Shown here: positions 1 through 64,000 of the stretch, piece after piece
Layout: each line of letters starts with the position of its first letter
How positions within the stretch are numbered: the first letter of the stretch is position 1
Assembly (NCBI RefSeq): GCF_036373705.1
Contig: NC_089858.1
Location: 32,776,749-32,840,748, forward strand
From: Amia ocellicauda
Taxonomy: Eukaryota; Chordata; Actinopteri; Amiiformes; Amiidae
DNA: 64,000 bases
Direction: 5' to 3'
Made by a program: the position numbers and the translations under genes
The notes under the pieces: generated by a model
Told to the model about the DNA's origin: nothing
Seen by the model: only the letters and a program-made list of their open reading frames with translations
Databases searched by the model: none

Positions 1-334
1 CCTCTCCCAGATGCCCTCTTTTAAGTGGGCAGGAATTTCTTCCTGGAGTGCCTTCAGCCCGGTGTCGGAGGTCAGCCAGGACTTCCACCTGTCCCTAACT
101 TGGGTCTTCTCCTTAAATAGGACCAAGGATGCCTTCAGTGCTGTCACCTATAATACATACTTACAACACAATCATGTCACAGATGGCGGAGTCATCCTTC
201 CATTGTTATAGACGTATACCGTTTTAGACTTTTATTGTCGACAACTACATACATACCTCCTGATCCACTTGAGAGAAGATAGGGGCTCTTGTTTGGAAGA
301 TCTGGAACTGCCTGTGCAGCTTCTCGTGCAGCAC
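1..334 (-). pseudogene. hAT-like gene tail, exons 2-3, cut by window edge
   Basis: Exon 2 is 257-334 and exon 3 is 1-111, truncated by the window start. Both have AG acceptors; exon 2 has a GTATGT donor and exon 3's donor lies beyond the edge. Exon 2 encodes 26 residues and exon 3 encodes part of a segment with the WKSWL motif. Exons 4-6 of this copy would lie to the left of the window. Confidence 0.6.
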
Positions 335-929
335 CTTAAAAGTCAGTTCATAGTAGAAAAGTACAGTAACGGTGTAGAAATAGAAAGTACAAATGCTATG
401 AAGAAAAGTCACTGTCTTACCTGCATCAGACACAGGGCCGGGGGGGAAAGAACTAATTTGTGGCAAAGTTGAAGGGCCCATGAGCAGTGGGCTCCTTCCT
501 GGCCTGCAGAGACAGGTCTGCCGACAGAGCTGGGAGGATCCGGCGGACAACATCTGTCGCCTCCTTGCTGCTCTCCCACCTTGTCTGATTGCCTCCCTGA
601 AAAGCAAAGGTAACACTTTGCAATCAAAGTCGCTTGGTTATGTAATAAAGATATGTATCGCACATTATGGCAGTTAATCGAACCTGCAGTTTTAATTGTT
701 GGAGATTGAACACTTTTTCCATCCTGCCTGTCATTACCAATATATATATATTTATATGCTTTTCTTTCCTCAGTCTTGCCCAGAGTGCAGAGGTGTGTAG
801 CAATAAAGTCACAGTTGTCTTGACTGAACAGTGTGGGTTATTATTGTTAAGTCCTGATGGCTGTAGCTGATGTTTAAATAAATCAATGGAGATAAAATGA
901 CAAGACCGACTTAGCTAGAACACACAGAA

Positions 930-1990
930 ATGTTGATGCCGCAGCGGAGGAGGGGCGGGACCAGTAGCACAGCGGCCGGCCGTCCTGTGTCTCTGCGCGC
1001 TTCAGCCTTCGCTTCATGCAGAGCAAGAGCCGCAGCGATTTTGTTCCCCAAAACAGCAGATCCCTCGTCCCACGTTCAAGTTGCCGAGTGGATGGTCGTG
1101 CTGGTGAGTTTTATGCCATGGAAATGCAGTGCAATAAATAAGACGTGATCTTTCACAATGTCCAAAAAGATGGAAGCACCTGGACTCGAACCAGGGACGT
1201 AATGATTTATAGTCACCTGCTCTGCCGCTGAGCTATACTCCCACCATGGATGAGAGTCCAGCTCGTATGGGGCTGATAAAGTTGTGTGAACGCGTGTGAA
1301 CTGGTTTCACATGGCTATTGAAATGGGTGGTGACGTGATGCTTCTTGCTTTCCATGACGGCACATTCGGCCTCTATCGTCTTGTTCTCTGCACATCAGCC
1401 CCACAAGGGACGATCCAGGCATTGAGTGACGTCAGCGCTAAACCAGAACACTCCCAGCAGCCCCTGCGCCAGAGACAGCCCGTCTCCGTGTCCGGCCCGT
1501 GTCTGATGGCGTCTCTAAAGCTGCCGCTGCCGCTTCATGTCCCGGGAACAGCCCTGTGGCTTTTGTAGACGCCAGAGAGGCTGTGGCTTGTATACGACTG
1601 CTATGCTAGGAGCACCGGTGAGTGGAGTAGCCGCAGCACTCCCGGGGTGCGAGTGAGCGAGTGCTTGTACTTGCTTTTGTGGGGACAGTTTTATGGCTGC
1701 ACACCAACAACGTGGGGACAGAAATCGAGGTCCCCACTGTCCCGCCTATTGCAGTGAGTAGCGCAAGTCTCAAAAACATGTGCGCCATCAAAATGTCAGC
1801 TGCCGCCAGCGGTGCCGCTCCGCGGATAAAGCTGTGAGTGAAGACTCTGCCCCAGAGGCGCGCATGTGCGCTGCAGCTGTGACGCCCTTCGGTCACATGA
1901 CGGGAAATGCAGGAGGGGAGGTGCAGATCGGTCATTGCTTTTCCAGCTGGAAATACAGTGATTTTTACATACACACACGTTTTACCACAC
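930..1990. promoter_or_regulatory. GC-rich block with CRE, repeated in each unit
   Basis: This block is richer in CG dinucleotides than the rest of the unit. It holds a GC box (GGGCGGG near 954) and a perfect palindromic CRE, TGACGTCA, at 1427-1434. The CRE is kept at 15111-15118, 19693-19700, 24275-24282 and 28855-28862; in unit 2 it was removed with the LINE insertion. The block looks like a CpG-rich promoter, but I found no convincing first exon. The several open frames in it are not supported by splicing or family resemblance. Confidence 0.4.
1171..1242 (-). tRNA. tRNA-Cys-like gene with AUA anticodon (unit 1)
   Basis: The 72-nt cloverleaf is visible on the minus strand. The acceptor is GGGAGTA/TGCTTCC (two wobble pairs), D stem GCTC/GAGC, anticodon stem GGTGA/TCATT, loop CTATAAA, T stem CCTGG/CCAGG, discriminator A. 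Box A is TAGCTCAGCGG and box B is GGTTCGAGTCC. A run of five T follows within a few bases of the 3' end, as a Pol III terminator. Overall it aligns without gaps to vertebrate tRNA-Cys(GCA) as I recall it, but the anticodon is ATA, which would read the Tyr codon UAU. It could be a tRNA pseudogene or a tRNA-derived RNA gene. Confidence 0.8.
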
Positions 1991-2334
1991 ACTGATGTAC
2001 ATGATGTAGCCTGTTAGTTGTATGGGTTTTTTTTTTTGTCAGTGAAAGAAACGATCTATTTCTGCTGCGTTTAGCCTTTTAATCAGCATTTGATGTGCTA
2101 CGATTTTGCAACGAAAGCTGTCAGTTTGACTGATTTGTTTTTCGAATGTATATTGTCATGCTAGCTATGCATCCGGAAGTATGTATGTCTAATTGAAAGT
2201 ATTTTTAAATCGGTGTGTTTAGAATGTGCAGAATAGTCCATGTGATCGTAGGGAGTGTTGTGTAGATGCAGTGCTCTGCTGTGGCTTCTTGGCGTAGTTA
2301 AGGCAGATACAGGCCTCGTTTATGTCTTACTAAT

Positions 2335-2675
2335 GCAGTTGGAACATAAGAAACATAAGAGTTTACAAACGAGAGGAGGCCATTCAAGCCATCGTGCTCG
2401 TTTGGTGATCCAAGGATCCTATCCAGTCTGATTTTAAATGTCCCCAAATGTTCAGCTTGCACCCCATCGCCGGGGAGTTTGTTCAGACTGTGACGCCCCT
2501 CCGTGTGAAGGAGTGTCTCCTGTTTTCCGTCTCGAAAGCCCTGAAGCCCGATTTCCATGTGTGTCCCCGCTGATCTGGAAAAGCTCCTCTGGTCTGATGT
2601 GGTCGGTGCCTTTCATGATTTCCAAGACTTGATTCAAGTCCCCACTGTTCTGCAGTGTGCTGAAACTGAACACGT
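2335..2675 (-). mobile_element. CR1-type LINE tail, decayed (unit 1)
   Basis: Minus-strand frames still show the C-terminal motifs of CR1-type reverse transcriptase ORFs: LNQVLEIMKGTDHI near 2620, then LNKLPGDGVQAEHLGTFKIR near 2440. The frames are shifted relative to each other, so it is an old fragment. It was in the unit before amplification because every unit carries it. Confidence 0.75.
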
Positions 2676-3323
2676 GTACTGTAGCAAGTACATTCACTTC
2701 TCATTTTCACACTCATTTGGGCTCAGCTGTACCTTTTGATATTGATGTACCATTTCCGTCTGCTTTCATACCCGTGTACAGTAAATGGACGAAGGATGAC
2801 TTGCTTACACGTAGCGATGCATCTTGAATTCAAACTGCAGTGCCCTGTGACTGGCGTGTATTATTTTCAGTAGTATTGTAGCGCTCGGAGGGTCTTCCAA
2901 TAGATAAGCCCAAGTCATATTTCAGGGTGCAACAGTGCGCCCTTTCCATTGTTTATGTAATGCCGCGCTGCTCGTATTCGGGTTTTTCCTGGCTCAGAAT
3001 GGGCCCTTGGGGGGTGACTACACACGACAGTAGGCATGATCGGTCCACGTACAGTAAAGGCAGTGAGTTACCTTATGACAGAAATCGATGCGTTTTCTTG
3101 TTATTTCTGACCGTTGGATAAACACAAATGTCTGTCATGCTTGAATAAATGAATCCCCATTAACAAAACTGGTTGAAACCAAAAAAGAATTGTATTACAA
3201 CACTGGAAGGTGGGCAGGGGAGGGAGTTTGAGGGAGAGGGGTGTGGGGTTGGGAGAGGGGAGGCTGTCAGTTGCAGAGGTCACATCCTGCTTCAGAGCAT
3301 TTCACTGTCCTCTTTGTATTAAA

Positions 3324-4497
3324 TCAACTCAATGAAAGGGATCTGACAAGGCCACGGTAGTCTATCTCGTCAGCCTCCGGTCCGTCAGTGGCCACCCTGC
3401 AGCACACGTCGAGGTGGTCATTCTTGAGCCGGTTCCTCAATGGCGTTTTCACCTGTTGAGAATTGAATGGAGAATGCAGTGATTGTGCCGTCGGCATATA
3501 ATATGAACAATCCTAGAACGTTCTGGGGTGGGGCATATACTGTATATTGCAGATTACACATCATGTTAACTTTATTTTTCCAGCTTGAGGGCAGAGAACA
3601 ACCGCTCAACGTCTGCGGTCTGGACGGGGGCGGTGAGGGCAACGGCTGCTGCCAGGCTGAGGCGGGGATAAGTGACTGAGGCCTCCGGAGACACCAGCCA
3701 GAGGAGAACCTCCTCCGGTGATTTAGACTGCAAGCAAAGAAAAACGATGGAATAATGTCATTTGAGTATGAAGACTTATTTCCATGTTGAATGGTAGTTA
3801 TGAAACGTACTGCAAATTGTCACTGACCCTTAGGTCTGGGCTCTTGACCCTGTCCGTGAGTACGTCCCACTCTTGGAGTAGGACAGACTCCTCCAGTCTG
3901 GGGCTCTGCTTAGCCAGAGCCCGCATCTCCTTCAGACCAAAGTTTGGAGCGGGGTTTGCCAGCAGTTTACTCACTGTGAAAACACCAACGTTTTGCAGGG
4001 CACTGGTGCCGGGGTAGCGGTTATCGATGTTTTCCACAAGCATAGAGAGGAATGGTTCCATCGCCTAGAATGAAAATAAATCATGTCAAATTCATGGATT
4101 ATAAATATTATATATAGAGAGAGTATATACACTGTATAGTACTTGTAATAGGAGTGCTGTATCCCTGCTAGATAGCACTTCTCAGTTTTATCATGCTTCT
4201 TGTGTTTTCGATTTTGTTTTCCTGCTTGCTCCCTTTCCCGTAGCCCTTGACTGTGACCCTACATCTTGACAGCACTTAGCTTTCACCGTCCAGGATGTAG
4301 GGCCTCACTTACTGTACTTGCTTGTTTCAATTATAAATTGGAATTTGTCAAATGTATTTTGAATTGCTATGTTTCGTTTAATTGAATTTGTAATGATTGA
4401 TGCCTTTTACTTAACTGTATTTTTTTTGCACTTTGTTTTACACTTATGTTGTAAGTCGCCCTGGATAAGGGCATCTGCCAATAAAAATAATAATAAC

Positions 4498-4552
<55 letters not shown>

Positions 4553-4935
4553 GTAATAATAATATATCTATACTGTATATATCTCATACCGTTTTCCGGA
4601 ACCTCTCCCAGATGCCCTCTTTTAAGTGGGCAGGAATTTCTTCCTGGAGTGCCTTCAGCCCGGTGTCGGAGGTCAGTCAGGACTTCCACCTGTCCCTAAC
4701 TTGGGTCTTCTCCTTAAATAGGACCAAGGATGCCTTCAGTGCTGTCACCTATAATACATACTTACAACACAATCATGTCACAGATGGCGGAGTCATCCTT
4801 CCATTGTTATAGACGTATACCGTTTTAGACTTTTATTGTCGACAACTACATACATACCTCCTGATCCACTTGAGAGAAGATAGGGGCTCTTGTTTGGAAG
4901 ATCTGGAACTGCCTGTGCAGCTTCTCGTGCAGCAC
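3324..4935 (-). pseudogene. hAT-like gene tail, exons 2-6 (copy A)
   Basis: Five minus-strand exons are visible: 4858-4935, 4590-4712, 3828-4064, 3581-3727 and 3324-3452. All have lengths divisible by three and would encode 237 aa. Exon 5 holds TADVERLFSALKL and exon 6 KTPLRNRLKNDHLD, the C-terminal dimerisation region typical of hAT transposases and hAT-derived genes of the ZNF862 kind. No DDE-core or N-terminal zinc-finger exons were found in the unit, so only the 3' end is present. In this copy exon 3 carries TGA in place of the second TGG of the WKSWL motif, so it is probably dead. The exon 5/6 junction has no GT donor (GAAAAA follows CTG). Confidence 0.7.
4200..4562 (+). mobile_element. 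L2-like LINE/SINE tail ending in (TAA)n (unit 1)
   Basis: The 3' part reads GTAAGTCGCCCTGGATAAGG then CATCTGCC, a 3' end very common in fish L2-type LINEs and the SINEs that share their tail. It is followed by a (TAA)n run of about 80 bp (4481-4562). The upstream part matches, in reverse orientation, the element at 38550-38850. The same tail sits in units 3, 4 and 5. Confidence 0.7.
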
Positions 4936-5337
4936 CTTAAAAGTCAGTTCATAGTAGAAAAGTACAGTAACGGTGTAGAAATAGAAAGTACAAATGCTAT
5001 GAAGAAAAGTCACTGTCTTACCTGCATCAGACACAGGGCCGGGGGGGAAAGAACTCATTTGTGGCAAAGTTGAAGGGCCCATGAGCAGTGGGCTCCTTCC
5101 TGGCCTGCAGAGACAGGTCTGCCGACAGAGCTGGGAGGATCCGGCGGACAACATCTGTCGCCTCCTTGCTGCTCTCCCACCTTGTCTGATTGCCTCCCTG
5201 AAAAGCAAAGGTAACACTTTGCAATCAAAGTCGCTTGGTTATGTAATAAAGATATGTATCGCACATTATGGCAGTTAATCGAACCTGCAGTTTTAATTGT
5301 TGGAGATTGAACACTTTTTCCATACTGCCTGTCATTA

Positions 5338-5339
<2 letters not shown>

Positions 5340-5371
<32 letters not shown>
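5340..5371. repeat. (TA)n microsatellite, expanded only in unit 2
   Basis: Unit 2 has about 15 TA repeats here. The same place in units 1, 3, 4, 5 and 6 has only about five (for example 740-751). This explains most of the length difference of unit 2 in this segment. Confidence 0.9.
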
Positions 5372-5376
<5 letters not shown>

Positions 5377-5789
5377 GCTTTTCTTTCCTCAGTCTTGCCC
5401 AGAGTGCAGAGGTGTGTAGCAATAAAGTCACAGTTGTCTTGACTGAACAGTGTGGGTTATTATTGTTATGTCCTGATGGCTGTAGCTGATGTTTAAATAA
5501 ATCAATGGAGATAAAATGACAAGACCGACTTAGCTAGAACACACAGAAATGTTGATGCCGCAGCGGAGGAGGGGCGGGACCAGTAGCACAGCGGCCGGCC
5601 GTCCTGTGTCTCTGCGCGCTTCAGCCTTCGCTTCATGCAGAGCAAGAGCCGCAGCAATTTTGTTCCCCAAAACAGCAGATCCCTCGTCCCACGTTCAAGT
5701 TGCCGAGTGGATGGTCGTGCTGGTGAGTTTTATGCCATGGAAATGCAGTGCAATAAATAAGACGTGATCTTTCACAATGTCCAAAAAGA

Positions 5790-5861
5790 TGGAAGCACCT
5801 GGACTCGAACCAGGGACGTAATGATTTATAGTCACCTGCTCTGCCGCCGAGCTATACTCCC
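5790..5861 (-). tRNA. tRNA-Cys-like gene, AUA anticodon (unit 2)
   Basis: Same as the unit 1 copy except that the D-loop base A14, nearly invariant in tRNAs because it pairs with U8, is G here. It is probably not a functional tRNA. Confidence 0.75.
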
Positions 5862-5999
5862 ACCATGGATGAGAGTCCGGCTCGTATGGGGCTGATAAAG
5901 TTGTGTGAACACATGTGAACTGGTTTCACATGGCTATTGAAATGGGTGGTGACGTGATGCTTCTTGCTTTCCATGACGGCACATTCGGCCTCTATCGTC

Positions 6000-6538
6000 C
6001 AATAGTGAGAGAAACCTTTGTCCAGCAGGGGGCTTTTAGAGCTGTATTTGACAGTCTTTCTTTTTTCCTTGCAGGGAGCTGATCCATCAGGCCAGACCAG
6101 ACGAGACGGGGAGGTGCCAGTTGACAGAGCTGCAGAGTCCTGGGTCCTTGGAGCGGTCCGGAGGCCGAGGCGAGTGGAGATTGGGACGGACCGGGAGCGA
6201 CAGGGGACCTAGCCAGAGGAGTCGGAGGACTCCTCACGGAGTGGTTCCCATCCAGAAGCCCGGCCGACCATCTACCCGGAGCCCGGCCTGACCAGGACTG
6301 CTCCCCGCTGACGTCACCAGCCAGGATCCAGGAGAGGCCTCGGATTCCAGGGACCGAACAGGCCGATCGGCAACGTCCCTGAGGGAGGCCTCCTGCAGCC
6401 AGGGCCCGGACTTCTCCCCGCCAGGCCCGCTCCCTGCAAGAGCCCCGGAGGTGGAAGCTGCTCCCCAGCCAGGTGGACTTGCCCCGACCTCCGGATTGAG
6501 AGCCTCCCGACCCTTCTCCCAGGTAGGAAAAGCGCAGC
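6000..6538 (+). promoter_or_regulatory. 5' UTR of the Tx1-type LINE
   Basis: This is GC-rich sequence present only in unit 2, between the left insertion border and the ORF1 start codon. Family knowledge predicts an internal promoter here; I see no recognisable TATA box. A short open frame (6018-6212) is out of frame with ORF1 and unlikely to matter. Confidence 0.6.
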
Positions 6539-8176
6539 ATGGCCCAGCGAACCGCCGGTGTGAGGCGCCATAATGCGGTGCGCTTCAGCCGTGAGGCTGG
6601 AGCCGAGACCGCGGCCCTCACCCGGCTGGAGTTCAGCAGGTCCGTGCTGCAGAGGGGCCTGGGCTTTGCCCCTTCTGAGCTGAACTGTGTGGTAAAACTG
6701 CCTGGACCTAGGGACGTGTTCGAGGTGAGCTTTAAGAACCCTCAAGTGCTGGAGAGTTTTTGGAACCTGTATAGGGAAAAAAAAGACAGCATGCCCCTGA
6801 ATGACTTTGTGGTCGATGCCCTGACAGATAGAGAAATTAAAATTGTAACAATTCAGTTTTACAACGAAGCAGTGGCAGAGTACGACGTAGAAGTATGGCT
6901 GAGGAGACACTGTGAGATCCTGTCTGAAAGCAGGAGAGTTAATGATGAGGATGGGGTCTGGACCGGTGCTCGGCGGTGGCAGGTGCGCCTGCAGGTGGAA
7001 GTGGCCGCCATCGGCGGAGTACGCCATCTACCAAGCACCGTGGTTTTAGGAGCAAATAGGGGGCTTGTCTTCTATCATGGCATGCCCAAATTATGTAGAA
7101 ACTGCGGGGCCCTGGGTCATTTAGCCGCAGCCTGTACTGTTGTTAAGTGCAAGGTCTGCGGCGGAGAACATCAGACCAGGGCCTGCAAGCAGGAGAGGGC
7201 CTGCAACCTGTGCGGTGGGGGAGGGCATCTCTTTAGGAATTGTCCCTCCTCCTATGCAAACAGGGCGCGGGCCCTCGGGGGTGGTGGAGAGAGAGAAAAT
7301 CAAGCGGAGGCTCCTCCAAAGGTGATACCCCAAGATGGGGGTAGAGAGGAAACAATCCTCAGGAGCCTCATAGGTTCCCTCTCTGACTCTGGGTCAGAAG
7401 TGGAGGCAGAGGGAGAGTGGACAGTGGTAGCGGGGAAGAGAAGGAGGGCAGAGAAGAGGAGCATGGGTAGGGGGGGTATGATGAAAAAAAGGGTCCATTC
7501 TGCAGATTCTCCCCCCCCTGCCGGCTCCTCCCCCGCTCCAGAGTCCCCTCCCTCTAATTTCTATACGCCCCACTCTGACTCCGGAGAGGAGAGTGGTGGG
7601 CCTTCTCCACTGCCCCGAGTGGGCAGCCTGGTAGATGAGAGGCCCCCTAGAAATAACATTCCTCCTGCCCCACAACTGAGACTCTCCCAGGGGAGGGGTC
7701 AGGTATGCCCTCCCGGCAGTAGTGGGAGAGCCGCAGGTCCTCAGGAGATGAGAGTCGGCGCCAGTGTCCTTTCCCAGAAAGACATCAGGGACGTGATGGC
7801 AAGGTCACTGGCGCTGGGGGAGGAGGCCTGCGGCGGCAGACAGCCGGGAAGGGAGAGACCACCCCCTCCCCCACCATTAGTTAAAAGAACAACTAGCGGG
7901 GTCTACACAGTTTTCTCCCCAGTTGTACATAAAGCCTCTGCCCTGCCATCTGTTCGTCGGGCCTCGGCCTCAAAGGAACCAGGGAGAACCTCCAGCACCA
8001 CGGGCCCTGAGCCCAGTGGAGTTTTGCCAGCCTTACCGGGTGGCGGGAGCCGAGCCCCCCCCATAGTCTTCCTAGAGGATCAAGCGGTGAGGCAAATGAT
8101 TGAAATGATGGGTGCTAGCGCTAAGCTAGGTGAGGGAGAAGAGAGGAGTGGGGAAGAGAAAGGTTTCTTTACATGA
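6539..8176 (+). CDS. ORF1: LINE ORF1: CCHC zinc-knuckle nucleic-acid-binding protein
   Basis: This 545-aa protein is expected to bind element RNA and form the ribonucleoprotein. The N-terminal half (about residues 1-180) has the layout of Tx1-type ORF1 proteins, with VLGANRGLVFYHGMPK just before the zinc region. Three CCHC knuckles follow from residue 186: CRNCGALGHLAAAC, CKVCGGEHQTRAC and CNLCGGGGHLFRNC. The rest is a low-complexity Pro/Ser/Gly/Arg-rich tail. The start ATG at 6539 has a purine-containing context (CGCAGCATGG) and no upstream ATG in frame. It ends in TGA at 8174-8176; ORF2 continues in the same reading frame right after this stop. Confidence 0.9.
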   Translation: MAQRTAGVRRHNAVRFSREAGAETAALTRLEFSRSVLQRGLGFAPSELNCVVKLPGPRDVFEVSFKNPQVLESFWNLYREKKDSMPLNDFVVDALTDREIKIVTIQFYNEAVAEYDVEVWLRRHCEILSESRRVNDEDGVWTGARRWQVRLQVEVAAIGGVRHLPSTVVLGANRGLVFYHGMPKLCRNCGALGHLAAACTVVKCKVCGGEHQTRACKQERACNLCGGGGHLFRNCPSSYANRARALGGGGERENQAEAPPKVIPQDGGREETILRSLIGSLSDSGSEVEAEGEWTVVAGKRRRAEKRSMGRGGMMKKRVHSADSPPPAGSSPAPESPPSNFYTPHSDSGEESGGPSPLPRVGSLVDERPPRNNIPPAPQLRLSQGRGQVCPPGSSGRAAGPQEMRVGASVLSQKDIRDVMARSLALGEEACGGRQPGRERPPPPPPLVKRTTSGVYTVFSPVVHKASALPSVRRASASKEPGRTSSTTGPEPSGVLPALPGGGSRAPPIVFLEDQAVRQMIEMMGASAKLGEGEERSGEEKGFFT

Positions 8177-8209
8177 TTGTTACGGAGCGGGTATGCCCTC
8201 ACAGCCATT

Positions 8210-11200
8210 ATGGCATTAACCATTATTTCAATAAATGTGAGGAGCATTGCTGAGGTGAAAAAGAGGACCGATGTTTTAAACTCTCTGGCTGGAATGAAGG
8301 CGGATATTATCTGTTTGCAGGAGTGCGGCATCCCGTTCCAAAAAGAATATAAAGATCTCCGGGACACTTGGACCCTAGGAGAATCCTTCTGGTCGAGGTC
8401 CAATGTGTCCCGAGCGGACGGGATTGCCGTACTCCTGAAAAACCCCTTCTTAACAGTTAAAACATTTAAGGTTATAGAGGCGGGCAGACTGGCCAGCCTC
8501 GATTTTAAATACAAGGGGGCTGTATTGAGGCTGGTCAATGTCTATGCCCCCACCAGCCAGAGAGAGAGAGTCCTCTTTCTCCCTCAGCTACGCCCGCTCC
8601 TGATCGGCACCTTGCCAGTTATCATTTCAGGTGATTTCAACTGTGCTCTGAGGGATGTAGACCGGAGTAAGCCCCGCAACGATAGATCCAGCAGGGACCT
8701 CGCTGCGTTCGTGGAGGACTTTGAACTCTGCAACGCAGGTCGGGACCTGGTCCCCTTGTTCACCTGGGTGAGTTCTTCTGGCTCCTCCTTCTCCAGGATA
8801 GATCTCGTCCTCCTCAGCAAGCCACTGGAGAGGACCGCCATGTCTTCGGAGGCGGTCTTCTTTTCAGACCACAGGCTCCTGACGACAGAGGTGCTCATTC
8901 CGAGCACACGGGAGTCGGGGCCTGGGGTCTGGAAGCTCAACACCTCTCTGCTCGATGACCCTCGTGTGATTAAGACCTTTAGCAGACGCCTCGAGGAGTG
9001 GAGGACCCTGAAGGACCTTTTTGATTCTCCCATAGAGTGGTGGGAGATGATGAAGAAAAGAACCAAGGGCTACTTCATTCAGCTGGGGAAACGGAAAGCT
9101 CGCGAGAGGCGGGCGAGATATTCCCATCTAAACGCCCGCCTCCAGCGCCTGAGTCTTTTACAGCTCAGAGGCTTCGACCTAGCTGAGGAGGTGGCCCGGG
9201 TCAAACTGAGTCTCTCCGCCCTCTATCGGGAGGAGCAAGAAAAGATCAAGGTCCTTTCCAGGGTCCGCATCATGGAGGACGATGAGAAATGCAGCCGCTT
9301 CTTCTTCAAGAAAACGAAGGAGAGGCGGCCTGCAATGTCCTCCATGATCGACTCCTCGGGGCAAGAGGTGGAGGGCAGAGAGGCTGTTGAGACAGTGGTG
9401 CGGGATTTCTACAGGGAGTTGTACTACCAGAAGGTGGTGGATCAAAATCTGATCCATCACTTTCTGTCCCTGTTGGAGTCCCGCAATGAGGGGGACGAGG
9501 AGGAGGAGGAGGATCCAGAGATCACCACCACTGAACTCTCCCAGGTGATAAAGAGTCTTAACTCTGGAAGGACACCGGGTCCCGACGGGATCCCTGCTGA
9601 GTTCTATAAGATCTTTTGGGAGGTGCTTAAGGAAGATCTGGGCCAGGTCCTGGGGTCGATGTACAGAGAGGGCAGATTGGCCCCTTCGATGAAGAAGAGT
9701 ATCCTCTCCCTTCTTCACAAGAAGGGAGACCCGAAAGATCTGAGGAACTGGCGGCCAGTCAGCCTCCTGTGCACCGACTACAAGATACTGGCCAAAGCAC
9801 TGACGCTCCGGCTGCAGCGGCCACTCCCTCAAGTCGTGGGTCCCGACCAGGTCTGTGGTGCCCGGGGGAGATCGGCGGCCGACAACGCCATGCTGCTCAG
9901 GGATGTCGTGGCCTACTCGAACGAGAGAGGGCTTCCCCTGGTCCTAATCAGCTTGGACCAGGAGAAAGCCTTCGACAGAGTGGGCCACGAATACCTGCAG
10001 CTTGTTATGGAGAGGATGGGTCTCGCTCTTGGCCTGAGGAAGTGGGTCAAGATCATCTACAGCGGCCTAAGCAGCAGGGTCCTTGTGAACCGCCACCTGA
10101 CCGAACCATTTCCGGTCAGGTCGGGGGTCCGGCAGGGTTGTCCCCTGTCGGCCCTGCTGTACGTCCTCTGCTTGGAGCCGTTCATGCAGGCGATCCGCCG
10201 GGACGTCCGGGTGACAGGTTTCCATCTCCCGGGTTCCGGCGGAGAGCAACTGAAGGCCCTGGCCTATATGGACGACGTGGCCGTGGTCTGCACGGACGCT
10301 CCGTCCGTGGCCAGGGTCGAGGAACTGCTGGACGGCTTCTGCAGGGCGACGGGGGCCGCTGTGAACAAGGCCAAGAGCGAGGTCTACCTCTCCAGGGCAT
10401 GGCCTGTCGGCCGGGGCCCGCCGACCGTGTTCCCTGTGAAGCCGTTTATCAAGGTTCTGGGGATCACGATCGACGGGACCAACACGGGCACCCGGAGCTG
10501 GGAGGAGGCCATAGCAAAGGTCCAAAGGAAGATCCACGGCTGGAGCACAAGGACCTTGACGATGGCCGGTAAGGTGCTGGTCGTAAAGGCCATCCTCTTC
10601 CCGATACTCCTCTACGTAGGAATGATCTTCCCCCCAGACAAGGTTATCGCAAAACTAGTGACCCGAATTATATTTCGGTTTGTCTGGGGGAGCAAAATGG
10701 AGAGGCTGAAAAGAGTGCAGATGGTGAAGGGTACCCTGGATGGAGGCAGGGGGGTCCCGGACGTTGTGCGGCTGATAAAGGCGCAGGGGCTGGCCTATGT
10801 GGTCAAGAACATCCAGGCTGCTGGCAAGAAAGTGAGTTTCATGAACCGCTTTTATTTTGCCAGCAGCCTGAGACCATTCGGCCTCTGCGCCATGGATAAC
10901 ACCAGGCCGCACTCGTGGGATCCCCCGCCGTTCTACAGGGCGCTCCGAGCCTTTGCGCTCGAAGTAGGCCTCCATAAAGTCGTGCTGGCCTCCTGGGATT
11001 ATAAGACCATCTGTAGTCAGATGAGATCTACCCAGGAGACCAGCCGGATAGAAGATTTCCCTCCCGAAACCTGCCGGTTTATCTGGGCTAACGCTACGCA
11101 CGTTTGCCTCACGAACACGCAGAAAGATGTCTCCTGGATGGCTGTGAGTCGGTGTCTCCCCACCCGAGTGTTCATGCACAGAAGGGGCATAGCTCCTTAT

Positions 11201-11605
11201 GACACCTGCCCCTATAAGGGTTGCCTGGGGAAGGAGACGGAGGCTCACATCTTTAGTGAGTGCCCCTCCGCCCACAGGGTCTGGCTCCTGTTTTCTCCGT
11301 TCCTCCACAGGTTCGCCGTTCCTGCGCGGGCGACCGCCCAGCAGATCCTATACGGTCCAGCCAAGGGAATCTCTTCATCTACCTTGAGGTGCTGGTGGCT
11401 TGTCGTCTGCGCAGTGAAGCAGGCACTGTGGGAGGGACGGAACATCTGTTTGTTCAATAAGCAGGAGCTGGACCCGATCGTCATCGCGCGGAGGGGCATG
11501 GTGTTTGTAAGAGACTATGTCAATCTGGAGGTCCATCAGAGGGGCAAGGAGGAAGCCTACAAGAACTGGCGCATACAAGATCTGGGGGAGCTCAGGATCC
11601 CATGA
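8210..11605 (+). CDS. ORF2: LINE ORF2: endonuclease-reverse transcriptase
   Basis: The product is 1131 aa from the first ATG in frame (8210); the frame is open back to the ORF1 stop. Residues 1-230 form an APE-type endonuclease: INVRSI near the start, QECG, SGDFNC, and SDHRLL at about 219. The reverse transcriptase follows: LNSGRTPGPDGIPAEFYK, LISLDQEKAFDRV, SGVRQGCPLSALLY and the catalytic YMDD at about 686-689. The C-terminal domain has CPYKGC at 1000-1005, then an HIFSEC partner, a CCHC-type knuckle usual in this clade. It nicks target DNA and primes reverse transcription of the LINE RNA. No frameshift or internal stop was seen. Confidence 0.93.
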   Translation: MALTIISINVRSIAEVKKRTDVLNSLAGMKADIICLQECGIPFQKEYKDLRDTWTLGESFWSRSNVSRADGIAVLLKNPFLTVKTFKVIEAGRLASLDFKYKGAVLRLVNVYAPTSQRERVLFLPQLRPLLIGTLPVIISGDFNCALRDVDRSKPRNDRSSRDLAAFVEDFELCNAGRDLVPLFTWVSSSGSSFSRIDLVLLSKPLERTAMSSEAVFFSDHRLLTTEVLIPSTRESGPGVWKLNTSLLDDPRVIKTFSRRLEEWRTLKDLFDSPIEWWEMMKKRTKGYFIQLGKRKARERRARYSHLNARLQRLSLLQLRGFDLAEEVARVKLSLSALYREEQEKIKVLSRVRIMEDDEKCSRFFFKKTKERRPAMSSMIDSSGQEVEGREAVETVVRDFYRELYYQKVVDQNLIHHFLSLLESRNEGDEEEEEDPEITTTELSQVIKSLNSGRTPGPDGIPAEFYKIFWEVLKEDLGQVLGSMYREGRLAPSMKKSILSLLHKKGDPKDLRNWRPVSLLCTDYKILAKALTLRLQRPLPQVVGPDQVCGARGRSAADNAMLLRDVVAYSNERGLPLVLISLDQEKAFDRVGHEYLQLVMERMGLALGLRKWVKIIYSGLSSRVLVNRHLTEPFPVRSGVRQGCPLSALLYVLCLEPFMQAIRRDVRVTGFHLPGSGGEQLKALAYMDDVAVVCTDAPSVARVEELLDGFCRATGAAVNKAKSEVYLSRAWPVGRGPPTVFPVKPFIKVLGITIDGTNTGTRSWEEAIAKVQRKIHGWSTRTLTMAGKVLVVKAILFPILLYVGMIFPPDKVIAKLVTRIIFRFVWGSKMERLKRVQMVKGTLDGGRGVPDVVRLIKAQGLAYVVKNIQAAGKKVSFMNRFYFASSLRPFGLCAMDNTRPHSWDPPPFYRALRAFALEVGLHKVVLASWDYKTICSQMRSTQETSRIEDFPPETCRFIWANATHVCLTNTQKDVSWMAVSRCLPTRVFMHRRGIAPYDTCPYKGCLGKETEAHIFSECPSAHRVWLLFSPFLHRFAVPARATAQQILYGPAKGISSSTLRCWWLVVCAVKQALWEGRNICLFNKQELDPIVIARRGMVFVRDYVNLEVHQRGKEEAYKNWRIQDLGELRIP

Positions 11606-12142
11606 TGGGACCCACCTCCGGGGACGGTTAGTTCCCCCTGCTGGAGCCCGAGTCCAAGATCTTTTAAAGATTTTACGGATGACTGTTTTAAAAAGATTTT
11701 AAAAAACGAATCTTAATTGTTTTTAAAGATTTAGTTGTTTTTAATTCACATTGTTCAGGTTTTTTTTTTAAATAGTTTTGTTATATTTTGTTGTCAAATA
11801 CATTGACCGTTTTGGGTTTAATTTAAAATGCATTGGACTTTTTTTGTTTGTTTTTTATTTTTTCCTTTTTAATTGTTTTTTTAATTTGTTCAATGCATTT
11901 TCAGTTATTTTCAATGTATTTGACTCTTTTGTTGGTGTGCAATTTTTTGCTTTTATCACGTTTTGTTTATTTGATTTGAGCACGTTTATTTTAAAGTTAA
12001 TTGTTTTAGTTAAAATCACAAAGATTTTAAATTTTTTTAAGTGATTTTAATGATTGATATTTTAAATGATTTTAATCATAAGTATTAAAATTGGAATTGT
12101 TTTATTTTAAGAAATGTAAAATACTCAACCTAATAAACAGTA
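11606..12142 (+). other. 3' UTR of the Tx1-type LINE
   Basis: The region is strongly AT-rich (runs of T and TTTTAA). It ends in AATGTAAAATACT, an AATAAAC polyadenylation-like motif and CAGTATTTA at the insertion border. There is no long poly(A) tail. The last 80 bp match the relic at 56576-56656, so this is a family-specific 3' end, probably the part recognised by the reverse transcriptase. Confidence 0.85.
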
Positions 12143-12733
12143 TTTATTGCAGTGAGTAGCGCAAGTCTCAAAAACATGTGCGCCATCAAAATGTCAGCTG
12201 CCGCCAGCGGTGCCGCTCCGCGGATAAAGCTGTGAGTGAAGACTCTGCCCCAGAGGCGCGCATGTGCGCTGCAGCTGTGACGCCCTTCGGTCACATGACG
12301 GGAAATGCAGGAGGGGAGGTGCAGATCGGTCATTGCTTTTCCAGCTGGAAATACAGTGATTTTTACATACACACACGTTTTACCACACACTGATGTACAT
12401 GATGTAGCCTGTTAGTTGTATGTTTTTTTTTTTTTTGTCAGTGAAAGAAACAATCTATTTCTGCTGCGTTTAGCCTTTTAATCAGCTTTTGATGTGCTAC
12501 GATTTTGCAACGAAAGCTGTCAGTTTGACTGATTTGTTTTTCGAATGTATATTGTCATGCTAGCTATGCATCCGGAAGTATGTATGTCTAATTGAAAGTA
12601 TTTTTAAATCGGTGTGTTTAGAATGTGCAGAATAGTCCATGTGATCGTAGGGAGTGTTGTGTAGATGCAGTGCTCTGCTGTGGCTTCTTGGCGTAGTTAA
12701 GGCAGATACAGGCCTCGTTTATTTCTTACTAAT

Positions 12734-13074
12734 GCAGTTGGAACATAAGAAACATAAGAGTTTACAAACGAGAGGAGGCCATTCGAGCCATCGTGCTCGT
12801 TTGGTGATCCAAGGATCCTATCCAGTCTGATTTTAAATGTCCCCAAATGTTCAGCTTGCACCCCATCGCCGGGGAGTTTGTTCAGACTGTGACGCCCCTC
12901 CGTGTGAAGGAGTGTCTCCTGTTTTCCGTCTCGAAAGCCCTGAAGCCCGATTTCCATGTGTGTCCCCGCTGATCTGGAAAAGCTCCTCTGGTCTGATGTG
13001 GTCGGTGCCTTTCATGATTTCCAAGACTTGATTCAAGTCCCCACTGTTCTGCAGTGTGCTGAAACTGAACACGT
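12734..13074 (-). mobile_element. CR1-type LINE tail (unit 2)
   Basis: Array copy of the fragment described at 2335, located to the right of the Tx1-type insertion. Confidence 0.75.
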
Positions 13075-13722
13075 GTACTGTAGCAAGTACATTCACTTCT
13101 CATTTTCACACTCATTTGGGCTCAGCTGTACCTTTTGATATTGATGTACCATTTCCGTCTGCTTTCATACCCGTGTACAGTAAATGGACGAAGGATGACT
13201 TGCTTACACGTAGCGATGCATCTTGAATTCAAACTGCAGTGCCCTGTGACTGGCGTGTATTATTTTCAGTAGTATTGTAGCGCTCGGAGGGTCTTCCAAT
13301 AGATAAGCCCAAGTCATATTTCAGGGTGCAACAGTGCGCCCTTTCCATTGTTTATGTAATGCCGCGCTGCTCGTATTCGGGTTTTTCCTGGCTCAGAATG
13401 GGCCCTTGGGGGGTGACTACACACGACAGTAGGCATGATCGGTCCACGTACAGTAAAGGCAGTGAGTTACCTTATGACAGAAATCTATGCGTTTTCTTGT
13501 TATTTCTGACCGTTGGATAAACACAAATGTCTGTCATGCTTGAATAAATGAATCCCCATTAACAAAACTGGTTGAAACCAAAAAAGAATTGTATTACAAC
13601 ACTGGAAGGTGGGCAGGGGAGGGAGTTTGAGGGAGAGGGGTGTGGGGTTGGGAGAGGGGAGGCTGTCAGTTGCAGAGGTCACATCCTGCTTCAGAGCATT
13701 TCACTGTCCTCTTTGTATTAAA

Positions 13723-14086
13723 TCAACTCAATGAAAAGGATCTGACAAGGCCACGGTAGTCTATCTCGTCAGCCTCCGGTCCGACAGTGGCCACCCTGCA
13801 GCACACGTCGAGGTGGTCATTCTTGAGCCGGTTCCTCAATGGCGTTTTCACCTGTTGAGAATTGAATGGAGAATGCAGTGATTGTGCCGTCGGCAAATAA
13901 TATGAACAATCCTGGAACGTTCTGGGGTGGGGCATATACTGTATATTGCAGATTACACATCATGTTAACTTTATTTTTCCAGCTTGAGGGCAGAGAACAA
14001 CCGCTCAACGTCTGCGGTCTGGACGGGGGCGGTGAGGGCAACGGCTGCTGCCAGGCTGAGGCGGGGATAAGTGACTGAGGCCTCCG
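13723..14086 (-). pseudogene. hAT-like gene tail, remnant exons 5-6 (copy B)
   Basis: Exon 6 (13723-13851) is whole, ending in SFSLS and TGA. Exon 5 is cut at 14086 by the deletion that joins units 2 and 3, and exons 2-4 are missing. Reading upstream passes straight into the exon-like block of the next unit, so this copy is broken. Confidence 0.8.
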
Positions 14087-14856
14087 AAGAAAAGTCACTG
14101 TCTTACCTGCATCAGACACAGGGCCGGGGGGGAAAGAACTCATTTGTGGCAAAGTTGAAGGGCCCATGAGCAGTGGGCTCCTTCCTGGCCTGCAGAGACA
14201 GGTCTGCCGACAGAGCTGGGAGGATCCGGCGGACAACATCTGTCGCCTCCTTGCTGCTCTCCCACCTTGTCTGATTGCCTCCCTGAAAAGCAAAGGTAAC
14301 ACTTTGCAATCAAAGTCGCTTGGTTATGTAATAAAGATATGTATCGCACATTATGGCAGTTAATCGAACCTGCAGTTTTAATTGTTGGAGATTGAACACT
14401 TTTTCCATCCTGCCTGTCATTACCAATATATATATATTTATATGCTTTTCTTTCCTCAGTCTTGCCCAGAGTGCAGAGGTGTGTAGCAATAAAGTCACAG
14501 TTGTCTTGACTGAACAGTGTGGGTTATTATTGTTAAGTCCTGATGGCTGTAGCTGATGTTTAAATAAATCAATGGAGATAAAATGACAAGACCGACTTAG
14601 CTAGAACACACAGAAATGTTGATGCCGCAGCGGAGGAGGGGCGGGACCAGTAGCACAGCGGCCGGCCGTCCTGTGTCTCTGCGCGCTTCAGCCTTCGCTT
14701 CATGCAGAGCAAGAGCCGCAGCGATTTTGTTCCCCAAAACAGCAGATCCCTCGTCCCACGTTCAAGTTGCCGAGTGGATGGTCGTGCTGGTGAGTTTTAT
14801 GCCATGGAAATGCAGTGCAATAAATAAGACGTGATCTTTCACAATGTCCAAAAAGA

Positions 14857-14928
14857 TGGAAGCACCTGGACTCGAACCAGGGACGTAATGATTTATAGTC
14901 ACCTGCTCTGCCGCTGAGCTATACTCCC
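14857..14928 (-). tRNA. tRNA-Cys-like gene, AUA anticodon (unit 3)
   Basis: Identical to the unit 1 copy across the 72 nt, with the same A and B boxes and terminator. A 2-bp deletion lies just upstream of its 5' end (near 14939). Confidence 0.8.
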
Positions 14929-16017
14929 ACCATGGATGAGTCTGGCTCGTATGGGGCTGATAAAGTTGTGTGAACGCGTGTGAACTGGTTTCACATGGCT
15001 ATTGAAATGGGTGGTGACGTGATGCTTCTTGCTTTCCATGACGGCACATTCGGCCTCTATCGTCTTGTTCTCTGCACATCAGCCCCACAAGGGACGATCC
15101 AGGCATTGAGTGACGTCAGCGCTAAACCAGAACACTCCCAGCAGCCCCTGCGCCAGAGACAGCCCGTCTCCGTGTCCGGCCCGTGTCTGATGGCGGCTCT
15201 AAAGCTGCCGCTGCCGCTTCATGTCCCGGGAACAGCCCTGTGGCTTTTGTAGACGCCAGAGAGGCTGTGGCTTGTATACGACTGCTATGCTAGGAGCACA
15301 GGTGAGTGGAGTAGCCGCAGCACTCCCGGGGTGCGAGTGAGCGAGTGCTTGTACTTGCTTTTGTGGGGACAGTTTTATGGCTGCACACCAACAACGTGGG
15401 GACAGAAATCGAGGTCCCCACTTTCCCGCCTATTGCAGTGAGTAGCGCAAGTCTCAAAAACATGTGCGCCATCAAAATGTCAGCTGCCGCCAGCGGTGCC
15501 GCTCCGCGGATAAAGCTGTGAGTGAAGACTCTGCCCCAGAGGCGCGCATGTGCGCTGCAGCTGTGACGCCCTTCGGTCACATGACGGGAAATGCAGGAGG
15601 GGAGGTGCAGATCGGTCATTGCTTTTCCAGCTGGAAATACAGTGATTTTTACATACACACACGTTTTACCATACACTGATGTACATGATGTAGCCTGTTA
15701 GTTGTATGGTTTTTTTTTTTGTCAGTGAAAGAAACGATCTATTTCTGCTGCGTTTAGCCTTTTAATCAGCTTTTGATGTGCTACGATTTTGCAACGAAAG
15801 CTGTCAGTTTGACTGATTTGTTTTTCGAATGTATATTGTCATGCTAGCTATGCATCCGGAAGTATGTATGTCTAATTGAAAGTATTTTTAAATGGGTGTG
15901 TTTAGAATGTGCAGAATAGTCCATGTGATCGTAGGGAGTGTTGTGTAGATGCAGTGCTCTGCTGTGGCTTCTTGGCGTAGTTAAGGCAGATACAGGCCTC
16001 GTTTATTTCTTACTAAT

Positions 16018-16358
16018 GCAGTTGGAACATAAGAAACATAAGAGTTTACAAACGAGAGGAGGCCATTCGAGCCATCGTGCTCGTTTGGTGATCCAAGGAT
16101 CCTATCCAGTCTGATTTTAAATGTCCCCAAATGTTCAGCTTGCACCCCATCGCCGGGGAGTTTGTTCAGACTGTGACGCCCCTCCGTGTGAAGGAGTGTC
16201 TCCTGTTTTCCGTCTCGAAAGCCCTGAAGCCCGATTTCCATGTGTGTCCCCGCTGATCTGGAAAAGCTCCTCTGGTCTGATGTGGTCGGTGCCTTTCATG
16301 ATTTCCAAGACTTGATTCAAGTCCCCACTGTTCTGCAGTGTGCTGAAACTGAACACGT
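16018..16358 (-). mobile_element. CR1-type LINE tail (unit 3)
   Basis: Array copy of the fragment described at 2335. Confidence 0.75.
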
Positions 16359-17006
16359 GTACTGTAGCAAGTACATTCACTTCTCATTTTCACACTCATT
16401 TGGGCTCAGCTGTACCTTTTGATATTGATGTACCATTTCCGTCTGCTTTCATACCCGTGTACAGTAAATGGACGAAGGATGACTTGCTTACACGTAGCGA
16501 TGCATCTTGAATTCAAACTGCAGTGCCCTGTGACTGGCGTGTATTATTTTCAGTAGTATTGTAGCGCTCGGAGGGTCTTCCAATAGATAAGCCCAAGTCA
16601 TATTTCAGGGTGCAACAGTGCGCCCTTTCCATTGTTTATGTAATGCCGCGCTGCTCGTATTCGGGTTTTTCCTGGCTCAGAATGGGCCCTTGGGGGGTGA
16701 CTACACACGACAGTAGGCATGATCGGTCCACGTACAGTAAAGGCAGTGAGTTACCTTATGACAGAAATCTATGCGTTTTCTTGTTATTTCTGACCGTTGG
16801 ATAAACACAAATGTCTGTCATGCTTGAATAAATGAATCCCCATTAACAAAACTGGTTGAAACCAAAAAAGAATTGTATTACAACACTGGAAGGTGGGCAG
16901 GGGAGGGAGTTTGAGGGAGAGGGGTGTGGGGTTGGGAGAGGGGAGGCTGTCAGTTGCAGAGGTCACATCCTGCTTCAGAGCATTTCACTGTCCTCTTTGT
17001 ATTAAA

Positions 17007-18180
17007 TCAACTCAATGAAAGGGATCTGACAAGGCCACGGTAGTCTATCTCGTCAGCCTCCGGTCCGTCAGTGGCCACCCTGCAGCACACGTCGAGGTGG
17101 TCATTCTTGAGCCGGTTCCTCAATGGCGTTTTCACCTGTTGAGAATTGAATGGAGAATGCAGTGATTGTGCCGTCGGCATATAATATGAACAATCCTGGA
17201 ACGTTCTGGGGTGGGGCATATACTGTATATTGCAGATTACACATCATGTTAACTTTATTTTTCCAGCTTGAGGGCAGAGAACAACCGCTCAACGTCTGCG
17301 GTCTGGACGGGGGCGGTGAGGGCAACGGCTGCTGCCAGGCTGAGGCGGGGATAAGTGACTGAGGCCTCCGGAGACACCAGCCAGAGGAGAACCTCCTCCG
17401 GTGATTTAGACTGCAAGCAAAGAAAAACGATGGAATAATGTCATTTGAGTATGAAGACTTATTTCCATGTTGAATGGTAGTTATGAAACGTACTGCAAAT
17501 TGTCACTGACCCTTAGGTCTGGGCTCTTGACCCTGTCCGTGAGTACGTCCCACTCTTGGAGTAGGACAGACTCCTCCAGTCTGGGGCTCTGCTTAGCCAG
17601 AGCCCGCATCTCCTTCAGACCAAAGTTTGGAGCGGGGTTTGCCAGCAGTTTACTCACTGTGAAAACACCAACGTTTTGCAGGGCACTGGTGCCGGGGTAG
17701 CGGTTATCGATGTTTTCCACAAGCATAGAGAGGAATGGTTCCATCGCCTAGAATGAAAATAAATCATGTCAAATTCATGGATTATAAATATTATATATAG
17801 AGAGAGTATATACACTGTATAGTACTTGTAATACGAGTCCTCTATCCCTGCTAGATAGCACTTCTCAGTTTTATCATGCTTCTTGTGTTTTCGATTTTGT
17901 TTTCCTGCTTGCTCCCTTTCCCGTAGCCCTTGACTGTGACCCTACATCTTGACAGCACTTAGCTTTCACCGTCCAGGATGTAGGGCGTCACTTACTGTAC
18001 TTGCTTGTTTCAATTATAAATTGGAATTTGTCAAATGTATTTTGAATTGCTATGTTTCGTTTAATTGAATTTGTAATGATTGATGCCTTTTACTTAACTG
18101 TATTTTTTTTGCACTTTGTTTTACACTTATGTTGTAAGTCGCCCTGGATAAGGGCATCTGCCAAAAAAAATAATAATAAC

Positions 18181-18217
<37 letters not shown>

Positions 18218-18600
18218 GTAATAATAATATATCTATACTGTATATATCTCATACCGTTTTCCGGAACCTCTCCCAGATGCCCTCTTTTAAGTGGGCAGGA
18301 ATTTCTTCCTGGAGTGCCTTCAGCCCGGTGTCGGAGGTCAGCCAGGACTTCCACCTGTCCCTAACTTGGGTCTTCTCCTTAAATAGGACCAAGGATGCCT
18401 TCAGTGCTGTCACCTATAATACATAATTACAACACAATCATGTCACAGATGGCGGAGTCATCGTTCCATTGTTATAGACGTATACCGTTTTAGACTTTTA
18501 TTGTCGACAACTACATACATACCTCCTGATCCACTTGAGAGAAGATAGGGGCTCTTGTTTGGAAGATCTGGAACTGCCTGTGCAGCTTCTCGTGCAGCAC
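17007..18600 (-). CDS. hAT-like gene tail, exons 2-6 (copy C)
   Basis: The exons are 18523-18600, 18255-18377, 17511-17747, 17264-17410 and 17007-17135, with the frame open throughout (237 aa). The sequence shows a likely hAT C-terminal dimerisation segment (DVERLFSAL, then TPLRNRLKN). In family terms this region mediates transposase dimerisation and is often kept in domesticated proteins. There is no start codon or upstream exon in phase: the exon-like block at 18687-18862 has flanking AG and GT but no frame that both stays open and ends in phase 0 for exon 2. It may be a 3' fragment or the end of a gene whose 5' part lies outside the array. Confidence 0.65.
17883..18235 (+). mobile_element. 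L2-like tail with (TAA)n (unit 3)
   Basis: Array copy of the tail at 4200, with a shorter (TAA)n run and an A run in place of CCAATAAA before it. Confidence 0.7.
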
Positions 18601-19436
18601 CTTAAAAGTCAGTTCATAGTAGAAAAGTACAGTAACGGTGTAGAAATAGAAAGTACAAATGCTATGAAGAAAAGTCACTGTCTTACCTGCATCAGACACA
18701 GGGCCGGGGGGGAAAGAACTCATTTGTGGCAAAGTTGAAGGGCCCATGAGCAGTGGGCTCCTTCCTGGCCTGCAGAGACAGGTCTGCCGACAGAGCTGGG
18801 AGGATCCGGCGGACAACATCTGTCGCCTCCTTGCTGCTCTCCCACCTTGTCTGATTGCCTCCCTGAAAAGCAAAGGTAACACTTTGCAATCAAAGTCGCT
18901 TGGTTATGTAATAAAGATATGTATCGCACATTATGGCAGTTAATCGAACCTGCAGTTTTAATTGTTGGAGATTGAACACTTTTTCCATCCTGCCTGTCAT
19001 TACCAATATATATATATTTATATGCTTTTCTTTCCTCAGTCTTGCCCAGAGTGCAGAGGTGTGTAGCAATAAAGTCACAGTTGTCTTGACTGAACAGTGT
19101 GGGTTATTATTGTTAAGTCCTGATGGCTGTAGCTGATGTTTAAATAAATCAATGGAGATAAAATGACAAGACCGACTTAGCTAGAACACACAGAAATGTT
19201 GATGCCGCAGCGGAGGAGGGGCGGGACCAGTAGCACAGCGGCCGGCCGTCCTGTGTCTCTGCGCGCTTCAGCCTTCGCTTCATGCAGAGCAAGAGCCGCA
19301 GCGATTTTGTTCCCCAAAACAGCAGATCCCTCGTCCCACGTTCAAGTTGCCGAGTGGATGGTCGTGCTGGTGAGTTTTATGCCATGGAAATGCAGTGCAA
19401 TAAATAAGACGTGATCTTTCACAATGTCCAAAAAGA

Positions 19437-19508
19437 TGGAAGCACCTGGACTCGAACCAGGGACGTAATGATTTATAGTCACCTGCTCTGCCGCTGAGCT
19501 ATACTCCC
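19437..19508 (-). tRNA. tRNA-Cys-like gene, AUA anticodon (unit 4)
   Basis: Identical to the unit 1 copy across the 72 nt, with both internal promoter boxes and a T5 terminator. Confidence 0.8.
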
Positions 19509-20599
19509 ACCATGGATGAGAGTCCGGCTCGTATGGGGCTGATAAAGTTGTGTGAACGCGTGTGAACTGGTTTCACATGGCTATTGAAATGGGTGGTGAC
19601 GTGATGCTTCTTGCTTTCCATGACGGCACATTCGGCCTCTATCGTCTTGTTCTCTGCACATCAGCCCCACAAGGGACGATCCAGGCATTGAGTGACGTCA
19701 GCGCTAAACCAGAACACTCCCAGCAGCCCCTGCGCCAGAGACAGCCCGTCTCCGTGTCCGGCCCGTGTCTGATGGCGGCTCTAAAGCTGCCGCTGCCGCT
19801 TCATGTCCCGGGAACAGCCCTGTGGCTTTTGTAGACGCCAGAGAGGCTGTGGCTTGTATAGGACTGCTATGCTAGGAGCACAGGTGAGTGGAGTAGCCGC
19901 AGCACTCCCGGGGTGCGAGTGAGCGAGTGCTTGTACTTGCTTTTGTGGGGACAGTTTTATGGCTGCACACCAACAACGTGGGGACAGAAATCGAGGTCCC
20001 CACTGTCCCGCCTATTGCAGTGAGTAGCGCAAGTCTCAAAAACATGTGCGCCATCAAAATGTCAGCTGCCGCCAGCGGTGCCGCTCCGCGGATAAAGCTG
20101 TGAGTGAAGACTCTGCCCCAGAGGCGCGCATGTGCGCTGCAGCTGTGACGCCCTTCGGTCACATGACGGGAAATGCAGGAGGGGAGGTGCAGATCGGTCA
20201 TTGCTTTTCCAGCTGGAAATACAGTGATTTTTACATACACACACGTTTTACCACACACTGATGTACATGATGTAGCCTGTTAGTTGTATGTTTTTTTTTT
20301 TTGTCAGTGAAAGAAACGATCTATTTCTGCTGCGTTTAGCCTTTTAATCAGCTTTTGATGTGCTACGATTTTGCAACGAAAGCTGTCAGTTTGACTGATT
20401 TGTTTTTCGAATGTATATTGTCATGCTAGCTATGCATCCGGAAGTATGTATGTCTAATTGAAAGTATTTTTAAATGGGTGTGTTTAGAATGTGCAGAATA
20501 GTCCATGTGATCGTAGGGAGTGTTGTGTAGATGCAGTGCTCTGCTGTGGCTTCTTGGCGTAGTTAAGGCAGATACAGGCCTCGTTTATGTCTTACTAAT

Positions 20600-20940
20600 G
20601 CAGTTGGAACATAAGAAACATAAGAGTTTACAAACGAGAGGAGGCCATTCGAGCCATCGTGCTCGTTTGGTGATCCAAGGATCCTATCCAGTCTGATTTT
20701 AAATGTCCCCAAATGTTCAGCTTGCACCCCATCGCCGGGGAGTTTGTTCAGACTGTGACGCCCCTCCGTGTGAAGGAGTGTCTCCTGTTTTCCGTCTCGA
20801 AAGCCCTGAAGCCCGATTTCCATGTGTGTCCCCGCTGATCTGGAAAAGCTCCTCTGGTCTGATGTGGTCGGTGCCTTTCATGATTTCCAAGACTTGATTC
20901 AAGTCCCCACTGTTCTGCAGTGTGCTGAAACTGAACACGT
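20600..20940 (-). mobile_element. CR1-type LINE tail (unit 4)
   Basis: Array copy of the fragment described at 2335. Confidence 0.75.
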
Positions 20941-21588
20941 GTACTGTAGCAAGTACATTCACTTCTCATTTTCACACTCATTTGGGCTCAGCTGTACCTT
21001 TTGATATTGATGTACCATTTCCGTCTGCTTTCATACCCGTGTACAGTAAATGGACGAAGGATGACTTGCTTACACGTAGCGATGCATCTTGAATTCAAAC
21101 TGCAGTGCCCTGTGACTGGCGTGTATCATTTTCAGTAGTATTGTAGCGCTCGGAGGGTCTTCCAATAGATAAGCCCAAGTCATATTTCAGGGTGCAACAG
21201 TGCGCCCTTTCCATTGTTTATGTAATGCCGCGCTGCTCGTATTCGGGTTTTTCCTGGCTCAGAATGGGCCCTTGGGGGGTGACTACACACGACAGTAGGC
21301 ATGATCGGTCCACGTACAGTAAAGGCAGTGAGTTACCTTATGACAGAAATCTATGCGTTTTCTTGTTATTTCTGACCGTTGGATAAACACAAATGTCTGT
21401 CATGCTTGAATAAATGAATCCCCATTAACAAAACTGGTTGAAACCAAAAAAGAATTGTATTACAACACTGGAAGGTGGGCAGGGGAGGGAGTTTGAGGGA
21501 GAGGGGTGTGGGGTTGGGAGAGGGGAGGCTGTCAGTTGCAGAGGTCACATCCTGCTTCAGAGCATTTCACTGTCCTCTTTGTATTAAA

Positions 21589-22762
21589 TCAACTCAATGA
21601 AAAGGATCTGACAAGGCCACGGTAGTCTATCTCGTCAGCCTCCGGTCCGTCAGTGGCCACCCTGCAGCACACGTCGAGGTGGTCATTCTTGAGCCGGTTC
21701 CTCAATGGCGTTTTCACCTGTTGAGAATTGAATGGAGAATGCAGTGATTGTGCCGTCGGCATATAATATGAACAATCCTGGAACGTTCTGGGGTGGGGCA
21801 TATACTGTATATTGCAGATTACACATCATGTTAACTTTATTTTTCCAGCTTGAGGGCAGAGAACAACCGCTCAACGTCTGCGGTCTGGACGGGGGCGGTG
21901 AGGGCAACGGCTGCTGCCAGGCTGAGGCGGGGATAAGTGACTGAGGCCTCCGGAGACACCAGCCAGAGGAGAACCTCCTCCGGTGATTTAGACTGCAAGC
22001 AAAGAAAAACGATGGAATAATGTCATTTGAGTATGAAGACTTATTTCCATGTTGAATGGTAGTTATGAAACGTACTGCAAATTGTCACTGACCCTTAGGT
22101 CTGGGCTCTTGACCCTGTCCGTGAGTACGTCCCACTCTTGGAGTAGGACAGACTCCTCCAGTCTGGGGCTCTGCTTAGCCAGAGCCCGCATCTCCTTCAG
22201 ACCAAAGTTTGGAGCGGGGTTTGCCAGCAGTTTACTCACTGTGAAAACACCAACGTTTTGCAGGGCACTGGTGCCGGGGTAGCGGTTATCGATGTTTTCC
22301 ACAAGCATAGAGAGGAATGGTTCCATCGCCTAGAATGAAAATAAATCATGTCAAATTCATGGATTATAAATATTATATATAGAGAGAGTATATACACTGT
22401 ATAGTACTTGTAATACGAGTCCTCTATCCCTGCTAGATAGCACTTCTCAGTTTTATCATGCTTCTTGTGTTTTCGATTTTGTTTTCCTGCTTGCTCCCTT
22501 TCCCGTAGCCCTTGACTGTGACCCTACATCTTGACAGCACTTAGCTTTTACCGTCCAGGATGTAGGGCGTCACTTACTGTACTTGCTTGTTTCAATTATA
22601 AATTGGAATTTGTCAAATGTATTTTGAATTGCTATGTTTCGTTTAATTGAATTTGTAATGATTGATGCCTTTTACTTAACTGTATTTTTTTTGCACTTTG
22701 TTTTACACTTATGTTGTAAGTCGCCCTGGATAAGGGCATCTGCCAAAAAAAATAATAATAAC

Positions 22763-22799
<37 letters not shown>

Positions 22800-23182
22800 G
22801 TAATAATAATATATCTATACTGTATATATCTCATACCGTTTTCCGGAACCTCTCCCAGATGCCCTCTTTTAAGTGGGCAGGAATTTCTTCCTGGAGTGCC
22901 TTCAGCCCGGTGTCGGAGGTCAGCCAGGACTTCCACCTGTCCCTAACTTGGGTCTTCTCCTTAAATAGGACCAAGGATGCCTTCAGTGCTGTCACCTATA
23001 ATACATAATTACAACACAATCATGTCACAGATGGCGGAGTCATCCTTCCATTGTTATAGACGTATACCGTTTTAGACTTTTATTGTCGACAACTACATAC
23101 ATACCTCCTGATCCACTTGAGAGAAGATAGGGGCTCTTGTTTGGAAGATCTGGAACTGCCTGTGCAGCTTCTCGTGCAGCAC
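21589..23182 (-). CDS. hAT-like gene tail, exons 2-6 (copy D)
   Basis: The exons are 23105-23182, 22837-22959, 22093-22329, 21846-21992 and 21589-21717. The organisation and open frame are the same as in copy C. Exon 4 encodes 79 residues (MEPFLSMLVENID near its start) and looks like the helical segment before the hAT dimerisation domain. The C-terminus reads RSFSLS rather than RSLSLS. Confidence 0.65.
22465..22817 (+). mobile_element. L2-like tail with (TAA)n (unit 4)
   Basis: Array copy of the tail at 4200, with the same short (TAA)n form as unit 3. Confidence 0.7.
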
Positions 23183-24018
23183 CTTAAAAGTCAGTTCATA
23201 GTAGAAAAGTACAGTAACGGTGTAGAAATAGAAAGTACAAATGCTATGAAGAAAAGTCACTGTCTTACCTGCATCAGACACAGGGCCGGGGGGGAAAGAA
23301 CTCATTTGTGGCAAAGTTGAAGGGCCCATGAGCAGTGGGCTCCTTCCTGGCCTGCAGAGACAGGTCTGCCGACAGAGCTGGGAGGATCCGGCGGACAACA
23401 TCTGTCGCCTCCTTGCTGCTCTCCCACCTTGTCTGATTGCCTCCCTGAAAAGCAAAGGTAACACTTTGCAATCAAAGTCGCTTGGTTATGTAATAAAGAT
23501 ATGTATCGCACATTATGGCAGTTAATCGAACCTGCAGTTTTAATTGTTGGAGATTGAACACTTTTTCCATCCTGCCTGTCATTACCAATATATATATATT
23601 TATATGCTTTTCTTTCCTCAGTCTTGCCCAGAGTGCAGAGGTGTGTAGCAATAAAGTCACAGTTGTCTTGACTGAACAGTGTGGGTTATTATTGTTAAGT
23701 CCTGATGGCTGTAGCTGATGTTTAAATAAATCAATGGAGATAAAATGACAAGACCGACTTAGCTAGAACACACAGAAATGTTGATGCCGCAGCGGAGGAG
23801 GGGCGGGACCAGTAGCACAGCGGCCGGCCGTCCTGTGTCTCTGCGCGCTTCAGCCTTCGCTTCATGCAGAGCAAGAGCCGCAGCGATTTTGTTCCCCAAA
23901 ACAGCAGATCCCTCGTCCCACGTTCAAGTTGCCGAGTGGATGGTCGTGCTGGTGAGTTTTATGCCATGGAAATGCAGTGCAATAAATAAGACGTGATCTT
24001 TCACAATGTCCAAAAAGA

Positions 24019-24090
24019 TGGAAGCACCTGGACTCGAACCAGGGACGTAATGATTTATAGTCACCTGCTCTGCCGCTGAGCTATACTCCC
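24019..24090 (-). tRNA. tRNA-Cys-like gene, AUA anticodon (unit 5)
   Basis: Identical to the unit 4 copy, exactly 4582 bp from it. Confidence 0.8.
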
Positions 24091-25181
24091 ACCATGGATG
24101 AGAGTCCGGCTCGTATGGGGCTGATAAAGTTGTGTGAACGCGTGTGAACTGGTTTCACATGGCTATTGAAATGGGTGGTGACGTGATGCTTCTTGCTTTC
24201 CATGACGGCACATTCGGCCTCTATCGTCTTGTTCTCTGCACATCAGCCCCACAAGGGACGATCCAGGCATTGAGTGACGTCAGCGCTAAACCAGAACACT
24301 CCCAGCAGCCCCTGCGCCAGAGACAGCCCGTCTCCGTGTCCGGCCCGTGTCTGATGGCGGCTCTAAAGCTGCCGCTGCCGCTTCATGTCCCGGGAACAGC
24401 CCTGTGGCTTTTGTAGACGCCAGAGAGGCTGTGGCTTGTATAGGACTGCTATGCTAGGAGCACCGGTGAGTGGAGTAGCCGCAGCACTCCCGGGGTGCGA
24501 GTGAGCGAGTGCTTGTACTTGCTTTTGTGGGGACAGTTTTATGGCTGCACACCAACAACGTGGGGACAGAAATCGAGGTCCCCACTTTCCCGCCTATTGC
24601 AGTGAGTAGCGCAAGTCTCAAAAACATGTGCGCCATCAAAATGTCAGCTGCCGCCAGCGGTGCCGCTCCGCGGATAAAGCTGTGAGTGAAGACTCTGCCC
24701 CAGAGGCGCGCATGTGCGCTGCAGCTGTGACGCCCTTCGGTCACATGACGGGAAATGCAGGAGGGGAGGTGCAGATCGGTCATTGCTTTTCCAGCTGGAA
24801 ATACAGTGATTTTTACATACACACACGTTTTACCACACACTGATGTACATGATGTAGCCTGTTAGTTGTATGTTTTTTTTTTTTGTCAGTGAAAGAAACG
24901 ATCTATTTCTGCTGCGTTTAGCCTTTTAATCAGCTTTTGATGTGCTACGATTTTGCAACGAAAGCTGTCAGTTTGACTGATTTGTTTTTCGAATGTATAT
25001 TGTCATGCTAGCTATGCATCCGGAAGTATGTATGTCTAATTGAAAGTATTTTTAAATGGGTGTGTTTAGAATGTGCAGAATAGTCCATGTGATCGTAGGG
25101 AGTGTTGTGTAGATGCAGTGCTCTGCTGTGGCTTCTTGGCGTAGTTAAGGCAGATACAGGCCTCGTTTATGTCTTACTAAT

Positions 25182-25522
25182 GCAGTTGGAACATAAGAAA
25201 CATAAGAGTTTACAAACGAGAGGAGGCCATTCGAGCCATCGTGCTCGTTTGGTGATCCAAGGATCCTATCCAGTCTGATTTTAAATGTCCCCAAATGTTC
25301 AGCTTGCACCCCATCGCCGGGGAGTTTGTTCAGACTGTGACGCCCCTCCGTGTGAAGGAGTGTCTCCTGTTTTCCGTCTCGAAAGCCCTGAAGCCCGATT
25401 TCCATGTGTGTCCCCGCTGATCTGGAAAAGCTCCTCTGGTCTGATGTGGTCGGTGCCTTTCATGATTTCCAAGACTTGATTCAAGTCCCCACTGTTCTGC
25501 AGTGTGCTGAAACTGAACACGT
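25182..25522 (-). mobile_element. CR1-type LINE tail (unit 5)
   Basis: Array copy of the fragment described at 2335. Confidence 0.75.
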
Positions 25523-26170
25523 GTACTGTAGCAAGTACATTCACTTCTCATTTTCACACTCATTTGGGCTCAGCTGTACCTTTTGATATTGATGTACCAT
25601 TTCCGTCTGCTTTCATACCCGTGTACAGTAAATGGACGAAGGATGACTTGCTTACACGTAGCGATGCATCTTGAATTCAAACTGCAGTGCCCTGTGACTG
25701 GCGTGTATCATTTTCAGTAGTATTGTAGCGCTCGGAGGGTCTTCCAATAGATAAGCCCAAGTCATATTTCAGGGTGCAACAGTGCGCCCTTTCCATTGTT
25801 TATGTAATGCCGCGCTGCTCGTATTCGGGTTTTTCCTGGCTCAGAATGGGCCCTTGGGGGGTGACTACACACGACAGTAGGCATGATCGGTCCACGTACA
25901 GTAAAGGCAGTGAGTTACCTTATGACAGAAATCTATGCGTTTTCTTGTTATTTCTGACCGTTGGATAAACACAAATGTCTGTCATGCTTGAATAAATGAA
26001 TCCCCATTAACAAAACTGGTTGAAACCAAAAAAGAATTGTATTACAACACTGGAAGGTGGGCAGGGGAGGGAGTTTGAGGGAGAGGGGTGTGGGGTTGGG
26101 AGAGGGGAGGCTGTCAGTTGCAGAGGTCACATCCTGCTTCAGAGCATTTCACTGTCCTCTTTGTATTAAA

Positions 26171-27344
26171 TCAACTCAATGAAAAGGATCTGACAAGGCC
26201 ACGGTAGTCTATCTCGTCAGCCTCCGGTCCGTCAGTGGCCACCCTGCAGCACACGTCGAGGTGGTCATTCTTGAGCCGGTTCCTCAATGGCGTTTTCACC
26301 TGTTGAGAATTGAATGGAGAATGCAGTGATTGTGCCGTCGGCATATAATATGAACAATCCTGGAACGTTCTGGGGTGGGGCATATACTGTATATTGCAGA
26401 TTACACATCATGTTAACTTTATTTTTCCAGCTTGAGGGCAGAGAACAACCGCTCAACGTCTGCGGTCTGGACGGGGGCGGTGAGGGCAACGGCTGCTGCC
26501 AGGCTGAGGCGGGGATAAGTGACTGAGGCCTCCGGAGACACCAGCCAGAGGAGAACCTCCTCCGGTGATTTAGACTGCAAGCAAAGAAAAACGATGGAAT
26601 AATGTCATTTGAGTATGAAGACTTATTTCCATGTTGAATGGTAGTTATGAAACGTACTGCAAATTGTCACTGACCCTTAGGTCTGGGCTCTTGACCCTGT
26701 CCGTGAGTACGTCCCACTCTTGGAGTAGGACAGACTCCTCCAGTCTGGGGCTCTGCTTAGCCAGAGCCCGCATCTCCTTCAGACCAAAGTTTGGAGCGGG
26801 GTTTGCCAGCAGTTTACTCACTGTGAAAACACCAACGTTTTGCAGGGCACTGGTGCCGGGGTAGCGGTTATCGATGTTTTCCACAAGCATAGAGAGGAAT
26901 GGTTCCATCGCCTAGAATGAAAATAAATCATGTCAAATTCATGGATTATAAATATTATATATAGAGAGAGTATATACACTGTATAGTACTTGTAATACGA
27001 GTCCTCTATCCCTGCTAGATAGCACTTCTCAGTTTTATCATGCTTCTTGTGTTTTCGATTTTGTTTTCCTGCTTGCTCCCTTTCCCGTAGCCCTTGACTG
27101 TGACCCTACATCTTGACAGCACTTAGCTTTTACCGTCCAGGATGTAGGGCGTCACTTACTGTACTTGCTTGTTTCAATTATAAATTGGAATTTGTCAAAT
27201 GTATTTTGAATTGCTATGTTTCGTTTAATTGAATTTGTAATGATTGATGCCTTTTACTTAACTGTATTTTTTTTGCACTTTGTTTTACACTTATGTTGTA
27301 AGTCGCCCTGGATAAGGGCATCTGCCAAAAAAAATAATAATAAC

Positions 27345-27381
<37 letters not shown>

Positions 27382-27764
27382 GTAATAATAATATATCTAT
27401 ACTGTATATATCTCATACCGTTTTCCGGAACCTCTCCCAGATGCCCTCTTTTAAGTGGGCAGGAATTTCTTCCTGGAGTGCCTTCAGCCCGGTGTCGGAG
27501 GTCAGCCAGGACTTCCACCTGTCCCTAACTTGGGTCTTCTCCTTAAATAGGACCAAGGATGCCTTCAGTGCTGTCACCTATAATACATAATTACAACACA
27601 ATCATGTCACAGATGGCGGAGTCATCCTTCCATTGTTATAGACGTATACCGTTTTAGACTTTTATTGTCGACAACTACATACATACCTCCTGATCCACTT
27701 GAGAGAAGATAGGGGCTCTTGTTTGGAAGATCTGGAACTGCCTGTGCAGCTTCTCGTGCAGCAC
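26171..27764 (-). CDS. hAT-like gene tail, exons 2-6 (copy E)
   Basis: The exons are 27687-27764, 27419-27541, 26675-26911, 26428-26574 and 26171-26299. The frame is open as in copies C and D. This is the rightmost complete copy; the next unit to the right is cut before exons 4-6. Confidence 0.65.
27047..27399 (+). mobile_element. L2-like tail with (TAA)n (unit 5)
   Basis: Array copy of the tail at 4200, same form as in unit 4. Confidence 0.7.
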
Positions 27765-28026
27765 CTTAAAAGTCAGTTCATAGTAGAAAAGTACAGTAAC
27801 GGTGTAGAAATAGAAAGTACAAATGCTATGAAGAAAAGTCACTGTCTTACCTGCATCAGACACAGGGCCGGGGGGGAAAGAACTCATTTGTGGCAAAGTT
27901 GAAGGGCCCATGAGCAGTGGGCTCCTTCCTGGCCTGCAGAGACAGGTCTGCCGACAGAGCTGGGAGGATCCGGCGGACAACATCTGTCGCCTCCTTGCTG
28001 CTCTCCCACCTTGTCTGATTGCCTCC
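27687..28026 (-). other. Exon-like block upstream of hAT exon 2 (all units), not in phase
   Basis: In each unit a block of 176 bp lies between TTTTCAG and GTAAGA on the minus strand (here 27851-28026; unit 1 421-596). It looks like an exon by its borders. One frame reads WESSKEATDVVRRILPALSA but meets a TGA just before the donor; the frame that is open ends in the wrong phase for exon 2. It may be untranslated, decayed or chance. I do not count it as coding. Confidence 0.35.
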
Positions 28027-28600
28027 CTGAAAAGCAAAGGTAACACTTTGCAATCAAAGTCGCTTGGTTATGTAATAAAGATATGTATCGCACATTATGG
28101 CAGTTAATCGAACCTGCAGTTTTAATTGTTGGAGATTGAACACTTTTTCCATCCTGCCTGTCATTACCAATATATATATATTTATATGCTTTTCTTTCCT
28201 CAGTCTTGCCCAGAGTGCAGAGGTGTGTAGCAATAAAGTCACAGTTGTCTTGACTGAACAGTGTGGGTTATTATTGTTAAGTCCTGATGGCTGTAGCTGA
28301 TGTTTAAATAAATCAATGGAGATAAAATGACAAGACCGACTTAGCTAGAACACACAGAAATGTTGATGCCGCAGCGGAGGAGGGGCGGGACCAGTAGCAC
28401 AGCGGCCGGCCGTCCTGTGTCTCTGCGCGCTTCAGCCTTCGCTTCATGCAGAGCAAGAGCCGCAGCGATTTTGTTCCCCAAAACAGCAGATCCCTCGTCC
28501 CACGTTCAAGTTGCCGAGTGGATGGTCGTGCTGGTGAGTTTTATGCCATGGAAATGCAGTGCAATAAATAAGACGTGATCTTTCACAATGTCCAAAAAGA

Positions 28601-28672
28601 TGGAAGCACCTGGACTCGAACCAGGGACGTAATGATTTATAGTCACCTGCTCTGCCGCTGAGCTATACTCCC
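28601..28672 (-). tRNA. tRNA-Cys-like gene, AUA anticodon (unit 6)
   Basis: Identical to the unit 5 copy, 4582 bp further on. Its upstream flank shares the 2-bp deletion with unit 3. Confidence 0.8.
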
Positions 28673-29759
28673 ACCATGGATGAGTCTGGCTCGTATGGGG
28701 CTGATAAAGTTGTGTGAACGCGTGTGAACTGGTTTCACATGGCTATTGAAATGGGTGGTGACGTGATGCTTCTTGCTTTCCATGACGGCACATTCGGCCT
28801 CTATCGTCTTGTTCTCTGCACATCAGCCCCACAAGGGACGATCCAGGCATTGAGTGACGTCAGCGCTAAACCAGAACACTCCCAGCAGCCCCTGCGCCAG
28901 AGACAGCCCGTCTCCGTGTCCGGCCCGTGTCTGATGGCGGCTCTAAAGCTGCCGCTGCCGCTTCATGTCCCGGGAACAGCCCTGTGGCTTTTGTAGACGC
29001 CAGAGAGGCTGTGGCTTGTATAGGACTGCTATGCTAGGAGCACCGGTGAGTGGAGTAGCCGCAGCACTCCCGGGGTGCGAGTGAGCGAGTGCTTGTACTT
29101 GCTTTTGTGGGGACAGTTTTATGGCTGCACACCAACAACGTGGGGACAGAAATCGAGGTCCCCACTGTCCCGCCTATTGCAGTGAGTAGCGCAAGTCTCA
29201 AAAACATGTGCGCCATCAAAATGTCAGCTGCCGCCAGCGGTGCCGCTCCGCGGATAAAGCTGTGAGTGAAGACTCTGCCCCAGAGGCGCGCATGTGCGCT
29301 GCAGCTGTGACGCCCTTCGGTCACATGACGGGAAATGCAGGAGGGGAGGTGCAGATCGGTCATTGCTTTTCCAGCTGGAAATACAGTGATTTTTACATAC
29401 ACACACGTTTTACCACACACTGATGTACATGATGTAGCCTGTTAGTTGTATGTTTTTTTTTTGTCAGTGAAAGAAACGATCTATTTCTGCTGCGTTTAGC
29501 CTTTTAATCAGCTTTTGATGTGCTACGATTTTGCAACGAAAGCTGTCAGTTTGACTGATTTGTTTTTCGAATGTATATTGTCATGCTAGCTATGCATCCG
29601 GAAGTATGTATGTCTAATTGAAAGTATTTTTAAATGGGTGTGTTTAGAATGTGCAGAATAGTCCATGTGATCGTAGGGAGTGTTGTGTAGATGCAGTGCT
29701 CTGCTGTGGCTTCTTGGCGTAGTTAAGGCAGATACAGGCCTCGTTTATTTCTTACTAAT

Positions 29760-30100
29760 GCAGTTGGAACATAAGAAACATAAGAGTTTACAAACGAGAG
29801 GAGGCCATTCGAGCCATCGTGCTCGTTTGGTGATCCAAGGATCCTATCCAGTCTGATTTTAAATGTCCCCAAATGTTCAGCTTGCACCCCATCGCCGGGG
29901 AGTTTGTTCAGACTGTGACGCCCCTCCGTGTGAAGGAGTGTCTCCTGTTTTCCGTCTCGAAAGCCCTGAAGCCCGATTTCCATGTGTGTCCCCGCTGATC
30001 TGGAAAAGCTCCTCTGGTCTGATGTGGTCGCTGCCTTTCATGATTTCCAAGACTTGATTCAAGTCCCCACTGTTCTGCAGTGTGCTGAAACTGAACACGT
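29760..30100 (-). mobile_element. CR1-type LINE tail (unit 6)
   Basis: Array copy of the fragment described at 2335. One base differs near 30031 (V/G to L/A in the overlapping frames). Confidence 0.75.
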
Positions 30101-30313
30101 GTACTGTAGCAAGTACATTCACTTCTCATTTTCACACTCATTTGGGCTCAGCTGTACCTTTTGATATTGATGTACCATTTCCGTCTGCTTTCATACCCGT
30201 GTACAGTAAATGGACGAAGGATGACTTGCTTACACGTAGCGATGCATCTTGAATTCAAACTGCAGTGCCCTGTGACTGGCGTGTATTATTTTCAGTAGTA
30301 TTGTAGCGCTCGG

Positions 30314-30686
30314 TAAGACTAAATACTTTTATTTCATAATTATTTTGCACTATATTTTGAACTTATGTTTAACTTACGTTGTAGTAGGCTTGGTCTGTGG
30401 ATAACTTGTGGGGGCGGCGCCCCAGCATCGCGTATTGACCAGCCGCCTCAGGTCCCAAGCTATAAATGACTGCACCCATGTTATTCGGGGCTCAGAGCTC
30501 AATCACCAGTTTCCCTCTCTATAATATTTGATTACCATTATACAATAAAACATGTATTGATTCCCGGCGGTGCTGTGGATTCCTAACTTATCCATTTGAA
30601 AGACAGTAAAATGCACAGTTAGCGGCAGTGTGAGCAGCGCTGCTTGATTTGCAGGCTGTCAGGCGGCGCCGAGAGACACCGCGTCC
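30314..30686. other. urah: Array edge to urah exon 1; possible LTR-like or promoter segment
   Basis: This unique sequence lies between the array and urah. Within it, about 30396-30594 starts with TG, ends with CA, has a TATAAA at 30461 and an AATAAA near 30544. That is the layout of a small solo LTR, but its two ends also share an inverted TGGATAA-like motif, so a MITE is possible. It could supply the urah promoter. I cannot tell these apart from sequence alone. Confidence 0.35.
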
Positions 30687-33246
30687 ATGAGTGCGGCTCG
30701 CTTGCGCCACATTAAGGGTCATCTTCAGCGACAAGCAGAGGTACAGTAACAACAGCTATACACATGAAAATGATTTGTCTGAACTAAATATCAACAGCGC
30801 TTCGTACGATTACCGGTGCATTGTAGCGACTGTAAATATCCGAGAAGTGTGTTTTGGTGTGTCGTCTGTATTGTTAGCGCGCAGTCCCCGCACTGTTAAA
30901 ACGCACGCAGTTTGCGTTTTGCTGAGGAAATGCCACTCTGTGCACAGGCTCAATTACAGCACACACTGCAACATGGCCGCCGGTTAGCACTACCTGTTTT
31001 TCTCGAATTTGTCACCCGAATTTCAATAATGGAGAAAAATACATTCCAATGCACTTCTGAGTTCAGGCTACGCGACGGCAATGATCCAGATGTGACTCTA
31101 AATAAGTGCTGAGCACGCCACGATTACAGGCAGACCATCTAAACACAAATCACAGAAACTACAATATATACGACACTAAGTGTTGTAAACAACTTGTAAA
31201 CTATAATCTGTATGTATTCTAGTTTTAATATCAATATAAATGAATATGTAATTAGAGAAAGTGTAGTGAATACTGATATATGTAGCTACTATATTATACT
31301 AACTTCAATGGGTCAAAAGCAACCATCTGATTGGTGGTTAGGGACTATTCTTAAGTATATGGTTTGTATAGGTAATAAGATATTAAAAGATAATAGGAAT
31401 AATAATTATTCAAACCAGTCACAAAGTATAGTAACTTATTGCTGTGATGTTTTCTATTTAAACAATTCAGAGTTCCAGTTTAATGGTGCTGGAGTTCATG
31501 GACATGCTAATTATTGGCTAATTTGAGCCAAAAAAGCAATGAATCAGTCCATTTTTATTTAGTACAGCAATCTAGCCACAGAGCAGTCTCTTTGTGGCAA
31601 GGTGGAAAGCCTGGTTGTGTTATTTTCCAGAGGCCTGCTGTAACCCTGCCTGCTTTGCTTTATGGTCTTTGTAGTCTCAGAAGATGGCACACTCCCAGGG
31701 AAGCCCCCTCACCACACATGTCTTGAACACAGCGCAGGGGGTCCCCGGTGCCCAGCTGCCCCTCAGCCTGCACAGACTGGAGCCTGGGACTGCCAGCTGG
31801 ACGTTGCTGGCCTCAGGGTAGGACAGACCTGTGATTCCGCCTGCATGGAAGTGAAAGTGCCAAAGTGTTCTTGTATAATGTGTTGTCTTGAATAGGCCTA
31901 GATGAAATCAAGACCATAGGCCATAGTCCTCCTAAAACAAGCACTGTAGCTCTCCTGTGGAAAACTATAGTCCTAACCTAGACAGTACAGTTAACCTCAG
32001 ACAGACAGCAAGACAGACTCGTAAGACAGTACAGTTCTCTTAAAGGGGAACTAGAGCACTCATCAAAATGATTGGTTTATGTACTCATGTGTAAGTTCAG
32101 TTCCATAATTTTACTAATTGTCACTACAATAATGGCCACTGTAAATATGCCAGAGGTCTTCTGTGAATCAAGATGTGACGTTTTAACACTTAAAACTTTG
32201 AAGTTATTTAAATGGTGTAATAGAACAGAAAAATCACTCCTATGAACACATGAGTAAACCAATCATTGTGGTGAGTTCGCTAGTTACACTTTAAGACAGA
32301 CAGTATTGCACTTCTTCAACAGACAGATGGTTAGATTTTCTAAACAGAAAATACAGGAGGAAATGCAGGACGTTGGCTATATATCCAGCAATAGACTGTT
32401 GCAATGTAGGGGGACAGCACACTTAATGATAAATCATTAACTAGCTCCAAGAGAAAAATATTACCTTTTTTTTTTGTTTTGTTTGTTTGTCCTTTCAGAA
32501 TCACCAATGGCGATGGCCGCTGCCCGGGGCTGTTGACCTGGGATGAATTCTTGCCAGGAATGTACAAAATGCGGTTTGAAACAGGGCAGTACTGGCAAGT
32601 TCTGGGAGAGAGCAGTTTCTATCCATATGTGGAGGTGAGTAGCACAGCTGGAAGAAACTGCCATCATAGTAAGTTCAGGTGACAGAACAGCATCGTTTGG
32701 GAGCTCCATGAGTATTCTGGAAAGGCAGACCTTCAGAGAGAGAAGCCTTGATTCACAAGGACATGTTTCTGCTCTGGAGAATGGCTTCTCACTGTATCTT
32801 TTGCCAAGATGCTGTAAAGTTTGTTTCCTGCCAAAAAAAGAAGCACTGTACCTCTCAAGGACATAGACTTACATACTAGGCTGTGATCCTACATACTATA
32901 CCAATTAATCAATTATTATTATAATCAATAGGAAACAATGTTGATTCTTTAGAACATTACAAATCCGATACAGTTCTGTAGCACGTTTGGTCACTAGTAG
33001 CTTTATAAGCTGAGGATCTCCTCAAACCATTTCTTATTTCCTTGGATAAAGTCTGACAAATTAATAAATTAATGAATATTATTATTAGTAGTATTTTGTT
33101 GAAGGATTCCACAGAATATGTTTCAATGCATCTCTTCTCTTTGTGCTTGTTTGCAGATTGTCTTCAATATCACAGACCCTTCTCAGAAGTATCATGTGCC
33201 CCTGCTCCTCAGCCGTTTCTCCTACAGCACATACAGGGGCAGCTAA
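30687..33246 (+). CDS. urah: 5-hydroxyisourate hydrolase (transthyretin-like), peroxisomal
   Basis: There are four exons: 30687-30740, 31681-31817, 32499-32634 and 33157-33246. All introns are GT-AG and in phase, giving 138 aa, the usual length in fish. The enzyme hydrolyses 5-hydroxyisourate in the urate-to-allantoin pathway. Exon 1 encodes RLRHIKGHL, a perfect PTS2 (R-L-x5-H-L). Exon 2 starts the transthyretin fold with [11 protein letters not shown]; exon 3 has [20 protein letters not shown] and FYPYVE; exon 4 has [19 protein letters not shown]. The terminal YRGS and the His/Arg/His positions are the family signature that separates the enzyme from transthyretin. A weak ATTAAA lies at 33308-33313. 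The gene starts about 370 bp from the array edge and appears intact. Confidence 0.95.
32040..32294. mobile_element. MITE flanked by TTAA in urah intron 2
   Basis: The element is 247 bp (32044-32290) between two TTAA tetranucleotides. Its ends are imperfect inverted repeats: AGGGGAACTAG on the left and AGTGTAACTAG read inward from the right. They continue through CTCA and AATGATTGG with 26 of the first 32 bases matching by my count. There is no coding capacity. TTAA target duplication points to a piggyBac or Kolobok-type transposase as mobiliser. Confidence 0.75.
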
Positions 33247-33429
33247 AGCAAGGGGTCCTCCTCTCACCCCAGGACAGCGCAGTACAGCCCAGGACATCTT
33301 TTAATCTATTAAAGGGAAAGTGTAGGGTGCATCAAACAGTTGTTAATACCTAATTTCTTTATTAGGTAGAAAATCATGTATAATTTAATCATAGAGCAAT
33401 TAAAGGATGCGCTTGTGGTGAAAATAGTT

Positions 33430-33442
33430 TGACCTTTGACCT
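33430..33442 (-). promoter_or_regulatory. Perfect DR1 nuclear-receptor element
   Basis: The plus strand reads TGACCTTTGACCT, i.e. AGGTCAAAGGTCA on the minus strand. That is two AGGTCA half-sites one base apart, the consensus for PPAR/RXR and HNF4 binding. It lies 184 bp after the urah stop codon. Several single half-sites follow (33467, 33548, 33744), so the motif may also be a chance product of a TTTGACCT-rich stretch. Confidence 0.35.
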
Positions 33443-33679
33443 TCCATTTAAGATTCAAACTCATGATTTGACCTAGAAGCAGGGATCAAAGTTGCAATCT
33501 GACTTCTGATTATGAGTATACATTACATTTACATTAGAAACAACTTTGACCTTCACCTTTGACATCTCCTTAAAGGTTAAACAATATTTATGATAGTGTG
33601 TTTTGTTGATTGCAGATTGCGTACAGAACTTGGGACTTACATGGTCTTATAGGGTGCAGATAAGACGAAAGTATATGAA

Positions 33680-33716
<37 letters not shown>

Positions 33717-33834
33717 ATTTTTATGTTCAATGCTTACATTATTTTGACCTTATATTTTTATGGGATTTAACAACAAATGTCTGTGACCTTTTGACTCCTC
33801 CTTTATATCAAATGGATAGTTCCTTGTATCATAC

Positions 33835-33835
<1 letters not shown>

Positions 33836-33866
<31 letters not shown>

Positions 33867-33945
33867 TATTATTATTATTATTACTACTACGTATTTGTTA
33901 GCAGACGTCCTTGTCCAGGGCGACTTACAAAATATAAAAGCAGTC
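33836..33945 (-). mobile_element. L2-like tail, minus orientation, with (TAA)n
   Basis: A (TAA)n/(TTA)n run is followed by GCAGACGTCCTTGTCCAGGG and CGACTTACAAAATATAA. This is the reverse complement of the L2-like 3' end found in the array. Confidence 0.65.
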
Positions 33946-33959
33946 CTCCATAGACAGTA

Positions 33960-34380
33960 TTTTGTTTCCTTGAAAGGGTTCTGTCCTGGGTCCTTTGTTA
34001 TTCTTGTCATATAGGTTGCCTTTAGATGAGATTATTCATAGACATGGGGTGAACGTTCATGCAGATGACAGACAACTCACTTCTCTGTTAAACCAGGTGA
34101 TACTAATACTACTCCAGTTTGTATGCAAGTGTTTTGCTGAAATAAAAAATTGGATGGCTCAAATGTTTCTGCAATTAAACCAAAATAAGATAGAAGTATT
34201 AATAATAAATTCACAGAGATTGATTGAATAGACAAAAATAGATTTGGGAAACATGACCTCTAATGTGAAATCCGTGGTGAGAAATCTGGGGGTAATTGCT
34301 TAATCTCATTTGAGCTTTGAATCTCATATTGGCATATTACTGAAGTGTCCTTTTATCACAGACAGCACATGTAGCTTGCC
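33960..34380 (+). mobile_element. L2-type LINE reverse-transcriptase relic
   Basis: Plus-strand frames resemble the L2/Rex-type RT core with many defects. They show GSVLGPL-like and [20 protein letters not shown] (fingers and the degraded YADD box), then [19 protein letters not shown], then VRNLGV further on. No intact ORF remains. Confidence 0.75.
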
Positions 34381-34774
34381 TACACATTTTGCAGATATTG
34401 ATGACTAGCAAAAACACAGGCAAACTCAGGCAAGTGAAGCAGTTCAAAGGGGGGCCTTGTGTAATATTATCTTTCTCAGATAACCATGGTTGTGTTTGTA
34501 ACCTATCATTTTAACAGGACAGTAAATCAAATGTTTGTATAATTAATGTAATGGTAATGTTAAATTAATGTTTGAAGTTAGAAGAACACTATTAGTGTCT
34601 ATACATAAGTTTACATTGTGTAACTATGCAAAATATAAGCAAAACCAAGTAAAGTCTACTTAAACATACTAATAGTACAACAAAGTATAAATGTGGTACT
34701 GTTACTAAAAGTATAAAATTAGTACACAAAATAATTTAGTTTACTTTGACTAAGTATACAAATAATACAAAATA

Positions 34775-34830
34775 AGTACATACAATTAGTCACCCTGGAT
34801 AAGGGCATCTGCTAAGAAATAAATAATACA
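34775..34830 (+). mobile_element. Short L2-like tail
   Basis: AGTCACCCTGGATAAGGGCA then TCTGCTAAGAAATAAATAAT. It is a solitary 3' end in plus orientation. Confidence 0.55.
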
Positions 34831-35342
34831 ATTAAAATATATTGTATAAATAATATGCTAAAATTAAAAACAAAAATATGCATAGAATTCAAATATACCT
34901 GGTTTAAGTATACTTAAAATACATTATTAGGAAATATAATCCAAGTGTATATCAGAAAGTATGCTTTTATTTTCAGGAGGGTAGTTAATGATTATGCCAG
35001 CTTTTCATGTTTGGTTATTGATAAGAACAGAGCTAGTGAAAAATCGATCACATTTCAGACTGCTGTGTGTAATGTACTGATCAAGTGTCACTAATAAATG
35101 AATAAATCACAATTTTATCACTTAGTATTTTCCTAATTCCACATGTGCACACAAATGAATGAAGACACAAATGTTTCATTATGCAGTGCGGGGAATCGTT
35201 GACTTCACTCGATTGCTTCCCCCTGCCCTGGCAGCGCTCGATGATTCTGTGCTCGATTCAGCGTCCCTGTGCTGCAGCGGGGCCCTGCCTGATCCGGATT
35301 TCACGTTAGTGGCGAAAGTGTGATTTTCCCCGACATCCAACA

Positions 35343-38300
35343 ATGGCAGACGAAGAGCTGGAAGGTATCAGGCGGCAGCGGATGGCCGAGCTGCAGTCTA
35401 AGCATGGGGTAAGGTGGGAGGAAGAGCCAGGCTACAGCACGGTTTTCTCCGACATTTCATTCACTACGCTGGCAGCGCGGAGGCCTAACCGAGCTGTGAC
35501 AGCCGTGCTGGTGGACATGATGGCGTTAGAGCCGCTGCTACTGCCTGACCTAAACTAATAAAGACTAGTCAAACACATTTCTACCCGCAGAGATGTTAAG
35601 GGTGTAGAAATGCTATGATGATGGCTGAAATATGACCCTTTTTTTTTAGCTTCGTGTCGTGCTTTTCTAGAATTCTTTGGAATGCTGGGAATTCTGTTCT
35701 GAATATTCTTTGCTTTTAGTTTAATTTCGGACAATTCACTTATAGGTTTCAGCAGAACTGCAGATGGGAGGGAAGCTGGAGCCGCACCATACAGCACTTT
35801 GACACAATGACAATAATTCATAACAACAGGGATTGCTCTGTCAATCAAACCGCTTTGTGTTTTTTAAAACGCATTTTTTATTATTATTGAAAAGTCGTTA
35901 CCAATGTGGAGATGAAGTGGGAGGCTTTTGCTTCAGACAAAGTAACTTACTAGGGAGGAACTCCTGTCAATCTCCGCTTCAGAAGACTTCATCAGTTGCA
36001 CATTTGAAAAGCTATTTCCTTTTCCCCTAATAAAGGTACAGACTATAACACATTGTGGTTCCTTGTTGCCCTGAATTCCTGCCCCTGTCCTCTTTTAGGT
36101 AGTTTGCCAGATGGATGCGGTAAGAAGAGAATGGGATGGTCATTGAGGCGATTTGCTAGCTTACACTGTCCCTGCAATTTGGGACACTGTAAAGTGCTTT
36201 ATCAGACTTGCTTACTTTGTCCTAGATCACTTGGTGCTGCTTTCATGCAGGAACTTCTGCTTTATTACACAAACATAACTTGTTCATCCAGTGCAATGGC
36301 AAAGAGCTGGGTGGCCCTGCAGATAAACACTGTGTGGACCCTGTGCAGTGACAGTTAGTCCTGCTTTCATCCATTGTTGGCCCACAATCTGGTCCTTGGT
36401 GCTCACAGTGGTTCTTAATTTTCAGTTATGTTTTTAATATAACAATGTGTTCACATAGTTACAGTTACAATCTACCCCACTTGCCAAATGCATACAATTC
36501 CTTAAATATTAGCATAAATATAGTAGCTTTTCCCAAACTAGTATATTGACTTGAGTGCATTAAGGTAGTTTTGTGCAAATCCCTTAAACTACATTTAACT
36601 TGATTTGTGCAACTTGGATGCACTGGATAATACTGTTAATGCTACTAAATCAGATGCTCTGTGAGCCTCAGTGTGATATTGGTTGTGATATTTTGCAATG
36701 GGCTGATAAATGAATTGTGCTTTGTCTCTGCTACGTTTATAAATCAACAACAAGGCTTTATATACCATCATAATAATGATAATGATATACAAAACACGTT
36801 TTCTGTGTTATAGTAGCAAGCATGGCATTGTTGTAGTAAGGGACTAGTGTTTGTTGAGTGTTTTGGTCACATTTGCTGTCAACTTCTCTGGAGTTCTTTA
36901 CAAATGCCATTGAGGGAAAGTAAGTGTTTATTTTTTTGTTCATAGGAATCTGGCGGTGATCCACAGGCTCAACAGGAGGCCAAGCAGAGGTAATAATGGC
37001 TTTTTTTCACATTGCCGAACACAATAAACTGTCTGTCCTAGTTTAATCATAACATACAGTGGATGATTGACATTATATTTAGTGTACTGATCATTTAAAC
37101 TCCCTAGGTTTACTTGGTTGATGTTAATTTCTTTTTTTAAACAGAGAAACTGATATGAGAAACACGATTCTTGCACAAGTCTTAGATCAGTCTGCGCGGG
37201 CCAGATGTAAGTATATTTTCACGGCATTCCCCTTACCTCTTCACTTCAGTTTCATGCCATCCTTTAATGAGAAATCACTTGTTTTTGTGTCACAAGTTTA
37301 AGTGTTTGAAAAGAGTTGATGCAGTAGTTATGACATGCAGTTATTAAGGCTTCTGTACCCATCCAATTGTCAATCAGCTTCATTTACTACAACACTCACA
37401 GTTGACAAAATGCACGCTTCCTACTAAACCACAGGTCTTGTACAGCCTAAATCTAGCAGTTTTAACATGTCACCTTTTAAATCAGTTTATTAACCTTTAA
37501 TTGGAAACATTTAATTCTGATCAATTAAGCAGGTTGTTTTGTTACATTCAGGTATTTAACGATCATTTGGAACAATCCCATCAGCTCTTAAGGACCAGCG
37601 TTGCTTTGATTAACCAGGGGCTAAACTAAATCCAAAATCTGACCTATGTGTGAATCGCAGAGCATAAACCTGTACACTATTACAATGACCTTTATTGTCA
37701 GTGTGAGTGTAAACTGAGATTTTGTTGCCAACAGAACCTCCAGGATTTAAAATGCACCGTTTAAAATACCCAGTCAGAGCTGCTGAAATGTGCAAAGCAA
37801 CAGACTTAGTGTTGTTGTTGCTAGGAATGACCCTCCACTGGTCAAACATACTCTGAGCAACTGCACTGACTTCTGCAAATACCTAACTAAATAGCCGACA
37901 AATCTTAACTGCTCTTGAGAGTGTAATTTAATTGTTGACGTGAGTGAAGGTCGCTTTGACATATCAGAAACTATAAATGATAACCTATAGGTTGTTCTCA
38001 CTTAAGTGATACCGGGAGCTACAGTAGCAAGTGTGAAGTGGCACGAGAGGCAGTGCTTTTTTACAGTTTTTACAGGTTGTGTATGGTGGCTGAAAAGTGA
38101 CAAATAATTTTTTCATGCGTTCACATGGTACGTGTTTCGTGAAGCCTCTTGTTATACAGAACACTGTACTATTTCAATGTATTTAAACAGCTATATATCC
38201 ATATATTGTTTGTACTGACTTGGTTGTAATGTGTTCTAGTGCCTGATTCAGTTTTTTTCCCCCTTAATTCTGTGATTCCGTCCGTGTTCTCAGCAGCGTA

Positions 38301-41300
38301 GATTTCATAGAGCCCTACATCCATGTAGTACGTCTAGGTTATGCAGGAGCTAGGCTATGATTTGGGTTTGGTACGTCTGTTTTGTTTAGGGCACTCGCAC
38401 ACTGTCATTTAAATAAGTACTACACTTTTGCACCACTCTTGTTGTTTTCGTAAGCCTAGATGCCGTGTCCAGCCCCACACAGTGTCATACAAGATTGAAC
38501 ATACTTCAGTTTTCAGGTGGACTTGTAGAAATCTTCAAATTGTTGGATATTATTATTAATAATAATAATATTTATTTATTGGCAGATGTCCTTATCCAGG
38601 GCGACTTACAAAATATAAGCACAATACAAAGTGCAAAAATACAGTGCAGTTTAAGGCATAAAACATTACAAATTCAGATTTACATAATACAGTGAAATTC
38701 AAAGCATAATACATTTTACAAATTCCAATTTACACAAGTGAATACAATATACAAGGTCTTACATCCTAGATTGTAAAAGCTGAGTGCAGACAAGATGTTA
38801 GGTCACACTCAAGGGCCGAGGGGAAGGGAGCATAGGGGAGATCAAAATAACAATACGAGTACTAGTATAAATAAAGTACTAGTAATGCAAGGCAAGTAGT
38901 ATGATAAAACATTGTAAAGTGCTAACGTACAGGAGAGTAAAGGACTAAATTACAGGTAGAGTCTGAACACGTGTTTTGAGTAAGTGCCGGAAGGGTGTTA
39001 TAAATATTGTGAAATGAAGCACATGATGCAATATATATGTTCTGAAAGTATTTTTGTGGTCTATCAGTTGGGCATCAGTTCTCTGTAATCATCACTAGAT
39101 GGTGCCAGCGCTTTAGATTTCCTGCACAGGTTCCTTGTATATGTTTGCTTGTTGCTGCCTCAGCATCTGCTCTACTGCCAGGCTAGACATGGGGTCAGGT
39201 GAGATCAAGGCATCCAACAAGGGACTTTATCCCCTTTAGTTTGAGAGCCAGGCCTGCCTGCGTGGCACCACTAAGGCACCAGATTACAGCCTTGCAGCAG
39301 CCACTAAATGCTGCTCTTGGGTCGTCCACTCAGACTTGCTGGTAGATGGTTTGTGATGCCAGTCATGTTGATACTGACAGCCTGTGCCCCAGTGGCATAG
39401 GCCTTCTTAAAGAAAACTACGACAAATTGTGGCTTGAAAAACGTTACCACAATCTTTTAATGTTAACACTAGAACCGCCGTCATTTTAGGCTCATGTACC
39501 ACCACCATATTCCTTTTATTTATATTGAAAGGTAAATAAATATGAATCCAGTCATGTCAAATAAATCATATGAGCTACCAATACAATCTAAATAAATGGC
39601 ATTGTACTGTAAATAAGCAATACAAAACTTAAAATAAAGCGGTTTATATAGCAACAGAGGAGTGCTGAAAAGTGCATAGGCTACAGTAAAACAACAACAC
39701 AGAAAATGTCTTTAAACGTAATAATAAACAAAACGTTGAAATTGAATTTGTAAACAATACATAAGTATAGACTATAATAAAACAACCATGTAAACAAGAA
39801 TTGGGCAAAACCGCATTCGTACAGACATCTCAGTGTAATTGTGTTGACAGTAACATAAATAGAATGGAATCATGTGTAATCGTGTTTACCTTCACGACCG
39901 CACAACAGGTCGTCAGAGAAGTCGGAGTATTCGCATGCCTGCGTGCAGTTTTGATTGGGCACAGCGAACTAATTTGTGCATCCTTTTCCAGGGTTCAAGT
40001 ACTTGTCTAATAATTTTACTGGCCCAGATAACATTTGATGTGTCCCAGTGTTTCTTTTCTCCCCCTCTTAACAAAAATGTGATTTACAAAAAGTCTATTC
40101 CTAGCAGAGGAGGTCCCATCCATCAAAACTTGCTTTCAACTCCATTTGCTCAAGTTTACAGTTCAACCCAAAATGAATTTGCCTCATATACACTTATTTG
40201 AATAATACACTTAAAACTGAAATTGATTTGGGTGGAAAAACTTGAATTAGGGAAAATCGTATTTAGTTGAACATCATTCAAAATAAATGAAATAAATCTC
40301 CAGCCCTGAGCAGAATACATAGACTAGTGGCCCATTAATTACCCTCCACACCTGGCCAGTGCTGTGTAGTGTGTTTAGTGCGCTGGTTGTTGTCTTAGAG
40401 GTGTGTGTGCTCTCTGTCCACAGTGAGTAATCTGGCGCTGGTGAAGCCGGAGAAAGCCAAAGCGGTGGAGAATTACCTCATCCAGATGGCTCGATTCGGA
40501 CAGCTGGGGGGAAAGGTCAGAGAAATGCAGGGACTCTTTTTTTTGTCATCTCTCTTTTAAAATTACACCAGCTTATTTTCTATAATGATAATTTTGACAC
40601 CTAGTGGGCTGTTTGTAATTGTCTGAGATTCCTACATTGCATATTAATGTGGGGCAGAAGCATGTAGACGTGTCCCTTTGGTCCACTGTTCCATATTACT
40701 GCCAGGGTGTGAAAAATTGCAATAAAATTGAAATTGAATAATCGATTCAATAATCACACACCGATTACGTGATTCATAATTTTAGATCATCTTTTTTTTT
40801 TGCCCCCGAGTGTCCTCAGTTTGATTCCGATGATGTGAATCTGTTCTGAGACCGGCTGTGGATCGGTCTGTTTCAATCCATCGCTTGTTGGGTAACTGTT
40901 CCACAGATAGAGTTTATTCCTGTTTTGCATCATCAGATTTCTGAAACCGGATTGATAGAGATCCTTGAGAAAGTCAGCCAGCAAACGGAAAAGAAGACCA
41001 CAGTCAAGGTAAGCGATGGAAGACAGGGGTACAATTAAAACTACGGGCCCTTAAAGGGGGCATTGCACACTGGATCCAATGCATCATTTATAGTCCATCA
41101 TAGGAAAGTTGTCAGTCGAGCACATTGGATCACAATTGTGTTGTTTATCTGAGCTTGACCACATTTTAGGAGAATTCTAGCTACATCAGTCGGTACCACT
41201 CATGCCCAGCTCCTCTGCGTTAGCTTGCCTTACATCGTCTCTGTTTATTTTTTATTGTATAGTTCTTCATGGTTAGACACGCACGTAAAATCAGATCCAG

Positions 41301-41377
41301 TCGCTAATAGATATGATTGTCTGCTTCAGTTCAACAGGCGAAGGGTGATGGACTCAGATGAGGAGGACGATGACTAA
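35343..41377 (+). CDS. pdcd5: Programmed cell death protein 5
   Basis: There are six exons: 35343-35408, 36946-36989, 37145-37206, 40424-40515, 40937-41008 and 41330-41377. All introns are GT-AG and phases join cleanly, giving 127 aa (human 125). The start is [20 protein letters not shown]. Exon 3 gives [17 protein letters not shown], exon 4 [20 protein letters not shown], exon 5 [20 protein letters not shown], and exon 6 the acidic end DSDEEDDD. The protein is a small helical DNA-binding-like protein of the TFAR19 family linked to apoptosis and chaperonin/TIP60 interactions. An AATAAA lies at 41785-41790. The gene appears intact. Confidence 0.97.
38550..38850 (-). mobile_element. L2-like LINE/SINE 3' element in pdcd5 intron 3
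   Basis: The element starts with a (TAA)-type run and TTGGCAGATGTCCTTATCCA, GGGCGACTTAC. It continues through CAAATTCCAATTTACA and AAGGGCCGAGGGGAAGGGAG, which is the reverse complement of the tail in the array units. It is the same element family, independently inserted in opposite orientation. Confidence 0.7.
38860..40423. other. Rest of pdcd5 intron 3
   Basis: I see no gene or recognisable element here. The short open frames (for example 39801-40010 and 39872-40201) have no family resemblance. Confidence 0.6.
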
Positions 41378-41784
41378 GAGGGTGCAGTCGAGTCCGGGGG
41401 GTTTGTGGCTGAAGCTCCTTTTGGCTGGCAAAACTGAAGCCTTGGTGACACAGCTGTAGCCCCTGCATTAAGACTGCGGACGCGAAGACTGGGCTGCTTC
41501 GTCTGCAAGTTTGGAACTCTTCACCGATACGACTTGGTTTGGTTTAGTTTTCTCCATGATTTATGTCAGTCCTCGAGAGGGGATTCATGTATAAATGCTT
41601 ACAATTCAGTATAGGTTGGTGCGGCAGTTTTGTTTTTGTTATTATTTACAGAGACTGCGATGCCAATGCTGCAGTCCGTCCAGACACACAGGGCCCGGCG
41701 TCATCTGCTTCACTTCACCTCATGTCAATTAGGTTTTGTTCTATTTATTTGTTTAAAAAAAATATGTCTCTGACTTGTTTACTT

Positions 41785-41790
41785 AATAAA
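41785..41790 (+). terminator. pdcd5: pdcd5 polyadenylation signal
   Basis: A canonical AATAAA lies 408 bp after the stop codon, in an AT-rich 3' UTR. Confidence 0.75.
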
Positions 41791-41799
41791 ATGCCTTAA

Positions 41800-43560
41800 A
41801 GTAACACACCGGCTACTTCTGTGTGCAAATGATAACTAAAACAATGCAGATGCTTCTAAAACAAGAGGCTTATATGGGTCTTTAGTATTCTCCTAGGGTT
41901 AAAGTTGGGCGTTCATGCACTTAGTTCATTCTGGCTTTAAAGTGTTTTGTATTTTAATCCCAGCACTTGGTTCAGATTTGTTTTATTTGATTTTATCTTT
42001 CACAGAGGTAGTTAGCAATCTCCTTGTAAATGCTTTAATCAGAATAGAACGAACAAAGTTATGTTCCTATTATTCAATTTGTAATGTTTCCGTTTGGTAA
42101 TGAAGTCATAAACTCTTAATGTGCCAGTGAAAGAGTCTGTATTTAACGGCACATTACCTTTTTATAACAACACAACATAAATTAATTAGAAACCAGAAAC
42201 ACATCTCAATGAGCAGATTGTATTTTGTATTCAGTGTGGGTTTTATTTTTTGTTTTGTTATGGGTCTTAATGAAGAGCATTTTCAGTGTGTGTTTCAGTT
42301 TTTGGGTATAGCTTATGCTCCTATGATGCATTCTGGCTTTTTGGGTGGCTGATAGGGCTGACCAGGTGTTGAGTGCTGAAATACCTATATCCCATAATTA
42401 AACTGAATTTTGGTACAGCAGTCTCAAATACAGTACATTTTTGTTTCCTAGGCAATAAACAGTTATGCAAAAATATACCATAACACTGAAATCCAATACA
42501 TCATGCAAATATCTCAACAGTGTTAATACGTTATGTTGACAGTTTTTTGTTTTGTGTGTTTTGGTTTAGCCTTTCTTTGATAATAGTAAATAATCCTTAA
42601 TGTTTTACAATAAATAACACTAGAAACCAATAAATTATGCAAATATCTGAACAGTGTAATACATGTTTAAAACAAAATCCGTATTCAATAGTTCATAATA
42701 AACCTCATGATGATGTATATTTTTAAAATGTTGAGGAGCCGTGTTATTTTTAGCCTCATTCGTTTTTGACATTTTGTTTCTTTGTTTGATCATTTAGACT
42801 GGAGTAACCTGATACAAAAATATTTCATATTGACTGAAAACTATATTTTGAAACTAGATAAAATCGCTATCAAATGTCTTTATCATAGCTTACAGGAGCA
42901 CAAACAAGTTAAAAAAACAAAACAAAACAAAAAAAAACTACAATATACATGAGAACAAGACTAAATCTAGTTTTCTCTTCAGTCTATCTCATTAAGTATA
43001 TTGAAATTGATATATAGACTGCTAATTTAAGTTGCATGTATTATCGTGTTAATGATTTATACTGCAGTTCATTATATAAACATAAATGCCTGTCCTTGAT
43101 TTATTATACGGTTGTGTTTTGTAAGATTTGAATACTTTGACTTTAAAAAGAATAAAATATGAACATTTGAAAGGATTTGTTCCGTCTAATTGAATAAAAA
43201 CACATCACATCTATAATATGAAATAGCTGAAATTGAATAAAATAAAATAACTTGCACCCTACTGTCAGATCTTGTAACGTCTGGTGACGTTACCAATTAT
43301 TTTTGGTAAGTTGATGAAGCGTGAGATGACTAACAATACAGTGCACTCCTTATGTTTGTTGTAAATGTTATAGCTGTCCTTCTGTATTGTAAGTACGCAT
43401 AAAAACCTGTGTAGAGCTAAAGCGCTGGACAACCAGTTTATAATGCTGTAAAATATGTGAACCAAGGGCCTGATTAAATAACAAATATTTGTGCTGCAAA
43501 TCACTAGTAGAGGTATTGGTGGCATCACTGCACAAGCATTCCTGTGTTCAGCTTTCTTGG
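41800..43560. other. AT-rich intergenic stretch
   Basis: I see no gene or clear element. It is low in G+C, with T- and A-rich runs. Confidence 0.6.
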
Positions 43561-44560
43561 TATCAAATCAAGTACTTTTCTCTTTGGTAGATTTCCTTTC
43601 AGCAGTGTGTGGTTTCTTCCAAACGCACTCTTTTTAACTTGATTCCTTTTTCTCTTGCGATAAAGACTTTTGTAGAGATTGTGTCTCCTTGACGTTCTCC
43701 TTGGAAAATCTTGATCTGGTCGGAGTCTTGGTGGAGTCGGAATGCTGATGTAGCATTGGTGTAGCTATATTTTAAAGGCAGTATATGTGTTTCCTCAGTG
43801 TTTTGATTGTTTAGAGCCCTGATGACTGCGTTTGTATATTGAATCAAATGCTTTCTCGTAGTCCGCAAAGCCCAGACACAGAGGAATCTACAGCTTTCCA
43901 GTGTCTTGAAGGCGATTGTGTTAATTTCTTTGTGAATAGTTTGTTGTACAAACTTTGTACGGGATGGGAAGTAGACTAATGGGCCTCTAGTTCTTCAGAT
44001 CTTTCTTGTGAAGGAGAAGGACATTTGTGTTGTTCCATTTATCTGGTATTTATTTCCGAGACACTTTGTGAAACATTTTGCTAGAATCTTCACAAGTTCA
44101 TCTCCAGCTTCTTTTAGGTTCTGCACTGTGACTCCATCACCTCCAGGTGCTTTTCCATTTTTCATCTTTGTCGCCTGGCCTGCTTCTTCTAGAATCACGT
44201 CTGGTATTTCACTGGTGTTCGATGAGACCTCTTCTTCCTTACTGCTCTCATCACTACTATATAGGTTTTTGTAGAATCTTTCGCTCTTCTGATAATCGCA
44301 TTTTTGTTTTTGATTGTTGTTGCGATGTTCATTCGATTCTTATTTGGAGGCATTATTTTGCATTTTTGATGGTCCAGTTATTTTCAATTAGGTTATTGTT
44401 AAACGTTCTTACATCTTCAGCATTATGTTTCCCCACTGTTTTGCACAGCTGGTGTATTTTTGTATTTTGGTCTTGACTGTCTTCTTTTAGGTTCTCCTAT
44501 TTCTTGAGAGATCGGTCTTATTGCTTTATGTAGTGAGTCAGTCTTCCAAGGAGTCTCTCA
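43560..44560 (-). mobile_element. RTE-type LINE relic
   Basis: Minus-strand frames show RTE-like reverse-transcriptase motifs in order. KMKNGKAPGGDGVTVQNLKE lies near 44150, DYEKAFDS near 43850, and IKIFQGERQGDTISTKVF near 43690 (the family has RRGVRQGD.ISPKLF). Many stops and shifts separate them. It is an old fragment in the pdcd5-acsl interval. Confidence 0.75.
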
Positions 44561-45044
44561 AGAGACCAGCGGAGAACAGTATTTCTTTTGTAAAAAAATA
44601 AATCACGTTAAGGTCCCAAGCAACTGGTTCCGATTAATAACATATTTGAAATGTTCCACTTGGAACTGCATGTTCAATGTTTATTTCCAACTTATAAAGC
44701 TGCTTTGTTTGATCAGTATTACTTTCATTACGTATCCCTGCTGCCCTGCATTCCTGTGTCGTGGAGCAGGGAGTGCCAAGGTGCCAGTCAATATGGGGGT
44801 AATAGTGGGGTGCAGTCTTTCAGTCTACAAACCCATAGAGCACCATCTCCTTGTGATTAGTTATTCATGGCTCCCATCCCATCGATCTTTCACACCGGAG
44901 TGGATTGTTCCCTGGGTAAAGTGTATTTGTGGAATTCCAAAAACCTTTTATTTTAAATAACTTGCATCTGCTTGTTTCCCCAAGACAAAATTCAGCAAGA
45001 AAAACACAGCTTTCTGTAGGATACAACTTCTTTTCTGTACAGTC

Positions 45045-45050
45045 TTTATT
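45045..45050 (-). terminator. acsl polyadenylation signal
   Basis: TTTATT on the plus strand is AATAAA on the minus strand, about 650 bp after the acsl stop. A second candidate lies at about 45169-45174. Confidence 0.55.
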
Positions 45051-45703
45051 TGCACCCTTCTCTACAGCAGTAAAACATGCCACGTCCCAGCTGAGCGCAG
45101 CCCTACACTCCCCTCTGCCAAGTCCCCCCTTACACCCAAGAACAAACCAGAAGACAGATCAGAATTATTTTATTTAGTTTGATTCTATTTTAAAGTGTTT
45201 TAAACATTAAAAGAAACCATTGTGTTTAACTCCCACAATAGCACATAGACAGTTATGCCTCCCGCCCCTCTGTTCAGACATCACCTCCCAGTCACCCATT
45301 TATACATCATACTATATATATATTTACACACATCCCCGTTTCCGTTCCTGGCAGTGTAAAATCTATGACACCCTTTCTACAGGGGGAGTGATCCTGGACT
45401 GCTTTCCCATGACAGCTCTTCACACTTGGCCTACAGGACTGCGGTTCACTACCGCCCCCACTGCTCTTAGGTGAGCTGGGGGTACAGAGATGCCCACAGA
45501 GAGTTAGACATTAATTAGTATTTTCAGTACAACACCCATGGCAGAGGGAGGGACTCCCAGTGAAAAGGTTTACTGGACACACTAAACCATCACCCATGAT
45601 CTCCGGCGAAAGGGATACCGAGGGCGGGGGCGTGAGAGTCGATGGGGATGAGGGAGCAGAGGAGTGAGGCGGGAGGTGAGATGGGCCGAGGAGGACAGTG
45701 GCT

Positions 45704-48700
45704 CTACAGGGCGCTCTGGCCGTACAGCTGGCGGATCTGCGTCTGGAAGGCCTGGCACAGGGCGGCCCGGCGGCTCTTCAGGGTGGGCGTCAGCAGCCCG
45801 TTACTCACACTGAACACCTCGCTGCTCAGGAACACAGCCTTCACCTGCAGACAGAGCCCAATGTGAACGGAGAGTGAGAGAGGGGCAATAAGAAAAGGTG
45901 GAAGGTAGGAAGGAAGGAAGTAAGGAAAGAGGCAGTAGCTTGATGCATTGAGGAAGGGGAGAAAGAGAAACAGCACGGAGAGAGACTCTGTTCTACCTGT
46001 TCAAATGACTTCAGCCCGGCTTCCTTCCCAATCACAGTCATATCATCCAACACTGCCTTCTTCAAATCCTGCAGTGGGAGAGGGAAAATGAGAAAGTGAG
46101 ACGGTATTAAAAAAAAACTGCCCCCTCACTCTGTAAAACTCCTCCACCACAAACATTGACTTTCTGCTGCAGAGTTCATTATAGTCCCTCTGTTTCTGTG
46201 GTTGTAGTTCTGGTCTTGCTGCTGCATTTGTGTCAGTGTGTGTTTGTGAATGTTACCGGGTTCCTGCAGAGCTCCTCATACGATCCCACGATGCCCCTCT
46301 CTCTCGCCCACTGCGCCAACACTTCCGGGTCAGGAACCACGATGCCAATCAGGTGAGACTGGTGACAGGAACCATGGTGTGGGCGGGGCAAAGACAGGAC
46401 ACTCACGTTATCATCAGCACCTCACAGCGGCTGGATCCACAATACCAGCACCACAAATAGTATCAGCAGCATTGTTATTCAGATCAGTAGCTATATGAAA
46501 AATAGTAAAATATGGGGTTCAATATCAGTATTATTTTCAAAATCAGTTAATATAAAAGCCAGTTTCAATATTTGTCAATTTAAAAATCATCGATCTGAAT
46601 AAAGTGTCAATATTTGTGTCATTATCAATAGCGTCATCATCAACATCAAAATCACTGTCCATATTAAAATCAAAATCAGTACGATCAATATTGACGATAA
46701 CATCAATGTCGGTGTGAGTGTGGGTACCTGCAGACTGTCGCCGTGCACAAACACCTGCAGTACAGGGGCGCTGCGTGTGTAGACATTCTCGATCTTCTCC
46801 GGCGCGATGTACTCCCCCTGAGAGAGCTTGAAGATGTGCTTCTTCCGGTCAATTATTCTGAGAACACCATTCTGAGAGAGGGAGAGGGGAGAGAGCAGAG
46901 AAAGAAGGACGGGTAGAGGGGGAAGAGAGAGAAGATTGAGTTCATGTTTAGTTGACAACGTATTCTATTTTAATGTTGGACATCAGTCAGTGTATCAGCC
47001 AGTCTCACCGGGAGCCACTTGCCGACGTCTCCAGTGTGCAGCCAGCCGTCAGCGTCGAGAGCCTCTGCAGTGCGCTGGGCGTCGCGCAGGTACCCCCTGA
47101 ACACACTGTGGCCCTTAATACAAATCTGCACACAGAGACTTAATACAGATCTGCACACAAACACTTCATACAGATGTGCACACAGAGACTGCCCACTTCC
47201 ACGGACACTCAGGACACACAGACACACTGCAACGGACCACAGGAGGTTTCAACAGTGGCTCAGTTATCGACCCTCCCCGATCTCTCTCTCTCTCACCTCT
47301 CCCTCTCCATTGCTAGCAAAGTAGTTCATCTCAGGGATGTCAGAGACCTTCACCATGGCGCAGGGCAGCGGCGCACCCACGTGGCCTGGCACAGACAGAC
47401 AGACAGACAGACGGACGGACGGATCAGAGGGCTTAGTTGGGAAGGACGGACAGATATATTGGCAGACAGAGACCAAGCACAACTAACAAACACAGACACT
47501 TGCAACAACACCACCAGACAGATGTGCAGAGTCAGACAAACGGGTAGTTCAGCGCCCCCCTCACCTGCAGTCCAGTCGCCTGGCATGGAGAAGGTGCAGC
47601 CAGCCGTGCACTCTGTCTGTCCGTACCCCTCGAAGATCTGCGGACACACGGACACTGATCACTCAGCGCACCACTGACACAGAGAGAGGGTGAGATAATA
47701 AAGGGACAGAGAAAGAGACAAAAAGGGAGACAGGCAGAGTTAGTGAGAGAGAGAGACAGATGGACAGCTCAGCACTCTCACCAGGCAGCCCAGCGTGGCG
47801 CGGAGGAAGGACAGCACAGTGGGCGAGATGGGTGCCGACGCGGTCAGGATGAACCGCAGATTCCCACCCAGACTGGCCTACAAACAGACAGCAGTGTCAC
47901 CAGCACAGCGTTAGACCTCCCAGTCTCCAATATCGTTTCTCAGTCACTCTCAGTCTCAGTCAGACCTGTATGTTGCTGAAGACCAGTTTGTCCCAGAAGC
48001 TGTTGTTTCGGACCACACCACTGCTGAGTTCGGCCTGCTTCCTCTTGACAGCGTACAGCAGCACGGCCCTGCGCAGCGGAGAGCCCACAGAGCCCATGAT
48101 CTGCATAACACAACACACACCAGCACACAGACAGAAATGAGAAGACGTATCATCCAGTGTGTCAGTCTGCCAGTCAGTGTATCGGGCAGTCGGGCAGAGT
48201 GCGAGACCTTATCGTAGATGCGGTTGAGCAGGCGTGGCACCACTGGGAAGAAGGTCGGCCGCAGGGTCTTGATGTCATCCATCAGCAGAGACAGGTCGCC
48301 CTGGTAGAAGCCCACTCTCGCCCCGTGACAGAACATCGACACCTGGAGGCAGAGTCCAGGCTTAAGGAATCATACTGTCCCTACAGTTCAATATACCAAA
48401 CACAGGCACACACTGGGGGGTTACCTGGATCATCCGCTCAAACATGTGAGCCAGTGGTAGGTAGGAGATGGAGACGTCCTCCTGGCGGATCACAAATGAC
48501 CCCTGAGGGAGAGGGAGAGGGAGAGAGAGAGAGAGGTTAAGTGAGTGTTTGACCTGGGGAAGTAGTAGACCATGAGTGTGGATGGAGAGACAGAGGGAAG
48601 GATGATGGAGAGGAAAAGGGGAGGAGAGAGGGAAAGACTGACCTCCAGGATCTTGATAACAGAGGAGGTGTTGGAGGCGATGTTGCCGTGGGTGATCATG

Positions 48701-48716
48701 GCACCTTTGGGCTTCC

Positions 48717-48755
<39 letters not shown>

Positions 48756-49482
48756 CGAGAGAGAGGAGTGAGACATGTTAGTAAGACTCTCACACATACT
48801 CTCTCACAGCTGGGATGGACTGGGATATAGACCAAACATACCTGTGGTCCCGCTGGTGAAGCACACCACTGCAAGGTCCTCTGGCTTTGGGGGCTGCAAG
48901 ACAGACAGACAAGCAGTGAGACAGACAGACAGACAGCTACACAAGCGGTGAGAGAGACACACAGAGAGACAGAGATGGAGAAGCAGTGAGAGAGACAATA
49001 CAATTATAATTATTGTATTTTATTTGATGTCATGATTGCCATTTATCTATGTTATCGTTATTATTTGAACTACTCGGTCTACTTTTTATTACGGTTTACA
49101 TTTATTTTTCCATTAACTTTATATAAATTTATCTGTTTATTACTGTTAATTGTGGGTCATAGGTGTGTGTGTGTGTGTAAATATATAATGTAGCTCTGTT
49201 AAGCGGGGACAACACATCAGACGTGGAAACGATTGTTTCACAGGCCAATGCCTATATTTTATTGATTATAATATACAGGTATCATTGTCAAAAGCCAGTC
49301 CAAGTTCGCTACACAAAATCAGATCCTCCTCCAAACAATGTACAAAACCAAAAAGTGAAATATATGGTTTTGAATGTGTATGTATACAGTATGTGAAATT
49401 GTTTGACATCTGTTACTAATGCTTTGGCAATATTTAATACTGGTCATGCCAATAAAGCACTTTGAATATGAGAGAGAGAGAG

Positions 49483-49557
<75 letters not shown>

Positions 49558-51918
49558 GAGAAAGTGAGACAGGTCAGCTCCGTGGCAGGTTGTCAGACTG
49601 TCCTGATGGAGAGACTCACCACAGGCTCCCGGAGATTGTGTCTGCCCAGCTCCTGTAACACAAAGACACAGTCAGACTCAGCACCCCCGCACTGGTACAC
49701 TGAACATAACAGTGCACAGAACCCCCCACGCAGGCTGGAGAGACAAGCACACACACAGGGTAGAGATGCACAGGTCAGAAAACATAGAGGCACACTGAGA
49801 CACACAGGCACTAAAGCAGACTCACACAGAGACAGATAAAGACACACACACACACACACACACACCATGAGCTGGCCGAGTTGCAGGATGTCCAGGCCGC
49901 AGTTCCTGGCTCTCTCCAGCAGGGCGTCACTGCAGGGTGTCATCAGCACGATGCAGCCCAGCCCCGGCGTCAGGCCCTGCTCCTTATTGGACAGCAGAGA
50001 CTCCGCCTTCTCCGGCTTGTCACAGATCACCATGGAGATCTCGGCTGAGGGCGGAGCCAGGACACACGGAGAGCGTCAGAGTCAGCACTGCCAGCGTGTT
50101 ACAGTGCTGTGACGTGCGTTACACAGTGTCTTCATGGATGTGGAGGATACGTGTGAGAGTTCGGGTGCAGTGTGTGTTGTTTCAGTGTGCGCTGTGTTGT
50201 ACTCACCAATGTTGAGGATGTGCACCATGGCCTCCTGTCCCAGCGTGTCATACAGGGGCACTACGGCCATTGAAAAGGTGTAGCAGGCGAGTTCTGCAAT
50301 CACCCACTGTAGACAGCAGAGGGAGACACTGAGTCACTCACAACACACTGGCACAGCCTCTGCACACACCCTGTCAGCACCACCCACCTGGCACCCAATA
50401 CCAACAGCAGGAGAGACACTAACTTACTACAGCCTGTTCTCTCAAAGCCCTGGCACTCGCCCACCCCTCCCTCAGTCATCACATCTGAACAATATTTTTT
50501 ATTGGAAACAATCCAGTGATATTTTGTGCAGTTGTGTTACTGTTAAAAAAAGAAGGTGGGGGGAGAGGAAGGAGAGAGGTATGAGGCAAAGGAGTGTATC
50601 TAGTCTGTTCTGGGTGAAGAGGATGAGACCAGAAGAGGATGGACCCCAAATGAGAGGAGGATGGAGGGGAATAGAGGGAGGAGGAGCAGAGGAACAGGAA
50701 TGGAGTGATACAGAGGGAGGAAGAGTGTACCTCGGGTCTGTTCTGGGCAAAGATGCCGATGACCTGCTGGGGGCCGGGCTGACAGCCACGAGACAACAAC
50801 CCTGAACCAAGGACCTGGGCCTGTTCACACACCTGAGAGAGAGGGAGAGAATCAAACACGGTAAACCTGCCAGAAAGAAACCGGACCAGTGCAGGGTGTG
50901 CATGAGTACTGAGCGTATACCCCCCAGTCTGAGCGCACACAGCGTGGACTCACTGCATCAGCTCAGCGTGAGAGAACAACACCTTGTCCTGGCGTGTGTG
51001 TGTGTGTCATAATATCAGTGATTATGAGTTTACCGATGATGTTTTCTGCTTGTCACCGTCATTATTGTAGAGTCCTGGGCCGTAATCACAGTGAATTATA
51101 GTGAGCGTTTGCCAATAAAATACAGTTTTGTTTTGTTCCCATCTTCCCGTTTGTAAATACAAATGAAAACACCATTGCTGTGAAAATAAATTTGACTTTG
51201 AATTGTCATTGACACTCTGCACAAGAACACAAAGTGATCCCATCAGCAGGGCACACCGACTAGACCGAGAGACACCTGGAGAAGATGCACAGAGACACAG
51301 AGACACTCACCTCATTGTAGGAGATCCACTGGTACGGCTCCCCAGCCTTACGGAACCCCAGACACGGCCCGTCCCCTGTGCAGAGACACGCGGTCAACAG
51401 AAACGCACATGCATACCCGCACACCCAGCACATTGTATAGGGAGCACAGTACAGTATAAACAGCACAGTATGTGGATCCATCTGACCTGCCACCCTCACG
51501 CCCCTCAGGAACATGTCATAGGCGGTGCGCGTGTCCTCGTAGTAAAACTCCAGCAGCGTCTCGTCGGGGAGCAGAGCCGAGCGCCTGCAGCTGGGGTCCC
51601 CCTGAGGCAACCCCAAAACACAGTGATCAAAACACCCCCTCAAACACAGTGATCAATACTCAACACTGATCAAACCCCACTCCCCCTCACCTCTATAGGT
51701 ATGGACTGTGAGTGCAGGTCGCAGGGCGGGCGGATGGGGCGCGGCCGCGTGACCAGCCAATAGGCCGTGAGCGAGGCCAGGGCTCCGAGACCCAGGAGAG
51801 AGGAGGAGGAGAGGGAGAGAGAGAGGGAGGAGGGCAGGAACCTGCGCAGCTCCTCCACGTCAGGGACACGCACCCCCCCCCCGGAGCGCAGAGAGCGTAG
51901 CCAGTCCTGGAACTGCAT
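45704..51918 (-). CDS. acsl: Long-chain acyl-CoA synthetase, ACSL1/5/6 group
   Basis: The 20 coding exons, 5' to 3', are 51691-51918, 51487-51601, 51311-51375, 50731-50832, 50207-50306, 49866-50044, 49620-49652, 48842-48893, 48643-48716, 48425-48502, 48208-48342, 47966-48100, 47782-47877, 47565-47637, 47297-47385, 47009-47125, 46728-46871, 46257-46358, 45997-46068 and 45704-45844. They give 709 aa. The enzyme activates long-chain fatty acids to acyl-CoA. An N-terminal membrane anchor ([18 protein letters not shown]) is followed by [12 protein letters not shown], the AMP-binding motif [38 protein letters not shown], and [14 protein letters not shown] joined to [20 protein letters not shown]. 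Where ACSLs have TGAAP this protein has TASAP. Similarity is mixed among ACSL1, 5 and 6 (fish acsl2 also possible). The frame is intact. Confidence 0.93.
49470..49553. repeat. (AG)n microsatellite in an acsl intron
   Basis: The AG tract is nearly uninterrupted and lies upstream of coding exon 8 on the genomic plus strand. Many other acsl introns are also GA- or CA-rich. Confidence 0.95.
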
Positions 51919-51989
51919 CACTCCTCTACTGGAGAGAGAGAAAGAGGAACAGGAATACAGTATGTGAGAGAAGCAGAGAGGTCCACAGG

Positions 51990-53448
51990 TTCTGTATTGC
52001 TGATTCATAGTTTTGGAAAGCCCTACATGATTGTAATCACACCGTTCTTTTATGATTGTTCTGGAATAAATAAAAACAATAAAATAAAACTTGGGGGGGG
52101 GGGGGGGTGGTCTAAAAAGCAAGACAAAACAGCGGTGACCTGCAGGGGGCAGTGCTGCGCTTAGAGACACACTGGCAGCAGGACAGAGAGAGGGGAGCGA
52201 GGGAGAGCAGGACAGGCATTGAGAGGAGTAAGGCAAGGTGATTGGGGGTGTTTGGAGAAAAATGAGTTGGAAACACAGTGAGAGGGCAGGGAGAGAGGGA
52301 GCAAGGGGAGAATGAGAGCGCAACCGGATAGACAGTGGGGGAGAGGAAAAAAGCAAATAGGAAGAGAGAGAGGGTGGCAGTGAGAGAGGGGGTAGAGCAA
52401 TTGAGATGAGAGCGAAGGAGTCTGATTGGCTGAGATAGAACAGGCGTTTCGGTTACTGCTGGTCACTCGTCCGCACAGTACAGAGAGAGGGAAGGAGGAA
52501 GAGGGGGAGCCATGAGCTGATGACACTGCAGTGCAGTTGGGATGGTGCAAGACAGACAGACAGACAGAGACAGACACAGACACAGACACAGACAGACACA
52601 CACAAAAAGAAGACACACACAGACACAGGAGGCACTGTATCCAGGGCTGACACTGTACACAACAACTCCCATTCTCAGAGAGGGGCACAAAGTAACCGAG
52701 AGTAACCCCACAGAGAGAGGGGGGAGAGAGCGAGAGAGAAGGAGAGGTTGTGACTGGGCTCTCTGAATGGCATGACAACCTGACAGCCTGCCAAGCAGCT
52801 GAACTGCTCTTGTCTTTCCATCTCTCTTTCTTTCCCTCTGTATGCCCTTGCCTCACTCTAACTCTCTCTCCCTCTTTACCCCCACATTTCTCTCGCTCTC
52901 ATTCTCTCCCCCCATTCCCACTTTCTCAAATCTCCAGTCTGTGGGCACAATGCGCTCTCCTCCAATCACAGCCCCCCTCACCTCCTCCTGTGACCTCTCA
53001 CCCACATACCCCCCCTCCAAAAAGAGGATAAAGGGTGATGTCACTCTCCCCCTCCATCACTCCACTCTCCGTGATCCCCACCTCTCTCTGTTAACTCTCC
53101 CCTTCTCTCTCTCTCTCTCTCTAAGGTGCATACTAGGCGTGCCTGTACAGCACTGCCACAACAAACACCCAGTGACTCACAACACTAACATTTACAGCAC
53201 GTAGAAGTACACACTAAATGTTCACAAGGACACAAACAAATACACCTCCCCCTCTCCATCTCTCCATCTTTATCAATGGTAGTACTATCCCTTTTGCTCC
53301 CTCTCCCTCTCCTCCATTCATCACTGCTATTGTCTCTACAAGACAGGGGCTATTGTGCTGCTCGCTCACACACACACACACACACACGCACTCACGCACA
53401 GAGGGAAACGTACCCACAGACTCTCAGTCTCTTTCATGCATCCTCAAG

Positions 53449-53490
<42 letters not shown>

Positions 53491-55550
53491 TTAATGGCAG
53501 TGCAGATATCGTGTCTGACATTATTTTCAACCATCCGTACATTATTGACACCCTCCGTCTCCCTCCACTCTCTGGGTGTGCTTCTCCCTAACCTCGCCTC
53601 CCCCCCTCTCTTTCTCTCTGTATATTTGTTCAGGTGTTACACTGACAGTTCACTGCCTCCCTCCAGGCTATAGACAGCGATAGGGCGTGTGCCGTGGAAT
53701 TCCTCTGGCCTTCTCACCGATTCCCTAGAGAAACGCATCTCCGTGTCCGTGTGCACGTCTGTGACGGCCATGGCAGGATGTTATCTCTACACTTTGATCC
53801 TGGTTAAAAACTTGGGCGCCCTCAAGAAATTCTGGAAGGCATTGCTACTTAAACCCAATTGAGCGAAACAGGCTGACTGGAGCCACTCTGTCTGCTGTCC
53901 CTATGATACACACACACACACACCTGGAAGCCCAGCCAGCAGTCACCGCCCCACACTACTGCGCTCTCTGAGAGACAGTGCCATAGGGCCCAAGGACAGG
54001 GGCTCCTGGAAGGGTAAACCACAGCGCTGAACAAGCCTCTACTTGAAGTATCTCCACACCGAGCAGCTGAGCTCAGTGTATGTAGAGCATCCCACTGCTG
54101 TCCCCCTGGGGACTCCACAGCACACATGGCCTGGAACTGCCTCGACACAAGAGAAAACTCCACAGAAATAACACCAAGCAAAAAAAACAAGCACACCACA
54201 ACACAGCAGGCCCTGATCCTGGTGTCCCTCACGCACGCAGAGCCAGACACATATGCTCATGCAGGTACGTCTCGCGGATGGTGAGGGAGTCCTGTGGGAA
54301 ACCCAGCGCTGCCGCAGTGAATGCGCTCTGCAGAGTGTAACGCTGGTATGCCCAGAGCCACAGCAGGCTTTGGGCTGGAAGTGGCACCCTTCTCCCCAGT
54401 AAAGCTGCAAATCTGATTAGAGAGGCAGGACTCTGGCTGGGAATGCTGCCCTCTGACCCAGAAACCTGGGGTGAGGGAGCACAGAGAGAGCAGGACAGCG
54501 GGGCCCAACAGAGATGCTCCACTTCCTGTCTGCCTCTCACCTGTGCGGTATTATGGATGCTGTCCAGGTGGAGCAGCACAGCGGGGAATAGAGGACAGCT
54601 GGAGATACAGCCAAAGACAGACAGAGCCTGAGATGAAAGGGAGAGGAGGAGGAAAATGAGGGAGCTGGGAGAGGTGGAGAAGTGGGGGTAGGGGGCGATA
54701 GAGAGAGGAAGATGGGGTAAGAGAGACAGGGCCAGAGAGCGAGGGGGGGGAGGGGGCAGAGAAGGAAGGGGATCGCGCTGTGTTGGCTGACTGAGGCGTG
54801 AATAACAAGCTCACAATGAGTGACCGGGGGAGTGGGGGGTAGAAAAAGAAAGAGAAAAGAAGGAGAGGAAGGGCTGCCCATCAGTCATGTGAGCGGAGGG
54901 ATGGAGGGATTAACCCTGTGCTGCCAGGCTGCGCTGCTGCAAACTCTTACCCTGGGACACCGCTATGACAAAACATACTTCACAGAACGCAGAAAAGCAA
55001 AAGCGAGTAGGACAAAATACTTCTTCAGTCATAAGTGCAATTAACCAAGAGCAAGTACAGAGCTCGCAGTTACTCATTCATTCATTCATAGAAACACTGA
55101 TACTCACACACACTCATATAGTTATTCACTCACTCATATACACATTGTATTCAGTCTCTCACACTCACTCACTCACCCATATACACAGAGTACACACTGT
55201 CACTCTCTCACAAATTCAAATCCTCACTTCACTTATCAACACACTGTCTCCCTCCCTCTCTCCTGCGGGGTGAACTTGTCCAGACAAGGCGACACACCGA
55301 ACCGGTCCTGCCCCACACACATACATATACACACATACACACACACACATCACTCACATGTACACTTGCACTCTTCATCAAAACAGCGCAAAGCAATTCA
55401 CACAAAGTTTTGTAAAAAGCTGAAACAATAACAGCTGTTTAGCCGGGGATGTGTCCCAGTCACAGCGCTACTGTTCTCTGATCTTAGCATGACAGTTGTT
55501 TTCAAAAGTTTGGGGGAGTTTATATCCAGACACTGCCCACTAACATATCG
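51990..55550. other. acsl 5' intron, low-complexity, no gene seen
   Basis: The region is dominated by GA-, CT- and CA-rich low-complexity sequence between the first coding exon and the presumed untranslated exon(s). Open frames here are products of the base bias. A donor-like CTCTAGAT/GTAAGT at about 55596 on the minus strand might mark an additional untranslated exon, unproven. Confidence 0.55.
53451..53487. repeat. (CA)n microsatellite
   Basis: An uninterrupted CA run lies in the 5' intron of the acsl gene. A shorter CA run lies at about 53368-53389. Confidence 0.95.
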
Positions 55551-55821
55551 CCCATTACCGATCAACAGTTCTGATGTGCAGGGGTAACAACTTACATCTA
55601 GAGAGAGAGATGGACAGACAGACAGACAGAGAGAGAGAGAGAGACGCACCTGGGCGCAACGAGCCCGGAGTCGTTGAGCTCCCCCAGTTTGCACAGAGAT
55701 CAGCCCAGCTCCCTGCGTCTATCGCTGCCTGCTGCCCGTGTATTGAACACCACTGGTGGACCGGAGAGAGGGACAGAGAGGGACAGAGAGGGACAGAGAG
55801 GGACGGCCGGGAGATTCCTAC

Positions 55822-55935
55822 CTGTGGATCCCGTGTCGGTGTCCCACGTCTAGCAGCAGACTGTCTCCAAACTTTGCGGCACGGAGGGGATCCTCCCCCC
55901 CGAATCAATGGAGTGACGTCAGCACAGAGCCGCCT
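55822..55935 (-). other. Candidate untranslated first exon of acsl
   Basis: On the minus strand GGATCCACAG is followed by GTAGGA, a good donor, at the end of a GC-richer segment just downstream of three CRE motifs. The coding exon at 51918 has an acceptor 7-10 bases upstream of its ATG, so an upstream untranslated exon is required. The start of this exon is a guess. Confidence 0.45.
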
Positions 55936-56035
55936 TACCCAACCCCCCCCCCCCACCTCTGCCCCTCCACTCTGACGTCACATGTCGGAGAAGCGGAGCA
56001 GATTCAAACAAATCATTCAATTGCCTCTGACGTCA
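55914..56035 (-). promoter_or_regulatory. Cluster of three perfect CREs at acsl promoter
   Basis: TGACGTCA occurs at 55914-55921, 55973-55980 and 56028-56035, spaced 59 and 55 bp apart. This full palindromic cAMP-response element is the binding site for CREB/ATF. Three copies in 122 bp upstream of the presumed start strongly suggest a cAMP-responsive promoter. The motif is palindromic, so it could serve either direction. Confidence 0.7.
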
Positions 56036-56575
56036 CTGCAGGAGCACAGTAAACAGCGGATTCGGGTGGACATTGTTTGTGCTTTATTCTCCTCTCCCTC
56101 TCTGTTCTACAGACGGAGCAAAGTTCAAACTGGAGAAGACACTCACAGGACCCCCACCCTGCCAGACAAGTCTCACACCAGCCAGTGCATCAGCCACTTC
56201 ATACATTACTTTGAACTGGATTGCTGGATACCCAGATTGTTGTTAAAAATGTCCACTTATTATTTTACTGACAATAAAGATGATTTGAATTGTTTGGTGA
56301 ATTTACCTTCATTCTTTCTTTAAATGCATTAGATTGTTTTGTTTGGTTCTTTGCTGGTTTTCGTATGTTTTTGTTGCTCTAATGCATGAACTGTTAAGTT
56401 TTCAATGCACCAGGCTGTTCTTTTCTTTATTGATTTGATTTTAGTTTTATGTTTACTTTTTGGCACTTGATTTAGTTTAATGTAGTTATTGTTTACACAC
56501 TTGTCACTTAGTTGTGTTTCAAGTTCTGTTATGATTTATATCGGATTTTAATGTGTTTTAGACATGGATTTTACA

Positions 56576-56656
56576 AAATTGTAATCATAAGTATTAAAAT
56601 GTGCTTGGTTTAATATATGTAATGTAAAATACTTCACCAAATAAATAGTATTAAAT
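56576..56656 (+). mobile_element. 3' end relic of the same Tx1-type LINE family
   Basis: GTAATCATAAGTATTAAAAT and then AATGTAAAATACT and AATA(A)ATAGTATTA match the terminal 80 bp of the LINE at 12065-12142. AT-rich sequence before it (from about 56290) may belong to the same 3' UTR but aligns less clearly. It is a 5'-truncated, older copy. Confidence 0.7.
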
Positions 56657-56977
56657 ATCAAACTGGTCATCTAAAGCAGTAAAAATTGTGTCTAAAAGCA
56701 GAAATTCTTTATAAAACACAGAATCCAATAAATAATTAAAAAATCCCAGACAATGCCTCTTTGACATCACCCCCTAATGGACTGATCACAGTTCTCCTCT
56801 CCTGTCTTGCTGTCCGTACACTCTCACTAGACCAGCAAAGGATCTGTATTTCTACAGCCAATCGCCATCCAGAGTTCACAACTGGCCACCAATGAGGGCT
56901 TGGCTTATTTTCTGCCAGTCAATGCTGCCGTTCCACCTATCATCCCATCATAAGCGGACTCTCAGATTCTGCTCCAG

Positions 56978-62964
<5,987 letters not shown>

Positions 62965-62969
62965 CTGGC

Positions 62970-63595
62970 GGGGGGGTATGGGGAGAGAGAAAAGGGCAGA
63001 GAGGAGGGGAAATAATTTAGACGCTATTCAGTTCTGCATGATGAGGGACAGCTCCCAGCACTGAGGGACGGAGGGAGTCTCAGGATGACTAGACAGAGAA
63101 AGAGAAAGATGGAGTGTGCGTATGAGAGCGAGAGGAGAAGTGTGTAAGTCCATATTAAAATCACAGTGCCGCCTGGGCACCACACTGGCACAGCTCTCGT
63201 CCCCCTCCCTCTGTGGCAGATCAGCACAGAGAGAGATTAAGCCCTCAGTAGAAACAGAGAGAAACGGAGGAAAGGGAAGAGAGGGCAGACAGAGTGACCT
63301 GAGAGAGAGAGAGACAGCCATTGATCTCTATAATTCCTTACTGTCTCACTGTCTGTTTGTGTCTCAGTGACTCCCCCTGCTTGCCAGCCAGAGAAGTACT
63401 GCACTTCACATCACAGCCAGAAGGGGGCGCTCTGAGAACACCCCAGGGTGACGCTTGATTAATACAGATACACTACTGGAGAGAGCAGGGGTCAGGGGTC
63501 AGGGCTGCCTGCATGCCATACTCTGCACACAGTCCCTGACACAGTTATTTAGTTGTAACAGTTACAGAGGGATCAGTGCCAGCCTGTATGAGTTT

Positions 63596-63635
<40 letters not shown>

Positions 63636-64000
63636 CGATGTCTCTCTTCTCTCAGTGCTGCTCGGTAGTTATTTAAAAAGAATTGAGTACTGCACAAAGG
63701 TTCAAGGCTCTTCCTCTGTCTCTCTCCCGCTCTCTATCTCTCTCTCTCTATCTCTCTCCCACTGCGCTCTTGAAAGGGAGAGCAGCAGAAGTGTTGGTGA
63801 ATTAATAATGAAGTGGATTCATTAATTCAGCAGCTCCAGCCAGGGGCAATTACAAATCGCTGTCAATCAAGCAGCGCTGGTCTCTCTGTGGGGCACAGCA
63901 GCACGGCACCATACAGGCCTGAGCTCTACGCTGTACTGCTGTGCGGTATCATACTACACTAGATCAGACTGTACTGCACTGAGCTCTAGTGTGCACTCTC
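62970..64000. other. prkg intron at window end
   Basis: I looked for the preceding PRKG exon (with GELAILYNCTRTA) on the minus strand and did not find it, so it lies beyond the window. A (TG)n run sits at 63601-63634. The rest is GA/CT-rich. Confidence 0.55.

Follow-up and report, generated by a model that had tools for sequence, protein, structure and literature searches.

In the parts available to us of the tRNAscan-SE 2.0 report, Tyr-ATA is named as an unexpected eukaryotic anticodon, and genes of this sort are treated as unusual and probably non-functional, though not automatically as pseudogenes (PMC8450103); an excerpt of a bovine tRNA paper likewise cites a survey in which Tyr-ATA was absent in all species examined (PMC10763252). 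Shifts of anticodon between related genes have 75 documented cases in the accessible text of the principal study (Rogers and Griffiths-Jones 2014, PMC3923123). Clustering of tRNA genes is also established, in that most tRNA genes and pseudogenes of zebrafish and stickleback are reported to lie in clusters, which are rare in three other teleosts (PMC2888827, in the portion available). The tRNA-like gene analysed here, which carries the anticodon AUA, joins these known kinds (unexpected-anticodon tRNAs, anticodon shifts and tRNA clusters) and has an instructive history. We consider it probable that it is a relic tRNA gene riding in a dispersed repeat, passively amplified and with no part in decoding.

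As in the unexpected-anticodon genes described with tRNAscan-SE 2.0, the gene combines a strong score and the name Tyr-ATA with a conflict between body and anticodon; as far as those genes are described in the available text, it differs from them in belonging to a dispersed repeat and an 11-copy tandem array, and in having an intact paralogue, on contig C20 (C20a), with a stop-reading anticodon (PMC8450103). Like the loci that have undergone anticodon shifts, related loci differ in anticodon (UUA vs AUA), but the published shifts, in the text accessible, involve standard anticodons and tRNAs predicted to be functional, whereas none of the family members read here has a standard anticodon (PMC3923123). 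Its acceptor stem has a G:U pair predicted to attract alanyl-tRNA synthetase (AlaRS) whatever the anticodon, as has the G4:U69 tRNA-Thr of an earlier study, from which it differs, going by the available part of that study, in that the pair stands at 3:70, where it canonically marks alanine, and in that no cognate synthetase able to edit the product is evident (PMC7337962). The large tRNA-Cys, -Phe and -Tyr clusters of this genome recall those described for teleosts, but the unit of the present array measures 4.6 kb, with one non-standard tRNA and hAT-derived exons (PMC2888827, same portion). Zebrafish tRNA-Sup-TTA genes are reported, in the excerpt available, to cluster with Lys-TTT and are therefore unlikely to be the same gene as the C20a-type tRNA (PMC11417395). 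Our search of the literature on UUA suppressors in vertebrate genomes found no paper, which is no proof that such genes are undescribed.

The window, i.e. the whole stretch of DNA analysed (64,000 nucleotides), corresponds to C9:32,776,749-32,840,748; the genome searched comprises 988 Mb in 385 contigs. Six copies of the tRNA-like gene lie within the window:

1171-1242, minus strand: first copy of the tRNA-like gene in the window, with anticodon AUA, G3:U70 and A73 (ARAGORN, Rfam)
1164-1168, minus strand: run of five T residues (T5), the putative Pol III terminator, shared by those members of the family, among the ones read, in which the trailer survives
5790-5861, minus strand: copy with A14G and one mismatch in the A box (Rfam, alignment)
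14857-14928, minus strand: copy with the same sequence as that at 1171-1242 (ARAGORN, Rfam)
19437-19508, minus strand: copy identical to that at 1171-1242 (ARAGORN, Rfam)
24019-24090, minus strand: copy identical to that at 1171-1242 (ARAGORN, Rfam)
28601-28672, minus strand: copy identical to that at 1171-1242 (ARAGORN, Rfam)

ARAGORN called a tRNA with the anticodon ata at all six, on the minus strand throughout, and the Rfam model RF00005 gave 60.3 bits for five of them (E 1.4e-10) and 55.5 bits for the copy at 5790-5861 (E 3e-9), all six being far above chance (gathering score 29). The gene at 1171-1242 is 72 nt long, has the anticodon loop CTATAAA and forms a cloverleaf in which 21 of 21 pairs are standard. 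Its A box (TAGCTCAGCGG) and B box (GGTTCGAGTCC) show no mismatch to the consensus sequences, and the T5 run begins at position 75, two bases past the gene. The preliminary description, made from the sequence alone, had proposed a tRNA-shaped gene with an A box, a B box and a T5 terminator and with the anticodon AUA in a CTATAAA loop, all of which is borne out; its further statement that AUA is essentially unused in eukaryotes accords with the listing of Tyr-ATA as unexpected in the available text on tRNAscan-SE 2.0. It had also correctly noted that five of the six copies are identical, the odd one being distinguished by A14G, and the strand is here corrected to minus.

A genome search showed that the array reaches left beyond the window and holds 11 copies of the tRNA-like gene (C9:32,745,038-32,805,420), all within a common unit and in a common orientation. 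The starts of the window copies are spaced by 4619, 9067, 4580, 4582 and 4582 bases, and the pieces of the tandem units are 97.4-99.5% identical to the first unit in the window. The amplification proposed earlier is thus real in that there are several copies, but these are not independent, all being units of one 4.58-kb tandem duplication. The following features of the array are relevant to its history:

1243-5861: one 4.6-kb tandem unit, from tRNA to tRNA (unit comparison)
3572-3757, minus strand: exon for a hAT C-terminal dimerisation domain (PF05699), within the unit, about 2 kb downstream of the tRNA-like gene and on the same strand
6000-12144, plus strand: non-LTR retrotransposon (ORF1 with CCHC; ORF2 with endonuclease and reverse transcriptase), which interrupts one unit 138 bp upstream of the A14G copy

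Seven of the 11 copies are identical, three have A14G and one has an A-to-C change at position 38; both A14 and A38 are usually important in tRNA. Variable sites across the 11 copies number 2 of 72 in the tRNA and 8 of about 580 alignment columns in the adjoining unit DNA, the latter being columns 0-650 outside the tRNA, with a cut of our own choosing at the end of the leftmost unit and the comparison made without a formal test. The array shows no sign of purifying selection on the tRNA-like gene, and since the identity of its copies is as expected from recent duplication, that identity is no evidence for selection. Each of the three A14G copies lies 138 bp from a unit break of equal size (6146 bases). 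The break in the window, the one that was read, is the non-LTR retrotransposon, the other two lie in units further left, and the shared break is probably a single event copied with the block. The retrotransposon encodes an ORF1 of 549 aa with CCHC and ZCCHC3-type RNA-binding domains and an ORF2 of 1142 aa with endonuclease, reverse transcriptase and zf-RVT domains, and we take it to belong to the Tx1 branch of L1. Exons of the hAT-derived gene nearer the tRNA-like gene were read by eye, without a Pfam match, and two unit stretches tested likewise gave no match to Pfam. To the right of the array the window contains kinase exons (cGMP-dependent protein kinase, PRKG-like), near which lies a 14-bp tandem repeat, CACCTGCAGCAACA, of about 43 copies (59450-60054), and putative acyl-CoA synthetase exons assigned by eye.

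When the 72-mer was used to search the genome (E<=1e-3), 12 places were found, namely all 11 array copies and a single locus on C20 (C20a; C20:28,530,685-28,530,756). The C20a gene is 89% identical to the array gene, scores 57.7 bits, shares the 3' trailer and has the anticodon UUA, complementary to the stop codon UAA. The two loci are homologous over approximately 500 bp, including an upstream block that marks a dispersed repeat family:

1420-1605, minus strand: upstream block with TGACGTCA, the mark of the dispersed repeat family
1071-2321: stretch containing the tRNA-like gene, homologous to the family member at 32.02 Mb on C20 (67% over 1281 columns)

A query covering the upstream block (1400-1620) found 27 places, eight in the array and 19 elsewhere (C2, 11; C19, three; C20, two; C8, two; C18, one), and a query of tRNA plus trailer found 23, comprising the 11 of the array and 12 elsewhere (C5, five; C20, two; C23, two; C374, C2 and C19). 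A tRNA-derived SINE was considered and is tentatively disfavoured, as few dispersed copies were found (only 12 places for the tRNA alone at E<=1e-3 and 23 for tRNA plus trailer, counts that are lower bounds, common words having been skipped).

Outside the array we read C20a, eight upstream-block regions and four tRNA-plus-trailer regions. Seven of these sister copies keep a trace of the tRNA, of which C20a is intact and six (C20b, C2a, C23a, C23b, C5a and C5b) are decayed, with sequence missing from the D arm, the anticodon arm or the T arm: C20b and C2a have a shortened tRNA with the loop CTATAAA, C23a and the two C5 copies have the loop CTTTAAA and lack most of the T arm, and in C23b the anticodon arm is absent. 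One C19 copy (C19m) keeps the trailer and has no tRNA, and the other C19, C18, C8 and two further C2 copies show no tRNA trace in the stretch read. Besides C20a, ARAGORN found no tRNA in the 12 family regions read, and Rfam gave no tRNA match up to E 1 in the eight upstream-block regions or up to E 10 in the four tRNA-plus-trailer regions and two of the upstream-block regions. On the opposite strand to the tRNA-like gene (window approximately 950-1103, plus strand), a short reading frame beginning MAATTTVPEWSEAFVLL ends at a GTGAGT donor-like site common to several family members; neither this conserved frame nor one frame of the C20a region has a match in Pfam, and the former is possibly the first exon of a gene of the repeat. 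The upstream block also occurs in 11 copies of near-equal score at C2:52.7-59.0 Mb (10) and C18:42.2 Mb (one). Two of these were read over 6 kb; they share 98.9% identity along the whole length and have retroelement-like reading frames. For nine of the 11 there is a tRNA-Tyr motif 25-31 kb away, and for the remaining two none within 90 kb. The copies probably mark a large repeat unit that includes tRNA genes.

The relationships of the family members were examined with IQ-TREE (ultrafast bootstrap) on a portion of the 5' flank; in this tree one C9 unit stood for all 11, and C9_u4, C23 and C5 were left out. C20a grouped with C18 and two C2 copies (support 99) and C20b with C2a (support 72), these two groups being joined with a support of 96, while C9 together with the pair of C19 copies was set apart from the others (support 94). 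The tRNA-like gene is therefore present on either side of the tree's midpoint, and the simplest history is that it was present in the family ancestor and was then lost or broken several times. C19m was considered as an empty pre-insertion site, a reading we reject because its structure can be accounted for by a deletion bounded by two ATC triplets and because it lies beside C9 in the tree. Which anticodon is ancestral is equivocal on the sequences: position 34 is T in C20a, C23a, C5a and C5b and A in C9, C20b and C2a, and UUA is one candidate. The 31-39 pairs of C9 (A-U) and C20a (C-G) may possibly be independent repairs of an A.G mismatch, depending on the rooting.

Against a simple relic it must be set that C9 and C20a, on opposite sides of the midpoint, are both full-length and score above 57 bits. 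Their tRNA sequences differ at 8 of 72 positions without indels, as against 87 of 281 with 15 indels in the 5' flank (multiple alignment, p 0.0005 vs tRNA) and 18 of 66 in the trailer (multiple alignment, p 0.017). In the pairwise alignment the flank differs at 74 of 318 positions (p 0.024), or 86 of 386 with the trailer (p 0.038). The upstream block alone, at 23 of 127, is not significantly above the tRNA (p 0.23), and the 26 bases aligned immediately past the tRNA agree at 23 positions (pairwise), as closely as the tRNA itself. In pairs involving the decayed C2a, tRNA and flank do not differ in divergence (p 0.72 with C20a, 0.25 with C9). The anticodon stem has undergone four changes between C9 and C20a with five of five pairs kept (simulation, P ~0.034). 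Over the molecule as a whole, simulated changes preserved this number of pairs with a probability of 0.11 when started from the array and of 0.002 when started from C20a. The C20a gene has the mismatch C3.U70. Both genes have A and B boxes without mismatch. Taken together, the low divergence, the kept pairs and the perfect boxes look like past or present constraint, and there is modest evidence that the two intact genes have been under some constraint for part of their history. This signal does not extend to the array, within which none is seen.

A rival reading is that of a Pol III RNA or TFIIIC site acting otherwise than in translation, as a boundary or as a source of small RNAs near the hAT-derived gene, for which the anticodon would be irrelevant. 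Such a role would account for boxes and T5 being perfect in both intact loci despite their different anticodons; T5 is present in all eight sequences examined, the A box is perfect in three of five decayed loci, and the tRNA-like gene lies about 2 kb upstream of the Pfam-supported hAT exon on the same strand. However, the B box has two to five mismatches in four of the five decayed loci and one in the fifth, so that the family evidently does not need it, and we regard this reading as unlikely.

The preliminary description had aligned the gene to tRNA-Cys and proposed that it was re-coded from GCA to AUA, in which case an RNA charged with cysteine would misread tyrosine codons. A search with the genome's own Cys(GCA) pattern gave 57 places, of which 30 loci were read, yielding 15 distinct sequences. 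The alignment stands to the extent that 54 of 72 positions agree with the commonest own tRNA-Cys (12 of the 30 loci; 34-55 across all 15 sequences) and that Cys heads a panel of 16 isotypes, with 0.75. The resemblance is weak, however, since Phe reaches 0.74 in the same panel (Ala, 0.67), and for C20a the values are Cys 0.71, Ala 0.71, Phe 0.70 and Ile 0.70; His, Leu, Ser, Glu and others are absent from the panel. A single-copy ancestor with GCA, which it had been suggested to look for, did not appear: none of the family members read has GCA, the surviving loops being UUA or AUA, and an exact pattern of the D arm with the loop N34-U35-A36-A37-A38 occurs at eight places, seven in the array and C20a. 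The main eukaryotic Cys determinants, U73 and G34-C35-A36 (PMC9976931, Table 1, in the part available), are both missing, as A73 is found in 11 of 11 array copies and in C20a and the array anticodon is A34-U35-A36. A cytosolic tRNA-Cys identity is thus not supported, nor is re-coding from tRNA-Cys, and cysteine charging of a re-coded tRNA-Cys seems to us extremely improbable. It is no better a cytosolic tRNA-Tyr, having G1-C72 and A34 in place of the C1-G72 and G34 that, with A73, are the published Tyr determinants (PMC9976931, same part). A motif from the 5' part of tRNA-Tyr(GUA) is matched exactly at 280 places in the genome, so an AUA tRNA is hardly needed for UAU. Among the clusters met in these searches, 54 of the 57 tRNA-Cys pattern matches lie on a single strand at C27:4.24-4.59 Mb. 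ARAGORN called Cys at 28 of the 30 Cys loci read, and one of the C27-cluster loci not called Cys is adjoined by a Cys body with the anticodon AAA. A further cluster, at C20:2.22-2.49 Mb, has 40 or more tRNA-Phe genes that share 97% identity with human tRNA-Phe; the two that were read had the altered T loop GGATCAATCC.

The array gene, with G1-C72, G2-C71, G3:U70 and A73, fits another isotype. In the available part of the same source the alanine set is G3:U70 with A73, and G2-C71 is likewise an Ala determinant (PMC9976931); the set of G3:U70 with A73 is found in the array genes but not in C20a, which has C3.U70. As G3:U70 and A73 are present and AlaRS is reported to ignore the anticodon (PMC7337962, in the text available), alanine, and not the cysteine earlier supposed, is the amino acid expected on this comparison if the array RNA is expressed and matured. 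A working tRNA charged by AlaRS would then insert alanine at UAU (C9) and by read-through at UAA (C20a), perhaps in a restricted tissue or at a low level. In the experiments on human cells, as accessible, 19 of the 21 read-through peptides had received alanine from an amber tRNA-Thr bearing G3:U70, but with its own anticodon the G3:U70 tRNA-Thr gave no detectable misreading, ThrRS clearing it (PMC7337962). Further points in favour are the intact Pol III signals, the divergence between C9 and C20a, which is below that of most of the flank, and a loop that keeps A36-A37-A38. The latter is the substrate motif for i6A37. Other observations argue against it: no purifying selection is seen within the array, three of 11 copies have A14G and one has A38C, and the fold of lowest computed energy for the array RNA differs from the cloverleaf (for C20a it is the cloverleaf, except for pair 3:70). 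Constant Tyr-to-Ala misreading should also be harmful. The mismatch C3.U70 of C20a counts against it as well, though E. coli tRNA-Ala mutants with C-U at 3-70 stayed active according to the part of the source available (PMC9976931). On balance a working alanine tRNA appears quite unlikely. The stronger form of the proposal, that the repeat family carries a selected and expressed alanine tRNA giving UAA read-through (C20) and UAU recoding (C9, with as many as 11 genes) in certain cells or under certain conditions, we hold to be very unlikely. With inosine at position 34, the C9 RNA may read UAU, UAC and UAA. C20a alone, with UUA, has a stop-complementary anticodon, the AUA of the array reading UAU.

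The tRNA-like gene might alternatively descend from a prokaryotic-type tRNA brought by a mobile element. Among the matches listed, the best E value was that of a phage tRNA-Asn against C20a (86.7% over 60 nt, E 8e-12), the array gene matching phage tRNA-Asn at 85.5% over 61 nt (E 3e-10) and an unannotated plasmid stretch at 86.7% (E 3e-10); the phage tRNA-Asn matches listed range overall from 82 to 87% over approximately 60 nt. The lowest E for a vertebrate tRNA-Cys was 2e-6 (82.3% over 61 nt; best 8 of 906). However, these best matches were picked from very many genes, 8-20 of hundreds being listed, and vertebrate tRNA-Cys and tRNA-Phe also match phage tRNAs, if less strongly (eight listed for each). 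A 32-base 5' pattern was exact in a single contig among 84,980 prokaryote genomes, neither it nor a 30-base 3' pattern matched any viral contig, and global identity to the two phage genes read was 52-59 of 73-75. On these exact-pattern searches and identities a specific prokaryotic donor was rejected; we regard the likeness of the tRNA body to phage and plasmid sequences as largely generic tRNA similarity, and such an origin as highly improbable.

Our preferred reading is therefore that of a passively amplified relic, the outcome that the preliminary description had itself named as its refutation (a passive pseudogene), with the qualification that cloverleaf and boxes are still intact. Its basis is that the anticodon is one that eukaryotes avoid, that the array copies vary no less than their flank and that six of seven sister copies have decayed, all of which make a role in decoding unlikely. 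A changed anticodon is also found elsewhere in this genome, within another tRNA cluster, in the Cys body with AAA. On this reading the relic rides in a dispersed repeat family of the Amia ocellicauda genome. One member of the family was taken into the 4.58-kb C9 unit, now present in 11 copies by tandem and block duplication, and the tRNA-like gene was presumably amplified passively as a passenger of that unit. Because the Pol III promoter and terminator look intact, some transcription is likely. If the RNA were matured, its likeliest charger, going by published identity sets, would be AlaRS and not cysteinyl-tRNA synthetase, and it would place alanine at UAU, and at UAC or UAA too if A34 were converted to inosine.

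Should the gene be a relic, it would clearly illustrate the origin of tRNA predictions that score highly despite a forbidden anticodon: a repeat multiplies the tRNA gene that it has caught, so that copy number and identity are uninformative on use. Should it be expressed, it would be a naturally occurring tRNA that combines G3:U70 with a tyrosine- or stop-reading anticodon, and would directly test the tolerance of a vertebrate to Tyr-to-Ala or UAA-to-Ala misreading.
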